Assembly (NCBI GenBank): GCA_021300575.1
Contig: JAJTDM010000027.1
Location: forward strand, 1 to 64,000
Length of the DNA: 64,000 bases
Direction of reading: 5' to 3'
DNA from: Rubrivivax sp.
GTDB taxonomy: Bacteria; Pseudomonadota; Gammaproteobacteria; Burkholderiales; Burkholderiaceae_C
The stretch's first letter is position 1. Each line of letters starts with the position of its first letter. This document shows, one piece after another, positions 1-64,000 of the stretch. The position numbers and the translations under genes are program-made. The notes beneath the pieces are model-generated. The model was not told the origin of the DNA, ran no database searches, and worked only from the letters and a program-made list of their open reading frames with translations.

Positions 1-1
1 T

Positions 2-433
2 GCTCAGGCGCAGGTCCTGGCGCCGTTCGACGGCGTCGTCGTCGAGGGCGAGCGGAAGGAATTGTCGGGCAGCCCCGTGCGTCAGGGCGACAAGCTCTTC
101 AGGCTTGCGCGTGTGGAGGGGCTGTACGCCGTCATCCACCTGCCCGAGCGTGACGTGCGCGAACTGACTGCGCAGGCGCAGGGCAGGCTGCGACTGCTGA
201 GCCAGCCTGACCGAGAAATCGGATTCAGGGTCGAGACGCTGGTGCCGATCGTCCAGGTGCGCGGCGGGCAGGGAGGCCAGTTTCACTTGAAGGTGAAGCT
301 CGACCAAGCTTCGGAGGACTGGTGGCGCCCTGGGATGACGGGGCTGGCCCAGATCGATGTGGGCGACCGCACCATCCTTTGGATCTGGACCCATCGCCTC
401 ATCGACACGATCCGGATGAAGTTGTGGTTGTGA
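2..433 (+). CDS. HlyD-family periplasmic adaptor subunit, C-terminal part (truncated by window edge)
   Basis: The reading frame is open from base 2, so this is the last 143 residues of a gene starting upstream. The visible part begins with a lipoyl/barrel-sandwich segment (APFDGVVVEGERKELSG), followed by a beta-barrel domain, and ends in RPGMTGLAQIDVGDRTILW, the usual closing stretch of HlyD/membrane-fusion adaptors. Such proteins bridge an inner-membrane exporter to the outer membrane. The cargo cannot be told from this fragment, and the partner transporter is outside the window. Confidence 0.75.
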   Translation, partial: AQAQVLAPFDGVVVEGERKELSGSPVRQGDKLFRLARVEGLYAVIHLPERDVRELTAQAQGRLRLLSQPDREIGFRVETLVPIVQVRGGQGGQFHLKVKLDQASEDWWRPGMTGLAQIDVGDRTILWIWTHRLIDTIRMKLWL

Positions 434-548
434 ACTGTTTTGCTCGGCGGTGCAGGCGAACCTAAGGCGGAGAGTGGCTTACCGCGTTCCAGCCAGGACG
501 ATGGGCTACGAACCTTGAGAAGGCGCCTTCGGCACTCGAGTCGCTCTC

Positions 549-566
549 TACAATCCTTCGATGCGA
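549..566 (+). promoter_or_regulatory. Candidate surE promoter -10 with almost no leader
   Basis: A TACAAT hexamer at 549-554 ends six bases before the surE ATG at 561. A transcript starting 6-8 bases after the -10 would begin at or next to the start codon, so the mRNA would be leaderless. I see no Shine-Dalgarno sequence and no good -35. Confidence 0.4.
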
Positions 567-1322
567 ATCCTCATTGCGAACGACGACGGCTATCTGGCGC
601 CAGGGCTGGCAGCGCTGGTGCGGGCTTGCGAGAGCCTGGGGGAGGTCGATGTCATTGCCCCGGAGCAGAACGCCAGCGGAACGTCCAACGCTCTGACCCT
701 TTCGCGGCCACTTTCAGTGTTTGAGGCGCCCGGGTTCGATCGCGCCAGGCTCTTCAGGGTGGTCAACGGTACGCCTTCTGATTGCGTGCACGTGGCGCTG
801 ACAGGCTTGCTGCCGCACCGGCCTGACCTGGTGCTCTCGGGCATCAACAACGGCGCCAACATGGGCGACGACACCTTGTATTCAGGCACCGTGGCGGCCG
901 CGATGGAGGGCTACCTGTTCGGGCTGCGGTCCATCGCGTTTTCCCAGGTGGACAAGGGCTGGGGCGAACTGGAGGCGGCCGCCGCCACGGCGCGCGCCGT
1001 GGTGGAGCAGGCCCTGGCCTGCGGCCATGCCGGCCCCTGGCTCTTGAATGTGAACATCCCCAATCAGCCCGATGCGGTTTCGCTGCCGCGGGTGGTCACG
1101 CGCCTGGGCCGCCGCCACGCCAGCCAACCGGTGGTGCGGCAAACCAATCCACGGGGCGATCCCATCTACTGGATCGGCCCGGCCGGTGACGCACGCGATG
1201 CGGGGGAGGGCACCGACTTTCATGCCACGTCGAACGGGCGGGTGTCCATCACCCCGCTGCAGGTGGACCTGACCGATCACGCACACCTGAGCCAGTGGGC
1301 TGGCGGCCTCCAGGCGCGTTGA
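561..1322 (+). CDS. surE: 5'/3'-nucleotidase (survival protein) SurE
   Basis: The product is 253 aa, normal for the family. It opens with [11 protein letters not shown], which carries the paired metal-binding aspartates of SurE, and contains [19 protein letters not shown], a second conserved active-site block. SurE is a cytosolic metal-dependent phosphatase of nucleoside 5'- and 3'-monophosphates linked to stress survival. It precedes pcm and nlpD in the classical surE-pcm-nlpD order, and the pcm frame overlaps its end by 28 bp. The ATG at 561 is fixed by the N-terminal motif. Confidence 0.97.
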
Positions 1323-2152
1323 ACGTGGCATCCACTCCGCACAGGCCCGGGCGGTTTCCCGCTTCCCTTGCGCGGGCAGAAGACCTTTCCCGGCCGAAGG
1401 CGCCCGAAGTGCTTCGGCCCCAGAGGCCTGTGCGGGAGGCGGCGGCTTCCGCTCTGCGGCGGGATGTGCCAGTGGGCCTGGGGCTGGACTCCGACGCCGT
1501 CAGGTTGCGCCTGATCGAGCGTTTGCGGCGCGGGCCCATGGCCATCGATCCCGCCGTGCTGGAGGCCATGGCACGGGTGCCCCGCCACCTGTTCGTGGAT
1601 TCGGCCCTGGCCATCCAGGCCTACGAGGACACCAGCCTGCCCATCGGTCATGGCCAGACCATTTCCAAGCCCACGGTGGTGGCGCGCATGATCAGTTTGC
1701 TGCTGCAGCGTCCGAGCGGGGCGCAGTCACCGCCCTTGCCGCCGCTGCGGCATGTGCTGGAGATCGGCACCGGCTGCGGCTACCAGGCCGCCGTGTTGTC
1801 CCTGCTGGCCCGCCGGGTGACGTCCATCGAGCGCATCCACCCCTTGCATGAGCGCGCCAGATCCACCTTGTCCGATCTGGGCCTCTCGCAGGCTCGCCTG
1901 CTGTTTGGCGATGGCCGGCTGGGGCATCCCCCTTCGGCCCCGTTCGACGCCATCATTGCGGCGGCGGGTGGAGAGGATGTGCCCACGCCCTGGCTGGAGC
2001 AACTGGCCTTGGGAGGGCGCTTGGTGGCCCCCACCCACAGCGTGGCGCATGGCGGGCAGGTTCTGGTCGTGGTTGACCGTGACGAGTCCGGATGGCATCG
2101 CAGCGTGCACGACGGCGTGCATTTCGTCCCCCTAGAATCCGGGACGTTGTGA
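1295..2152 (+). CDS. pcm: Protein-L-isoaspartate O-methyltransferase
   Basis: This SAM-dependent enzyme repairs isoaspartyl residues in aged proteins. The 285-aa frame has the Rossmann motif [16 protein letters not shown] and the PCMT segment [19 protein letters not shown]. The homologous core begins near residue 65 ([17 protein letters not shown]), so roughly 60 N-terminal residues are a low-complexity Pro/Arg/Ala extension. Burkholderiales PCMTs are often extended, but a later start is possible. The chosen GTG at 1295 overlaps surE. The stop overlaps the nlpD start codon. Confidence 0.92.
2133..2138 (+). promoter_or_regulatory. Candidate nlpD promoter -10 inside pcm
   Basis: TAGAAT at 2133-2138 lies ten bases before the nlpD GTG start, within the last codons of pcm. 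A separate nlpD promoter would be compatible with its role, but the -35 is not recognisable and the element could be chance. Confidence 0.25.
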
Positions 2153-3216
2153 AAGTTCCTGCCCCTCTTTTTCGCAAATTCGCCAGTGGGTTGTCCCTGG
2201 CCTTGGCGACGTTGCTGGTGGCTTGTTCTTCCACGCCGGCTCGGGCGCCTGTGGAGGATCGTTTGCCGACAGGGCCGACGTCACGTCCTGCCGCAACGCC
2301 CGCCGCTTCACGGCCTGCTCCGCAGGCTTCGGTTCCGGCGCCCGCTGCAGCATCTCCGGCACCGGTCAGCGCCCCTGCAGGAGCGCCGCCGGCAGCAGGG
2401 AGCACCGTGGTCCCGGCTGCGCCCCCCCCGCCTGGCAGTTACGTGGTCAAGCCGGGCGACACCTTGATCCGCATAGGCCTGGACAGCGGCCAGAACTGGC
2501 GCGACATTGCGAGGTGGAACGGCATACAGAACCCGAACCTCATCGAGGTGGGGCAGGTGCTGCGGGTGCTGCCCCCAGGCCAGGACCCTTCGGCGGCTGT
2601 GTCCAGGCCAGTACAGGCGGCGGGGCGCCTGGAAAGTCGGCCGCTGGAGGCCCGTGCCGCTGAGGCGACGACGGCCGCGGCCACACCTTCGACGCCAGCA
2701 GACCGCATGGCTGCTGGTGCAGCATCGGGCACACCGGTGACGGCTCAGGCTGCTGCGACGCCGTCGTCTGTTCCGGGACCAGTGAATGCGCAGGCCGCGC
2801 CCTCTTCCCCACCCACGACGACCGCCGCCCCGCGAACAGGGGACGAAGCCGTTGACTGGGCCTGGCCCGCCGCGGGCACGGTGAACTCACCCTTCGACGA
2901 GGCACGCGGTGTCAAAGGTCTGTCGATCGCGGGCAAGGCTGGAGACCCGGTGCTTGCGGCCGCCGATGGGCGCGTGGTGTACGCCGGGTCCGGGCTGCGC
3001 GGCTACGGCAACCTGGTGATCGTCAAGCACAACAACACCTACCTGACCGCTTATGCACACAACCAGGCTTTGCTGGTGAAGGAAGATCAGGCGGTGCGCC
3101 GCGGACAGAAGATTGCCGAGATGGGCTCCAGTGATGCCGATCAGGTCAAGCTGCACTTCGAGATCCGTCGCCTGGGCAGGCCCGTCGACCCGGCCCGGTT
3201 GCTGCCCACCCGCTGA
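2149..3216 (+). CDS. nlpD: NlpD-type lipoprotein: LysM plus degenerate M23 domain, amidase activator
   Basis: The start is taken as GTG 2149, which overlaps the pcm stop (GTGA) and gives 355 aa with a type II signal peptide (LALATLLVACSS, lipidated Cys near residue 25). A Pro/Ala-rich linker follows. Then comes a LysM domain (YVVKPGDTLIRIG to VGQVLRVLP), a second low-complexity linker, and a C-terminal M23/LytM domain. The first zinc-ligand region reads KGLSIAGKAGD and lacks the His found in active peptidases, as in NlpD/EnvC activators. The protein probably sits in the outer membrane and activates cell-wall amidases at division. The next gene is not rpoS, unlike the usual order. Confidence 0.9.
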   Translation: MKVPAPLFRKFASGLSLALATLLVACSSTPARAPVEDRLPTGPTSRPAATPAASRPAPQASVPAPAAASPAPVSAPAGAPPAAGSTVVPAAPPPPGSYVVKPGDTLIRIGLDSGQNWRDIARWNGIQNPNLIEVGQVLRVLPPGQDPSAAVSRPVQAAGRLESRPLEARAAEATTAAATPSTPADRMAAGAASGTPVTAQAAATPSSVPGPVNAQAAPSSPPTTTAAPRTGDEAVDWAWPAAGTVNSPFDEARGVKGLSIAGKAGDPVLAAADGRVVYAGSGLRGYGNLVIVKHNNTYLTAYAHNQALLVKEDQAVRRGQKIAEMGSSDADQVKLHFEIRRLGRPVDPARLLPTR

Positions 3217-3355
3217 CCGTTGTCTTTGCGGGGGTAAATGACCCCTTGCGGACGGGGCTCAGCGTTTTCGAGAGGGTGCGCTCGCTGCGGACGGCGATAG
3301 CATGCAAGGGTTACGCAAGGGCACGTCGCCCGGCAACGATTCAAGGAGACCATTG

Positions 3356-4534
3356 ATGAAGTCCACCCACAGGCTGGCCGCAGGGCTTGCACTGGCTTTC
3401 GCATCGACCTTCACCTGGGCACAGGCCACTCAGGGCGTGAGCAAGGGCGAGGTGTTGCTCGGCTCGATTCAGGATCTTTCCGGCCCGATCGCAGGGTTTG
3501 GCAAGCAGGTGCGCAACGGGTTGTTGCTGGCTGTGGACGAGGTGAACGAGCAGGGCGGTGTGAACGGCCGCAAGCTCAAGATCGTCGTCGAGGATTCCGC
3601 CTACGACCCCCGCAAGGCGGCCCTGGCGGCACAGAAGCTGGTCAATCAAGACAAGGTGTTCGCCGTGCTCGGCCACATCGGTACCGCACAGAACATGGCG
3701 GCGATGCCCATCCAGTTCGAGAAGAACGTCATCAACTTCTTCCCGGTGACCGCGGCGCGCGAGATGTACGACCCCTTCCATCGCCTGAAGTATTCGTTTG
3801 CGGCGACCTACTATGACCAGGTGCGCGGTGCGTTGCCCAAGCTGGTCAAGGAAAAGAATGCGAAGAAGGTCTGCACCATCTACCAGGATGACGAGTTCGG
3901 TCTGGAAGTGATGCGCGGAGGTGAAGCAGGCCTCAAGACTATCGGCATGGCCTTTGCCGAGAAGACCACCTACAAGCGCGGTGCCACCGATTTCTCCTCG
4001 CAAGTGGCCAGGATGAAGTCTTCAGGCTGTGATCTGGTGGTGCTCGGCACCATCATCCGCGAGACGATCGGCACCATCGCCGAAAGTCGCAAGACGGGTT
4101 TCAGCCCGACCTTCCTGGGCACGAGCGCCGCCTACACCGACCTCATCCACAGGCTCGGGGGCAAGGCGATGGATGGTCTGTACGCCACGATGACGGTGCA
4201 GAACCCGTACCTGGACGAAGCTTCCCAGCCCTTGCGTTTCTGGGCGAACAAGTACAAGACCAAGTTCAACGAGGATCCCACGGTGTTCTCGGCCTACGGC
4301 TACGTCATTGTCAACACCTTTGTCCGCGCCCTGCAGAAGGCGGGCCCGGGGCTGACGACGGACAGCTTCATCAAGGCCATGGACACGATGACGGTGCCTC
4401 CCGATATCTTCGGCAGCGCTGAGGCCAAGTTCGGCCCGCAGAAGCGTCTGGGCAGCAACGCCTTCCGCCTGTCGCAACTGCAGGATGCTCGCTGGAAGGT
4501 GGTTTCTGAGTACTCTGAGCCTCCCAAGGAGTGA
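3356..4534 (+). CDS. Branched-chain amino-acid-type ABC transporter substrate-binding protein (orphan)
   Basis: A 392-aa secreted protein of the LivK/type I periplasmic binding family. The start at ATG 3356 is set by AAGGAG at 3343-3348 and by a clean Sec signal peptide ([18 protein letters not shown]). The mature part starts [19 protein letters not shown] and contains [18 protein letters not shown], the typical ligand-lobe segment. Ligands in this family include Leu/Ile/Val, other amino acids, urea or aromatics, and specificity cannot be read here. No permease or ATPase genes are adjacent. The gene occupies the position between nlpD and rlmD where rpoS is common in relatives. Confidence 0.88.
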
Positions 4535-4576
4535 ACCTGCTCCATTGACGCGCATCCGTCTGGGGTGCGTTCAAGA

Positions 4577-4601
4577 CAAGGCCGCCCGCGAGGCGGCCTT
4601 G
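4577..4601 (+). terminator. Hairpin terminator after the binding-protein gene
   Basis: A perfect 10-bp GC-rich stem (CAAGGCCGCC / GGCGGCCTTG) with a 5-nt loop lies 42 bp past the stop codon. It has no long T-run, so it may be a weak or Rho-assisted terminator. It separates the binding-protein gene from rlmD. Confidence 0.6.
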
Positions 4602-4628
4602 TGCATCCTCGGGTCCGATAATCACCTG

Positions 4629-6029
4629 ATGCAGGAAATCTCTCTACCCCTGGACGTTGAATCGCTAGATCTTGAAGGCCAGGGAGTGGCCCGGCGGCCG
4701 GATGGCAAGGTGGTCTTCATCGAAGGGGCCTTGCCGTTCGAACGGGTGACCGTGCAAGTGCATCGCCGCAAGAACCAGTGGGAGCAAGGCCAACTGGTGT
4801 CGCTGGTGAAAGAGAGCCCGCAGCGGGTAAAGCCGCCGTGCCCCCACTTCGGGCTGCATGCCGGGGCTTGTGGCGGCTGCAAGGTCCAGCACCTGCACCC
4901 GGATGCCCAGGTGGCCGTCAAGCAGCGGGTCCTGGAGGACAACCTCTGGCACCTGGGCAAGGTTCGGCCAGGCCAGATGCTGCGAGCCATTCACGGCCCG
5001 GCCTGGGGCTATCGGTACCGCGCGCGCCTGTCGGTTCGGCATGTGGTCAAGAAGGGCCAGGTGCTCATCGGATTCCACGAACGCAAGTCACGTTATGTGG
5101 CCGACATGTCGGTCTGTCCGGTCTTGCCCGCGCATGTCAGTGCGCTGCTGCTGCCCTTGCGCGCCTTGATCGCGTCCATGGACCAGCGCGACCGTTTGCC
5201 ACAGATCGAGTTGGCCGTGGGCGACAGTGTGACTGCGCTGGTGCTGCGCCACCTGGAGCCGTTGTCCGCTCCGGACCTTGGGCGCCTGAAGGCCTTTGGC
5301 TCGGCGCATGCAGTCCAGTGGTGGTTGCAACCGGCTGGGCCCGACACCGTCCATCGATTGGAGGAAGAGGCCGACGAGTCGCCGCTGGCCTATGGTTTGC
5401 CGGAATTCGGCGTGCACATGCCCTTCAAGCCGACGGACTTCACGCAGGTCAACCCGCAGATCAACCGCGTTATGGTGGGCCGTGCTTTGCGCCTGCTGGC
5501 GCCCGCAGCCTCAGACCGTGTCATCGATTGGTTCTGTGGCCTGGGTAATTTCACGCTGCCGCTGGCGCGCCTGGCACGCCAGGTGCACGGAATCGAGGGC
5601 AGCCCGGCGCTGGTGGCGCGAGCCCAGGCCAACGGGGCGTTGAATGGCTTGGCTGACAAGCTCAGCTTCGAGGCGCGCAACCTTTTCGAACTCGATGCCG
5701 CTGGGCTTGTGGCGCAGGGCTCGGCTGATGGCTGGCTGGTCGATCCTCCCCGTGAAGGCGCCTTTGCCCTGGTAAAGGCCTTGGCGGACGCCGTGAACGC
5801 GGAATCCCCGGACCTGCAGCCGGGTAGCGATGCCGAGGCATGGAAGCCGCCCCGCAGAATCGTCTACGTCAGCTGCAATCCCGCGAGTCTGGCGCGAGAT
5901 GCTGGTTTGCTTGTGCATCAGGCCGGCTACGTTTGCACCCATGCAGGCGTCATCAACATGTTTCCCCATACCGCGCATGTCGAGAGCATCGCCGTCTTCG
6001 AGCGGTCTGGGGGCCGGCCCGTGGCATGA
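4629..6029 (+). CDS. rlmD: 23S rRNA (uracil-1939-C5)-methyltransferase RlmD
   Basis: A 466-aa SAM-dependent RNA methyltransferase of the TrmA/RlmD family. It has an N-terminal TRAM domain, an iron-sulfur cysteine cluster ([14 protein letters not shown] plus the later SVCPV), the SAM site [13 protein letters not shown], and the catalytic region DPPREGA and [12 protein letters not shown], whose Cys is the nucleophile. The first two cluster cysteines are nine residues apart, wider than in E. coli RlmD. ATG 4629 is chosen because the frame upstream crosses the terminator hairpin. In related genomes this gene follows rpoS. Confidence 0.95.
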
Positions 6030-6036
6030 ATGAAGA

Positions 6037-6056
6037 AGGGCCCCTCGCGGGGCCCT
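6037..6056. terminator. Bidirectional hairpin between convergent rlmD and the YccA-like gene
   Basis: A perfect 8-bp stem AGGGCCCC / GGGGCCCT with loop TCGC lies in the 64-bp gap between two convergent stop codons, a typical place for a shared terminator. It has no extended T-run on either strand. Confidence 0.55.
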
Positions 6057-6093
6057 GGTTCGATTCGGAGCCTGCCCGGCCTCTCGGGCCCGT

Positions 6094-6786
6094 TCAGTCC
6101 TTCTCGCCGCCGAAGATACCCAACAGCGCCAACAGGCTCTGGAACACGTTGTAAATGTCCAGGTAGATGGCCAGCGTGGCGGACACGTAGTTGGTCTCAC
6201 CACCGTCCATGACACGCTTGATGTCGTACAGCATGAAGGCGGAGAAGATGCCCAGGCAGAGCACCAGCAGTGCCAACATCAGGGCCGAAGACTGAAGGAA
6301 GATGTTGGCCACCATGGCCACCAGCAAGATCACCGCCCCAACAGTCAGGAACTTGCCCATGCCAGACAGATCACGCTTGATCACCGTGGCCAGCGATGCC
6401 ATGGCAAAGAACACGGCGGCAGTCCCCCCGAAGGCGGTCATCACCAGAGAAGCGCCGTTGCGCAGGCCGAGCACTTGGCCCACGAGCCGAGACATCATCA
6501 AGCCCATGAAGAAGGTGAACGCAAGCAGCAGGTAGACGCCCTTGGCTGAATCCTTGTTCTTTTCGATCGCGAACATGAAACCGAAGGCGCCGGCCAGGAA
6601 CAAGATGGTGGACAGCCCAGCCCCCATGGCGTTCAGCATGCCTGTGGACACGCCCACCCAGGCCCCGAGGACCGTGGGGACCAACGACACGGCCAGGAGG
6701 CCGTAGGTGTTTCTCAGGACGGCATTTCTTTGCGCCGGGGAGACCACAACGCCAGAGTCGGACAGATGTGAAGACAGCGGGTTCAT
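6094..6786 (-). CDS. BAX inhibitor-1/YccA family membrane protein
   Basis: The product is 230 aa with about seven hydrophobic helices, matching the BI-1/YccA family. Recognisable blocks are RNTYGLLAVSLVPTVLGAWVG near the N-terminus and the C-terminal ATLAIYLDIYNVFQSLLAL. The start (complement of 6784-6786) is supported by AAGGAGA about 6 nt upstream. YccA-type proteins are inner-membrane proteins; in E. coli YccA modulates FtsH. The role here is inferred from the family only. It is transcribed alone on the minus strand. Confidence 0.9.
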   Translation of the reverse strand: MNPLSSHLSDSGVVVSPAQRNAVLRNTYGLLAVSLVPTVLGAWVGVSTGMLNAMGAGLSTILFLAGAFGFMFAIEKNKDSAKGVYLLLAFTFFMGLMMSRLVGQVLGLRNGASLVMTAFGGTAAVFFAMASLATVIKRDLSGMGKFLTVGAVILLVAMVANIFLQSSALMLALLVLCLGIFSAFMLYDIKRVMDGGETNYVSATLAIYLDIYNVFQSLLALLGIFGGEKD

Positions 6787-7123
6787 GAGGTTCTCCTTGG
6801 TACTGACAGTCTGAGCATGCGACGGTAAGGGCAACAAGACCCAACTGCCCATATCCGCGTGCGCGAGTTTAGACCGGGTCAAGTTCGAGGGCGCCGGGCG
6901 GGCGTGTCCTTTCCCCCTTTGCTTTGTGGATAAGCCTCAAATTGGCAAGGTGGACCCTGAAACAGCGGGACTGAACCGTCACAAGCCGGGTCGCGACGAT
7001 ATACTTCCGAGGTTTACCTCAACCCTGCCGCACACCAGCGAAACTCGTCCACGGTTTCCCCCTCGACGCAATGCCCGCCAAACGCCGGCGGGGCGGCTGG
7101 GTGCGAGCAAACCGGAGTTTTCC
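6787..7123. other. 337-bp intergenic region upstream of carA
   Basis: This gap lies between the divergently transcribed YccA-like gene and the likely carA start. It holds a candidate carA promoter: TATACT at 7000-7005, with GTCACA at 6978-6983 and a 16-bp spacer. An open frame in phase with carA runs through it from 6926, but it lacks family similarity and probably is not translated. I see no clear riboswitch or pyrimidine attenuator. Confidence 0.4.
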
Positions 7124-8296
7124 TTGCTGCCCGACCTGCCTCCTGCCGTTCTCGCACTCGCGGACGGTTCCATCTTTCGGGGCATCTCGATCGGCGCCAT
7201 CGGATCGACCACTGGCGAGGTGGTGTTCAACACCGCGCTCACCGGCTATCAGGAAATCCTGACCGATCCGAGTTACCGGCGCCAGATCGTCACGTTGACC
7301 TACCCCCACATCGGCAATTACGGGGTCAACCCCGAAGACGTCGAGGCCCGTAGCATTCATGCGGCCGGACTCGTCATTCGAGACTTGCCGATCCGATCTT
7401 CCAACTTTCGGCAATCGCTCACCCTGGACGCGTACCTCCGCCAGGAGGGCACGGTGGCCATGGCCGATGTGGACACCCGACGCCTGACGCGGCATCTGCG
7501 CAGCACTGGCGCACAAAGCGGCTGCATTGCGACCTTCGCGGTGGGGCACGCCGTTTCGCAGGCAGATCTGGACGCGGCGGTGGCCCAGGCCAGGTCCACC
7601 CCCTCCATGGCCGGCCAGGATCTGGCCCAGGAGGTGTCGGTGGATCGCCCGTATGAATGGACTCAGACCGAGTGGGTGCTGGGCCACGACTACTTCACGC
7701 AGTCCGAGCCGCGCTTTCATGTCGTGGCCTACGACTTCGGTGTGAAGTTCAATATCCTGCGCATGCTGGCCAGCCGGGGCTGCCGCGTGACAGTGGTTCC
7801 TGCCAAGACCGCGGCAGCGGACGTGCTGGCCCTGCAGCCGGACGGGGTGTTCCTCAGCAACGGGCCCGGTGACCCGCAGCCTTGCGATTACGCCATCCAG
7901 TCTGCACGCATCCTGATGGATTCGGGTATTCCGACTTTCGGCATCTGCCTGGGCCACCAGATCATGGCCCTGGCATCAGGCGCCACCACCTTCAAGATGA
8001 AGTTTGGACACCACGGTGCCAACCACCCGGTGAAGGACCTGGACACCGGACAGGTCAGCATCACAAGCCAGAACCACGGCTTTGCCGTTGATGAGGCCAG
8101 CTTGCCGGCCAACCTGCGCGCAACCCACCGCAGTCTGTTCGACGGCACGCTGCAGGGCCTGGCCCGCACGGACCGTCCCGCCTTCTGCTTCCAGGGCCAT
8201 CCGGAGGCTTCGCCGGGGCCACACGACATCGCCTACCTGTTCGACCGCTTCACGTCGCTGATGGCACAACACGCCCAGGAGCGTTCCCATGCCTAA
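7124..8296 (+). CDS. carA: Carbamoyl-phosphate synthase small (glutaminase) subunit
   Basis: CarA hydrolyses glutamine and passes ammonia to CarB for arginine and pyrimidine synthesis. The class I amidotransferase domain is complete: [10 protein letters not shown], the nucleophile elbow FGICLGHQ, and the catalytic GHPEASPGP. The N-terminal domain reads [16 protein letters not shown] choose TTG 7124, giving 390 aa, because family homology starts at [12 protein letters not shown] and GGAG at 7114-7117 is correctly spaced. An upstream ATG at 6926 would add 66 residues without homology. The stop overlaps the carB start by 8 bp, implying translational coupling. Confidence 0.93.
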
Positions 8297-11200
8297 GCGC
8301 ACCGACCTCAAGAGCATCCTCATCATCGGCGCCGGCCCCATCGTCATCGGTCAGGCCTGCGAGTTCGACTACTCCGGGGCCCAGGCCTGCAAGGCGCTGC
8401 GGGAGGAGGGCTACCGCGTCATCCTCGTCAACAGCAATCCGGCCACGATCATGACCGACCCGGGCATGGCCGACGCCACTTACATCGAGCCCATCACCTG
8501 GCAGGTGGTGGAAACCATCATCGCCAAGGAGCGGCCCGATGCCGTGCTGCCCACCATGGGTGGACAGACGGCGCTGAACTGCGCGCTCGACCTGCACCGC
8601 CACGGGGTGCTGGCCAAGTACGGCGTGGAGATGATCGGCGCCAACGAACACGCCATCGAAAAGGCGGAGGACCGGCTGAAGTTCAAGGAAGCGATGACCT
8701 CCATCGGCCTGGACTCCGCCAAGAGCGGCATCGCCCACTCGCTTGAGGAGGCCTGGGCGGTGCAGAAGCACATTCAGGCGGACATCGGCGGCCCCGGCTT
8801 CCCGATGGTCATCCGGCCCAGCTTCACGCTGGGGGGCACGGGCGGCGGCATTGCCTACAACCCGCAGGAGTTCGAGGAGATCTGCAAGCGTGGCCTGGAC
8901 TTGTCGCCCACCAACGAGCTCTTGATCGAGGAGAGCCTGATCGGCTGGAAGGAGTTCGAGATGGAGGTGGTCCGCGACCGTGCGGACAACTGCATCATCG
9001 TGTGCGCCATCGAGAACCTGGACCCCATGGGCATCCACACGGGCGACTCCATCACCGTGGCCCCGGCCCAGACGCTGACCGACAAGGAATACCAGCTGCT
9101 GCGCAACGCGTCGATCGCGATCCTGCGTGAGATCGGCGTGGACACTGGCGGCTCGAACGTGCAGTTCTCCATCAATCCTGCCAACGGCCGGATGACCGTG
9201 ATCGAGATGAACCCGCGGGTGTCTCGCTCCTCGGCGCTGGCCTCCAAGGCCACAGGCTTCCCGATTGCGAAGGTGGCGGCCAAGCTCGCGGTGGGCTACA
9301 CGCTGGACGAGTTGAAGAACGACATCACGGGGGGTGCCACTCCGGCGAGCTTCGAGCCCAGCATCGACTACGTGGTCACCAAGATCCCGCGCTTCGCGTT
9401 CGAGAAGTTTCCGGCTGCTGATCCGCACCTGACCACGCAGATGAAATCGGTGGGCGAGGTCATGGCCATCGGCCGGACCTTCCAGGAGAGCTTCCAGAAG
9501 GCACTGCGCGGCCTGGAAACCGGCATCGACGGGCTGACCGAGCGCAGCGACGACCGGGACGAAATCGTCGAGGAGATCGGCGAGCCTGGCCCGGAGCGCA
9601 TCCTGTTCGTGGGCGATGCATTTCGCATCGGGATGACCTTGGATGAGGTGTACGCCGAGACGGCCATCGACCCCTGGTTCCTGGCGCAGATCGAGCACAT
9701 CGTGACCACTGAGGCGCAGGTCCGGGCCCGGGCCTTGGATTCCCTTACCCAGGCCGAGATGCGTCACCTCAAGCGCATGGGCTTTTCTGATCGGCGACTG
9801 GCGGTGCTGACCGGCACGCACCAGCATGCGGTGCGGGCGCACCGTCATGCGCTCGGGGTGCGGCCCGTCTACAAGCGGGTGGACACCTGCGCGGCCGAGT
9901 TCGCCACGCAGACGGCCTACATGTACTCCACGTATGAGGAGGAGTGCGAGGCCGCGCCCAGCAGTCGCAAGAAGATCATGGTGCTGGGGGGCGGGCCCAA
10001 CCGAATCGGCCAGGGCATCGAGTTCGATTACTGCTGCGTGCACGCTGCGCTCGCGATGCGCGAAGACGGCTACGAGACCATCATGGTCAACTGCAATCCC
10101 GAAACGGTCTCCACCGATTACGACACCAGCGATCGCTTGTACTTCGAGCCCGTGACGCTGGAAGACGTGCTGGAGATCGTGGCGGTGGAGAAGCCGCTGG
10201 GCGTCATCGTCCAGTACGGCGGGCAGACCCCGCTAAAACTTGCGCTCGACCTGGAGCGCGCGGGCGTGCCCATCATCGGCACCTCGCCCGACAGCATCGA
10301 CATCGCCGAAGACCGCGAGCGCTTCCAGAAGCTGCTGCACGAACTGGGCTTGCGTCAGCCCCCCAACCGCATCGCCCGCACCGAAGATCAGGCGTTGGCG
10401 TTGGCGCGGGAGATTGGCTATCCGCTGGTGGTGCGCCCCAGCTATGTGCTGGGTGGTCGCGCCATGGAGATCGTGCATGGCGACAAGGACCTGGAGCGCT
10501 ACATGCGCGAAGCGGTTCGCGTGAGCGAGAAGTCCCCCGTGCTGCTGGACCGCTTCCTCAATGACGCCATCGAGGTCGATGTGGACTGCATTGGGGACGG
10601 CGCCGAGCTCATGATCGGCGGCATCATGGAACACGTGGAAGCTGCGGGCATCCACAGCGGTGACTCCGCCTGCTCGCTGCCCCCCTACACCTTGAGTGGT
10701 GCGCTGCAGGACGAGATGCGACGTCAGACCACGCTCATGGCCCGTGCCCTGAACGTGGTGGGCCTCATGAACGTGCAGTTCGCCATACAGGGCGAGGGTG
10801 ATGAGGCGGTGGTCTACGTGCTCGAGGTGAACCCCCGTGCATCGCGTACCGTGCCTTTCGTCAGCAAGGCCACCGGGCAGCCGCTGGCCAAGATCGCTGC
10901 GCGTTGCATGGCCGGGCAGAAGCTTTCTGACCAGGCCGGGGTGAAGGGCGAGGTCATTCCTCCCTACTTCAGCATCAAGGAGGCGGTCTTCCCCTTCAAC
11001 AAGTTCCCGGGCGTGGATCCGGTTCTCGGGCCGGAGATGCGGTCGACGGGCGAGGTCATGGGGGTGGGCGAGACCTTCGGCGAGGCGATGCTGAAAAGCC
11101 AACTGGGCGCGGGCTCACGCCTGCCGTCCAAGGGTACGGTCGTGTTGACCGTGAAGGACTCCGACAAGTCAAGGGCCGTGCGGGTGGCGCAGGACCTGCA

Positions 11201-11531
11201 CGCACTGGGCTTCCAGATCGTGGCCACGCGTGGCACTGCGGTGGCCATCGCTGCCGCTGGGGTGCCGGTGAGGGCGGTGAACAAGGTCAAGGACGGACGA
11301 CCTCACATCGGCGACATGGTCAAGGCCGGAGAGATTCAGCTGGTGTTCACCACCGTGGACGAGACGCGCACCGCCATTGCCGATTCGCGCCATATCCGCA
11401 CCGCTGCCCTGGCCAACCGGGTGACCTACTACACCACGATGGCCGGCTCGGAAGCCGCGACCGAGGCCCTCAAGCACCGCGCTGACCTGGCCGTCAAGTC
11501 CCTCCAGGAACTGCATCTTTCGCTGCATTGA
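8289..11531 (+). CDS. carB: Carbamoyl-phosphate synthase large subunit
   Basis: The product is 1080 aa, full length for CarB. It has the duplicated ATP-grasp architecture: the first half starts [20 protein letters not shown] and the second repeats it as [19 protein letters not shown] near residue 560. The C-terminal MGS-like allosteric domain follows [17 protein letters not shown] near residue 945. Together with CarA it makes carbamoyl phosphate from bicarbonate, glutamine-derived ammonia and two ATP. It overlaps carA by 8 bp and precedes greA, as in other Burkholderiales. Confidence 0.98.
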
Positions 11532-11592
11532 TTGAGCCTGAAGGGCTGGACCGACAACGAAGCCTGAGAGACGCGCGCAGGCCGGCCTGAAC

Positions 11593-11598
11593 TACACT
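11593..11598 (+). promoter_or_regulatory. Candidate greA promoter -10
   Basis: TACACT at 11593-11598 would place a transcription start near 11605, upstream of the terminator hairpin at 11613-11651 and of greA. The same hexamer occurs upstream of ndk and pyrH in this window. No convincing -35 is visible. Confidence 0.35.
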
Positions 11599-11612
11599 TC
11601 AGTCAGGTATCG

Positions 11613-11651
11613 CCGCCGCAGCAGACCGCAAGGTCCCCTGCGGCGGTTTTT
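11613..11651 (+). terminator. Intrinsic terminator in the greA leader
   Basis: A perfect 9-bp stem CCGCCGCAG / CTGCGGCGG is followed directly by five T residues. It ends 25 bp before the greA ATG. It can serve as the carAB terminator, and may also act on transcripts starting at the candidate greA promoter, giving a leader-derived short RNA as at E. coli greA (GraL). Confidence 0.7.
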
Positions 11652-11675
11652 CTTGAATCGAACATCGACACAGCC

Positions 11676-12152
11676 ATGAGCACCATTCCCCTGACCCGAC
11701 GCGGCGCAGACAAGCTGAAGGAGGAGCTTCACCGGCTGAAGACCGTGGAGCGGCATGCCGTGATCCAGGCCATTGCCGAGGCACGTGCTCAAGGGGACTT
11801 GTCCGAGAACGCCGAATACGATGCGGCCAAGGACAAGCAAGGCTTCATCGAAGGCCGCATCCTGGAAATCGAAGGCAAGCTTGCTGCGGCCCAGGTGATC
11901 GACCCGGCCACCCTCGACGCGGATGGCCGCGTGGTGTTCGGTGCGACGGTGGACCTGGAGGAGGAGGCCACAGGGGCCCGAGTGACCTACCAGATCGTGG
12001 GAGACGACGAAGCCGATCTCAAGCTCGGATTGATCTCGATTTCCAGCCCCATCGCGCGCGCCCTCATCGGGAAGTCGGAGGACGACATGGCCGAGGTGAG
12101 GGCGCCGGGTGGCGTCAAGAGCTACGAGATCATGGCCGTGCGCTACGTCTGA
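11676..12152 (+). CDS. greA: Transcription elongation factor GreA
   Basis: The product is 158 aa, normal length. The N-terminal antiparallel coiled coil carries the acidic tip [16 protein letters not shown] (D and E residues near 41-45) that enters the RNA polymerase secondary channel. The C-terminal FKBP-like domain contains [17 protein letters not shown]. GreA stimulates cleavage of backtracked nascent RNA. It follows carAB, with an intrinsic terminator just upstream. No strong Shine-Dalgarno precedes the ATG. Confidence 0.97.
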
Positions 12153-12212
12153 GGGGCGCCGTATTCTCGTACTCCATGACGGCCCTCAGCTCCTGGACCC
12201 GCTTCTCCACGG

Positions 12213-12686
12213 TCAGCCCGCCGCCTTCTTCTTCTGGCTCACCTGGCGGACGTCCTTGCGCTTGATCGTGCCGCCGCGCGTCACCCGTTCATTGCCCAGG
12301 ACCTTCACCTTCTTCACCGTGGCGCGGTGGTTACCGCTCTTGGAAAACGACACGAGCTTCACGACTCGTGGCCCCGGAAGCCGGTCGTCTCTCGCCTCTT
12401 TGGGCTTTTCCTCGATCGGGCGCCAGAGCACCAGCAGCTTCCCGATGTGCTGAACCGCGGCGGCACTCAGTTCCTCCGTCAGGCTGGAGAGCATCTGTTC
12501 ACGCGTTTCCCGCACGTCGGAGAACACTCTGAGCTTGATCAGCCCATGTGCGTTCAGGGCGGCGTCGGTCTCGCGACGAACGGCCTCGGTCAGGCCTTCG
12601 GCACCGATGAGGACGACCGGGTTCAGGTGATGGGCATCGGCGCGAAGGCTGCGACGTTCGGTGGGAGACAACTGGAGGGCAGGCAT
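12213..12686 (-). CDS. yhbY: YhbY-family (CRM domain) ribosome-associated RNA-binding protein
   Basis: The product is 157 aa. Residues 1-95 form a CRS1/YhbY (CRM) domain with [19 protein letters not shown] and the [14 protein letters not shown] helix; CRM proteins bind pre-50S particles. The C-terminal third is an extra Lys/Arg-rich tail ending [14 protein letters not shown], longer than E. coli YhbY (about 97 aa). The ATG is the complement of 12684-12686, with GGAGGGC upstream of an earlier position only. It is divergent from rlmE with a 20-bp gap. Confidence 0.9.
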
Positions 12687-12706
12687 GCCCGTATTATCGA
12701 CCCGGC
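12687..12706. promoter_or_regulatory. Shared 20-bp divergent promoter region of yhbY and rlmE
   Basis: The gap contains GTATTATCG. Read on plus, TATTAT (12692-12697) ends nine bases before the rlmE ATG. Read on minus, GATAAT/TAATAC ends four to six bases before the yhbY ATG. Both messages could start at or within a few bases of the start codon. The -35 elements would lie inside the opposite coding sequence and are not obvious. Confidence 0.4.
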
Positions 12707-13360
12707 ATGAAGAGCAAGCGACTGAACAAGGCGTGGCTGCACGACCACCTCACTGACCCCTACGTCAAGATGGCGCAGCGCGAGGGCTATCGGGCACGGG
12801 CGGCCTACAAGCTCAAGGAGATCGACGAGACGCACGGCCTCTTGCGGCCCGGGCAGGTGGTCGTGGACTTGGGTGCGGCGCCCGGGGCCTGGAGCCAGTA
12901 TGTGCGGCGCAAGTTCGCGCCGGCAGGGGCGGCGGTGGGTGAACTCGCGGGGACCATCATCGCTCTGGATGTCCTGGAGTTCGAGTCCATTGAAGGCGTC
13001 ACCTACCTGCGGGGGGACTTCCGCGAGGAGTCGACGATGCAAGCCCTGGAGCAGGCGCTGGCAGGTCGAAAGGTGGATGTGGTGTTGTCGGACATGGCGC
13101 CCAATCTGTCGGGCATCGAATCATCGGACGCTGCGCGCGTGGCTCACCTGGTGGAGTTGGCGGTGGATTTCTCGCTCAAGCATCTGAGGACGGATGGCCA
13201 GGGTGCCCTGGTCTGCAAGGCCTTTCATGGCAGTGGCTACAGTCAACTGGTCAAGCTGTTCAAGGACAGTTTCCGGGTGGTCAAGCCCATCAAGCCCAAG
13301 GCGTCTCGAGACCGGTCGTCTGAAACCTTTCTGCTGGGCCTGGGTCCCAAGCGAGGTTGA
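12707..13360 (+). CDS. rlmE: 23S rRNA (uridine-2552-2'-O)-methyltransferase RlmE (FtsJ/RrmJ)
   Basis: The product is 217 aa, with the K-D-K-E catalytic tetrad of the FtsJ family readable in order: K in [10 protein letters not shown] in [12 protein letters not shown] in LVCKAFHG and E in RSSETFLL. The SAM site is [14 protein letters not shown]. It methylates the ribosomal A-loop late in 50S assembly. In other Burkholderiales ftsH, folP and glmM follow; here they do not, and the next gene is scpB. Confidence 0.97.
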
Positions 13361-13677
13361 AGGAAGCTTGTCATTTGCGCATCCATCCGGTCGACGAGTG
13401 CTTCATCCGCACCCATGAGGGCGTAAACTAAGGCTTGACGATGGTCGAGGCCGCGAAGTGGCTCGGCTTCTTCGCATGTGCCCCCTCGGGGCTGTTGGAG
13501 TGCCCCATTGAGCACTCGCGGCTCTTCTCTTCATGAACTGGCGGTGTCGCACTGTTCGGGGGGCTTTCAGTATTCGGACGGATGGGGCCCGGTCAACCGG
13601 GACTGCAGCACAGTGGATCCTGAGGGTTCTGCCCCGGCTGTATCGGCGCTCTGTTCGCTGCTTCGGGTCACGCATTG
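13361..13677 (+). promoter_or_regulatory. 317-bp structured leader region upstream of scpB (synteny breakpoint)
   Basis: No known gene is visible. A 31-codon frame starts at ATG 13441, preceded by AAGG, and ends at TGA 13534-13536. Within it are three GC segments that can pair in two exclusive ways: GCCCC (13480-13484) with GGGGC (13488-13492), or GGGGC with GCCCC (13502-13506). A further hairpin GCGAAG / CTTCGC lies at 13453-13475. TAAACT at 13426-13431 is a possible -10. The arrangement resembles a leader-peptide attenuator, but nothing identifies a ligand. Confidence 0.3.
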
Positions 13678-14403
13678 ATGAATACATCGGACGCCAAGAG
13701 GGTCCTTGAAACGGCTTTGATCTGCGCGCAGGCCCCCGTGCCCGTGCGCGAACTGCAGTTGCTCTTTGACGGCCAGTTGACCCAGCACGAGTTGACAGCG
13801 TTGCTGCACCAATTGGTGCAAGACTGGACGGACAAGGGGGTGGAACTGGTGGCCGTTTCCTCGGGCTGGCGGTTTCAGAGCCGTCCTGAGATGCGGGTCT
13901 TTCTGGACCGTTTGCACCCGGAAAAGCCGCCGCGGTACTCCAGAGCGGTCATGGAGACCCTGGCCATCATTGCCTACCGCCAGCCCGTGACGCGGGGCGA
14001 CATTGAGGACATACGCGGCGTCGTGGTGTCCAGCCAGATCGTCAAGCAGTTGGAGGAGCGGGGGTGGATCGAGGCGATCGGCTACCGCGAGTCCCCGGGC
14101 CGTCCGGCCTTGTATGGCACCACTCGGCAGTTCCTGGACGATCTGGGGCTGTCCAGCCTGAACCAGTTGCCCGAGGTGGGCGGTGACGCCAGCGCAGGTG
14201 AAGCGGCCGATGCACTGGCGCCCGTGACCGATGGTGCAGAAGTGATGGCGCAGCCATCGCCCGACGATCTACCCATCTTCAGGGCGGCCGCCGAGCCGCC
14301 GATCGAAACCCCCGAGGCGCCACCTGTGCACTCGAACCTGAGCGCAGCTTCCGCACTTCCGGCGTCCTCTCCAGACCCAGCCCTTCAAGGCGATATCGCA
14401 TGA
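13678..14403 (+). CDS. scpB: SMC-Scp complex subunit ScpB
   Basis: ScpB joins ScpA and SMC in chromosome condensation and segregation. The 241-aa product has the two winged-helix domains, with signature segments [26 protein letters not shown] and [25 protein letters not shown]. About 75 C-terminal residues are Pro/Ala/Glu-rich and probably disordered. ATG 13678 follows an in-frame TTG at 13675; the ATG is preferred. Its stop overlaps the rluB start (ATGA). scpA is not adjacent. Confidence 0.95.
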
Positions 14404-16262
14404 ACCAGCCCGATCCTGACCAGACTGAAAGCACCCAACGCGCCCGGCAGGAGACACCGGACCAGGCGACCGTCGACGGCCCCGCGGCGGTAGCCGCAAC
14501 GGAGTCAGCCCGTCCCGATGGAGTGCCAGAACAGCCGTCGGCCGCGGGACCGTCTGCCGAAGACGCCCAGTCCGACACCCTGAGAGACCCGCGGCGGCGC
14601 AAGCGCAACCGTCGGCGTGGCCGCCGAGGTGATCGGGGCGGTGACCGGTCTGCCCTGGGCCTGGAGGGCGCAGAACTGGCGGAAGGCGCTTCAGCCGACA
14701 CCCCAGCGGCCGCGGGCCACTTCACGGACAACCAGGCGGACGTACCTCCTGCGCTGGAGAAGTCCGACCCTGCCGAAGTCTTCGGCGCCGTCATGTCTGG
14801 AGCGTTCGACGAGTCTGCCGAAGGTGAAGAACCTTCCGGCACCATCGGCCCGGTGGCAGAGGACGGCGAATCCGCCGAAGGTACTGCGCAGGGCTCCTCT
14901 GTGCCGGCAAAGCAGGCGCCTGCCCGCAGGGTGCTGGCGCCCGAAATCGACGCTCCCAAGCTGCACAAGGTGCTTGCGCAATCCGGCGTAGGTTCCAGGC
15001 GCGACCTGGAGCAGATGATTGCCGAGGGCCGGGTCACCGTGAACGGCCAGGCGGCACACACGGGGCAACGCATTTCCTACGGTGACAAGATTGCAGTGAA
15101 CGGCAAGCCGGTGAAGGTGCGCATCGCGCCGCTGCCGGCACGCGTGATCGCTTATCACAAGCCTGCAGGCGAGGTGGTCACCCACGACGACCCCCAGCAA
15201 CGGCCCACGGTCTTCAGGCGATTGCCCCGCCTGCCGCAGGGCAAGTGGCAGTCCGTGGGGCGTCTCGACATCAACACGGAGGGGTTGCTGCTGTTCACCA
15301 ACTCAGGTGATCTTGCCAACAGGCTCATGCACCCTCGCTTTGGTGTCGAGCGCGAGTACGCGGTCCGCATCCTGGGTTCTCTGTCAGACGAGAACCGGAC
15401 AAAGTTGCTGGAAGGCGTGGAGGTTGACGGGCAGGTCGCCGCCTTCAAGAGCATCGAGGACGGAGGAGGCGACGGTGCGAACCGCTGGGTTCGCGTGGTG
15501 ATCACCGAAGGACGCAACCGAGAGGTCCGCAAGTTGTTCGACACCGTGGGCCATGCCGTCAGCCGACTGATCCGCATTCGCTACGGCAGCGTCGTGCTGC
15601 CCAAGGGTTTGCGCCGCGGCGTCTGGGTGGACCTGCCGGTAGAGGACGTCAAGGCCTTGCGGTCAATGACCTCAGGCGGTGCGCAGCCAGCGGGTCCGGG
15701 CGGCCCGAGGCCCGCTCGTGCAGCGGCGCCGGCACCAGGTCCTCGCGGTCGCAAGAACGCAAGGCATGGCCGTCAGCGCGAAGCTGGATCAGGAGGGGGG
15801 CTTCCCCCGGGGATGTCAGAGGCCGCTGATGGGGAGTCTGGCGATACCGAGAATTTCGCCCGCATTCCCAACCCCTTGCAGCAGACCTACGACAAGCGGG
15901 CCATCCAGCAAGCTCGTCGGGTTAGAGATATCGACGAGGACGGGCCGATTCCCAACCCGCTGCAGCAGACCTATGACCGTCGCGCGGTGCAGGCTGAAGC
16001 GCGTCCACGCCGGGAACTGGACGAGGACGGGCCGATTCCCAACCCGCTGCAGCAGACCTACGACAAGCGATTCGTGAAGGCTGTGAAGTCTTCGCCCGGT
16101 GGTGGCGCAGGCAGGTCAAGAAAGAAGCCGACGGGCGGCAAGGAGCAGGCGGCGGGCGGCCAACCCGACCCCATGCGGACTTCCGTGGGCTACATCGGCG
16201 CAGACGCTTTTCATCAGAAGGGCAAGTCAGGCCGCTCCGGCAAGGGTAGTCGGCGTCGGTGA
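14400..16262 (+). CDS. rluB: 23S rRNA pseudouridine-2605 synthase RluB with long low-complexity ends
   Basis: The product is 620 aa against about 290 in E. coli. Residues 1-180 are acidic/Ala-rich with a basic patch ([17 protein letters not shown]). Residues 180-240 form an S4 RNA-binding domain ([20 protein letters not shown]). The RsuA/RluB catalytic core follows, with [17 protein letters not shown], where Asp is the nucleophile, and [16 protein letters not shown]. The C-terminus holds three copies of [12 protein letters not shown]-like repeats at residues 489, 517 and 546, then a basic tail. The ends are probably disordered rRNA-contacting extensions. It overlaps scpB by 4 bp. Confidence 0.94.
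15861..16074 (+). repeat. Three in-frame repeats in the rluB C-terminus
   Basis: Each unit encodes [10 protein letters not shown] plus K/R and a basic residue, beginning near 15864, 15948 and 16035. Spacing is 28 then 29 codons. Units two and three are preceded by DEDGP. The DNA is strongly conserved between copies (ATTCCCAACCC, then TGCAGCAGACCTA), so this is a recent or selected tandem duplication within the gene. Confidence 0.85.
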
Positions 16263-16334
16263 AGGCTTGCTGCAAGTCCCTGCCTCAAGAGTGCCTGACG
16301 CCGCAGCGTCTGGCCACGACGTCGGGCCACGGGC

Positions 16335-16340
16335 TACACT
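16335..16340 (+). promoter_or_regulatory. Candidate ndk promoter -10
   Basis: TACACT at 16335-16340 lies 38 bp before the ndk ATG in the 116-bp rluB-ndk gap. A CAGGAG ribosome-binding site precedes the ATG. The -35 is not clear. Confidence 0.35.
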
Positions 16341-16378
16341 GAGAGGTTTTCTCAAGTCTTGGTTTCAGGAGTTTTGGA

Positions 16379-16804
16379 ATGGCTATCGAACGCACCTTGT
16401 CGATCATCAAGCCCGACGCAGTGGCGAAGAACGTGATCGGGCAGATTTATGCCCGCTTCGAAGGCGCAGGATTGACGATCGTCGCCGCCAAGATGGCGCA
16501 TCTCTCGCGCGGCGAGGCAGAAGCCTTCTACGCTGTGCACAAGGCCCGACCCTTTTTCAATGATCTCGTGAGCTTCATGATTTCAGGCCCGGTGATGATC
16601 CAGGCGCTGGAAGGAGAGGGAGCCATTGCACGCAACCGTGAGTTGATGGGCGCCACCGACCCCAAGAAGGCCGACAAGGGCACCATCCGAGCCGACTTCG
16701 CCGACAGCATCGATGCCAATGCCGTGCACGGTTCCGACGCCCCCGAGACGGCGGCCGCCGAGGTGGCGTTCTTCTTCCCCGGCATGAACGTCTACAGCCG
16801 CTGA
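16379..16804 (+). CDS. ndk: Nucleoside diphosphate kinase
   Basis: The product is 141 aa, full length. It equilibrates NTP and NDP pools through a phosphohistidine intermediate. The active-site His is residue 117 in NAVHGSDA, matching the family position. The N-terminus [21 protein letters not shown] is typical, and the nucleotide site includes [17 protein letters not shown]. It sits between rluB and rlmN, as in other Burkholderiales. Confidence 0.98.
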
Positions 16805-16811
16805 ACGAGGG

Positions 16812-16830
16812 GGCCGGCGAGCAGCCGGCC
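16812..16830 (+). terminator. Weak GC-rich hairpin after ndk
   Basis: A perfect 7-bp stem GGCCGGC / GCCGGCC with a 5-nt loop begins 8 bp past the ndk stop. There is no T-run, so it may only attenuate transcription before rlmN. Confidence 0.3.
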
Positions 16831-16868
16831 TGCCCAGGTCGAGCGGTGCCTCAGAACCCCCAAGCGCT

Positions 16869-18003
16869 GTGAACCTTCTCGATCTCGATCACGAATCTCT
16901 CATCGCTCATGTCGAGGGACTGGGCGAGAAGCGTTTCCGGGCCACCCAGCTCTTCCGCTGGATGCATCGGCGAGGGGAGTCCGAATTCGGCAGGATGACC
17001 GACCTTGCCAGGAGCCTGCGAGAAAAGCTGGAGGGCACGCATCGGATCTCTGCGCTTCCGCTGCTTTCGGAGCATGTCTCTTCTGATGGAACGGTCAAGT
17101 GGCTGTTTGACGTGGGCAACGGCAACGCGGTCGAAACGGTCTTCATTCCGGAGGCGGATCGGGGTACCTTGTGCGTGTCTTCGCAGGCCGGTTGTGCGGT
17201 GGGTTGTCCGTTCTGCTCGACGGGGCATCAGGGCTTCAACCGCAATCTGCGAACGGGCGAGATCCTGGGGCAGTTGTGGCACGCGGAACACCAACTCCGG
17301 GGCCGCTTGCGGCTGCCCGACAACGAGCGGGCCGTGGACAACGTCGTGATGATGGGGATGGGCGAGCCCCTTCAGAACTACGCGGCCTTGGTCCCGGCCT
17401 TGAGGGTGATGCTCGACGACCATGCCTACGGCCTGTCGCGCAGGCGGGTCACGGTGTCCACCTCGGGAGTGGTTCCGATGATGGATCGGCTGCGGCATGA
17501 TTGCCCTGTGGCGCTGGCGGTTTCCCTGCATGCACCGGACGATGCGCTGCGTGACGATCTGGTGCCCCTGAACCGCAAGTACCCGCTGAGGGAACTCCTT
17601 GGCGCCTGCGTCCGGTATCTGGAATCGGCCCCGCGGGACTTCATCACTTTCGAGTACTGCATGCTCGAAGGCGTCAATGACTCTGATGTGCATGCGGCCC
17701 GGTTGGTGGACCTCGTGCGCGGCCGCTCAGAGGATTCCGCCGGCATCGAGGTGTCGTGCAAGTTCAACCTCATCCCGTTCAATCCCTTTCCTTCGTCGGG
17801 TCTGAAGCGCTCCAGCCCGCAGAGGGTCAGCGCGTTTGCAGCGCTGCTGCAAGAGGCGGGTTACGTGACCACTGTGCGCAAGACCCGAGGAGACGATATC
17901 GACGCAGCCTGCGGTCAGCTTGCAGCTGAGGTCCAGGACCGTACCGACGGCCAGGCGTTCTGGCCGCTCGATTGCCATCCAGCCAGTGCGGATGTTGTCA
18001 TGA
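16869..18003 (+). CDS. rlmN: Dual-specificity 23S rRNA/tRNA (adenine-C2)-methyltransferase RlmN, C-terminus frame-disrupted
   Basis: RlmN is a radical-SAM enzyme that methylates A2503 of 23S rRNA and A37 of some tRNAs. The GTG start at 16869 gives [14 protein letters not shown]; the cluster motif [11 protein letters not shown] and the conserved [12 protein letters not shown] and [13 protein letters not shown] are intact. Homology runs to QDRT (residue 359, base 17945). The same frame then runs on without a stop into pilF. In the +1 frame, codons from 17947 encode a tail containing [11 protein letters not shown], resembling the normal RlmN ending (IDIKAV in E. coli), with TGA at 18001-18003. 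A single inserted base near 17946 would explain the fusion. The end given here is that of the presumed ancestral gene. Confidence 0.85.
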
Positions 18004-18821
18004 TGGTTTTTCGCGCTGCCGGATTTCGTCGCTGGCCCGTTCTTTGGTCGCTCGCAGCGCTGTTGCTCGCGGCCCTGGTGGGTTGTGCGGCGGGGCCTGG
18101 CCAGGGGATGACTGACGATGTCAAGACCTCATCAGATCAGACGGATGCTGACAGGCGAGCCCGTGTGCGGATGGAATTGGCCGCGGGCTACTTCACGCGC
18201 GGCCAGATCTCCACAGCACTGGACGAAGTCAAGCTCGCCCTGGCAGCTCGTCCCGATTTGCCCGAGGCATTCAACCTGCGTGGGTTGATCTATGCCGCCA
18301 TGGGGGAGGCTCGGCTGGCCGAAGAAAGCTTCAGGCGAGCCTTGCAGTTGGCGCCACGTGATGCCGATGTGATGCACAACTTCGCCTGGTTTGTCTGTCA
18401 GTCCGGGCGATGGGCGGAGGCGGACGCCCTGTTCAGGCAGGCCCTGGCGCAACCGCAGTACCGCGACACCGTCAGGACGCTGATGGCCCAGGGCATCTGT
18501 CTTGCGGGTGGGCAAAGGTGGCCCGAGGCCGAGGCGGCGCTGAGTCGGGCTTACGAACTGGACCCTGCCAACCCTGTGACGGGCTTCCACCTGAGCGATC
18601 TGCTGTTCCGCCGGGGGGAGTACGAGCGTGCCCGCTTCTACATTCGGCGCGTGCACCTTCGACGGGAGTTCGCCACGCCGCAGTCGCTTTGGTTGGCCGT
18701 CAGGGTGGAGCGCCGCCTGGGCGACGCGGTGGCCATGCGCACGTGGGGCCAGCAACTCCAGGAGCGCTTTCCCCAGTCGTCCGAGACCCTGATGTACGAG
18801 AGGGGGCGCTTCGATGAGTGA
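18000..18821 (+). CDS. pilF: PilF/PilW-type TPR lipoprotein, type IV pilus biogenesis
   Basis: In the family this is an outer-membrane pilotin that helps assemble the PilQ secretin. From ATG 18000 (a second ATG is at 18003) the 273-aa product has an Arg-containing n-region, a hydrophobic stretch and the lipobox ALVGC, so it looks like a complete lipoprotein. Six or so TPR units follow, including [21 protein letters not shown] and [19 protein letters not shown]. The frame is continuous with rlmN upstream, but the topology argues for separate initiation here. The last 8 bp overlap the rodZ start. Confidence 0.88.
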
Positions 18822-19680
18822 GCCAGGGGCTGACCAACCCTCAGGTCAGGCGTCTGCCGGTGCGCTGCTGCGAGCGGCCCGTGAACGCAGCGGCATGCAC
18901 ATAGGCCTGCTGTCCACGACCTTGAAGGTGCCCGTGCGCAAGCTGGAACTGCTCGAGAGCGACCGGTTTGAAGAACTGCACGATGCCACCTTCGTCCGGG
19001 CCCTGGCACTGTCCGTATGTCGGGTGTTGAAGTGTGATCCCCGGCCGATCCTGGAGGCCTTGCCACGCCTTGATGCGCGCTCGTCAACCCTGGATCAGGT
19101 CAGCCAGGGGGTGAACGAGTCCTTTTCCCAGCGCAGCAGCGCTCCTGTGGTTCTGCGCTCTGCGGCGGATCGCCGCGGCTGGTGGTGGGCCGTGGTCCTG
19201 CTGCTGGTGCTGGCCACGGCCTTGTGGCGGGTTCCTGCGTCCTGGATGCCTTGGCACAGCATCGCGCCGGGCGCAGCAGACAGCCCGTTGGCATCCGCAG
19301 GCACTGCCGGCACGGGACCAGCGGAGCAGCCCTCTGGCACCGCCGGGTCCGAAGCCGTGCCGTCAGTGTCTCCTTCATCCACCGGCACGGTTGTCCAGAC
19401 GGTGCATGGGGCCCCGGCCGAAGCGGCCGCCAGTGCAGCCGCGGGCATGGACTCGGCCGTCATCGTCACGGAGCCCTCCTGGGTCGAGGCCAACGACCTC
19501 CAGGGGCGCCAGATCTGGGCGCGTACGTTGACGCCGGGTGAGGTGGTCGCCCTCGACAATGGGGTGAGCTGGAAGCTGACGATAGGCAATGCAGCCGGCA
19601 CCCAGGTGCGTTGGCGTGGTCGGGTTGTCGATCTGAGCACCAGCACGCGGGACAATGTCGCCCGGGTGGAACTTAAATAG
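18814..19680 (+). CDS. rodZ: RodZ-like cytoskeletal/helix-turn-helix membrane protein
   Basis: The product is 288 aa. The N-terminal cytosolic Cro-type HTH domain spans residues 15-90 ([19 protein letters not shown] and [20 protein letters not shown]). A single membrane helix lies near residue 130 ([18 protein letters not shown]). An Ala/Ser/Thr linker and a periplasmic beta domain follow ([22 protein letters not shown]). RodZ links MreB to the elongation machinery. The position between pilF and ispG matches other Proteobacteria. Confidence 0.9.
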
Positions 19681-19696
19681 GCGCGGAGACCTCATC

Positions 19697-20974
19697 ATGA
19701 GCGACGTATCTGAACCCGTCTTCATCGAGCCGGCCAGTCCGCGGCCCCGCAAGTCCAGGCAGGCACAAGTGCGCTGGGGGTCTCGCATCGTCACGGTAGG
19801 CGGCGATGCCCCTGTGCGCGTGCAGTCGATGACGAATACCGACACGGTCGATGTGATCGAGACGGCCATCCAGGTGAAGGAACTCGCGCAGGCGGGCTCC
19901 GAGATGGTGCGCATCACCGTCAACACGCCTGAGGCAGCACAGGCGGTGCCGCACATTCGCGAGCAGCTGGACCGCATGGGCGTGGATGTGCCGCTGGTGG
20001 GGGACTTCCACTACAACGGGCACACCTTGCTGAGCCAGTACCCGGAATGTGCTGCAGCCCTGAGCAAGTACCGCATCAACCCAGGCAATGTGGGCAAGGG
20101 CCGTAAGCGCGACGTGCAGTTCGCCCAGATGATCGAGGCCGCTATGCGGCACGACAAGGTGGTGCGCATCGGAGTGAACTGGGGCAGCCTGGACCAGGAA
20201 CTGCTGGCTTCGATGATGGACGACAACGCGAAGCGGGCGCAACCCTGGAACGCACAGCAGGTGATGTACCAGGCCTTGGTGCACTCGGCCCTGCAGTCTG
20301 CCGCCGAAGCCCGATCGCTGGGCATGGATCCCGACCAGATCATCATCAGTTGCAAGGTCAGCGGCGTGCAGGACTTGATCTCCGTCTACCGAGCACTCGC
20401 GGCCCGTTGCGATCACGCCTTGCATCTGGGCCTGACCGAGGCCGGCATGGGAACCAAGGGCACGGTGGCTTCCAGCACGGCCCTGGGTGTGCTGCTGCAA
20501 GAGGGCATCGGGGACACGATCCGGGTCAGCCTGACCCCCCAGCCTGGGGAGGCTCGCACCCAGGAGGTGGCGGTGGCCCTGGAGATACTCCAATCGCTGG
20601 GTCTTCGCACCTTCAACCCCAGCGTGACGGCCTGCCCGGGCTGCGGCCGCACCACCAGCACCACCTTCCAGGAACTGGCCAAGCAGATCGATGACCACTT
20701 GCGCCGCATGATGCCCGTGTGGAAGTCCCGTTATCCGGGGGTGGAGACCCTGAGGGTGGCGGTGATGGGCTGCATCGTCAACGGCCCCGGGGAGAGCAAG
20801 CATGCCGACATCGGCATCAGCCTGCCCGGCACGGGCGAGGCGCCCGCGGCGCCCGTGTTCATCGATGGTGAGAAGGCGATGACCTTGAGGGGCGACGGCA
20901 TTGCCCAGGAGTTCCACCAGATCGTGGAGTCCTACATCGAGCGTCGCTTCGGTGCTGCCACGTCCGCGCATTGA
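19697..20974 (+). CDS. ispG: 4-hydroxy-3-methylbut-2-en-1-yl diphosphate synthase (flavodoxin)
   Basis: IspG catalyses the penultimate step of the MEP isoprenoid pathway. The 425-aa product has the N-terminal TIM barrel ([42 protein letters not shown]) and the C-terminal iron-sulfur domain with CPGCGRTTS and [12 protein letters not shown] supplying the cluster cysteines. ATG 19697 is preferred to an upstream in-frame ATG at 19655, which lies inside rodZ. dxr of the same pathway lies at 41.9 kb. Confidence 0.97.
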
Positions 20975-21050
20975 GTCTGCCTGCGGCATCGCTTGACTCC
21001 CTGCTGATTCTTCCCGCCCTGCCATGGCGCCTGACCGCGCCGGACATTCC

Positions 21051-22361
21051 ATGGTCGCCAAACTGTTTGCCGTCAAAGGCATGAACGACATACTGCCTGG
21101 CAACGTTCCCCGTAAGGAGAAGTTGCCGGACTCCGCCATCTGGCGCTGGTTCGAGCGCACGGTGGAGACGGTGATGGCCCGACACGCCTATCAGCACCTT
21201 CTCACGCCCATCGTCGAGCCGACCCCGCTTTTTGTTCGTGGCATCGGTGAAGCCACTGACATCGTGGAGAAGGAGATGTACTCCTGGGTCGATGCGATGA
21301 ACGGTGATGCGCTGACCCTCAGACCGGAGATCACCGCGGGCATCGTCCGGGCGATGGTGGAGCACAACGCGCTCTACAACGGCCCGCTGCGGGTGTGGTC
21401 CATAGGCCCGGTGTTTCGCCACGAGCGCCCGCAAAAAGGCAGGTACCGACAGTTCTATCAGCTGGACGTTGAAGCCCTGGGCTTTGCCGGCCCGGATGTG
21501 GATGCAGAGCTCATCCTGATGGTCCGCAGCCTCTGGCAGGCGCTGGGTTTACGGGTAGGTGAACACGTGCGCCTCGAGCTGAACAGCCTGGGGCAGCCCG
21601 CCGAGCGTGCGGCCCATCGCGCCGCTTTGGTGGCCTATTTCACCGAACACGCGGCGTCGCTGGACGAGGACGGCCGTCGCCGCCTGCACAGCAACCCGCT
21701 TCGCATCCTGGATACCAAGAACCCGGCCTTGCAGGCTCTGGCGGAAGCCGCCCCGAAGCTTGCCGATCATCTAGGCGAGGCATCCCGTGCACATCTGTCC
21801 GCCGTGTGCGCCGTGCTGGACGCCGCAGGCCTGCCCTACAGGATCAACCCCCGGCTCGTACGCGGGCTGGACTACTACAACCTCACCGTGTTCGAGTGGG
21901 TCACCGATCACCTCGGTTCGCAGGGCACGGTGTGCGGCGGCGGGCGCTATGACGGCCTGTTCGAGCAACTCGGCGGCAAACCCACACCGGCCATCGGGTT
22001 CGGCTTGGGCATGGAGCGGCTGCTGCTGCTGCTTCAGGAAATCGGGGTGCCGGTGCCCGATCCGGCGCCCGACGTCTACGCCGTACTGCCCGACGCAACC
22101 TGCCTTCCTCAGGCCATGGTGGTGCTGGACGTGCTGCGCGAGCAGGGCCTGTCGGTTCAAATGCACGCGGGCGGCGCAAGCCTGAAGGCGCAATTCAAGA
22201 AGGCCGATGCGAGTCGGGCGCGTTATGCCTTGGTCTTTGGCCAGGACGAGGTCGCTGCCGGCCAGGTCGCCATCAAGCCATTGCGCGCCGACGCACAGGG
22301 CCAGTACACCCGGCCGATGCACGCCGCGGCGGGCTGGGCCCACGAACTGCGCACCGCATAA
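21051..22361 (+). CDS. hisS: Histidine-tRNA ligase
   Basis: A class II synthetase. Motif 2 is [19 protein letters not shown], the histidine-specific segments are [15 protein letters not shown] and GGGRYDGL, and motif 3 is [14 protein letters not shown]. The C-terminal anticodon-binding domain starts near [11 protein letters not shown] choose ATG 21051 ([16 protein letters not shown], 436 aa), which fits family N-termini; ATG 21024 would add nine residues. No clear Shine-Dalgarno favours either. Confidence 0.96.
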
Positions 22362-22387
22362 TCCACGCTCCTTTCCCGCTTCCTCCC

Positions 22388-23056
22388 ATGGCCACACCTC
22401 TCGACCTGCAAGAGCAGGAGCAACTCGACTCGATCAAGTCGTTCTGGAAACAGTACGGCAACCTCATCACCTGGACCCTGGTGCTGGTGCTGGGTGCGTT
22501 CGCCGCCTGGAACGGCTGGAACTGGTACCAGCGGGACCAGGGCATCAAGGCAGGCGCCATGTTCGACGAACTGGACCGTTCGGTGCAGGCGGGTGATGCC
22601 GAGCGTTCGGCGAAGATCTTTTCGGATCTCCAGGCGCGCTACCCTGCTGCCCAGTGGACCGCGCAAGGCGGGCTGATGCTGGCCCGGCTGCAGATCGACA
22701 AGGGCCAAGGGGATGCGGCGACCCAGGTCTTGCGCTGGGTGGTGGACAAATCCAAGGATGAAGGCCTGCGCGCTCTGGCGGCGCTGCGGTGGGCAGGCAT
22801 TGAACTCGATGCCAAGCGATGGGACCAAGCCTTGAAGGCGCTGGAATCCGCGAACGTCAAGGGCTATGAGGCTTTGGTATCTGACCGCCGCGGTGACATC
22901 CTGCTGGCCCAGGGCAAGCCGCAGCAAGCCTCTGAGGCTTTGCTCTCGGCCTGGAAGGGGTTGCCCGAAACCGTGGAGTACCGCAGAGTGGTGGAGGCCA
23001 AGCTCAACACCCTGGGGGTGTCGCCCGCGTCTGCAGCTTCGGGGGCGCAGAAGTGA
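22388..23056 (+). CDS. yfgM: YfgM-type tetratricopeptide membrane protein
   Basis: The product is 222 aa. A short cytosolic N-terminus (LDLQEQEQLDSIKSFWKQYG) precedes one membrane helix (ITWTLVLVLGAFAAWNGW) and a periplasmic TPR-like domain. YfgM in E. coli binds the SecYEG translocon together with PpiD and helps outer-membrane protein transit. The hisS-yfgM-bamB-der order is conserved. The stop overlaps the bamB GTG start. Confidence 0.9.
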   Translation: MATPLDLQEQEQLDSIKSFWKQYGNLITWTLVLVLGAFAAWNGWNWYQRDQGIKAGAMFDELDRSVQAGDAERSAKIFSDLQARYPAAQWTAQGGLMLARLQIDKGQGDAATQVLRWVVDKSKDEGLRALAALRWAGIELDAKRWDQALKALESANVKGYEALVSDRRGDILLAQGKPQQASEALLSAWKGLPETVEYRRVVEAKLNTLGVSPASAASGAQK

Positions 23057-24183
23057 GCGGGAAGGTGTGCAGCCGGCTTCCCGGAGGGCTGGCCGCTTTG
23101 GCCTGCGCTGCCTTGTTGGCGGCTTGCAGCAGCGACAAGCCCAAACCCACGCCCCTCGAGCCTGTGGCGCCCAAGATCGCGGGGCGTCAAGTCTGGCAAG
23201 CCAAGCTCACGGGGGTGCAGTTTCCGCTGGTGGTTGCAGCACGCGATGGGTCCTTCATCGTCGCTGGTGATGACGGCACCGTGTTGTCCCTGGAGGTTGC
23301 CACAGGACGAGAGCTTTGGCGTGTCCAGGTGGGCAGCGAGGTATCCGCGGGCGTGGGTACTGACGGGCGTTACACGTCGGTGGTCACGCGGGGCCATGAG
23401 GTCGTGACGATCGAACAAGGGCGTGTGCTGTGGAAGGCCAAGCTCTCCGGGCGCGTCATGACCGCTCCCCTGGTCGCAGGCGAGCGTGTCTTCGTCATGG
23501 GGGTGGATCGCGCTGTGCATGCCTTCGACGCCACCGATGGCAAGAAGCTCTGGGTACTGCAGCGCCCAGGTGATGCGCTGACGCTGGGTCAGGCGGGGGT
23601 GGTGTCAGCCGTGCGTGACACCCTGGTGGTCGGCCAGGGGCCGCGCATGACGGGTGTGGACCCTTCGCGCGGAACCGTTCGGTGGGAGGCTTCGGTAGCC
23701 AATCCACGCGGCACCAACGAGGTGGAACGGCTGGCAGATCTGGTGGGCCCTGCTGCACGGGTTGGCAATGCGCTTTGCGCGCGTGCATTCCAGGCCACGG
23801 TCGGCTGTGTTGATGCCGTACGCGGCAGCCTGATGTGGTCCCGCAATGCTTCGGGCAGCCAGACCGTCGGCGCCGATGACCGGGTCGTGGTGGCCGGCGA
23901 CGGCTCCGATCGGCTGTCGGGCTGGCGCCAGGGCACGGGTGAATTGCTCTGGACCAATGAAAGGCTTCTGTTCCGAGGCCTGTCGGGCGTGCTGGTCGCA
24001 GGCCGTACCGCAGTGGTGGGAGATGCGCAGGGCTTCGTGCACTTCCTGGACCGTGAGGACGGCCAGCCCTTGCTGCGTTTGTCGACCGACGGCAGCGGCG
24101 TGGTAGGGGCGCCTGTCGTCCAGGGTGCCACCATGCTGGTGGTGACGCGGGCAGGCGGGCTGTATGCCTTCCGTCCCGAGTGA
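23053..24183 (+). CDS. bamB: Outer-membrane protein assembly factor BamB
   Basis: A 376-aa outer-membrane lipoprotein with signal peptide and lipobox LLAACSS. It is followed by an eight-bladed PQQ-type beta-propeller; repeated blade signatures include FIVAGDDGTVLSLEVATGRELW and VFVMGVDRAVHAFDATDGKKLW. BamB works with BamA (encoded at 44.4 kb) in outer-membrane beta-barrel insertion. The GTG start at 23053 forms a GTGA overlap with yfgM. Confidence 0.95.
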   Translation: MSGKVCSRLPGGLAALACAALLAACSSDKPKPTPLEPVAPKIAGRQVWQAKLTGVQFPLVVAARDGSFIVAGDDGTVLSLEVATGRELWRVQVGSEVSAGVGTDGRYTSVVTRGHEVVTIEQGRVLWKAKLSGRVMTAPLVAGERVFVMGVDRAVHAFDATDGKKLWVLQRPGDALTLGQAGVVSAVRDTLVVGQGPRMTGVDPSRGTVRWEASVANPRGTNEVERLADLVGPAARVGNALCARAFQATVGCVDAVRGSLMWSRNASGSQTVGADDRVVVAGDGSDRLSGWRQGTGELLWTNERLLFRGLSGVLVAGRTAVVGDAQGFVHFLDREDGQPLLRLSTDGSGVVGAPVVQGATMLVVTRAGGLYAFRPE

Positions 24184-24262
24184 CCGTTCGCCCATCTGAG
24201 CTTCCGCGCAACGGCCTGGGGCCTTCGCGGGGGCTTCCCCCTCAAGTGTTGAGACTGCATCC

Positions 24263-25606
24263 TTGAAACCGGTCATTGCCATCGTCGGCCGACCCAACGT
24301 CGGCAAAAGCACCCTGTTCAATCGACTGACCAGGAGCCGGGATGCGATCGTCGCCGACTTCGCCGGCCTTACCCGGGATCGTCACTACGGCGATGCGCGC
24401 CTGGGGCCGCGGGAGTTCATCGTCATAGACACCGGCGGCTTCGAGCCGGACTCTTCAACCGGCATCGTGCGGGAGATGGCCCGACAGACCCGGCAGGCCG
24501 TCGCGGAGGCCGATGTCGTGATCTTCGTGGTGGACCTTCGTGCCGGGCTGTCGGCCCAGGACCACGACATTGCCAGCTACCTTCGTGCCGAGCGCAAGAA
24601 GGTCCTGCTGGCGGCCAACAAGGCCGAGGGCATGCGCGATTCCCCGCTGCTGTCGGAGTTCTTCGAACTGGGCATTGGTGAGCCGATCCCGATTTCCTCG
24701 GCCCATGGGCAAGGCATCCGCAGCCTTGTCGAAGAGGCGCTGGAAGGCTACGATTTCGGCGACGATGCTGCCTCCGATGACGAGGTGGACTCACAGGATC
24801 GGCCCATCCGGCTGGCCGTGGCGGGTCGGCCGAATGTGGGCAAGTCGACCTTGATCAACACCTGGCTGGGTGAAGAGCGCCTGGTGGCCTTCGACTTGCC
24901 TGGCACCACGCGGGACGCGATCTCGGTGCCCTTCGAGCGCGATGGTCAGCGCTACGAGTTGATCGACACAGCGGGCTTGCGCCGCAAGGGCAAGGTGTTC
25001 GAGGCGGTCGAGAAGTTCTCGGTGGTCAAGACCCTGCAGGCGATCGCGGATGCGAACGTCGTCTTGCTGCTGCTCGATGCCACCCAGGGGGTGTCGGATC
25101 AGGATGCCCATATCGCCGGCTACATCCTCGAATCGGGCAGGGCGGTGGTGATCGCTGTCAACAAGTGGGACGCCATCGACGGCTACCAGCGGGAGATGCT
25201 CCTGCGCTCCATCGAGCAGCGTCTGGCCTTCCTGAAGTTCGCCCCCGTTCTGCACATCTCGGCGCTCAAGCGCCAGGGGCTCGGCCCGGTGTGGAAGTCC
25301 ATTGCCCTGGCACATGCCTCTGCCACCTGCAAAATGCCCACGCCTGCGCTGAACCGCGTCCTGCAGGAAGCGGTGGCGCACCAGCAGCCTCCGCGGGCAG
25401 GGCGCTTCCGCCCAAAACTGCGTTACGCGCACCAGGGCGGGATGAATCCGCCGGTGGTGGTGGTCCACGGCACGTCGCTGGACGCGGTTCCGGACTCCTA
25501 CAAGCGATACATCGAAGGTCGAGTACGAGACCACTTCAAGCTCGTCGGCACGCCGCTGCGCTTGCAGATGCGTTCGGCAGACAACCCTTTCGACAAGGCG
25601 GACTGA
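24263..25606 (+). CDS. der: Ribosome biogenesis GTPase Der (EngA)
   Basis: A 447-aa tandem GTPase needed for 50S assembly. The first G domain starts at residue 3 ([17 protein letters not shown], then DTGGFEPD) and the second near residue 187 ([31 protein letters not shown]). A C-terminal KH-like domain ends the protein. The TTG at 24263 is the only start giving the conserved N-terminus. It follows bamB after a 79-bp gap. Confidence 0.97.
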
Positions 25607-25700
25607 GCACACGCGGGTTTGTGTCACCCCTGGGTCCCTTGCAGACGTGAGGGACAACCCCATGTGATAACGTGGCAAGTCTTCCATCACGGAGCATATC

Positions 25701-25940
25701 GTGAGCAATAAAGGTCAACTTCTTCAAGATCCGTTCCTCAATCTTTTGCGCAAGGAACACATTCCGGTCTCCATCTACCTTGTCAATGGCATCAAGTTGC
25801 AGGGTCAGATCGAGTCCTTCGACCAGTACGTCGTGTTGCTGCGCAACACGGTGACGCAGATGGTCTACAAGCACGCCATCTCAACGGTGGTGCCCGGCCG
25901 TGCCGTGAACTTCCACGCCAACGAGTCGGAGCCCGTCTGA
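25701..25940 (+). CDS. hfq: RNA chaperone Hfq
   Basis: A 79-aa Sm-like protein. Sm1 includes [20 protein letters not shown] and [18 protein letters not shown]; the Sm2 signature is YKHAIST, whose Lys-His contacts U-rich RNA. The acidic C-terminal tail is very short (NESEPV). The GTG start is preceded by CGGAG. Hfq hexamers pair small RNAs with mRNAs. The hfq-hflX-hflKC order is conserved in Proteobacteria. Confidence 0.98.
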
Positions 25941-25986
25941 AGCGGCACAACGGCTGCAACCGGCCCCTTTTGGATCACCTCCCACT

Positions 25987-27198
25987 TTGAAGACCTCGCC
26001 TGAACCGCTCGAGGCTGTTCGCAGTCCCAGGCCGAATGCCGTGCTGGTGGGGGTGGACTTCGGTAAGGGCGGCTGGTTCGATGCCGAACTTGAGGAACTC
26101 GCTTTGCTGGCCACGTCTGCTGGTGACGAGCCCGTTGCGCGTGTCACCGCGCGCCGAAAGGCGCCCGATGCTGCGCTGTTCGTCGGGTCTGGTAAGGCCG
26201 AGGAGATCAAGGCTCTCGTGGCGGGCACGGCGGCGCAAGGCGTGATCTTTGACCAGGCCTTGAGTCCCGTCCAACAACGCAACCTCGAGCAGTTTCTTGG
26301 CGTTCAGGTGTCTGACCGCACCGCCCTGATCCTGGACATCTTCGGGGACCGAGCCCAAAGCCACGAGGGCAAACTTCAGGTTGAACTCGCCCGCCTGCAG
26401 TACCTGTCCACCCGTCTGGTGCGCCGGTGGTCTCACTTGGAGCGGCAAAGGGGTGGCATTGGTACGCGTGGGGGCCCTGGCGAAACGCAGATCGAACTCG
26501 ACCGGCGCATGATTTCCGAGCGCATCAAGAGCGTCAAGGCGCGGCTTGAGAAGGTCAAGAAGCAACGGGCCACGCAGCGGCGGGCACGCCTCAGGCGCGG
26601 CACTTTCAAAGTGTCTTTGGTGGGCTACACCAACGCCGGCAAGTCCACGCTTTTCAACTCACTCGTCAAGGCCCGCTCGTACGCGGCAGATCAGTTGTTC
26701 GCCACCCTGGACACCACCACCCGCGGTATGTGGCTTGAGCAGGCTCAGACCTCCGTATCCTTGTCGGATACGGTGGGGTTCATCCGTGATCTGCCCCACA
26801 AGTTGGTGGAGGCCTTCCAGGCCACCCTGTCCGAAGCCGTGGATGCCGACCTTCTGCTCCACGTCATGGACGCCTCCAGTCCGGTTCTGCAGGAGCAGAA
26901 GGAGGAGGTGGACCGTGTGCTGCAGGATATCGGTGCCGGCGCCGTCCCGCAGATCCTGGTGTGCAACAAGCTCGACCGGTTGGAACCTTCGGCGCGCCCC
27001 CGCCAGCGGGTGGACGTGTTCGAGGACCGTTCGGGTCGCCAGGTGACACGTGTCTTTGTCAGCGCCCTGGAGGGTACAGGCCTCGAAGACTTGCGCGGCG
27101 CGATTGCGGCCCGAGCAGCCGCTTTGCACGAACCGCAGACAGACAACGAGCCGCACCCCGACGGACAGTCCCACTTGCATGCTTTGACCGACTCATGA
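25987..27198 (+). CDS. hflX: GTPase HflX
   Basis: A ribosome-splitting GTPase, 403 aa. The N-terminal HflX domain includes KAPDAALFVGSGKAEEIK and GIGTRGGPGETQIELDRR. The G domain starts near residue 211 with VGYTNAGKSTLFN, followed by DTVGFIRDLPHKLVEAF and CNKLD. The start is TTG 25987. The stop overlaps the hflK ATG (ATGA), so the pair is probably coupled. Confidence 0.96.
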   Translation: MKTSPEPLEAVRSPRPNAVLVGVDFGKGGWFDAELEELALLATSAGDEPVARVTARRKAPDAALFVGSGKAEEIKALVAGTAAQGVIFDQALSPVQQRNLEQFLGVQVSDRTALILDIFGDRAQSHEGKLQVELARLQYLSTRLVRRWSHLERQRGGIGTRGGPGETQIELDRRMISERIKSVKARLEKVKKQRATQRRARLRRGTFKVSLVGYTNAGKSTLFNSLVKARSYAADQLFATLDTTTRGMWLEQAQTSVSLSDTVGFIRDLPHKLVEAFQATLSEAVDADLLLHVMDASSPVLQEQKEEVDRVLQDIGAGAVPQILVCNKLDRLEPSARPRQRVDVFEDRSGRQVTRVFVSALEGTGLEDLRGAIAARAAALHEPQTDNEPHPDGQSHLHALTDS

Positions 27199-28550
27199 AC
27201 CCACCCTCTTCCCATCAGGCCGGCCTCGAAGACTCGGCCAACACACCGCCCGCCAGGCGAGGTTTCCGCCGCCTGCTGGAAGCATTTCGTCGCTGGCGGG
27301 CAGGCTTTGCCGCGCTCTTGGGGCGACGCGGCCGATGGCTGATGGCCAATGGCCGTCAGGATGGCCCGCCTGATCTCGACGAACTGTGGCGCGACTTCAA
27401 TCGCAAGCTCAACGGTCTGTTCCGGGGCAAAGGCATCGGGCCCGGCCCGCAGCGCGAACCTTCGGGTGATGGTCCGCAGTCACCACGGAACATGCGCAAC
27501 GCGGGCATTGGCGGCGGCCTGATTGCCGGTGTGGCGGCGCTGGTGTGGTTGGGCAGCGGCTTCTTCATCGTGCAGGAAGGTCAGCAGGCGGTGGTGACAT
27601 CCTTCGGGAAGTACAGCTACACCTCGGACGCTGGTTTCCAGTGGCGCTTCCCTTATCCGTTCCAGTCGCACGAGACCGTCAGCGTCACCCAACTCCGCTC
27701 GGTGGACGTCGGGCGCAACACGGTGGTGCCGACCACCGGTCTGCGAGATTCATCGATGCTCACCGAGGACGAGAACATCGTCGATATACGGTTCACCGTA
27801 CAGTACCGGCTCAAGGACGCACGGGCCTACCTTTTCGAAAACTTTCGCCCGGACGAGGCGGTGATGCAGGCGGCCGAGTCGGCTGTGCGAGAAATCGTGG
27901 GTCGCAGCAAGGTCGACCAGGTGCTCTACGAGCAGCGTGACGCCATCGCCACGGACCTGATGAAGTCCTTGCAAGCGCAGTTGGACCGCTTGAACACCGG
28001 CATCGTGGTGGCCAATGTCAACGTCCAGAACGTGCAGGTCCCCGAGCAGGTGCAGGCCGCCTTCAACGACGCCGTGAAGGCCGGTGCCGACCGCGACCGT
28101 TTCAAGAACGAGGGTCAGGCCTACGCCAGCGATGTCATCCCCAAGGCCCGCGGCACCGAGGCACGTTTGCGTGAAGAGTCTGAAGGCTACCGTTCGCGCG
28201 TGATCGCGCAGGCCGAGGGTGATGCCCAACGCTTCAAGTCCGTACTGAACGAATACCAGAAGGCTCCGGCCGTGACGCGCGACCGTCTGTACCTGGAAAC
28301 CATGCAGCAGGTGTACTCCAACGTGACCAAGGTCATGGTGGACAACCGCAGCGGTTCGAACCTCCTGTACCTGCCGCTGGACAAGATCCTCCAGCAGCAA
28401 GGAGCCTCTGCGGTGGGGTCCCTGAACGCCGCGCCCGCACCGGATGCTGCTGCACCGGCGGGCATGACGAGCGCGGCAGGCGCTGCGGTGCCGCCTGCTG
28501 ACGTTCGATCGCGTGACGGGACGCGCACGCGCGACCGAGAAGGCCGTTGA
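27195..28550 (+). CDS. hflK: FtsH protease activity modulator HflK
   Basis: A 451-aa SPFH/band-7 protein. A proline- and arginine-rich cytosolic N-terminus with PPDLDELWRDFNRKL precedes one membrane helix near residue 100 (GGLIAGVAALVWLGSGFFIV). The SPFH domain and a coiled coil follow (KNEGQAYASDVIPKARG). HflK and HflC form a large periplasmic cage around FtsH; ftsH itself is not in this window. The start at ATG 27195 overlaps the hflX stop. Confidence 0.95.
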   Translation: MNPPSSHQAGLEDSANTPPARRGFRRLLEAFRRWRAGFAALLGRRGRWLMANGRQDGPPDLDELWRDFNRKLNGLFRGKGIGPGPQREPSGDGPQSPRNMRNAGIGGGLIAGVAALVWLGSGFFIVQEGQQAVVTSFGKYSYTSDAGFQWRFPYPFQSHETVSVTQLRSVDVGRNTVVPTTGLRDSSMLTEDENIVDIRFTVQYRLKDARAYLFENFRPDEAVMQAAESAVREIVGRSKVDQVLYEQRDAIATDLMKSLQAQLDRLNTGIVVANVNVQNVQVPEQVQAAFNDAVKAGADRDRFKNEGQAYASDVIPKARGTEARLREESEGYRSRVIAQAEGDAQRFKSVLNEYQKAPAVTRDRLYLETMQQVYSNVTKVMVDNRSGSNLLYLPLDKILQQQGASAVGSLNAAPAPDAAAPAGMTSAAGAAVPPADVRSRDGTRTRDREGR

Positions 28551-28564
28551 GAGGAGCACCACAC

Positions 28565-29461
28565 ATGAACCGCATTGGCATTGCCCTTTCTGGCCTGTTG
28601 GCCTTGGTCCTGGTTGCTTCATCGACCCTGTTCGTGGTTGACCAGCGACAGGTGGGCGTCATCTACGCGCTGGGTGAGATCAAGGAAGTCATCACCGAAC
28701 CGGGGCTGAAGTGGAAGCTCCCGCCACCGTTCCAGAACGTCGTTTTCCTGGACAAGCGCGTGCAGACCCTGGACAGCCCGGAGACACGTCCCATCTTCAC
28801 CGCGGAGAAGAAAAGTCTGGTCATCGACTGGCTGGTCAAGTGGCGTATCAGCGAGCCTCGCCAGTTCATCCGGAATAACGGGGTGGACTTCCGCAATCTG
28901 GAAAGCCGGTTGAGCCCGGTGGTTCAGGCTGCGTTCAACGAGGAGGTCACCAAGCGCGATGTACGCAGCGTGCTGTCCCGTGAGCGCGAGAAGGTCATGA
29001 ATGACGTTCGAAGCCGGCTGGCCGATGAGGCCAAGTCTTTCGGTATCGAAATCATCGATGTACGGATCAAGCGGGTCGACTTCGTCGCCGACATCACCGA
29101 TTCCGTCTATCGCCGGATGGAATCAGAGCGCAAGCAAGTGGCCAATGAGCTGCGATCGCAGGGTGCGGCCGAAGGCGAGAAGATCCGTGCCGATGCCGAC
29201 CGGCAGCGCGAGGTGATCATCGCCGAGGCTTACCGGGACGCACAGAAGATCAAGGGCGAGGGCGATGCAAAGGCCTCCGCTCTGTACGCGGAGTCTTTTG
29301 GACGAGACCCGCAATTCGCGCACTTCTACCGCAGCCTGGAGGCCTACCGCGCCAGCTTCCGCAGCAAGTCGGATTTGATGGTGCTGGAGCCTGGCAATGA
29401 CTTCTTCAGGGCCATGCGGGGGCAGGGCAGCTCTTCCTCTGCTGCTGCGCCCAAGAAGTGA
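28565..29461 (+). CDS. hflC: Protease modulator HflC
   Basis: A 298-aa partner of HflK. The N-terminal membrane anchor is IGIALSGLLALVLVASSTLFV, followed by an SPFH domain (VVDQRQVGVIYALGEIKEVI) and a coiled coil (KIRADADRQREVIIAEAYRD). ATG 28565 is preceded by GAGAGGAG and preferred to GTG/ATG forms at 28547 within the end of hflK. Confidence 0.96.
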   Translation: MNRIGIALSGLLALVLVASSTLFVVDQRQVGVIYALGEIKEVITEPGLKWKLPPPFQNVVFLDKRVQTLDSPETRPIFTAEKKSLVIDWLVKWRISEPRQFIRNNGVDFRNLESRLSPVVQAAFNEEVTKRDVRSVLSREREKVMNDVRSRLADEAKSFGIEIIDVRIKRVDFVADITDSVYRRMESERKQVANELRSQGAAEGEKIRADADRQREVIIAEAYRDAQKIKGEGDAKASALYAESFGRDPQFAHFYRSLEAYRASFRSKSDLMVLEPGNDFFRAMRGQGSSSSAAAPKK

Positions 29462-29482
29462 AGCTGGCGCGGAGCGATTGAG

Positions 29483-29671
29483 TTGCCGGACTGGCTGTGG
29501 GGAGGGCTGGCACTGTTGCTGGTGCTGGAAGGCCTGCTGCCCCTGCTGAGCCCCCAGTCCTGGCGCCATGCGTTTGAGAGGGCGCTGCAACTCAAGGACG
29601 GCCAGCTACGCTTCTTCGGTCTTCTCAGCGTGCTTGCAGGCGTTGTGATCGCCGTGGTCCTGACTCTCTAG
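29483..29671 (+). CDS. DUF2065 (YjeT-like) small membrane protein
   Basis: A 62-aa protein with two hydrophobic segments (WLWGGLALLLVLEGLLPLL and FFGLLSVLAGVVIAVVLTL). It matches the DUF2065 pattern and occurs directly after hflC in many Beta- and Gammaproteobacteria. The start is TTG 29483, 21 bp after hflC, with GGAG upstream. The function is unknown. Confidence 0.85.
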   Translation: MPDWLWGGLALLLVLEGLLPLLSPQSWRHAFERALQLKDGQLRFFGLLSVLAGVVIAVVLTL

Positions 29672-29748
29672 ACCTCCTGGGCCCCTTGACCCCTTGGTCC
29701 GCCGGACATGAGCCCTTCGCCAGGCGCCTCGCGTCAGTTGGCCCCGCC

Positions 29749-29754
29749 TACAAT
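29749..29754 (+). promoter_or_regulatory. Candidate hisZ-purA promoter -10
   Basis: TACAAT lies 26 bp before the hisZ ATG in the 109-bp gap after the DUF2065 gene. No good -35 is visible. Confidence 0.35.
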
Positions 29755-29780
29755 CTCGGTTTTTCGTCGTCATTGGATAC

Positions 29781-30944
29781 ATGTCCCGAGCTTGGCTGTT
29801 GCCTGAACATATCGCAGACGTTCTGCCAGCTCAGGCGTTTCAGATCGAGGCCTTGCGCAGGCGCCTGATCGACCAGGCCTCCAGGCGTGGCTTTGAACTG
29901 GTGATTCCGCCCTTGCTTGAGCATCTGGAGTCGCTGCTCTCTGGCACCGGGCACGAACTTGACCTGCAGACCTTCAAGCTGGTGGACCAACTCAGTGGCC
30001 GAATGCTGGGTCTGCGTGCGGACACTACCCCCCAGGCCGCGCGCATTGATGCCCATTTGCTGAACCGATCCGGCGTGACGCGGCTTTGCTATTGCGGCCC
30101 CGTGCTGCATGCCCAGAAAGCGGGCCCTGGCACTTCGCGCGAACCCTTGCAGTTCGGCGCAGAGGTTTTCGGGCATGCGGGGCCGGAGTCTGACTTGGAG
30201 ATCCAGGATCTGGCGCTTGAAGTGCTGGCCCATGCCGGCGCCAAGCACCCCAGCATTGACCTCGCTGACGCCCGCATCCTCAAGGGGCTTCTGGCGGGTG
30301 TTGATCTGGACCCGCTGGCCCTGCGCGACATCGTCGAGTCGCTTTCGCGCAAGGATGCCGCCTCGCTCGGTTCCCAGGTGGCAGGCCTGCCCGAGCCGGC
30401 TCGTGACGGCCTCCTGGCTTTGCTGGACCTTTTCGGCGGAACGCAGGTGCTGCAGCGTGCGCGGGGGCTGCTTCCACGGCACGCCTTGATCACGGCGGCG
30501 CTCGACCAGCTCGAATGGCTCGCTCAGCGGCTCGAAGCGGACCACCCTGAATTGGTCGTGAGCTTCGATCTGGCCGACATGGGGGGCTATGCGTACTACA
30601 GCGGTGTGCGCTTTGCTATCTACGCGCAGGGCTGCGCGGAGGCCCTCGCCCGCGGCGGGCGTTATGACGAGGTGGGAGCGATCTTCGGCCGCAACCGCCC
30701 CGCGGTAGGGTTCAGCCTTGACCTCAAGGCCTTGTCGGGGCTGACCGATGCAGGATCCGTTGGGGCCGCCATCCGCGCGCCCTGGGGAGATGAGCCTGCT
30801 TTCAAGAATGCCGTTCGGCGTCTGCGTGACGCTGGCGAGACCGTGGTGTTTGATTTCCCGGGCACGCAGGCGCAGGAATGCGGCCACTCGTTCGACCGGG
30901 AGCTTGTGAAGATTGCCGGGCAGTGGGTGCTTCGGCCCGTCTGA
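29781..30944 (+). CDS. hisZ: ATP phosphoribosyltransferase regulatory subunit HisZ
   Basis: A 387-aa HisRS paralogue needed with short-form HisG for the first step of histidine synthesis. It shows class II synthetase-like motifs (GLRADTTPQAARIDAHLL, CYCGPVLHAQ, DMGGYAYYSGVRFAIYAQG, ARGGRYDEVG) but no anticodon-binding domain. Its location between hflC/DUF2065 and purA is typical of Burkholderiales; hisG is elsewhere. ATG 29781 gives the expected length. Confidence 0.94.
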   Translation: MSRAWLLPEHIADVLPAQAFQIEALRRRLIDQASRRGFELVIPPLLEHLESLLSGTGHELDLQTFKLVDQLSGRMLGLRADTTPQAARIDAHLLNRSGVTRLCYCGPVLHAQKAGPGTSREPLQFGAEVFGHAGPESDLEIQDLALEVLAHAGAKHPSIDLADARILKGLLAGVDLDPLALRDIVESLSRKDAASLGSQVAGLPEPARDGLLALLDLFGGTQVLQRARGLLPRHALITAALDQLEWLAQRLEADHPELVVSFDLADMGGYAYYSGVRFAIYAQGCAEALARGGRYDEVGAIFGRNRPAVGFSLDLKALSGLTDAGSVGAAIRAPWGDEPAFKNAVRRLRDAGETVVFDFPGTQAQECGHSFDRELVKIAGQWVLRPV

Positions 30945-32309
<1,365 letters not shown>

Positions 32310-32321
32310 AAAGGAGATTCC

Positions 32322-32843
32322 ATGCTCACCGACGACGGCAAACATCTGTATGTGTCCTGGGACGAGTACCACCGGCACATCGAACGGCTGGCACTCAAGG
32401 TCGCGCACGGCGGCTGGGAGTTCGACCAGATCCTGTGCCTGGCCCGTGGCGGCATGCGCCCGGGTGATGTGCTGTCGCGCATCTTCGACAAGCCCCTGGC
32501 CATCATGTCGACGAGTTCCTACCGCGCCGACGCGGGCACCATCCAGGGACGCCTGGACCTGGCGAAGTACATCACCCTGCCGAAGGGCGAACTGGCGGGT
32601 CGCGTGCTGCTGGTGGACGATCTGGCCGATTCGGGCGTCACTCTCAGGGCGGTGGTGGAGCGACTTCGGTCCATGCCGGCCATCTCGGAGTTGCGCACGG
32701 CGGTGATCTGGGTCAAGGGCGTGTCTTCCTACGTCCCGGAGTATTTCGTGGAAACGTTGCCCACGAGCCCATGGATACACCAGCCCTTCGAAGAATACGA
32801 CGGTCTGCGCCCCTCGGAACTGGCCAAGCGGTACGCGATCTGA
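32322..32843 (+). CDS. Phosphoribosyltransferase (purine-salvage type)
   Basis: A 173-aa type I PRTase. The PRPP-binding signature is VLLVDDLADSGVTL, and the N-terminal flexible-loop side includes DQILCLARGGMRPGDVLS. It resembles xanthine/hypoxanthine-guanine PRTases. AAGGAG precedes the ATG, 12 bp after purA. Co-transcription with purA supports a purine salvage role, but the base specificity is not readable. Confidence 0.88.
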   Translation: MLTDDGKHLYVSWDEYHRHIERLALKVAHGGWEFDQILCLARGGMRPGDVLSRIFDKPLAIMSTSSYRADAGTIQGRLDLAKYITLPKGELAGRVLLVDDLADSGVTLRAVVERLRSMPAISELRTAVIWVKGVSSYVPEYFVETLPTSPWIHQPFEEYDGLRPSELAKRYAI

Positions 32844-32864
32844 ACCAAGCGTCTTGCGGCCAAG

Positions 32865-32888
32865 AAAAAAGCCGGTCATTGACCGGCT
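32865..32888 (-). terminator. Intrinsic terminator of tRNA-Leu
   Basis: The stem GCCGGTC / GACCGGC (32871-32877 and 32881-32887) has a 3-nt loop, closed by a further A-T pair. On the minus strand it is followed by six T residues (complement of 32865-32870). It lies 32 bp downstream of the tRNA 3' end, and may also terminate the convergent purA operon. Confidence 0.75.
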
Positions 32889-32919
32889 CGTGTGATGCGC
32901 GCAAAGGCGCCGTCGTGTA

Positions 32920-33004
<85 letters not shown>

Positions 33005-33021
33005 ATTTCAGGAAAACCAAG

Positions 33022-33049
33022 AGTCTATCATCAAGAATTCAAAAAGCAA
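33022..33049 (-). promoter_or_regulatory. Candidate tRNA-Leu promoter
   Basis: On the minus strand, TTGCTT (complement of 33044-33049) and TAGACT (complement of 33022-33027) are separated by 16 bp, and the -10 lies 17 bp before the tRNA 5' end. It overlaps the place where the rnr start codon would be expected. Confidence 0.4.
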
Positions 33050-35215
33050 TCTCTCGTCGAACGCGGCGCCTGCTGGGGCCTCCGCGTCCTCATCCCCCGA
33101 TCTTCTGGGCGACGTCAAGGGCAGGGTGGAGGGACACCGGGACGGGCACGGCTTCGTTGCGCGTGACGACGGCGAGGGCTTCATCTTCCTGCCGCCAGCA
33201 GAAATGCGCGGTGTCCTGCATGGTGACGAAGTCAGCGTACGTATCGTTCGGCAAGACCGCAAGGGGCGGCCCGAGGGCCGAATTCTGGACATCTTGGCCA
33301 GGCCCCGGGCCAACATCATCGGCCGCCTGCTGCTGGAAAGTGGTGGCTGGATCGTCGCCCCGGAGGATCGCCGCTTCGGTCAGGACATCCTGATACCCAA
33401 AGGCGGCGTGGGCAGTGCCCAGGCCGGTCAGGTGGTTTGCGTGGAACTGACCGAGGCGCCGTCTCTTCACGCCAAGCCCGTGGGGCGCGTCGTGGAGGTG
33501 CTGGGGGAGATCGACGACCCCGGCATGGAAATCGAGATTGCCGTGCGCAAGTACGGTGTGCCCCATGAATTCCCGGCTGGGGTGGTGCTCGAGGCTGAAT
33601 CGCTGCCATCTGTGATTCGCGCCGTCGATCGGCGGCATCGGGTGGACCTGACCGACGTGCCGCTGGTGACGATCGATGGTGAAGATGCCCGGGACTTTGA
33701 TGATGCGGTCTACTGCGAGCCCGTGCCGATGGCCAAGGGCAAGGGGGCCCGGCCCCAGTGGCGCCTGATCGTGGCCATTGCCGACGTGAGCCATTACGTG
33801 AAGCCAGGTTCGGCGCTCGATGCCGAGGCCTACGAGCGGGCCACCTCGGTCTACTTTCCGCGCCGGGTGATCCCCATGCTGCCGGAGCGCCTGTCCAACG
33901 GGTTGTGTTCGCTGAATCCCGAAGCGGACCGCCTGTCCATGGTGTGCGACATGCTGGTGGACGACACCGGCGAGGTGCAGGCCTACCAGTTCTTCCCTGC
34001 CGTGATGCGCTCGCATGCAAGGTTCACGTATACCGAGGTGGCGGCGATTCTCGGCAACACCCGCGGGCCGGAGGCGGCCCGCCGCGCGCCGCTGGTGCCC
34101 CACCTGGTCCACCTGCACGAGGTCTACAGGGCTTTGCTCAAGCAACGGGCGCGGCGCGGTGCCGTGGACTTCGACACCACCGAAACGCAGATCGTCTGCG
34201 ATGAGTCGGGGCGTATCGAGAAGATCGTGCCCCGGGTCCGGACCGAGGCGCACCGGCTCATCTCGGGCTGTCCATCAGCGACGATCCGCGCCCCTCGGAG
34301 ATGCAATCCGTGGCCGAGGCCACGCGTGACCGGCCCGATGCGGCACAGATCCACCAAATGCTGCTGCGCTCCATGCAGCAGGCGATCTACACCCCCGTCA
34401 ACAGCGGGCACTTCGGCTTGTCGTTTGATGCGTACACCCATTTCACAAGCCCCATCCGCCGGTATCCCGACCTGTTGGTCCACCGCGTGATCAAGGCCTT
34501 GCTGGGGCAGAAGACCTACCGCTTCGTGCCTTCCGCGTTGCGCATGCCTCCGCAACCACGCCGAGCGCTGTCTTCGAAGGCACCACCCGCCGCAGCGCGG
34601 CCCCAGGACAAGCAGTCACTGGCCTGGCAGGCTGCCGGCCTGCACACCAGCGCCAGCGAGCGCCGTGCAGACGAAGCCTCGCGGGACGTGGAGGCCTGGC
34701 TGAAATGCCGCTTCATGAAGGGGCGCCTGGGCGAGGAATTCCAGGGCACCGTCACGTCTGTGGTGGGCTTTGGCCTGTTCGTCACCTTGGACGAGTTGCA
34801 CGTGGAGGGCTTGGTGCACGTGACGGAATTGGGTGGCGAGTACTTCCGCTTCGACGAGCTTCGACAGGAACTCCGGGGTGACCGCAGTGGCATGCGCTAC
34901 GGAGTGGGCACGCGGGTGCGGGTGCAGGTCAGCCGGGTGGACCTCGACGGTCGTCGCATCGATTTCAGGATGGTCAAGGATGCCGCGGCGGCCTGGTCTG
35001 CCAGCCGCTCCCGAACGCCGGGGGTGGAACGCCCACCACCGTCCACTTCTTCGGACCTGCTGGCGGCGACGCTGGCCGAGGATCGAGAGCTCAAATCCAA
35101 GGCGCGCAAGACCAAGGCGGCGTCGTCGCCCTCCAGGAAGATGGCCAACCGCGCCAAGGGGTCGGGCAAACCGAAGTCGGCGGCCTCCAGCAAGCGTGCT
35201 CGACGTCAAGGTTGA
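33030..35215 (+). pseudogene. rnr: Ribonuclease R, disrupted by internal deletion and frame change
   Basis: RNase R is a 3'-5' exoribonuclease. The first part has cold-shock-like domains (GRVEGHRDGHGFVARDDGEG, PEDRRFGQDILIPKG) and the catalytic Asp cluster DGEDARDFDDAVY. It is homologous up to EAHRLI at 34262. There about 44 expected residues (the EECMILAN-type block onwards) are absent and the frame changes. The second part resumes at LGLSISDDPRPSEMQ, keeps HFTSPIRRYPDLL, the S1 domain (FQGTVTSVVGFGLFVTLDEL) and a basic tail, and ends at 35215. No ATG/GTG/TTG lies in frame between the tRNA and GTG 33126; the codon expected to be Met reads ATC (33030). It is probably inactive if the sequence is correct. 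Confidence 0.8.
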
Positions 35216-35252
35216 GGCTTGCCTTGGGTGGCGCAGCCTGCCATGCGCCGCG

Positions 35253-36884
35253 TCAACTCACCAGACTGCGCATACGTTCCACCAGGTCCGCGGCGCGCAA
35301 TGAGTTGGCCGAGCCGTGCAGATCCGCCGCCTGTCCGTGAACGCGCACGGCCTCGCATGCGATGTGATGCGCCCACAGGCGCTCCTCGTCAAGCGGGCGG
35401 CTTGAGCCTGTGTCGGGCCCGGATCGGGCTCGGCAGATCATCTGTGTCACGCTGGACCATCGGCCTGCCAGCCATCCGGCCAGGACATCACCCGTTCCGC
35501 CAGTGGCGAGGGCGCCGTTGCCGGTGATGTTGACCTCGGGCAGTTCGCCGGGCGTCGCGATGACGGTCCCTGAGCCCTTGAGCACTACGGTGGCCAAGCA
35601 GTGGTCGCTGAGCCTCCTGGCAGCGCCAAGGCGGTCGGCCTGGATGTCCTGCACAGTGCAGTCCAGCAGGCGCGCAGCCTCCAAGGGGTGCGGTGTGATG
35701 ACGCTCGCCAGGCCTGTGCTGCGGCGCTGTCGCAGTGCCCGCTGTAGCGCGGGTTGCTGCGCAACGACGTTCAACGCGTCCGCATCGAGCACCAGCCGTC
35801 CGGCCCGCTGCAGGACGGCCGGCAGCCAGGCGCTGATCATCACTGCGCAGCCGCATCCGCAGACCACGGTGGCCTGTTCCAGCGGGTGGTTCGACAAACT
35901 TCCAGGTCGCATCCACATGCACTCGGGCCGTGTCTCGTCCCCAAGAACGGTTGCCGCGTCCAGGGGCACCGCGATGACCCGACCCGCACCAGCCGCAAGT
36001 GCCGCGTGCGCAGCCAGGCGCAGGGCGCCGGTCATGCCAGGAGCTCCTCCCAGCACGATGACATCGCCGAACCGGCCCTTGTGACTGGCATGCGGGCGGC
36101 CCTGTGACGCTTGCGCCCAGGGGGCGTGACCTACGGTGATGGCCGTGGGTTCGACCGATCTTGTCAAGGGCGTGTCGTCAAGCGGATCGAACCAGATTCT
36201 GCCTGCCGCGTCACGTCCATGACCCATGAAGAGCCCCGGCTTGAGCGTCAGCAGGCTCAGGGTGGCCTGAGCCCTGATGCAGTCGCCGCCCAGCAGCTGT
36301 CCCGTGTCGGCATTCAAACCAGTGGGCAGGTCGATGGACAGACACGGACTTGATTGATCGTTGATCGCCCTGACGGCGGCTGCAATGCTCATGTCCAGCG
36401 GACGGCTTGTGCCCAGGCCCAGCAAGGCATCGATCACCAAGTCTGCCCAGCCCTGAGGTGGCGGCTGCTGCACCAGCTCGCAGCCGGCAGCCAACGCAAG
36501 CCTGAGGGCTGCTTCCGTGTCAGGCCTCAGTTCCCGATGCGCAGCGTGCTGCGTGATGAGCACCTGCCTTCCCTGTTCCGCGAGGTGCCTGGCTGCATGC
36601 AGTCCATCACCGCCATTTCCGCCCGGGCCCGCCGCCACCCAGACGCGCTGGGCGTGTGGCGCTTGCGAAAGCGCCCAGCGGGCGGCGCAACGCCCAGCCC
36701 AGGCCATGAGACGGCCCTGCGGCCATTGCAACAGCCGTTGCGCCTCGATCAGGCGGGTGCTGTGGGCGTCATGCAGCGGCCAGGCGGACGTACCCCCCAG
36801 CACCTCCAGTGTCCGGGCGGAAGTGGCCACCGCGGCGGTCATGCTGCCTGGGGGCGCCTGCGAGGGGGTGGGTTTCAAGTCCAT
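35253..36884 (-). CDS. nnr: Bifunctional NAD(P)H-hydrate epimerase / ADP-dependent dehydratase
   Basis: Repairs hydrated NAD(P)H. The 543-aa protein has an N-terminal YjeF_N epimerase domain (AGPGGNGGDGLHAARHL, IDALLGLGTSRPL) and a C-terminal ribokinase-like dehydratase domain from about residue 275, with FGDVIVLGGAPGMTGALRL, VITPHPLEAARLL and the ATP/hydrate site NGALATGGTGDVLAGWLAG. It is transcribed towards the rnr remnant with only 37 bp between the ends. It is divergent from rpsB. Confidence 0.93.
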   Translation of the reverse strand: MDLKPTPSQAPPGSMTAAVATSARTLEVLGGTSAWPLHDAHSTRLIEAQRLLQWPQGRLMAWAGRCAARWALSQAPHAQRVWVAAGPGGNGGDGLHAARHLAEQGRQVLITQHAAHRELRPDTEAALRLALAAGCELVQQPPPQGWADLVIDALLGLGTSRPLDMSIAAAVRAINDQSSPCLSIDLPTGLNADTGQLLGGDCIRAQATLSLLTLKPGLFMGHGRDAAGRIWFDPLDDTPLTRSVEPTAITVGHAPWAQASQGRPHASHKGRFGDVIVLGGAPGMTGALRLAAHAALAAGAGRVIAVPLDAATVLGDETRPECMWMRPGSLSNHPLEQATVVCGCGCAVMISAWLPAVLQRAGRLVLDADALNVVAQQPALQRALRQRRSTGLASVITPHPLEAARLLDCTVQDIQADRLGAARRLSDHCLATVVLKGSGTVIATPGELPEVNITGNGALATGGTGDVLAGWLAGRWSSVTQMICRARSGPDTGSSRPLDEERLWAHHIACEAVRVHGQAADLHGSANSLRAADLVERMRSLVS

Positions 36885-37179
36885 GGGGCTTCAGTGCTTG
36901 CGGCGGGAGCCGTGAGATGCCACGCCCCTGAAGCCGGCCGAGGGACGTGGTGCTGGCGATGAAGGCAGATGCTAAACTCCTTGGGTTTTTCTCCCGTAGG
37001 CCAGCGCGTCAACACGCCATTCCATTGATTGTCGGAGGGGGCGTCAAGAGGCGGGGCTCGAGCGGAGAGAAACGAATCGCGGACCGAGGCCACGGAAGGT
37101 GTCCGGGGCGGTGCCAGGGGCGACCTTGGGCATTCGCGCGGATGCAGGCCCGGTTCAAGACCCAACCTTCGGAGAGATC
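36885..37179 (+). promoter_or_regulatory. rpsB promoter and long 5' leader (295-bp gene-free region)
   Basis: TAAACT at 36973-36978 is a likely -10, giving a leader of about 195 nt before the rpsB ATG. A small hairpin GCGT-CAAC-ACGC lies near 37004. GGAGAG at 37171-37176 is the ribosome-binding site. Ribosomal protein S2 autoregulates rpsB-tsf through the 5' leader in E. coli; the length here would allow a similar control, but I cannot match a structure. Confidence 0.4.
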
Positions 37180-37923
37180 ATGACCATTTCCATGCGCGAC
37201 ATGCTCGAGGCGGGCGTTCATTTCGGACACCAGACCCGCTTCTGGAATCCCAAGATGGCCCCCTACATCTACGGCCATCGCAACAAGATCCACATCATCA
37301 ACCTCGAGAAGACGCAGCCGCTCTTCAACGACGCGATGAAGTTCATCCGCCAGCTGTCCGGCCGCCGCGGCACGATCCTCATGATCGGCACCAAGCGCCA
37401 AGCCCGCGAGGTGATCGCCCAGGAAGCACATCGTGCCGGCATGCCCTTCGTGGACCAGCGCTGGCTGGGCGGCATGCTGACCAACTTCAAGACGGTCAAG
37501 GGTTCGCTGAAGAAGCTCAAGGACATGCAGGCCTCCAAGGAGGCCGGCGCCGAGCCCTTGATCAAGAAGGAAGCGCTGATGTTCGACCGCGAGCTGGCCA
37601 AGCTCGAGAAGGACATTGGGGGTATCCAGGACATGAACGCCTTGCCTGACGCCATGTTCGTGATCGACGTCGGGTATCACAAGATCGCGGTGGCTGAGGC
37701 CAACAAGCTGGGTATTCCCGTCATCGGGATCGTCGACACCAACCACTCGCCTGAGGGAGTGCAGTACGTCATTCCTGGCAACGATGACTCTGCCAAGGCC
37801 GTGGCCCTGTACGCCCGCGCTGTGGCAGACGCTGTGCTGGAAGGCAAGGCCAACGCCACCGCCGAGGTGGTGCAGGCCGTGAGCGAAGGCGACGAATTCG
37901 TCGAAGTCAGCGAAGACGCCTGA
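37180..37923 (+). CDS. rpsB: 30S ribosomal protein S2
   Basis: The 247-aa product has [20 protein letters not shown] at the start and the S2 signature [32 protein letters not shown] (read in part). The coiled-coil insertion includes [18 protein letters not shown] 37180 follows a GGAGAG ribosome-binding site, so the upstream in-frame codons from 37099 are not used. It is first in the rpsB-tsf-pyrH-frr block. Confidence 0.98.
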
Positions 37924-37934
37924 CCCCCATGATC

Positions 37935-37972
37935 CGGGCGGCTGGTGCGAGGGTCGCACCGCCGCCCGCTTT
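37935..37972 (+). terminator. Strong hairpin with T-run between rpsB and tsf (attenuator)
   Basis: A 15-bp stem with one bulged T pairs CGGGCGGC-T-GGTGCGA with TCGCACC-GCCGCCCG around a GGG loop, followed by CTTTTC. It lies 11 bp after the rpsB stop and would lower tsf expression relative to rpsB, as at the E. coli rpsB-tsf junction. Confidence 0.75.
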
Positions 37973-37996
37973 TCATTCGAAACGGAGAACACACCA

Positions 37997-38887
37997 ATGG
38001 CAGCAATCACTGCAAGCATGGTCGCGGAACTGCGCGCCAAGACCGACGCCCCGATGATGGAGTGCAAGAAGGCCCTGACCGAGGCCGATGGGGACATGGG
38101 CCGGGCCGAGGAAATCCTTCGCGTCAAGCTGGGCAACAAGGCGGGCAAGGCGGCATCGCGCATCACGGCCGAAGGCGTGGTGGCAGCTTCGGTCCAGGGG
38201 AGCACTGGCGCGCTGATCGAGGTCAACTGCGAGACCGACTTCGTGTCCAAGAACGAGTCTTTCCTCGCCTTCGTGAAGAGCTGCGCGGATCTCGTGGCCG
38301 GCCAAAACCCCGCGGATATCGCGGCGCTGTCCGCGCTGCCCTTGTCCCAGGACGGGTTTGGCCCCACGGTGGAAGACGTCCGCAAGGGCCTGATCGGCAA
38401 GATCGGCGAGAACATGGCCGTCCGCCGTTTCCGCCGTTACGCCGGCGGCGGCTCACTGGCCCATTACCTCCACGGCACGCGCATTGGCGTGATGGTGGAG
38501 TTTGAGGGCTCGGAGGTGGCGGCCAAGGACGTGGCCATGCACGTCGCCGCCATGAAGCCGGTGAGCCTGTCTTCCGCCGAAGTGCCTGCCGACCTGGTGG
38601 AGCGTGAACGTCGGGTCGCGGCGGAGAAGGCTGCCGAGTCCGGCAAGCCTGCCGAGATCGTGGCCAAGATGGTCGAAGGTTCGGTCCAGAAGTTCCTCAA
38701 GGAGGTCTCGCTGTTCAATCAGACCTTCGTCAAGAACGACAAGCAGACGGTCGAGCAGATGCTCAAGGGCGTCTCCACCACGGTCAAGGGCTTCACCCTG
38801 TACGTGGTGGGTGAGGGCATTGAGAAGAAGGTGGATGACTTTGCCGCAGAGGTGGCCGCTCAGGTGGCGGCTGCGAAGGCCCAGTGA
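37997..38887 (+). CDS. tsf: Translation elongation factor Ts
   Basis: The guanine nucleotide exchange factor for EF-Tu; 296 aa. The N-terminal UBA-like domain carries [22 protein letters not shown], and the core carries the EF-Tu contact [15 protein letters not shown]. The C-terminal module ends with [13 protein letters not shown]. The ribosome-binding site is ACGGAG. It follows rpsB after the attenuator hairpin. Confidence 0.98.
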
Positions 38888-38902
38888 GGCCCAGGACATG
38901 AG

Positions 38903-38925
38903 AAGGCGGGTCGGTGGCCCGCCTT
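38903..38925 (+). terminator. Hairpin between tsf and pyrH
   Basis: A perfect 8-bp stem AAGGCGGG / CCCGCCTT with a 7-nt loop begins 16 bp after the tsf stop, with no T-run behind it. A TACACT hexamer at 38925-38930 directly after it may be the -10 of a pyrH promoter. Confidence 0.45.
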
Positions 38926-38963
38926 ACACTTCTGACGACCAAGACATTTGAAAAGAGTTCTGC

Positions 38964-39674
38964 ATGGCGAGGTACCGGCGCATCCTGCTGAAGTTGTCTG
39001 GTGAAGCGCTGATGGGCGACGACGCCTTCGGTATCAACCGGGCCACCATCGTGCGCATGGTCAGGGAGGTCCAGGAAGTGACCCAGCTGGGCTGTGAGGT
39101 GGCAGTGGTCATCGGCGGCGGCAACATCTTCCGTGGAGTGGCGGGTGGGTCGGTCGGCATGGACCGCGCCACGGCCGACTACATGGGCATGCTCGCCACG
39201 GTGATGAACTCCCTGGCCCTGGCTGACACCATGCGTCAGGAGGGCATGACCGCACGCGTCATGTCCGCCATTTCCATTGAGCAGGTGGTGGAGCCCTACG
39301 TCAGGCCCAAGGCCTTGCAGTACCTGGAAGAGGGCAAGGTGGTGATCTTTGCCGCCGGTACGGGCAACCCGTTCTTCACCACCGACACGGCTGCGGCCCT
39401 TAGAGGTGCCGAGATCGGTGCCGAGATCGTGTTGAAGGCGACCAAGGTGGATGGCGTGTATTCGGCGGACCCGAAGAAAGATTCCCTGGCCACACGCTAC
39501 AGCACCATTTCCTTTGACGAGGCGATATCTCGCAACCTCCAGGTCATGGACGCCACGGCCTTTGCCTTGTGCCGCGACCAGAATCTGCCGATCAAGGTGT
39601 TCTCCATCTTCAAGGCAGGCGCCTTGAAGCGGGTGGTGCAAGGTGAGGACGAGGGAACCCTCGTACACGTGTGA
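38964..39674 (+). CDS. pyrH: UMP kinase
   Basis: Phosphorylates UMP to UDP; 236 aa, hexameric amino-acid-kinase fold. It has [19 protein letters not shown] at the start, [11 protein letters not shown] for phosphate binding, and [15 protein letters not shown] in the ATP site. It is usually GTP-activated and UTP-inhibited. Position between tsf and frr is conserved. Confidence 0.98.
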
Positions 39675-39687
39675 CAGGTGAATGCAC

Positions 39688-40248
39688 ATGACGATTGCCG
39701 ACATCAAGAAGAACGCTGAGACCAAGATGGGAAAGTCCATCGAGGCGCTCAAGGCTGAATTGCAGAAGATCCGTACCGGTCGGGCGCATCCTGGCATCCT
39801 GGACCAGGTCCATGTCGATTACTACGGTTCACCAGTGCCCATCAGTCAAGTGGCCAATGTGTCCCTGCTGGATGCTCGCACCATCAGCGTTCAGCCCTGG
39901 GAGAAGGGCATGGGACCCAAGATCGAGAAGGCCATACGGGAATCCGACCTGGGACTGAACCCTTCTGCGCAGGGCGATCTGCTGCGTGTTCCGATGCCGG
40001 CGCTGACCGAGGAGCGGCGGCGTGACCTCACCAAGGTGGTTCGCAGCGCCGGTGAAGATGCCAAGGTGGCTGTGCGCAACCTGCGCCGCGAGGCCAACGA
40101 GCAGCTCAAGCGACTGCTGAAGGACAAGGCTGTTTCAGAAGATGATGAGCGTCGGGGCCAGGATGACGTGCAGCGCCTGACCGACCGCGTGGTCGCGGAG
40201 ATTGACCGTCTGGTGCAGTCCAAGGAAGCCGAAGTGCTGGCCGTCTGA
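39688..40248 (+). CDS. frr: Ribosome recycling factor
   Basis: The 186-aa product has the three-helix bundle signatures [15 protein letters not shown] and [17 protein letters not shown], and the C-terminal [20 protein letters not shown]. With EF-G it splits post-termination ribosomes. AGGTGA spaced six bases before ATG 39688 favours this start over ATG 39682. Confidence 0.97.
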
Positions 40249-40270
40249 GAACCCGCAGGCGGCTTGATTG

Positions 40271-41002
40271 ATGGAGCGCAGCCCCAGGATTCCCAGGCAT
40301 GTGGCCGTTGTCATGGACGGTAATGGCCGTTGGGCGAAGAACCGGTACATGCCCAGGTTTTTCGGGCACAAGGCTGGTGTGGACACGCTGATCCGTGCCA
40401 TTGATCTCTTTGCGGACAGGGGGGTCGAGTACCTGACGGTCTTTGCGTTTTCCTCCGAAAACTGGAAGCGTCCGGCCGACGAGGTGTCCGGGCTCTTCGG
40501 TCTGGTGCTCGTGGCAGCCTCCAAGTACCTGGAGGCGATGGTTTCCAAGGGGGTGCGCATCCGCGTCATCGGCAACCGCGAAGGGGTCTCCGAGCAACTG
40601 CAAGACGCTTGGATGCGTGCTGAACAGGCCACCGCACACAACGATCGCATCACCGTGCTGGTCGCCTTCAACTTCGGTGGCCGTTGGGACGTGGTGCAGG
40701 CTTGCCGGCACGCTTTGGCCTCTGGGTGTTCACCCGAGGACATCACGGAGGAGTCCTTTGCCCGCACGCTCACCTTGAGCGAAGTGCCCGATCCGGATCT
40801 CTTCATCCGAACGGGTGGGGAGATGCGGCTGAGCAATTTCCTGTTGTGGCAGGCGGCCTATGCCGAGTTGTACTTCACCAACTGCCTGTGGCCTGACTTT
40901 GGCGCCGAGGAGATCGATCTCGCGCTGGCGTCATTCGCAGCGCGAGACCGGCGGTTCGGTGGTGCAGAGTCCTGGTCGCACGGGCCGGACGCCACGGGCT
41001 GA
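40271..41002 (+). CDS. uppS: Di-trans,poly-cis-undecaprenyl-diphosphate synthase (UppS)
   Basis: Makes the C55 lipid carrier for peptidoglycan and O-antigen. The 243-aa product has HVAVVMDGNGRWAKNR with the catalytic Asp, FAFSSENWKRP, and the C-terminal DLFIRTGGEMRLSNFLLWQ for isopentenyl diphosphate binding. ATG 40271 directly follows an in-frame TTG. It is followed by cdsA after 5 bp. Confidence 0.97.
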   Translation: MERSPRIPRHVAVVMDGNGRWAKNRYMPRFFGHKAGVDTLIRAIDLFADRGVEYLTVFAFSSENWKRPADEVSGLFGLVLVAASKYLEAMVSKGVRIRVIGNREGVSEQLQDAWMRAEQATAHNDRITVLVAFNFGGRWDVVQACRHALASGCSPEDITEESFARTLTLSEVPDPDLFIRTGGEMRLSNFLLWQAAYAELYFTNCLWPDFGAEEIDLALASFAARDRRFGGAESWSHGPDATG

Positions 41003-41007
41003 ACCGC

Positions 41008-41898
41008 ATGCTGGGCCAGCGCATCGTCACCGCGGTCGTGCTGCTGGCCCTTCTGGTGCCCGCGATGCTGTCCTCTGCCGGGTGGCCTTTCCCACTCTTG
41101 ACCATGGTGCTGGTGGCGGCCGCCGGGTGGGAGTGGGCCCGATTGAACGGGGCTGGCTCGGTCATGGCGCTGGGTTTCGGCGCGGTGTTGTTCGTGGCCT
41201 GTCTGGGATCGGCCCCACTGGCAATTCAGGGCCAGGTGCCTGCCGGGCTTTGGGTGGGCTTGGCGGGCGTCTGGATCCTGGGTGGTGCGTGGGCGCTGCG
41301 CCAAGGTGTGGAGGGTTGGCGCCGCAGTTCCCGTTGGCTGACATGGCCGGTCGGGCTGCTGACACTCTGGGTGGCCTGGCTGGCCTTGGCCTCGGCGCGG
41401 GCGCAGGGGCTCGCGTTCCTGCTGTCCGTGCTGTGCCTGGTCTGGGTGGCAGACATTGCCGCGTACTTTGGTGGCCGCGCCTTCGGGCGGCGAAAGCTCG
41501 CACCCTCCATCAGTCCCGGCAAGTCATGGGAAGGCGTTTGCTCGGGCATGGCAGGGGTACTGCTGCTTTCCTGGGTCTGGGCGGCGCTGGAGGGCCATGG
41601 TGCGCCGCAGCCCAGCGTCAGCGGCGATGGTTCCAGCACGGTCGCTGGCGTAGCGGCGGCATGGGGATCAAGCGTCTTCTCACAGTTGTTCGGCCGCTTC
41701 GGCCTTGCCTGGGGAGTATTCCTGTTGATCTTGCTGACCGCCATGAGCGTGGTGGGTGATCTGTTCGAATCCCTGGTGAAGCGGGCTGCGGGCGCAAAAG
41801 ACTCCAGCCGTCTGCTGCCAGGTCACGGGGGGGTGCTGGACCGCATCGACGCTTTGCTGCCCGTTTTTCCTCTGGCTTTGGCCCTTACAAGTTCATGA
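41008..41898 (+). CDS. cdsA: Phosphatidate cytidylyltransferase
   Basis: A 296-aa membrane enzyme forming CDP-diacylglycerol, with about eight hydrophobic helices. The family signature near the C-terminus is complete: SLVKRAAGAKDSSRLLPGHGG then VLDRIDAL. A Ser/Gly-rich insertion lies near residue 195-220. The stop overlaps the dxr start by 4 bp. Confidence 0.95.
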   Translation: MLGQRIVTAVVLLALLVPAMLSSAGWPFPLLTMVLVAAAGWEWARLNGAGSVMALGFGAVLFVACLGSAPLAIQGQVPAGLWVGLAGVWILGGAWALRQGVEGWRRSSRWLTWPVGLLTLWVAWLALASARAQGLAFLLSVLCLVWVADIAAYFGGRAFGRRKLAPSISPGKSWEGVCSGMAGVLLLSWVWAALEGHGAPQPSVSGDGSSTVAGVAAAWGSSVFSQLFGRFGLAWGVFLLILLTAMSVVGDLFESLVKRAAGAKDSSRLLPGHGGVLDRIDALLPVFPLALALTSS

Positions 41899-43080
41899 GC
41901 AGCATCACATCGGGACGCCGCCAGCGTCTGGCCATCCTCGGATCCACGGGGTCTGTGGGGTCGAACACGCTTGACGTGGCTCAGCGTCACCCGGAGGCGA
42001 TCGAAGTGGTGGGGCTTTCGGCCTTCAGGCGCATGGAGGATCTTGCGGCGCAGTGCGAGCGCTTTGGTCCCCGCTGGGCGGTGGTGCCTGACGCCGCCGC
42101 CGCCAAGTGTCTGCGTGGCCTGCTGTCCGCGGACGCACAGCGGGTGGAAATCCTTGTCGGAACCGAGGGCCTGTGCGAGCTTGCGGCGCACCCGGAGGTG
42201 GACAGTGTCATGGCCTCTATCGTTGGCGCTGCAGGGCTCGCGCCCTGCCTGGCAGCGGCCCGCGCCGGCAAGCGCCTGCTGCTGGCCAACAAGGAGGCGC
42301 TGGTGGTCGGTGGCGCCTTGTTCATCCAGGCGGTGAGGGAAGGTGGTGCCACGCTCCTGCCCATCGACAGCGAGCACTCCGCCATCTTCCAGTGCCTGCC
42401 TTTGGATCGCCAGGATTGGCCTGCGTTCATCGACCACATCGTGCTGACCGCCTCCGGCGGGCCGTTCCGGCAGGGTGACCCTGCCGGCTTTCATGCCATC
42501 ACCCCGGCGCAGGCGGTGGCTCATCCGAACTGGGTCATGGGACGCAAGATCTCGGTGGACTCGGCCACCATGATGAACAAGGCCCTTGAGGTGATCGAGG
42601 CGCGGTGGCTGTTCGACTTGCCTGCGCAAGACATCCGTGTCGTCATCCATCCCCAGAGCATCATCCATTCCATGGTGGTCTGCCGGGACGCTTCCGTTCT
42701 GGCCCAGTTGGGAACGCCGGACATGCGAGTGCCCATCGCCTATGGCCTGTCGTTTCCCTCCCGCATAGCTTCCGGTGCTTCGCGACTGGACTTGCTGTCC
42801 GTGTCATCGCTCACCTTCGAGGCGCCAGACGATGCGAGGTTTCCCGGCTTGAAACTGGCCTACGACGTGTTGGCTGGGCCCGAAGGCTCCAGTGTGGTGC
42901 TCAATGCTGCCAACGAGGTGGCGGTACAGGCCTTCCTTGACGAGCGGGTGCGTTTTACCGACATCCATCGGATCAACCAGTCCACGCTCGAAGCCCTGTC
43001 CGGACGCTTCGAACGCCCCAGGTCACTGGAGGATCTGCTCGAACTCGATGCGCGTATCACGGCGCTTGCCTTCGTGCTGA
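41895..43080 (+). CDS. dxr: 1-deoxy-D-xylulose-5-phosphate reductoisomerase (Dxr), joined in frame to rseP
   Basis: Second enzyme of the MEP isoprenoid pathway. NADPH binding is GSTGSVGSNTLDV; the catalytic segments are ANKEALVVGG, PIDSEHSAIFQCL and NWVMGRKISVDSATMMNKALEV, all intact. Homology runs to SLEDLLELDA near residue 386. The frame then continues without a stop into RseP sequence (ITALAFVLTLG). In the +1 frame, codons 43054-43080 read VSRRLPSC followed by TGA, giving a protein of about 395 aa, the family norm. A one-base insertion near 43047-43054 would explain the join. The end given is that of the presumed ancestral gene. Confidence 0.87.
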
Positions 43081-44408
43081 CCTTGGGCGTGCTCGTGGTG
43101 ATCCACGAGTACGGTCACTACCGAGCTGCCCTGGCCTGCAATGTCAAGGTCTTGAGGTTCTCGGTGGGCTTTGGTCGCGTGTTGTGGAGTCGCCGCATGG
43201 GGGCGGACGGCACCGAGTTCGTCGTCTGCGCGCTGCCCTTGGGGGGCTACGTGCGGATGCTGGACGAACGTGAAGGCCCCGTCGACCCAGGCCTGGCGCA
43301 CCGTGCCTTCAACCGCAAGCGCCTGTGGCAGCGCGCCTTCGTGGTGGTCGCCGGACCTGCGGCCAACCTGCTGCTGGCGGTGCTGCTGTACAGCGGCGTC
43401 CAGTGGGTAGGCGTGATGGAACCCAAGGCCATCCTGAGCGCGCCGCCAGCCTCCAGCGTCGCGGCCCGGGCGGGACTGAAGTCTGGCGACTGGGTCAGGG
43501 CGCGGTCTGCCGACGGGACGAACTGGCAGGACATCCGCTCGATGGCGGACCTTCGTTGGCACTCCCTCGAGGCCCAGATGGAGCGAGAGCCTTTGTACCT
43601 CATGCTGTCGGACACCCAGGGGCGCGGCAGTCGAAATGTGCGCCTGGATTTTGGCGCTGTCAGTGCAGACCCGCAGTCATCCGATGCGCTGCGCAGCGTG
43701 GGCTTGGGAGTCCCTTGGTCACCGGCCCTGCTCGGTGAGATCAAGGCGGGGGGGCCTGCGGATCAGGCCGGGCTGCGCAGAGGCGATACCGTCACGGCAG
43801 TTAACGGCGTGGCCATCCTTGATGCGCAGATGCTGCGTGAAGCCATTCAAGCCCGCGCTGAGCAGCCCATGGTCTGGACAGTCGACCGTGCCGGCCAGAC
43901 GATTCAGCTCACGGTCCGTCCGCGGGCCGACAGGTCGGGAAATGGCGCGGTGGGGCGGATCGACGCCTTCGTCGGTCTCGCGCCCCAGAGCGTCCTGGTT
44001 TCTTCGGGCGCGCTGGAGGGACTCATGGAGGGCGCACGCAAGACCTGGGACGTCTCAGCGCTGACGGTTTCCATGATCGGGCGGATGATCGTCGGGGAAG
44101 CGTCCATCAAGAATCTCAGCGGGCCTCTGACGATTGCGGACTTTGCGGGCCAGTCCGCCCAGCGGGGCTGGACCAGTTACCTGGCCTTCCTGGCGCTGGT
44201 GAGTGTGAGCCTGGGCATCTTGAACCTGCTGCCGCTGCCCATGCTCGATGGCGGGCACCTGATGTATTATCTTTTCGAAGGGTTGACTGGTCGTCCGGTC
44301 CCCGACGCTTGGCTCGAGCGGTTGCAGCGCGGTGGTCTTGCGATACTGCTGGCGCTGATGTCCGTGGCACTCTTCAACGACGTCGCCCGACTTGTCGGTT
44401 TCCACTGA
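43056..44408 (+). CDS. rseP: RIP metalloprotease RseP, start codon not recognisable
   Basis: A site-2 intramembrane protease that cleaves anti-sigma factors and remnant signal peptides. The moiety is about 450 aa, the normal size. It shows HEYGH (HExxH zinc motif) in the first helix, FSVGFGRVLW, GPAANLLLAVLLY, two PDZ segments, and NLLPLPMLDGGHL with the third zinc ligand. Family proteins start a few residues before AFVLTLGV; here that codon is ATC (43056), and the first in-frame GTG is 43074, which would shorten helix 1. It is read in frame from dxr. bamA follows. Confidence 0.87.
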   Translation: MTALAFVLTLGVLVVIHEYGHYRAALACNVKVLRFSVGFGRVLWSRRMGADGTEFVVCALPLGGYVRMLDEREGPVDPGLAHRAFNRKRLWQRAFVVVAGPAANLLLAVLLYSGVQWVGVMEPKAILSAPPASSVAARAGLKSGDWVRARSADGTNWQDIRSMADLRWHSLEAQMEREPLYLMLSDTQGRGSRNVRLDFGAVSADPQSSDALRSVGLGVPWSPALLGEIKAGGPADQAGLRRGDTVTAVNGVAILDAQMLREAIQARAEQPMVWTVDRAGQTIQLTVRPRADRSGNGAVGRIDAFVGLAPQSVLVSSGALEGLMEGARKTWDVSALTVSMIGRMIVGEASIKNLSGPLTIADFAGQSAQRGWTSYLAFLALVSVSLGILNLLPLPMLDGGHLMYYLFEGLTGRPVPDAWLERLQRGGLAILLALMSVALFNDVARLVGFH

Positions 44409-44418
44409 GCCTTACCTG

Positions 44419-46725
44419 ATGCTTCTTCATAATTTTTTGGTGCCTTGGCGTCCGAGCGCAGCGTTGGTGGCCGCAGTGGTCGCCAGCGCTTATCTGCCTG
44501 TGGCCGGTGCTGTCGAACCCTTCAAGCTCAAGGACATCCGCATCCAGGGCTTGCAGCGTACAGACCCCGGTACGGTGTTTGCCGCGCTCCCATTTCGCAT
44601 TGGCGACACCTACAACGATGACAAGGGTTCCGCAGCCTTGCGGGCCCTGTTCGCGACAGGCTTGTTCAAGGACGTCCGCATCGAGATCGAGGGTGATGTG
44701 GCCGTGGTGGTGATCGAAGAGCGCGCCATCATCGCTGCCGTGTCTTTCGTGGGACTCAAGGAGTTTGACAAGGACACGCTGACCAGGTCTCTCAAGGACG
44801 CCGGCATAGGTGAAGGGCTGCCCTTCGACCGCGCCGTGGTGGACCGGGCCGAGCAGGAGATCAAGCGCCAGTATCTGTCGCGCAGCCTCTACGGGGCCGA
44901 GGTCGTCACCACCGTCACGCCGTTGGAACGCAACCGGGTGAACGTGACCTTCACGATGACCGAAGGCGATACGGCCAAGATCAAGGAGGTGCGGATCACG
45001 GGCGCGTCGGTGTTCTCGGAATCCCAGTTGTTGTCGTTACTCGACCTGACGCCCAGCGGCTGGATGACCTGGTACACGAAGTCCGACAGGTACTCACGGT
45101 CCAAATTGAATTCGGACCTTGAGACTCTGCGTGCCCACTACGTGAACCGTGGATATCTGGAGTTTGCTGTCGAGTCCACCCAGGTCACCATTTCACCGGA
45201 TAAACAGCACATCTCGATTGCCATTGCCATTCGCGAGGGGCAGCCCTACGTCGTGACGGCAGTGAGCCTCGAGGGTCAGTTCTTCGGCAAGGAAGACGAG
45301 TTCCGTTCATTGGTGCGCATACGTCCGGGGCAGCCTTACCGGGGCGAGGATGTGGTCAACACGACGCGTGCTTTCTCAGACCTGTTTGGTCGCCTCGGTT
45401 ACGCCTTTGCCCGTGTCGAGGCCCGCCCGGAAATTGACCGGGCCACCGGTCAGGTCGGCGTCGTCATGGTGGCCGACCCCCAGAGGCGAATCTATGTCCG
45501 CCGCATCGATGTGGCGGGCAACACCCGTACCCGCGACGAAGTCATTCGAAGGGAGTTCCGTCAACTGGAGTCCTCCTGGTACGACGGACAGAAGATCAAA
45601 CTCTCACGAGATCGGGTGGACAGGCTCGGTTATTTCAAGGAGGTCAATGTTGAGACCAATGAGGTGCCTGGCAGTCCTGATCAGGCAGACCTTCTGGTTA
45701 CCGTGGAGGAGCGCCCCACGGGTAACCTGATGGTAGGAGCGGGCTACTCGAGTGCGGAGAAACTGACGCTGTCTGGCTCCATCAAGCAGGACAATGTGTT
45801 CGGTTCGGGGCATTACCTGGCGTTTGAGGTCAACACGAGCGACTCCAATCGAAATCTGGTGTTCAGCACGGTGGATCCGTACTTCACGATAGACGGGATC
45901 TCCCGAGGGTTTGACATCTACCACCGGACCAGTCGGCCCCTGAACAGCCTGGACAGTCAGTACCTGTTGGCAACCTCCGGAACGGCGATCCGTTTCGGCG
46001 TACCCTTTACTGAATTTGATACTGTGTTTTTCGGGTTGGGCGCTGAGCGCACATCGATCAGAGACACGCCCTCCTTGCCGAGCAGTTATCAACAGTACCG
46101 AAAGGACTTCGGCGCGGTCAGCTATTCGCTGCCCTTGAGCCTCGGCTGGCAGCGTGACCAGCGCGACAGTGTGTTGACACCATCGGCGGGACGGTATCAG
46201 CGTGTGAATCTGGAGTGGGGAGTTGGGGGCGATGTCCGCTACTTGCGCACGAATCTTCAGTATCAGGAATACTGGGCACTGCCTGCGAGGCTCACCTTCG
46301 GTTTGAACGCTGAGGTGGGATTGGGACAGGGCTTGGGAGGCAAACCGTTTCCGGTCTTCAAGAAGTTCTATGGTGGCGGACTCGGGTCCGTGCGCGGGTT
46401 TGAGCAAGGCTCGCTTGGCGTGGTGGACGCTACGGGCGCCTACCTGGGGGGCACCAAGCGCCTGAATGTCAACGGAGAACTCTACTTCCCGGTGCCGGGC
46501 ATGGGTAACGACCGGTCGCTTCGCATCTTCGCGTTCGCGGACTTGGGCAACGTGTGGGGTGAGGATGAACGTTTCAGCGTCTCAAGCCTGCGTGCGGCAA
46601 CGGGCTTCGGCTTGAGTTGGATCTCGCCCATAGGGCCGCTCAAGCTGAGTTGGGGCGTCCCTGTCAAGTCGGTCGCGACGGATAGAATCCAGAGGTTTCA
46701 ATTCCAGATCGGGACCGGCTTCTGA
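44419..46725 (+). CDS. bamA: Outer-membrane protein assembly factor BamA
   Basis: The central Omp85 subunit of the BAM complex. The 768-aa product has a signal peptide (ALVAAVVASAYLPVAGA), five POTRA domains (first at FKLKDIRIQGLQRTDPGTVF) and a 16-strand barrel whose conserved loop 6 reads GSVRGFEQGSLG. The C-terminus FQFQIGTGF ends in Phe, as in beta-barrel proteins. ATG 44419 gives the clean signal peptide; an upstream frame overlaps rseP. It precedes skp by a 1-bp overlap. Confidence 0.96.
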   Translation: MLLHNFLVPWRPSAALVAAVVASAYLPVAGAVEPFKLKDIRIQGLQRTDPGTVFAALPFRIGDTYNDDKGSAALRALFATGLFKDVRIEIEGDVAVVVIEERAIIAAVSFVGLKEFDKDTLTRSLKDAGIGEGLPFDRAVVDRAEQEIKRQYLSRSLYGAEVVTTVTPLERNRVNVTFTMTEGDTAKIKEVRITGASVFSESQLLSLLDLTPSGWMTWYTKSDRYSRSKLNSDLETLRAHYVNRGYLEFAVESTQVTISPDKQHISIAIAIREGQPYVVTAVSLEGQFFGKEDEFRSLVRIRPGQPYRGEDVVNTTRAFSDLFGRLGYAFARVEARPEIDRATGQVGVVMVADPQRRIYVRRIDVAGNTRTRDEVIRREFRQLESSWYDGQKIKLSRDRVDRLGYFKEVNVETNEVPGSPDQADLLVTVEERPTGNLMVGAGYSSAEKLTLSGSIKQDNVFGSGHYLAFEVNTSDSNRNLVFSTVDPYFTIDGISRGFDIYHRTSRPLNSLDSQYLLATSGTAIRFGVPFTEFDTVFFGLGAERTSIRDTPSLPSSYQQYRKDFGAVSYSLPLSLGWQRDQRDSVLTPSAGRYQRVNLEWGVGGDVRYLRTNLQYQEYWALPARLTFGLNAEVGLGQGLGGKPFPVFKKFYGGGLGSVRGFEQGSLGVVDATGAYLGGTKRLNVNGELYFPVPGMGNDRSLRIFAFADLGNVWGEDERFSVSSLRAATGFGLSWISPIGPLKLSWGVPVKSVATDRIQRFQFQIGTGF

Positions 46726-47237
46726 TGTCAACTCTTGCCAAGATCATGGGCATGGCCTTATGGGTCCTTGCGTTGGCGACCACCCCCGCCCTGGCGCAGG
46801 AACTCAAGCTCGGCTATGTGAACAGCGAGCGGGTGCTGCGCGACTCCGCGCCGGCCAAGGCGGCGCAAGCGAAGCTGGAAGCTGAATTCGGACGGCGTGA
46901 GCGTGAGTTGAACGACATCCGCAACCGGCTGAAGGCTGCCGCGGACAAGTTCGAGAAGGACGCGCCGACGTTGCCCGAATCGGAGAAGACACGTCGTCAG
47001 CGCGAACTGGTGGATCAGGAGCGCGATCTGCAGCGCAAGCAGCGCGAGTTCCAGGAAGATCTCAACCAGCGCAAGAACGAGGAACTGGCTGCGGTGGTCG
47101 AGCGTGCCAACCGGGTGATCCGTCAGATCTTTGAGACGGAGAAGTACGACGCCATCTTGCAGGAGGTGGTGTTCGCAGGGCCGCGTGTCGACATCACCGA
47201 CAAGGTGATCCGCGCCCTGAACGCACCGGCCAAGTGA
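46725..47237 (+). CDS. skp: Periplasmic chaperone Skp/OmpH
   Basis: A 170-aa periplasmic protein with signal peptide cleaved after ALAQ. The mature part has [21 protein letters not shown] and a long charged coiled coil ([19 protein letters not shown]), matching the trimeric jellyfish-shaped Skp. It carries unfolded outer-membrane proteins to BamA. The TGATG junction couples it to bamA. Confidence 0.95.
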
Positions 47238-47250
47238 CGGTCTGCCCGAC

Positions 47251-48282
47251 GTGCCGAAGGTTCGGGTTGCGGACCTGAGCGCGCAGCTCGGCGGAGAGTT
47301 GATCGGCGCGGCGGACCTTATCGTCGATCGCATCGGGCCCCTTCAGAGCGCCGACGACACCACGGTGTCGTTTCTTGCCCATCCCCGTTACGCGGCGCAA
47401 TTGGAGTCCACGCGCGCAGGGTGCGTGATCGTCAGCCCGGCGCACCGGTCCAAGGTGTCGCATCTGCGCAGTGCCATCGTCTGTGCGGATCCCTATCTGG
47501 CTTATGCCCGCCTGACTCAGTGGTGGGCACGCGAGCATGCGCCCAAGCAGCCAGCGGCCGGGCGGCATCCGTCGGCTGTGGTGGACGATTCCGCCGACGT
47601 GGATCCGACCGCACGCGTTGAAGCCCTGGCCGTGATCGGACGCGGCGCCCGGGTGGGCCCTGGTGCGTGGGTGGGACCCCATGCTGTGATCGAGGATGAG
47701 GCAGTGCTGGGGGCGCACAGCCGCCTGGGGCCGCGCGTTGTGCTCGGTCGGGGCTGCACCGTCGGTGAGCGGTGCATCCTGCATGCCGGAGTCGTGATCG
47801 GTGCTGATGGATTCGGTTTCGCCGCCCATCAGGGTCAATGGGAGAAGATCGAGCAGCTGGGCGCCGTGCGCGTTGGCGATGATGTGGAGATTGGCGCGAA
47901 CACCTGCGTGGACCGCGGTGCCCTGGAAGACACCGTGATCGAGCAGGGCGTGAAGCTGGACAACCTCATCCAGATCGGCCACAACGTCCGCATCGGTGCT
48001 CATACGGCCATGGCGGGCTGTGTGGGCGTGGCAGGCAGCGCCCGCATCGGGGCCCATTGCACCGTGGGGGGAGGGGCCATCATCCTGGGCCACCTGGAAC
48101 TGGTGGACCATGTGCATGTGTCGGCTGCCACCGTGGTCACCCGTTCCATCGTCAAGCCGGGACAGTACAGCGGCGTGTACCCCTTCGAAGAGAATGCCTC
48201 CTGGGAGAAGAATGCGGCCACGCTGCGACAGCTGCATGGTTTGCGAGACCGCCTGCGGGCACTGGAAAAGGCGAGAACATGA
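47251..48282 (+). CDS. lpxD: UDP-3-O-(3-hydroxyacyl)glucosamine N-acyltransferase
   Basis: Third step of lipid A synthesis. The 343-aa product has an N-terminal uridine-binding domain, then left-handed beta-helix hexapeptides such as [19 protein letters not shown] and [18 protein letters not shown]. The catalytic His lies in [13 protein letters not shown]. The start is GTG 47251. The stop overlaps the fabZ ATG. Confidence 0.97.
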
Positions 48283-48722
48283 GGATGGACATCCACGGCG
48301 TGTTGAAGAAGCTGCCTCACCGCTACCCGATCCTGCTGGTGGACCGTGTGCTGGAAATCGAGAGTGGCGTCCGCATCAAGGCGATCAAGAACGTCTCCAT
48401 CAACGAGCCCTACTTCCTGGGCCACTTTCCCCACCGGCCGGTGATGCCGGGAGTGTTGATGCTGGAAGCCCTGGCGCAGGCTGCAGCCTTGCTGTCCTTC
48501 GAGTCTGCAGGCAAGGACGCGGACGAGAATTCCGTTTACTACTTTGCCGGCATAGACGGTGCACGTTTCAAGCGGCCGGTGGAGCCGGGGGACCAGCTCC
48601 TGCTCGAAGTGACCTTGACCCGAGCCAAGTCGGGCATCTTCAAGTTCGCCGCGCGCGCGAGTGTGGACGGTGAGCTGGCCGTGGAAGCCGAGCTGATGTG
48701 CACCATGCGCCAGGTCGGCTGA
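48279..48722 (+). CDS. fabZ: 3-hydroxyacyl-ACP dehydratase FabZ
   Basis: A 147-aa hot-dog fold dehydratase of fatty-acid elongation. The active site is [19 protein letters not shown], with the catalytic His and the downstream Glu. It begins [24 protein letters not shown] 48279 overlaps the lpxD stop. Placement between lpxD and lpxA balances phospholipid and lipid A precursors. Confidence 0.97.
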
Positions 48723-48736
48723 AAGCCGGGTGCGGC

Positions 48737-49534
48737 ATGACACGGATACACCCGACCGCCCTCGTTGATGCGCAGGCCGAGCTGGACGCTTCCGTGGAAG
48801 TGGGGCCTTATGCGCTCATCGGCCCGGGCGTGACGATTGGCGCAGGGTCTCACATTGGCGGGCACTGCGTCATCGAGGGCCCCACGGTCATCGGGCGCGA
48901 CAACCGCATCCATGCCCATTCCGTGCTGGGCGGTGCGCCGCAGGACATGAAGTACCGCGGGGAGCCGACGGCACTGCACATCGGCGACCGCAACACCATC
49001 CGGGAGTTCTGCACTTTCAACCGCGGCACCGTGCAGGACGCCGGGGTCACGCGGCTGGGCCACGACAACTGGGTCATGGCCTATGTACACCTGGCGCACG
49101 ATGTCCAGGTGGGCTCGCACACCATCCTGGCCAACAACGCCACGCTGGCCGGTCATGTTCACGTGGGCGACTGGGTCATCGTCGGGGGATTGACGGGGAT
49201 CCATCAGTTCTGCCACGTGGGTGCTCACGCCATGACGGGATTCCAGAGCCATGTGTCGCAGGATGTCCCGCCCTTCATGATGGTGTCAGGCAACCCGCTG
49301 GCGGTGCACGGTTTCAATGTCGAAGGCCTTCGGCGCCGTGGCTTTTCCCGGGAGCGCATTTCCTTGGTCAAGCAGGTCCACCGCCTGTTGTACAGGGACG
49401 GACTGACGCTCGAGCAGGCACGGCTGCGAATCGAGTCTTTGGCTGCTGAGCATTCGGCCGATGCGCTGGCGCTGGCCGATCTGCGATTGATGCTGGACTT
49501 TCTGTCAGCATCGACCCGCGGCATAGCTCGCTGA
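48737..49534 (+). CDS. lpxA: Acyl-ACP:UDP-N-acetylglucosamine O-acyltransferase
   Basis: First step of lipid A synthesis. The 265-aa trimeric beta-helix enzyme has [20 protein letters not shown], hexapeptide repeats, the catalytic His in [12 protein letters not shown], and [16 protein letters not shown]. The C-terminal helical domain includes [18 protein letters not shown] 48737 is chosen because homology starts at TRIHPTALV. Confidence 0.97.
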
Positions 49535-49599
49535 GCGTGCAGCCCGGGGTTCTGGCGCCTCCCGGGTTTGCGCACGGCGTCAGGAATCCTGCACCTCCA

Positions 49600-50748
49600 A
49601 TGGATGTTGTGGCGACCCCCATGAACCTGGCGATGGTGGCCGGCGAAGCCTCTGGCGACATGCTGGGCTTTTTGCTGCTCAAGGCCATGCAAAAGCGGTG
49701 GCCCCACGTAGAGGCGGCCGGTATCGGCGGCCCACAACTGACCAGCGCAGGTTTCCAGGCCTGGTGGCTCAGCGACCGCCTGGCCGTCAGGGGCTATGTG
49801 GAGGTCCTGCGGCACTACCGCGGTATCTCGCGCATCCGCGAGGCACTGGTTGAGCGGCTTCTGGCACAGCCCCCGCGCGCATTCATCGGCATCGATGCAC
49901 CAGACTTCAACCTGGGCCTGGAGGAGCGCCTCAAGCAGCGGGGCATTCCCAGCATCCAATTCGTCTGTCCATCCATCTGGGCCTGGCGCGGCGGCCGAGT
50001 CAAGCGCATCGCGCGCAGCGTCGATCATGTGCTGTGCCTGTTCCCGTTCGAGCCGGAACTGCTTCAGGCGCACGGGGTGTCCGCCACCTACGTGGGTCAC
50101 CCGTTGGCCGATGTCATTCCCCTGGCGCCCGACCGACTCGCGGCGCGAAGGGCCCTCGGGTTGCCCGCCGAGGCCACGGTGGTGGCCTTGTTGCCGGGCA
50201 GCCGGCGCTCCGAGATCCAGTACATCGCGTCCGCGTTGCTACGGGCAGCCTGTCTCTTGCAGCGGTCCGTACCCGGTGTTCGCTTCGTGTTGCCTGTGGC
50301 GCCGGGGCTGGACAGCGTCTTGCGTCCCCTGGTGTCAGCGCACGGTCCGCAAGATCTGCAGTTGCTGTCTGGGCAGTCCCATGAGGCGCTGGCCGCCTGC
50401 GACCTGACCTTGATCGCCAGTGGCACCGCCACGCTGGAAGCGGCCCTCTTCAAGCGACCCATGGTGATTGCCTATCGAATGCACCCCTTGAGCTGGCAGT
50501 TGATGAAGCGCATGGCCTACCAGCCGTGGGTAGGCCTGCCCAACATCCTGTGCCGCGACTTTGTGGTGCCTGAACTCATCCAGGAGGACTGCACCCCCGA
50601 GCGACTGGCCCAGGAGGCCTTGCGCTGGCTGGATCAGGCCGGACGGCGTGATCAGGTGCAGGAGCGTTTCCTGCAGATGCACCACCAACTGCGTTGCGAT
50701 ACGGCCACGCGTGCCACCGATGCCATCGCGCAAGTCATCAAGGCCTGA
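49600..50748 (+). CDS. lpxB: Lipid A disaccharide synthase
   Basis: A GT19 glycosyltransferase joining UDP-diacylglucosamine and lipid X. It has [14 protein letters not shown] at the start, [29 protein letters not shown] and [10 protein letters not shown] in the donor-binding half. ATG 49600 gives 382 aa with a family-like N-terminus; GTG 49537 and ATG 49621 are alternatives and none has a good ribosome-binding site. Its last 29 bp overlap rnhB. Confidence 0.95.
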
Positions 50749-51343
50749 GCAGCTGGCGCTTGCTTGGGAGGTGGAGGGCCTCCTCGCTGGGGTCGATGAG
50801 GCGGGACGCGGGCCCTTGGCGGGGCCGGTGGCGGCTGCCGCGGTCATCCTTGACGACACCCGACCGATTGCCGGCTTGACGGATTCCAAGGCACTGAGCC
50901 CCCGCGCAAGGCAACGGCTGCACGACGAGATCTGTGCCCAGGCCTTGTGCGTCGAAGTGGCTTGGGCGTCGCCGCAGGAGATTGATGAGTTGAACATCCT
51001 GCAAGCCACCTTGCAGGCGATGGGCCAGGCGGTGCGCAGCCTGAGGTTGACGCCTGCGCAAGTGCTCATCGATGGCAACCGCCTGCCGAAGTTGTCGGTC
51101 CCGGCCCAGGCCATCGTCAAGGGTGACCTGCTGGTCCCGGCCATCTCGGCGGCTTCCATCGTCGCCAAGGTCCGGCGCGATGCCTGGTGCCTGGAGGCCG
51201 ACCAGCAGTACCCGCAATACGGCTTCGCGGTGCACAAGGGCTACCCCACGCAGGCGCATCTGGAAGCCTTGCGCAGGCATGGGCCAAGCCCGGTGCACCG
51301 GCGCAGTTTTGCGCCCGTGCGCCATTTGGTGGGATCGGCATGA
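50720..51343 (+). CDS. rnhB: Ribonuclease HII
   Basis: Removes ribonucleotides from RNA-DNA hybrids. The 207-aa product has [14 protein letters not shown] with the first catalytic acidic pair, [10 protein letters not shown], and VLIDGN and [12 protein letters not shown] for the remaining metal ligands. ATG 50720 lies inside lpxB. The order lpxB-rnhB is conserved. Confidence 0.96.
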
Positions 51344-52197
51344 TGCCGCAGCAACGCCCGGCCATCACCTCGCGCGACAACCCGTTGCTGCGACGCCTTC
51401 GCCATCTGCTTTCGAACCCGACGGGTTATCGCAGGGCGAGCGAGATCTGCATCGAAGGCGAGCATTTGTGCTCGGCTTACCTGGCCCGTGGCCACCGGCC
51501 GGGCCTGGCGGTGTTCTCTGAGTCCGCCTGGCAGCAATTGCCGCTGCGCGAACTGGCCGCTGGAGCGGGCGAGGTGCAGTTGGTGGCGGACCGCCTGTTG
51601 GCCCAGATCAGCACCCTGCCGTCACCCGCGGGGGTGGTCTTCGTGGCGGCGGTGCCGGCCAATGGAACGCCCGACCCCTTCGCTTCGGCCGTGTTGCTAG
51701 ACCGCGTTCAAGACCCTGGCAACGTGGGCAGCATCCTGCGCAGCGCCAGCGCGTTGGGTGTGAGGCAGCTGTGGACCACACCGGGAACGGCGGCATTGTG
51801 GTCGCCCAAGGTCCTGCGTGCCGGCATGGGGGCGCACTTCGGCCTGGCCCTGTGTGAGGGGGTGGACGTGGAGGCCTTGACGGCAGGGTTCCATCGGGCA
51901 GGTGCAGCCAGGTCCGAACCCGGGGCACCAGGGGCGTCGGGCTCGTCAAGGGTGAGAAATGAGCGGGCCCCCTGGGTGGCCACCAGTTCCCATGCAGGCG
52001 CCCTGCTGGGACAGGTGGAACTGCCAGCCCCCTGTGTCTGGGTTCTGGGTCACGAAGGGCAGGGGGTGGCCCCGGCATTGCTGCAGTGCTGCCAGTTGAC
52101 GGTACGCATCCCCCAGCCTGGCGGCGAAGAATCGCTGAACGTGGCCGCGGCCGCAGCGATCTGCCTGTATGAATCCGCGCGGCAGCGACGCGCTTGA
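51340..52197 (+). CDS. SpoU/TrmH-family RNA 2'-O-methyltransferase
   Basis: A 285-aa SPOUT enzyme. The knot motifs are [30 protein letters not shown] and [20 protein letters not shown]. The N-terminal substrate-binding domain starts [16 protein letters not shown]. Family members methylate rRNA or tRNA ribose; the target is not readable. An extra Gly/Ser/Arg loop lies near residues 190-205. ATG 51340 overlaps the rnhB stop. Confidence 0.92.
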
Positions 52198-52251
52198 AGT
52201 TCGGGGGCCGTTCATGGGCCCAAAGCGTCAACCGGCGATGGGCGCAGCGAC

Positions 52252-53076
52252 TCAATAGATCAACCTGTCGGGCCGGATGTCCCGCAGGATGGTGGTGGCA
52301 ATTTCCTCGATTGACTTGTGAGTGGATGACAGCCACCCGATGCCCTCGCGCCGCATCATGGCTTCTGCCGCACGCACTTCCTGCCGGCAGTTGCTGAGGG
52401 ATGCGTAGGCACTGCCTGGTCGGCGCTCATGACGTACCTGGGCCAAACGGTCGGGGTCGATCGTGAGCCCGAAGCATTTGGCCCGGTAAGGCAGCACGGG
52501 CGCAGGCAAGCGTCCGCGGTCGAAGTCTTCCGGGATCAAGGGATAGTTGGCCGCCTTGATGCCGTGCTGCATGGCCAGGTACAGGCTGGTGGGGGTCTTC
52601 CCGCAGCGGCTTACGCCCACCAGGATGACATCGGCCTCGGCCAGGTTGCGTGCTGACTGACCGTCGTCGTGCGCGAGCGAAAAATTGATGGCCTCGATAC
52701 GGTCGTTGTACTCCTGGCTCTTGGCGGCGTCTGAGAACCGTCCCACGCGATGGTTGCTCTTGACGCCGAACTCCACCTCCAGGGGTTCGACAAAGGTCCT
52801 GAACATGTCCAGCACCAGGCCCTTGGAGTCTGGGCGGGTGATCACCTCGCGGACTTCATCGTTCACCAAGGTGATGAAGACGATGGGCCTCTTGCCCTCG
52901 CGCTCGGCCGTTTCATCGATCTCGCGCTGGACATCCCGGGCCTTGTCAACGCTGTCGATGAAGGGCCGCCTCACATGCCGGGGTGTGGCGGGAAACTGCG
53001 CCAGGATGGAATTGCCGAAGGTCTCGGCCGTGATGCCGGTGCCGTCGGAGACAAAGAAAACAGTGCGTGTGGGCAT
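52252..53076 (-). CDS. ppsR: PEP synthase regulatory protein (kinase/pyrophosphorylase)
   Basis: A 274-aa DUF299 protein that inactivates and reactivates PEP synthase by phosphorylating a Thr next to its catalytic His. It starts [19 protein letters not shown] and has the P-loop [18 protein letters not shown]. It is divergent from ppsA, its target, as is usual. A TACAAT at 53126-53131 in the shared gap could serve ppsA. Confidence 0.96.
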
Positions 53077-53265
53077 GGCTCAATCCTGACAGTCGGCAAC
53101 GTCCGGAATCATAGGCATTACTCCCTACAATCAACCTAGGATTCGCGCCCTTTCGCACATCCCCATGCCCGCCGGTCGCCCCCTACAACAACAGCCAGAA
53201 CGCTGGCGACCCGCCTTGATGCTGCGCGCGAGAGCCCCCGATTTTTGTCATCACGGAGCTTTCCC

Positions 53266-55665
53266 ATGTCACTCGCGAATCTGGCGACCGCTTTGGTCGT
53301 GCCGTTTGAACATCTGAGGATGACCGACGTCGAGTCGGTCGGCGGCAAGAACGCCTCCCTCGGCGAAATGATCAGCCAACTGGCGGCCTCGGGCGTGCGT
53401 GTGCCCGGCGGCTTTGCCACCACGGCGCTGGGCTTCAGGCGGTTCCTGCAAGACAGCGGGCTGTCTGACCGCATCTCCGCGCGCCTGGCGTCTCTCGACA
53501 CCGAGGACGTGCGCGCCCTCGCGCAAGCGGGAGAGGAGATCCGCGGATGGGTCAGTGCCGCGCCCTTTCCGGCCGATCTGGAGGCCGCCATTCGCGCCGA
53601 GTTCGCGCGACTGGATGCCGACGGCTCGGGCAGTTTCGCGGTGCGGTCCTCCGCCACCGCTGAAGACCTGCCGGACGCCTCCTTTGCCGGGCAGCAGGAG
53701 ACGTTCCTGAACGTGGTGGGCATCGACGACGTGCTGCACCGCATGAAGGAGGTGTTCGCCTCGCTCTACAACGATCGCGCCATCAGTTACCGCGTCCACA
53801 AGGGCTTTGCGCACGACGGCGTGGCCCTGTCAGCCGGGGTGCAGCGCATGGTGCGCTCTGACCTGGGCTCGGCCGGCGTGATCTTCACCATCGACACCGA
53901 AAGCGGCTTCGAGGACGTGGTCTTCATCACCTCCAGCTACGGCCTGGGTGAGACGGTGGTCCAGGGGGCCGTCAATCCTGACGAGTTCTACGTCCACAAG
54001 CCCGCCCTGCGCAACGGCAAGTACCCCATCATCCGTCGGGTACTGGGCTCCAAGCTGGTGCGCATGGAGTTCGTGGATGCGGCCGAGCGAGTGCCCGGTG
54101 GTCGCTTGGTCAAGACGGTGGACACCACCACCGAGTGGCGCAACCGCTACTCGCTGGCAGACGACGACATCATGGAACTTGCGCGCTATGCGCTGATCAT
54201 CGAGAAGCACTACGGCCGCCCCATGGACATCGAGTGGGGCAAGGATGGCGTGGATGGCAAGCTCTACATCCTGCAGGCGCGTCCTGAGACCGTGAAGAGC
54301 CAGTCCGCGGGGCAGGTGGAGCACCGCTACAGCCTCAAGGGCACGGGCACCATCCTGGCCGAGGGCCGGGCCATCGGCCAGAAGATCGGCACCGGGCCGG
54401 TCCGCATCGTGCAGTCTGTCGCCGAGATGGATCGGGTGCAGCCTGGCGACGTGCTCGTCACCGACATGACGGACCCGAACTGGGAGCCGGTGATGAAGCG
54501 GGCGAGCGCCATCGTCACCAACCGAGGGGGGCGCACCTGCCACGCAGCCATCATCGCGCGCGAGTTGGGCATTCCCGCCGTGGTGGGCTGCGGCGACGCC
54601 ACCGACAAGGTTCAGGAGGGCCTGCTGGTCACGGTGGCCTGCTCCGAGGGCGACACCGGCTACGTCTTTGAAGGACTGCTCGAAACCGAAGTGCGCGAGG
54701 TGCGTCGCGGCGACATGCCGTACTGCCCCATCAAGATCATGATGAACGTGGGCAACCCGCAGCTCGCCTTCGACTTCGCGCAGATGCCTAACTCTGGGGT
54801 GGGGCTGGCGCGGCTGGAATTCATCATCAACAACAACATCGGGGTGCATCCGAAAGCCATCCTGGACTATCCGAATGTCGATGCGGATCTGAAGAAGGCC
54901 GTGGAGTCCGTGGCGCGTGGTCATGCCTCGCCTCGCGCCTTCTATGTGGACAAGCTCACCGAGGGCGTGGCCACCATCGCCGCGGCTTTCTGGCCCAAGC
55001 CCGTGATCGTGCGCCTGTCGGACTTCAAGAGCAACGAGTACCGCAAGCTCATTGGGGGCACCCGTTACGAGCCTGACGAAGAGAACCCGATGCTCGGCTT
55101 CCGAGGTGCCAGCCGCTACATCAGCGGCGAGTTCAGCGACGCCTTCGGCATGGAGTGCGAGGCGATCAAGCGCGTGCGCAGCGACATGGGCCTGACCAAT
55201 GTGGAACTGATGGTGCCCTTCGTGCGCACCGTGCGTCAGGCCGAGCGGGTGGGCGAGATGCTGGCGGAGCGGGGTCTCAAGCGCGGACAGAATGGCTTGC
55301 GCCTGATCATGATGTGCGAGGTGCCCAGCAACGCTATCCTGGCAGACCAGTTCCTGCAGCATTTCGATGGCATGTCCATCGGCTCGAACGATCTGACGCA
55401 GCTCACCCTGGGCTTGGACCGTGACTCCGGCCTGGAGTTGCTGGCCAACGACTTCGATGAGCGCGACCCGGCCGTCAAGGCCTTGATTTCCCGGGCCATT
55501 GCGGCCTGCCGCGCCACCGGCAAGTACGTCGGCATCTGCGGCCAGGGGCCGAGCGATCACCCTGATTTCGCCGACTGGCTGGCCCAGGAAGGCATCGGAT
55601 CGATCTCGCTGAATCCGGACACTGTCGTGGACACTTGGCACCGTTTGGCGGGCTTGACACCCTGA
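53266..55665 (+). CDS. ppsA: Phosphoenolpyruvate synthase
   Basis: Converts pyruvate and ATP to PEP, AMP and phosphate in gluconeogenesis. The 799-aa product has the N-terminal ATP-binding domain ([16 protein letters not shown]), the phosphohistidine domain with [18 protein letters not shown], and the C-terminal PEP/pyruvate barrel with [17 protein letters not shown]. The Thr before the His is the PpsR target. ATG 53266 follows ACGGAG. Confidence 0.97.
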
Positions 55666-55682
55666 TAGGCCGCCATCAAATC

Positions 55683-55735
55683 AGGGTCTTTACCTCGGGA
55701 AACCCCTGTCAGGGTTGACGCTGACCAAAGACCCT
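55683..55735. repeat. Inverted repeat between ppsA and the small membrane-protein gene
   Basis: The arms AGGGTCTTT (55683-55691) and AAAGACCCT (55727-55735) are perfect complements, 35 nt apart. The intervening segment contains CCCTGTCAGGG, which can form a small inner hairpin, and TTGACG at 55715-55720, a -35-like hexamer. It may be a terminator stem, an operator or an RNA element; there is no T-run. Confidence 0.5.
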
Positions 55736-55780
55736 AAAGTCAGTCGGCCGTAAGCCGGGGGCCAAAAAGTAGCATGAGAT

Positions 55781-56077
55781 ATGTTAAATCTCCTGAACAT
55801 CATTCAGTTGGTGATTTACATCGCCTTGTTGGCGTTGGTAGGGCAAGGGGTGCTGCTCATGTTGGCTGGAGCCCGCCGCGAGGGAAACGTTTTCTATCGC
55901 CTGCTGCAAGTCATCTCCAAACCTTTCACGGTTCTCGTTCGTTGGATCACGCCGAAGCAGGTGGATGACCGACATGTTCCGGTGGTGACTTTCCTGCTTC
56001 TCCTGATCGTGTACGCAGTGGTCACTTTCGAGAAGATCAATCTCTGCATGGCAGCCAACATGGCGGGATGTCGATGA
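55781..56077 (+). CDS. Small membrane protein of unknown function
   Basis: I do not recognise a named family. The 98-aa product has two hydrophobic helices (LNIIQLVIYIALLALVGQGVLLML and VPVVTFLLLLIVYAVVTF) flanking a basic stretch with REGNVFYRLLQVISKP. The C-terminus KINLCMAANMAGCR has two cysteines. It starts 115 bp after ppsA and overlaps the TPR gene by 10 bp, so the two are probably translated together. It is likely real on the basis of its coding character and overlap. Confidence 0.7.
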   Translation: MLNLLNIIQLVIYIALLALVGQGVLLMLAGARREGNVFYRLLQVISKPFTVLVRWITPKQVDDRHVPVVTFLLLLIVYAVVTFEKINLCMAANMAGCR

Positions 56078-56652
56078 TGCGCCTGGAGTACCTGAGCCTG
56101 AAATGGCAAGCCATGGGCTGGTTGGTTCTGGGGCGTCAGGCGCGGGCTCTTGCGGTATTCGACAAGTTGTTGCAGCGCTGGCCTGAAGACACCTACGGGC
56201 TGTCCAGTCGGGCCCACCTGCATGCGCAGGCCGGCAGGTTGGACCAGGCACTGGTCGACAATGAGCGCTGGGTGCAGGTTGCCGCGGACAATGCCAACGC
56301 ATGGTTCAACCGGGGGTACCTGCTGGAATCGCTAGAACGCTATGAAGAGGCGCTCTCGAGCTTTGTGCGCGCCACCGAACTGGCGCCCAAGCTCGACCGT
56401 GCCTGGTACGGCCAGGGGCTGGTGCTGATACGCCTGCAGCGCTACGACGAGGCGGTGGCTGCCTTGAAGCGCAACACCGAATTGCAACCGATGAGCCCTT
56501 ATGGCTGGTACCAACTGGCCCGGGTTCATGTCGATCGTCACAACCCGGAAGAGGCGGTGAAGATCATTCGCCATCTCAAGGGGTTCGAGCCCAAGGTCGC
56601 TGCGCAACTGGAGCGCGAGACCGGGCTGATGGTCGGTGCAGCCGCCCCTTGA
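56068..56652 (+). CDS. Tetratricopeptide-repeat protein
   Basis: The 194-aa product consists of about four TPR units, for example ADNANAWFNRGYLLESLERYEEAL and LDRAWYGQGLVLIRLQRYDEAV. There is no signal peptide or membrane segment. The N-terminus MRLEYLSLKWQAMGWLVLG is slightly hydrophobic. Start candidates are ATG 56068, 56074 and 56077. It overlaps the preceding small membrane-protein gene, suggesting a partnership. The function is unknown. Confidence 0.75.
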   Translation: MSMMRLEYLSLKWQAMGWLVLGRQARALAVFDKLLQRWPEDTYGLSSRAHLHAQAGRLDQALVDNERWVQVAADNANAWFNRGYLLESLERYEEALSSFVRATELAPKLDRAWYGQGLVLIRLQRYDEAVAALKRNTELQPMSPYGWYQLARVHVDRHNPEEAVKIIRHLKGFEPKVAAQLERETGLMVGAAAP

Positions 56653-56778
56653 CGGGTGGCCAGGCTTGTGGCCTCAAGGGCCGAAAGGGTGCGGTTCGCG
56701 CGGTGACGCGCGGGGTCCGTGTGGTGGGCCGGTTCGAGAGGGGCCGGATGTTTCAGTCCTCATGAAAGGGGTGTTGTT

Positions 56779-57036
56779 ATGCAGGTGAGTGAAAACCACC
56801 AGCGCTACTGGCAGAAGAACCTGCGGATCACGGCGATCTTGCTGGCCATCTGGTTTGTAGTGACCTATGTCGTCGGGTTCTATGCCCGCGACCTCAGCTT
56901 CACGTTCTTCGGCTGGCCGTTCAGCTTCTGGGTCGCATCCCAGGGCTCGTTGGTCGTTTACGTGATCATCATCTGGTACTACGCTCGTTACATGAACAAG
57001 CTGGACCAGGAACACGGCGTGGCCGAGGAGGAATGA
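56779..57036 (+). CDS. DUF4212 family sodium/substrate symporter small subunit
   Basis: An 85-aa protein with two membrane helices (LRITAILLAIWFVVTYVVGFY and FWVASQGSLVVYVIIIWYYARY) and the motif NKLDQEHG at the end. DUF4212 proteins are encoded directly upstream of SSS-family symporters and are thought to be their small subunits. ATG 56779 follows AAAGGGG. The stop overlaps the next start by 4 bp. Confidence 0.88.
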   Translation: MQVSENHQRYWQKNLRITAILLAIWFVVTYVVGFYARDLSFTFFGWPFSFWVASQGSLVVYVIIIWYYARYMNKLDQEHGVAEEE

Positions 57037-59171
57037 CCATGGCGGGCCTAAGTTTCGACACGGATAGTGGCTTATCTAACAAGGAAGCCAACGCGGCTTT
57101 CAAGAAGCAACTCAACAAGGTCTATGGTTGGTACACCGGGGGCTTCCTGGTATTCGTCGTGGCGCTGGCCATCCTCGAACAGATGGGGATGGCCCGAAGC
57201 ACGATCGGTCTGGTGTTCCTTCTGGCCACGGTGGCGCTGTATGCTGGCATTGGTGTGATGAGTCGCACGAATGATGCCGCGGAGTACTACGTGGCCGGGC
57301 GTCGCGTACCTGCCATTTACAACGGCATGGCCACAGGCGCGGACTGGATGAGTGCCGCTTCGTTCATCGGCATGGCAGGTACGCTGTACCTGACCGGCTA
57401 TGGCGGACTGGCCTTCATCATGGGCTGGACAGGCGGCTACTGTCTGGTCGCGCTGTTTCTGGCTCCCTATCTGCGCAAGTTCGGACAGTTCACTATTCCC
57501 GACTTCCTGGGAGCACGGTACGAGGGCAATGCTGCTCGCCTAGTGGGCATTCTCATCGCCATTCTGTGCTCCTTCACTTACGTGGTTGCACAGATCTATG
57601 GAGTGGGTCTGATTACCACCCGGCTGTCCGGCATTCCTTTCGAGATCGGCATCTTCGTCGGTCTGGGCGGCATTCTGGTTTGTTCGTTCCTCGGCGGTAT
57701 GAGGGCGGTCACCTGGACGCAGGTGGCGCAGTACATCATCCTGATCATTGCTTACATGATCCCGGTGGTGTGGCTGTCCGTAAAGCAGACGGGCGTGCCT
57801 ATTCCTCAGGCCATCTATGGTTTCCAACTCCAGAAGGTCACCGAGCAAGAGAAGAGGCTGATCGACGACCCCAAGGAAAAGGAAGTCATCGCGATCTTCA
57901 AGAAGCAATCGGATGATTTGGCCGCCAAGCTCAAGGACGTACCTGCGGCGCTGAAAGCCGACAAGGACGCTGCTGCCAAGAAGGTGGAAGACTTGAAGGC
58001 GGCCAATGCGCCGTTGGCAGAGGTCCAGGCAGCTGAGAAGGCGCTGGCCAGCATGCCCAAGGATGACGCTTCAGCCAAGGACGCATGGACTAAGGCCAAG
58101 GCTGCCGCTGATGCCCGGGCGAAGCCGTTAGCTGGCATGCCTCGCCACGCCGCGCAGTTTGCTGGAAACCCTGATGGCGATGCCGCAGCGCAGAAGGCGT
58201 TCAACGAGTCCCGCCGGAACTTCCTGGCGTTGGTGTTCTGCCTTATGGTGGGAACGGCCGCGTTGCCGCATATCTTGATGCGCTACTACACCACTCCGTC
58301 CGTCAAGGAAGCGCGGCAGTCGGTGACATGGTCGCTGTTCTTCATCTTTCTCCTGTATTTCACGGCGCCTGCACTGGCCGTATTGGTCAAGTACGAGATG
58401 TTCACGATGGTGGTGGGCACGCCGTTTGACAAACTTCCAGAATGGATAGCCGCGTGGAACCGGGTGGATCCCGCGCTTCTGTCTGTGGTTGACGTCAACA
58501 AAGATGGCATCCTGCAGTTGGGCGAAATCCGAATCGGTGGCGACATCATCGTGCTGGCGACGCCAGCCATCGCGGGCCTGCCCTACGTGGTGTCCGGGAT
58601 GGTGGCTGCAGGCGGCCTTGCTGCCGCGCTGTCCACTGCTGACGGCCTGCTGCTGACGATCGCCAACGCGCTGTCCCACGACCTGTACTACAAGATGATC
58701 GACCCGAACGCGTCCACCTCGCGTCGGGTGATGATCTCGAAAGTGTTGTTGTTGGTGGTAGCGCTGGCGGCAGCCATGGTGGCAGCGCAGAAGCCTGCTG
58801 ACATTCTCTTCCTGGTCTCTGCAGCCTTCTCGTTCGCTGCTGCGGGATTCTTCCCCGCCTTGGTGCTGGGCATTTTCTGGAAGAGAGCAAGCAAGTGGGG
58901 GGCGGTCCTCGGCATGGTGTCCGGGATTGGCATCACGTTCTATTACATGGCTACCACCCAGCCGTGGCTGAGGAGCGTGTTCGGTGTGACGTCACCGGTG
59001 GCTGACAACATCTGGTGGGGGATCTCTCCAATCTCTGCTGGCGTGTTTGGCGTGCCGTTGGGCTTTGCGGTCATCATCATCGTGAGCCTTATCACTCCGG
59101 CACCGAAGGCGGAGGTGCAGGAACTGGTAGAGCATGTGCGCTACCCGAACCTGAACACCTCCAGGGCTTGA
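57033..59171 (+). CDS. Sodium:solute symporter (ActP/VC_2705-like) with charged insertion and EF-hand-like loop
   Basis: The 712-aa membrane transporter is longer than E. coli ActP (549 aa). The SSS core is visible in EYYVAGRRVPAIYNGMATGAD and SAASFIGMAGTLYL, and AALSTADGLLLTIANALSHDL. Two additions stand out. Residues 260-395 form a Lys/Ala/Glu/Asp-rich, probably coiled-coil insertion between two helices. Residues 487-498 read DVNKDGILQLGE, which fits the 12-residue EF-hand calcium loop. Substrates in this family are acetate, lactate or similar monocarboxylates; that is inference here. It is co-transcribed with the DUF4212 subunit. Confidence 0.9.
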   Translation: MTMAGLSFDTDSGLSNKEANAAFKKQLNKVYGWYTGGFLVFVVALAILEQMGMARSTIGLVFLLATVALYAGIGVMSRTNDAAEYYVAGRRVPAIYNGMATGADWMSAASFIGMAGTLYLTGYGGLAFIMGWTGGYCLVALFLAPYLRKFGQFTIPDFLGARYEGNAARLVGILIAILCSFTYVVAQIYGVGLITTRLSGIPFEIGIFVGLGGILVCSFLGGMRAVTWTQVAQYIILIIAYMIPVVWLSVKQTGVPIPQAIYGFQLQKVTEQEKRLIDDPKEKEVIAIFKKQSDDLAAKLKDVPAALKADKDAAAKKVEDLKAANAPLAEVQAAEKALASMPKDDASAKDAWTKAKAAADARAKPLAGMPRHAAQFAGNPDGDAAAQKAFNESRRNFLALVFCLMVGTAALPHILMRYYTTPSVKEARQSVTWSLFFIFLLYFTAPALAVLVKYEMFTMVVGTPFDKLPEWIAAWNRVDPALLSVVDVNKDGILQLGEIRIGGDIIVLATPAIAGLPYVVSGMVAAGGLAAALSTADGLLLTIANALSHDLYYKMIDPNASTSRRVMISKVLLLVVALAAAMVAAQKPADILFLVSAAFSFAAAGFFPALVLGIFWKRASKWGAVLGMVSGIGITFYYMATTQPWLRSVFGVTSPVADNIWWGISPISAGVFGVPLGFAVIIIVSLITPAPKAEVQELVEHVRYPNLNTSRA

Positions 59172-59240
59172 TGGTGTCTTGACCACCACGCGCGCAGGCC
59201 GGTTCGCCCAAGGGCGGCCAGCACGTTGCGCAATCTTTCC

Positions 59241-59279
59241 AACGCCCTCCGGTTCGTTCAGGAGGGCGTTGTGCTTTTT
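59241..59279 (+). terminator. Intrinsic terminator of the symporter operon
   Basis: A perfect 10-bp stem AACGCCCTCC / GGAGGGCGTT with a 10-nt loop, then GTGC and five T residues. It lies 69 bp after the symporter stop, directly before the rpsF promoter. Confidence 0.8.
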
Positions 59280-59284
59280 ACGCC

Positions 59285-59290
59285 TATAAT
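59285..59290 (+). promoter_or_regulatory. rpsF operon promoter -10 (consensus)
   Basis: A consensus TATAAT lies 82 bp before the rpsF ATG. The -35 window (59262-59268) falls inside the right arm of the symporter terminator and is a poor match. The resulting leader of about 75 nt contains CCGTG / CACGG segments that could pair; S6-S18 leader regulation is known in many bacteria, but I cannot confirm the motif. Confidence 0.6.
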
Positions 59291-59372
59291 CGTGGGCTTT
59301 TCGCCTTGCTGCACCCGTGTGATTCGACGCTTTCGGGGCAGCTTCCTTTCACGGAATCCACAAGGAGTGTTC

Positions 59373-59735
59373 ATGCGTCACTATGAGATCGTTCTGTTGA
59401 TCCATCCGGATCAGAGCGAGCAGGTTCCAGCGATGCTGGAGCGTTACAAGACCCTCATCACCAACGCCGGCGGCAAGGTGCACAGGGTCGAGGACTGGGG
59501 TCGGCGCCAGCTGGCCTATCTGATCCAGAAGCTCGCCAAGGCTCACTACCTCTGCCTCAACATCGAGTGCGGCCACGAGACCCTGACGGAATTGGAAACG
59601 GGCTTCCGCTTCAACGACGCCGTGTTGCGCCACCTGACCGTGGCCAAGGCCAAGGCCGAAACCGCTCCTTCCGTCATGATGAAGGTGGTGGAGCGCGAAG
59701 AGTCCCGCAAGGCTGTCCAGGAGGCTCAGGCCTGA
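59373..59735 (+). CDS. rpsF: 30S ribosomal protein S6
   Basis: The 120-aa product has [21 protein letters not shown] at the start and [19 protein letters not shown] as the S6 signature. AAGGAG at 59362-59367 fixes ATG 59373, so the upstream in-frame codons from 59226 are not translated. It is first in rpsF-priB-rpsR-rplI. Confidence 0.98.
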
Positions 59736-59784
59736 GGGCCTGGAGGGCGCAGACCACAGCTTCATCCCGGCTGGCGATGGCATC

Positions 59785-60069
59785 TTGAACCGTCTGGTTC
59801 TGCAAGCATCGTTGGCTGAGCGGGGCGCGCTTCGCTACACACCCGCCGGTCTGCCGGCGCTCGATCTGCAACTGCAGCATGAGTCCGAGGTGTCGCACGA
59901 AGGGCAGGCTCGCAAGGTGACGCTGGAATTGCGTGCCGTGGTGATCGGGTCGCTGGTGTCCAAAGTGGCGGCTCTGTCACTGGGTTCACCTCTCACGGCT
60001 TCGGGATTCCTGGCACCGGCCCGAAACGGCAAAGGCATTCTGTTTCACATCACGGACCTGGCCCTGTGA
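59785..60069 (+). CDS. priB: Primosomal replication protein N (PriB)
   Basis: A 94-aa OB-fold single-strand DNA-binding protein for replication restart with PriA. It has NRLVLQASLAERGALRYTPAG and ESEVSHEGQARKVTLELRAV. The start is TTG 59785. It lies between S6 and S18 genes, as in Beta- and Gammaproteobacteria. Confidence 0.95.
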   Translation: MNRLVLQASLAERGALRYTPAGLPALDLQLQHESEVSHEGQARKVTLELRAVVIGSLVSKVAALSLGSPLTASGFLAPARNGKGILFHITDLAL

Positions 60070-60117
60070 GTTGGCCGGTCCGGCACAGTTCAACGTTTCA
60101 GTATCAAGGAGTTCACC

Positions 60118-60408
60118 ATGCCCCCACCACGCGGTAAAGGCAAGTTTTCCAAGGACAAGCGCCCCAAGCGCAACCAGCAGTCGCTGCTGTTCCGGCGCAA
60201 GCGGTTCTGCCGCTTCACGGTTGCCGGCGTCGAAGAGATCGACTACAAGGACGTCGACATCCTGCGTGACTTCATCGGTGAGAACGGCAAGATCACGCCC
60301 GCTCGCCTGACCGGCACGCGCGCCATCTACCAGCGGCAACTGACCACCGCCATCAAGCGCGCGCGCTTCCTGGCCCTGGTGCCGTACTCTGATCTCCACA
60401 AGGTCTGA
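60118..60408 (+). CDS. rpsR: 30S ribosomal protein S18
   Basis: A 96-aa basic protein with the S18 signature [24 protein letters not shown]. The N-terminus [20 protein letters not shown] is a basic extension. AAGGAG at 60106-60111 precedes the ATG. It partners S6 on the 30S platform. Confidence 0.98.
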
Positions 60409-60418
60409 GGAGACTGAC

Positions 60419-60871
60419 ATGCAAGTGATTCTTCTGGACAAGGTGGCCAACCTGGGCAACCTGGGTGATGTGGTCAAGGTCAAGGACGGCTACGCCCGCA
60501 ACTTCCTGATTCCCACACGCCGTGCGCGCCGCGCCACGGATGCGGCACTCAAGGAATTTGAGGCGCGCCGGGTCGAACTGGAAAAGGTGGCCGCAGAGAA
60601 ACTGGCCGCCGCGCAGGCACTGGGTGCGCAGATCTCTGGCAAGGTGGTGCGCATTGCTCAAAAGGCGGGCGTGGATGGACGTCTTTTTGGCTCGGTGACC
60701 AACCACGACATCGCCGAAGCCCTGACCAAGATGGGTCTGGGTGTGGCCAAGGCGCAAGTGCGTATGCCGGCGGGCCCATTGAAGACGGTGGGTGAGTTCA
60801 CCGTGGCCGTGGCCGCGCACACGGACGTCGTGGTCGACGTCTCCGTGCAGGTGGTTGCTCAAGCCGATTGA
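60419..60871 (+). CDS. rplI: 50S ribosomal protein L9
   Basis: The 150-aa product has [29 protein letters not shown] (read in part), a long connecting helix, and the C-terminal [21 protein letters not shown]. It is the last gene of the S6 operon; dnaB, which often follows in relatives, is not here. Confidence 0.98.
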
Positions 60872-60925
60872 GCCTGCGCGCTGAATGGCCGCAAGCCCTT
60901 CGGCGCTTTGCGGCCCCTCGGACTC

Positions 60926-60952
60926 AAGGCCGGCGCTAGCCGGCCTTTTTTC
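60926..60952 (+). terminator. Intrinsic terminator of the rpsF-rplI operon
   Basis: A perfect 9-bp stem AAGGCCGGC / GCCGGCCTT with loop GCTA, running into a seven-base T tract. It lies 54 bp after the rplI stop. Confidence 0.9.
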
Positions 60953-60977
60953 CGCTCCGCTGCCGCTGGGCGGCTTC

Positions 60978-60983
60978 TAGAAT
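60978..60983 (+). promoter_or_regulatory. Candidate phaR promoter -10
   Basis: TAGAAT lies 32 bp before the phaR ATG and just after the rplI operon terminator. PhaR commonly represses its own gene; no operator can be named here. The -35 is unclear. Confidence 0.35.
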
Positions 60984-61015
60984 CCAGCGCAAGTCTGCAC
61001 CGGGAGAAACGCACC

Positions 61016-61612
61016 ATGGCCCCACAACGACGTGCTGCGGCTTCGGCTGCGGCAACCCCGCCGCCTGCGGGGCCACGGGTGCTGAAGAAGTACCCCAACC
61101 GCCGGCTCTACGACACGCAGTCCAGCAGTTACATCACACTGGCTGACGTGAAGCGCATGGTGATGCAGGGCGATCCCTTCGAGGTGCGGGAGGCCAAGAC
61201 AGGGGAAGACCTGACCCGCAGCATCCTGCTGCAGATCATCCTGGAAGAGGAAACGGAGGGCATGCCCATCTTCTCCACCCAGATGTTGGCGCAGCTGATC
61301 CGCTTCTATGGCCACGCCATGCAGGGCATGATGGGGGCCTACCTGGAGAAGAACCTGCAGACTTTCGTGGAACTGCAGGCCCGTTTTGCCCCGCCGGCCA
61401 AGGGCCTGTACGACCCTGCAGCCTTCACCCCCGAGGCCTGGACCCACTGGCTGCAGGGTCAGTCGCCCACGATGATGCAGAACCTGATGAACCAGTACCT
61501 GGAGCAATCCGGTTCGTTGTTTGCGCAGATGCAGGAGCAACTGCAGCGCAACTCTGCGGGTTTGTTTGCAGGTATGCCCGGATTTCCGGGAAAGCCCCCC
61601 GCTCAGCCTTGA
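61016..61612 (+). CDS. phaR: Polyhydroxyalkanoate synthesis repressor PhaR
   Basis: A DNA-binding regulator that senses PHA and controls phasin genes. The 198-aa product has the N-terminal PHB_acc_N domain VLKKYPNRRLYDTQSSSYIT and DVKRMVMQGDPFEVREAKTG, then the PHB_acc domain (FSTQMLAQLIRFYGHAMQGMMG). The C-terminal third is Gln/Met/Pro-rich. It implies that the organism stores polyhydroxyalkanoate. ATG 61016 is used, since upstream codons cross the terminator. Confidence 0.95.
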   Translation: MAPQRRAAASAAATPPPAGPRVLKKYPNRRLYDTQSSSYITLADVKRMVMQGDPFEVREAKTGEDLTRSILLQIILEEETEGMPIFSTQMLAQLIRFYGHAMQGMMGAYLEKNLQTFVELQARFAPPAKGLYDPAAFTPEAWTHWLQGQSPTMMQNLMNQYLEQSGSLFAQMQEQLQRNSAGLFAGMPGFPGKPPAQP

Positions 61613-61661
61613 GCAACGTGGCCCTTTGCCGGCTCGCCGCTGAGGCCCCTGAAACAAGCAG

Positions 61662-63062
61662 ATGACCGACCCACAACCTCTTCAGCCGCCACGCCCGGCA
61701 CCGAGCATCGGCTTTGTTTCGCTGGGCTGCCCGAAGGCGCTGACGGATTCCGAACTGATCCTGACCCAGCTGCGTGCCGAGGGTTACGAGACCCGCAAGA
61801 CCTTCGCGGGAGCCGACCTGGTCATCGTCAACACCTGCGGGTTCATTGACGATGCGGTCAAGGAGAGCCTGGACACCATCGGCGAAGCCTTGGCGGAGAA
61901 CGGGCGTGTCATCGTCACGGGTTGCCTGGGCGCCAAAGCCGGGCACAGTGGCGGCAACCTGATTCGTGAAGTGCACCCCAAGGTGCTGGCCGTCACCGGC
62001 CCTCATGCGACACAAGAGGTGATGGACGCGGTGCATCTGCACGTGCCCAAGCCCCACGATCCTTTCATCGATCTGGTGCCCGAGGCGCGAGGCGTGGCCG
62101 GCATCAAGCTCACCCCACGCCACTACGCGTACCTCAAGATCAGCGAAGGCTGCAACCACCGTTGCACCTTCTGCATCATCCCTAGCATGCGCGGCGACCT
62201 CGTGTCGCGCCCCATTGGTGATGTGCTCAATGAGGCGCGGGCGCTGTTCGACTCTGGTGTCAAGGAGCTGCTCGTCATCAGCCAGGACACCAGCGCTTAC
62301 GGGGTGGACGTCAAGTACCGTACCGGCTTCTGGGACGGCCAGCCCGTCAAGACGCGGCTGGTGGACCTGTGCGAGAGGCTGGCCTTGCTGGCCGAGCCTT
62401 ACGGGGCCTGGGTGCGCTTGCATTACGTCTACCCCTACCCGCACGTGGACGAGGTGCTGCCGCTGATGGCCGAGGGCCGCATCCTTCCGTACCTGGACGT
62501 TCCGTTCCAGCATGCCCACCCCGACGTCCTCAAGCGCATGAAGCGCCCCGCCAGCGGGGAGCGCAACCTGGAGCGTCTGGAGCGTTGGCGCGCCGTCTGC
62601 CCGCAGTTGGTGGTGCGCTCCACCTTCATTGCCGGCTTTCCGGGTGAGACCGAGGCCGAGTTCGAAACCCTGCTCGACTTCATGCAGCAAGCACGCATCG
62701 ACCGCGCGGGGTGCTTTGCCTATTCCGCCGTGGAGGGTGCGGCAGCCAACCAGTTGCCCGGTCTGCTGCCTCTGGCCGAACGCGAACAGCGGCGTGCGCG
62801 CTTCATGGCGGTGGCCGAGCAGGTCTCGGCTGCCAAGTTGCGGGAGCGCGTGGGGGCCACCATGCAGGTGTTGGTGGATTCGGCGCCGGCCCTGGGCCGC
62901 AAGGGCGGAGCAGGGCGCTCTTATGCCGATGCACCCGAGATTGACGGTACCGTCCACCTGCTGCCGCCCGAGAAGGCCTCCAAGACCTTGAAGGTGGGCG
63001 AGTTCACCAAGGCCCGCGTGGTGGCCACGCAGGGCCACGATCTGGTGGCGCAGCCGATCTGA
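61662..63062 (+). CDS. rimO: Ribosomal protein S12 methylthiotransferase RimO
   Basis: A radical-SAM enzyme adding a methylthio group to an Asp of S12. The 466-aa product has the N-terminal MTTase domain with cluster cysteines ([24 protein letters not shown]), the radical-SAM motif CNHRCTFC at residues 164-171, and a C-terminal TRAM domain. The neighbour phaR is conserved in Burkholderiales. Confidence 0.97.
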
Positions 63063-63118
63063 CAGCCCGCATGACGCGGTGGCGGCCCCTGAAGTCCAGT
63101 GCTGGAGACAAGCAAGAC

Positions 63119-64000
63119 ATGACGCAGAAACTCCCTGAACAGGCCGGCCTCGCCGGTCACGGCCTGACCCCTCAGGACCCCATCACCCAGCAGATCCACC
63201 ATCCGTACAGCCCGCCGACGGGGTTCGAGGCCTTTCCTCCTGCCGTGCACAAGGCGTCCACGGTCATGTTCAAGGATGTGGCAGCCCTGCGCTCGCGCAT
63301 GCTGCAGGGCAAGAAGGGTTACACCTACGGGCTGCACGGTACGCCCACCACCTACACCCTCGAGCAGCGCATCGCCAGCCTGGAAGGCGGGCTGCACTGC
63401 GAGTTGGCGCCCAGCGGGCTGGCTGCGATCACCATCGTCAACATGGCCTTTCTCAAGGCGGGTGACGAGGTGCTGCTGCCGGCCAACGTCTACGGCCCGT
63501 CCAAGGAGCAGGCGCGGGCCTTGCTCAGCCGATGGGGTATCTCGTGGCGCCTGTACGACCCGATGGACCCTGCCGGGCTGGCGGCCATGCTGCGCCCGAA
63601 CACCCGCCTGGTGTGGGTGGAGGCGCCGGGCTCGGTGACCATGGAGTTTCCTGACCTCACGGCGCTGGTGACGGCGGCCAAGTCACAAGGTGCGGTGTGT
63701 GCCTTGGACAACACCTGGGGGGCAGGTCTGGCCTTCAACGCCTTTGATGTCGGCGTGGACATCTCCATGCACGCGCTGACCAAGTACCCCTCAGGCGGGG
63801 CGGACGTGCTCATGGGCTCGGTCGTGACGCGCGATGAAGCGCTGCACCAGCGGATTCACCAGGCCCACGCCACCTTGGGCATCGGCGTGGCCGCGAACGA
63901 CTGTGAGCTGGTGCTGCGCTCGCTGCCCAGCATCCGGGTGCGCTATGACGCTCATGACCAGTCCGCGCGCTCGCTGGCGGCCTGGCTCGGCGGCCAGCCG
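63119..64000 (+). CDS. metC: Cystathionine beta-lyase (truncated by window edge)
   Basis: A PLP-dependent Cys/Met-metabolism enzyme. The first 294 residues are visible from ATG 63119 and the frame is open to the window end. It shows YTYGLHGTPTTYTLEQRIAS, APSGLAAITIVNMAFLKAGD, DNTWGAGLAF with the PLP-contacting Asp, and SMHALTKYPSGG, where Lys 222 would form the Schiff base. The family cleaves cystathionine to homocysteine in methionine synthesis; the beta-lyase assignment within it is by overall resemblance. Confidence 0.9.
   Translation, partial: MTQKLPEQAGLAGHGLTPQDPITQQIHHPYSPPTGFEAFPPAVHKASTVMFKDVAALRSRMLQGKKGYTYGLHGTPTTYTLEQRIASLEGGLHCELAPSGLAAITIVNMAFLKAGDEVLLPANVYGPSKEQARALLSRWGISWRLYDPMDPAGLAAMLRPNTRLVWVEAPGSVTMEFPDLTALVTAAKSQGAVCALDNTWGAGLAFNAFDVGVDISMHALTKYPSGGADVLMGSVVTRDEALHQRIHQAHATLGIGVAANDCELVLRSLPSIRVRYDAHDQSARSLAAWLGGQP

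Follow-up and report, generated by a model that had tools for sequence, protein, structure and literature searches.

An apparent Dxr-RseP fusion in a Rubrivivax draft genome: a probable assembly artefact

In Burkholderiales, dxr and rseP are separate, adjacent genes within a cluster whose members we take to be uppS, cdsA, dxr, rseP and bamA. RseP is described in PMC10024687 as a protein with four transmembrane helices and periplasmic PDZ domains, essential in E. coli, where cells can do without it once the porins OmpA and OmpC are lowered. The window analysed here is a 64,000-nucleotide stretch of a draft genome of Rubrivivax sp. (4.72 Mb, 179 contigs, estimated completeness 97.68%). Its genes around the locus, named from what their translations presumably encode, are pyrH, frr, uppS, cdsA, dxr-rseP, bamA, skp, lpxD, fabZ, lpxA, lpxB and rnhB. 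The locus resembles the usual cluster in its proteins, Dxr and RseP each being 95–97% identical to those of the closest relative compared (G020, apparently the same record as L052/L005), and in the overlap between cdsA and dxr. It differs from the separate genes of the order in that both the dxr stop codon and the rseP start codon are missing. A full-text literature search for a Dxr-RseP fusion found nothing relevant, only work on DrpB and cell division that we judged unrelated.

One reading frame across dxr and rseP

A single stop-free frame of 837 codons (837 aa) runs from an ATG at 41895 to a TGA ending at 44408, as the original prediction had stated, and the domains of both enzymes are complete within it. 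Three Pfam domains of Dxr lie at residues 12–140, 154–240 and 272–388 (PF02670, PF08436, PF13288). They are followed by Peptidase_M50 (PF02163) at residues 392–821, matched over the full profile (1–221 of 221); a PDZ domain (PF17820) is matched as well. The NCBIfam models agree: TIGR00243 (Dxr) covers residues 11–389 with 467.9 bits against a cut-off of 315.7, and TIGR00054 (RseP) covers residues 390–834 with 308.4 bits against a cut-off of 147.55. A further model, NF008046, scored 338.3, under its own cut-off of 477. These matches bear out the claim that Dxr homology ends at LELDA and that RseP begins directly after it. The translation also contains HEYGH and NLLPLPMLDGG, which we take to be the HExxH and LDG motifs of RseP. 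The first part is assigned to Dxr by its NAD-binding, catalytic and C-terminal domains (residues 12–388), and the second to RseP, a site-2 protease of the M50 type, by its M50 domain, its HExxH and LDG motifs and its PDZ region. The parts are as follows.

41895..43055, + strand: dxr part, residues 1–387 of 837, without the C-terminal tail of its relatives (domains, alignment to relatives)
43055..43056, + strand: blunt join, at which G020/L052 has 47 additional bases; no microhomology (alignment)
43056..44408, + strand: rseP part, beginning at the second codon (codon 2) of rseP in the relative and ending at the stop (domains, alignment to relatives)

A genome-wide search found no second dxr or rseP. 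The two other matches in this genome are limited to residues 572–643 and 583–675, which correspond to the PDZ region. A scan of 42800–43300 for promoters and terminators found neither.

The dxr-rseP junction in relatives

Alignment to G020 accounts for the fused frame. The DNA on the two flanks of the join is 93% and 95% identical and gap-free, and between window positions 43055 and 43056 G020/L052 is longer by exactly 47 bases. These bases encode the last 15 residues of Dxr (the tail reads ARSHATTAAGRTLAP in L052) and also contain the dxr stop codon and the ATG of rseP; their absence is why the window lacks both the stop and the start. The dxr stop of the relative overlaps the rseP start by four bases, the two genes being read in different frames. 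A loss of 47 bases shifts the frame and, as the overlapping genes are read in different frames, happens to bring rseP into that of dxr. No microhomology was found at the edges of the 47-base gap.

A more distant relative (L053; 84% protein identity for Dxr, 78% for RseP) has the same longer arrangement, and the short state of the window is therefore derived. The reverse polarity, in which a fused form was ancestral and the 47 bases were inserted in the relatives, has virtually no likelihood: nothing was found in its favour, L053 has the homologous stretch, and in all 104 other junctions described below, other families of the order included, a dxr stop precedes the end of rseP.

The original prediction had suggested a comparison with the closest relatives, and this shows separate genes and an indel. 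The indel is not of the kind proposed: 47 bases are missing, whereas the proposal was that one extra base near 43047–43054 had abolished a dxr stop at 43078 and so shifted rseP into frame. The TGA on which that proposal relied is present at 43078–43080 in the +1 frame. The +1 frame before it is unlike the Dxr tail of either L052 or L053, so the Dxr-like tail reported there does not hold up. The same TGA lies out of frame inside the intact rseP of L052 and is not the dxr stop, and the alignment to L052 and L053 contains the 47-base gap and no 1-base gap. The alignment refutes a single extra base as the cause of the fused frame.

To see whether the fused arrangement occurs elsewhere, we collected 122 dxr-rseP loci; after removal of 14 duplicates, 3 incomplete loci and the window's own, 104 distinct junctions remained. 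None of them is fused (0/104). In every one, including those from other families of the order, a dxr stop is met before rseP ends. The dxr stop and rseP start overlap by four bases in 68 of the 104 (ATGA in 43, GTGA in 21, TTGA in 4), and the remaining 36 have no such overlap. Within the window, the cdsA stop and dxr start likewise overlap by four bases (41895–41898); the two also overlap in G020. The frequency of such overlaps, cdsA-dxr in the window and dxr-rseP in the relatives, may reflect translational coupling.

When 299 family genomes, the present one included, were searched, 293 gave a match. Here stops were read in single matches that span both genes: among the matches listed there are 24, of which only that of the present genome is stop-free, the other 23 having one to three stops each. 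Five genomes (G033, G048, G041, G037 and G054) had appeared to hold further fusions by virtue of one long shared frame length; on direct reading, a dxr stop separates the genes in all five. In the 104 junctions and the matches listed, the fused form neither recurs in relatives nor is kept over divergence.

Prospects for a fused chain

One alternative is that the 47 bp were deleted recently in this lineage, giving a true Dxr-RseP fusion whose chain is cut, is started internally, or inserts its first helix in an unusual way. The intact frame and the two complete sets of domains are in keeping with such an event, as is the nature of the deleted piece, which takes only the rseP start codon and the Dxr tail, itself variable in relatives (14–48 codons from the end of the alignment to the stop). 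Against it stand the 104 unfused junctions, and also the expected topology of the product.

The first helix of RseP is inserted N-out, and a cytosolic Dxr ahead of it would conflict with such insertion. The original prediction made the same point, and we judge it reasonable in view of this orientation and of the four helices and periplasmic PDZ domains noted at the outset. Internal initiation within the RseP part, for instance at GTG 43074, had been suggested as a way out. We found no good start for it. The RseP part has no in-frame ATG within its initial 90 bases, and the start-type codons that come first in frame are GTG 43074, CTG 43077, TTG 43083 and GTG 43089. The earliest of these lies, as we read it, within the first helix, seven codons after the RseP part begins. 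Between 42991 and 43120 a single Shine-Dalgarno-like stretch was seen, GGAGGA at 43028, ~40 bases upstream of GTG 43074, which leaves no plausible ribosome binding site near an in-frame start. Our inspection of the locus found no feature that would resolve the start or topology problem of a fused chain. Overall, we consider a real fusion unlikely.

Sequence losses elsewhere in the draft

The window and the G020 contig are collinear over 64 kb at ~93.7–93.8% identity, and the dxr-rseP junction is not the only place where the window is shorter. A second site interrupts rnr (RNase R).

34262..34263, + strand: blunt loss of 139 bp compared with G020, shifting the frame of rnr; separate from the fusion, but taken as evidence of a shared cause (alignment, domain search)

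This loss splits rnr into two frames (window 32892–34490 and 34301–35215) and breaks the RNB domain, with profile positions 1–202 in one piece and 258–324 in the other; the intact rnr of G020 matches positions 1–324. Hairpins were considered as a cause of the losses and rejected, as the DNA, folded as a single strand, was no more stable than shuffled sequence: z was 1.19 for an 87-base segment of L052 surrounding the 47-bp piece, and 1.07 for a 150-base segment of G020 surrounding the piece lost from rnr.

We extended the comparison to 1.28 Mb of the draft against 1.24 Mb of G020 (12 contig pairs, 417,441 aligned columns). Leaving out stretches replaced on both sides, we counted 48 differences of 15–600 bp with almost no sequence on one side; the present genome is the shorter in 27 of them and G020 in 21. 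Twenty of the 48 form a clean set (at least 40 bp, little repeat content), with 14 shorter in the present genome and 6 shorter in G020, a modest excess on counts alone (sign test computed by hand, p ~0.1). The remaining 28, which are 15–39 bp long or repeat-like, divide almost evenly (13 and 15). In the clean set, the derived state was checked against a third genome at only two sites, dxr-rseP (L053) and pgsA (G011).

By our reading of the open reading frames listed, 8 of the 14 clean losses in the present genome are internal to a gene, 5 fall at the end of a gene or at a junction (dxr-rseP included) and 1 is in non-coding DNA; none of the 6 in G020 is internal to a gene. A stricter automatic phase test places 3/14 and 0/6, respectively, inside one coding frame. 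Microhomology does not separate the sets: it is absent from 7 of the 14 and 2 of the 6, the others having 1–6 bases. Among the affected or neighbouring genes, rnr, miaB, pgsA, rlmN and pilW were tested against family libraries, while an RND pump, an EamA transporter, a kinase, a nucleotidyltransferase, a TolA-like gene, a FAH pair, azlC/azlD, a DEAD-box gene and a CBS-domain gene were named by reading alone; the TolA-like loss falls in a low-complexity stretch. Two other observations come from the same survey. A run of six N occurs at position 2305 of contig C30, while contigs C2 and C3 consist of N throughout in the sequence analysed. In addition, rlmN and pilW share one 650-aa frame (window 16869–18821) owing to a 5-bp difference from G020 at 17948, with the pilW ATG kept.

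Three of the losses, that in rnr among them, are especially informative. PgsA, the enzyme that makes phosphatidylglycerol, is normally essential. In this genome the sole PgsA is missing residues 1–56 of 188 and with them profile positions 1–51 of 152, roughly one third of its CDP-alcohol phosphotransferase domain, owing to a 168-bp loss relative to G020 (contig C52 near 22890, L273). All 188 residues are present in both G020 and G011. The two other PgsA-family members of the genome have counterparts in both relatives, and hence no substitute for PgsA is visible. That the one copy of an enzyme normally essential to the cell is truncated suggests that sequence was dropped from the draft. In MiaB, a 147-bp loss relative to G020 (contig C150, L231 near 2911) removes 49 residues, including two of the three cysteines of what we take to be the radical-SAM cluster motif, and the Pfam Radical_SAM match begins only at profile position 12. 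A living population without all of the missing PgsA part, the MiaB cysteines and an intact rnr is much less likely than drop-outs in a draft. Losses such as that in pgsA cannot all be harmless, which also weighs against the dxr-rseP join being a real deletion.

A probable assembly artefact as the best explanation

Taken together, these comparisons make it likely that the Dxr-RseP fusion is an assembly artefact. In the organism, dxr and rseP would be distinct neighbours within a cdsA-dxr-rseP-bamA cluster of the usual kind, and the assembled contig would have dropped the 47 bases that run from the Dxr tail through the dxr stop to the rseP start. This loss and the others probably date from assembly or consensus building and would be absent from the organism's own DNA. 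As a loss that spans the junction of two genes preserves the frame one time in three, a draft with losses at this rate would be expected to hold some in-frame fusions by chance. The original prediction had left the choice between an indel error and a true fusion; the former is the better supported, and the latter finds no support in the relatives.

The losses of this draft are like the drop-outs and indel artefacts of draft or metagenome-assembled genomes in their size (47–243 bp), in their microhomology of 0–6 bases and in that several break conserved genes, one of them normally essential. Similar losses thus occur elsewhere in the assembly (14 versus 6 in the clean set), also in genes expected to be conserved or essential, as seen for PgsA, MiaB and rnr. 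A term search for literature on assembly errors and gene fusion in metagenome-assembled genomes found none.

Several points speak against an artefact. Both rnr and miaB are non-essential, and their breakage could be real in nature. Dxr and RseP both keep complete domains in one frame, which could be due to selection; chance alone would give this outcome in one third of cases. Finally, the estimated completeness of the genome is high, and the contig contains no N at the join.

Were the fusion real, isoprenoid synthesis and the sigma-E stress protease would be joined in a single polypeptide chain, subject to cleavage or internal initiation or inserted with an unusual topology. Such a chain would be a natural test of a multi-pass protease with an external N-terminus placed behind a cytosolic domain of the 40-kDa class. 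More generally, the locus carries a caution: a gene fusion seen in a single draft needs to be checked against near relatives for missing sequence, and against the loss rate of the assembly, before it is given a biological meaning.
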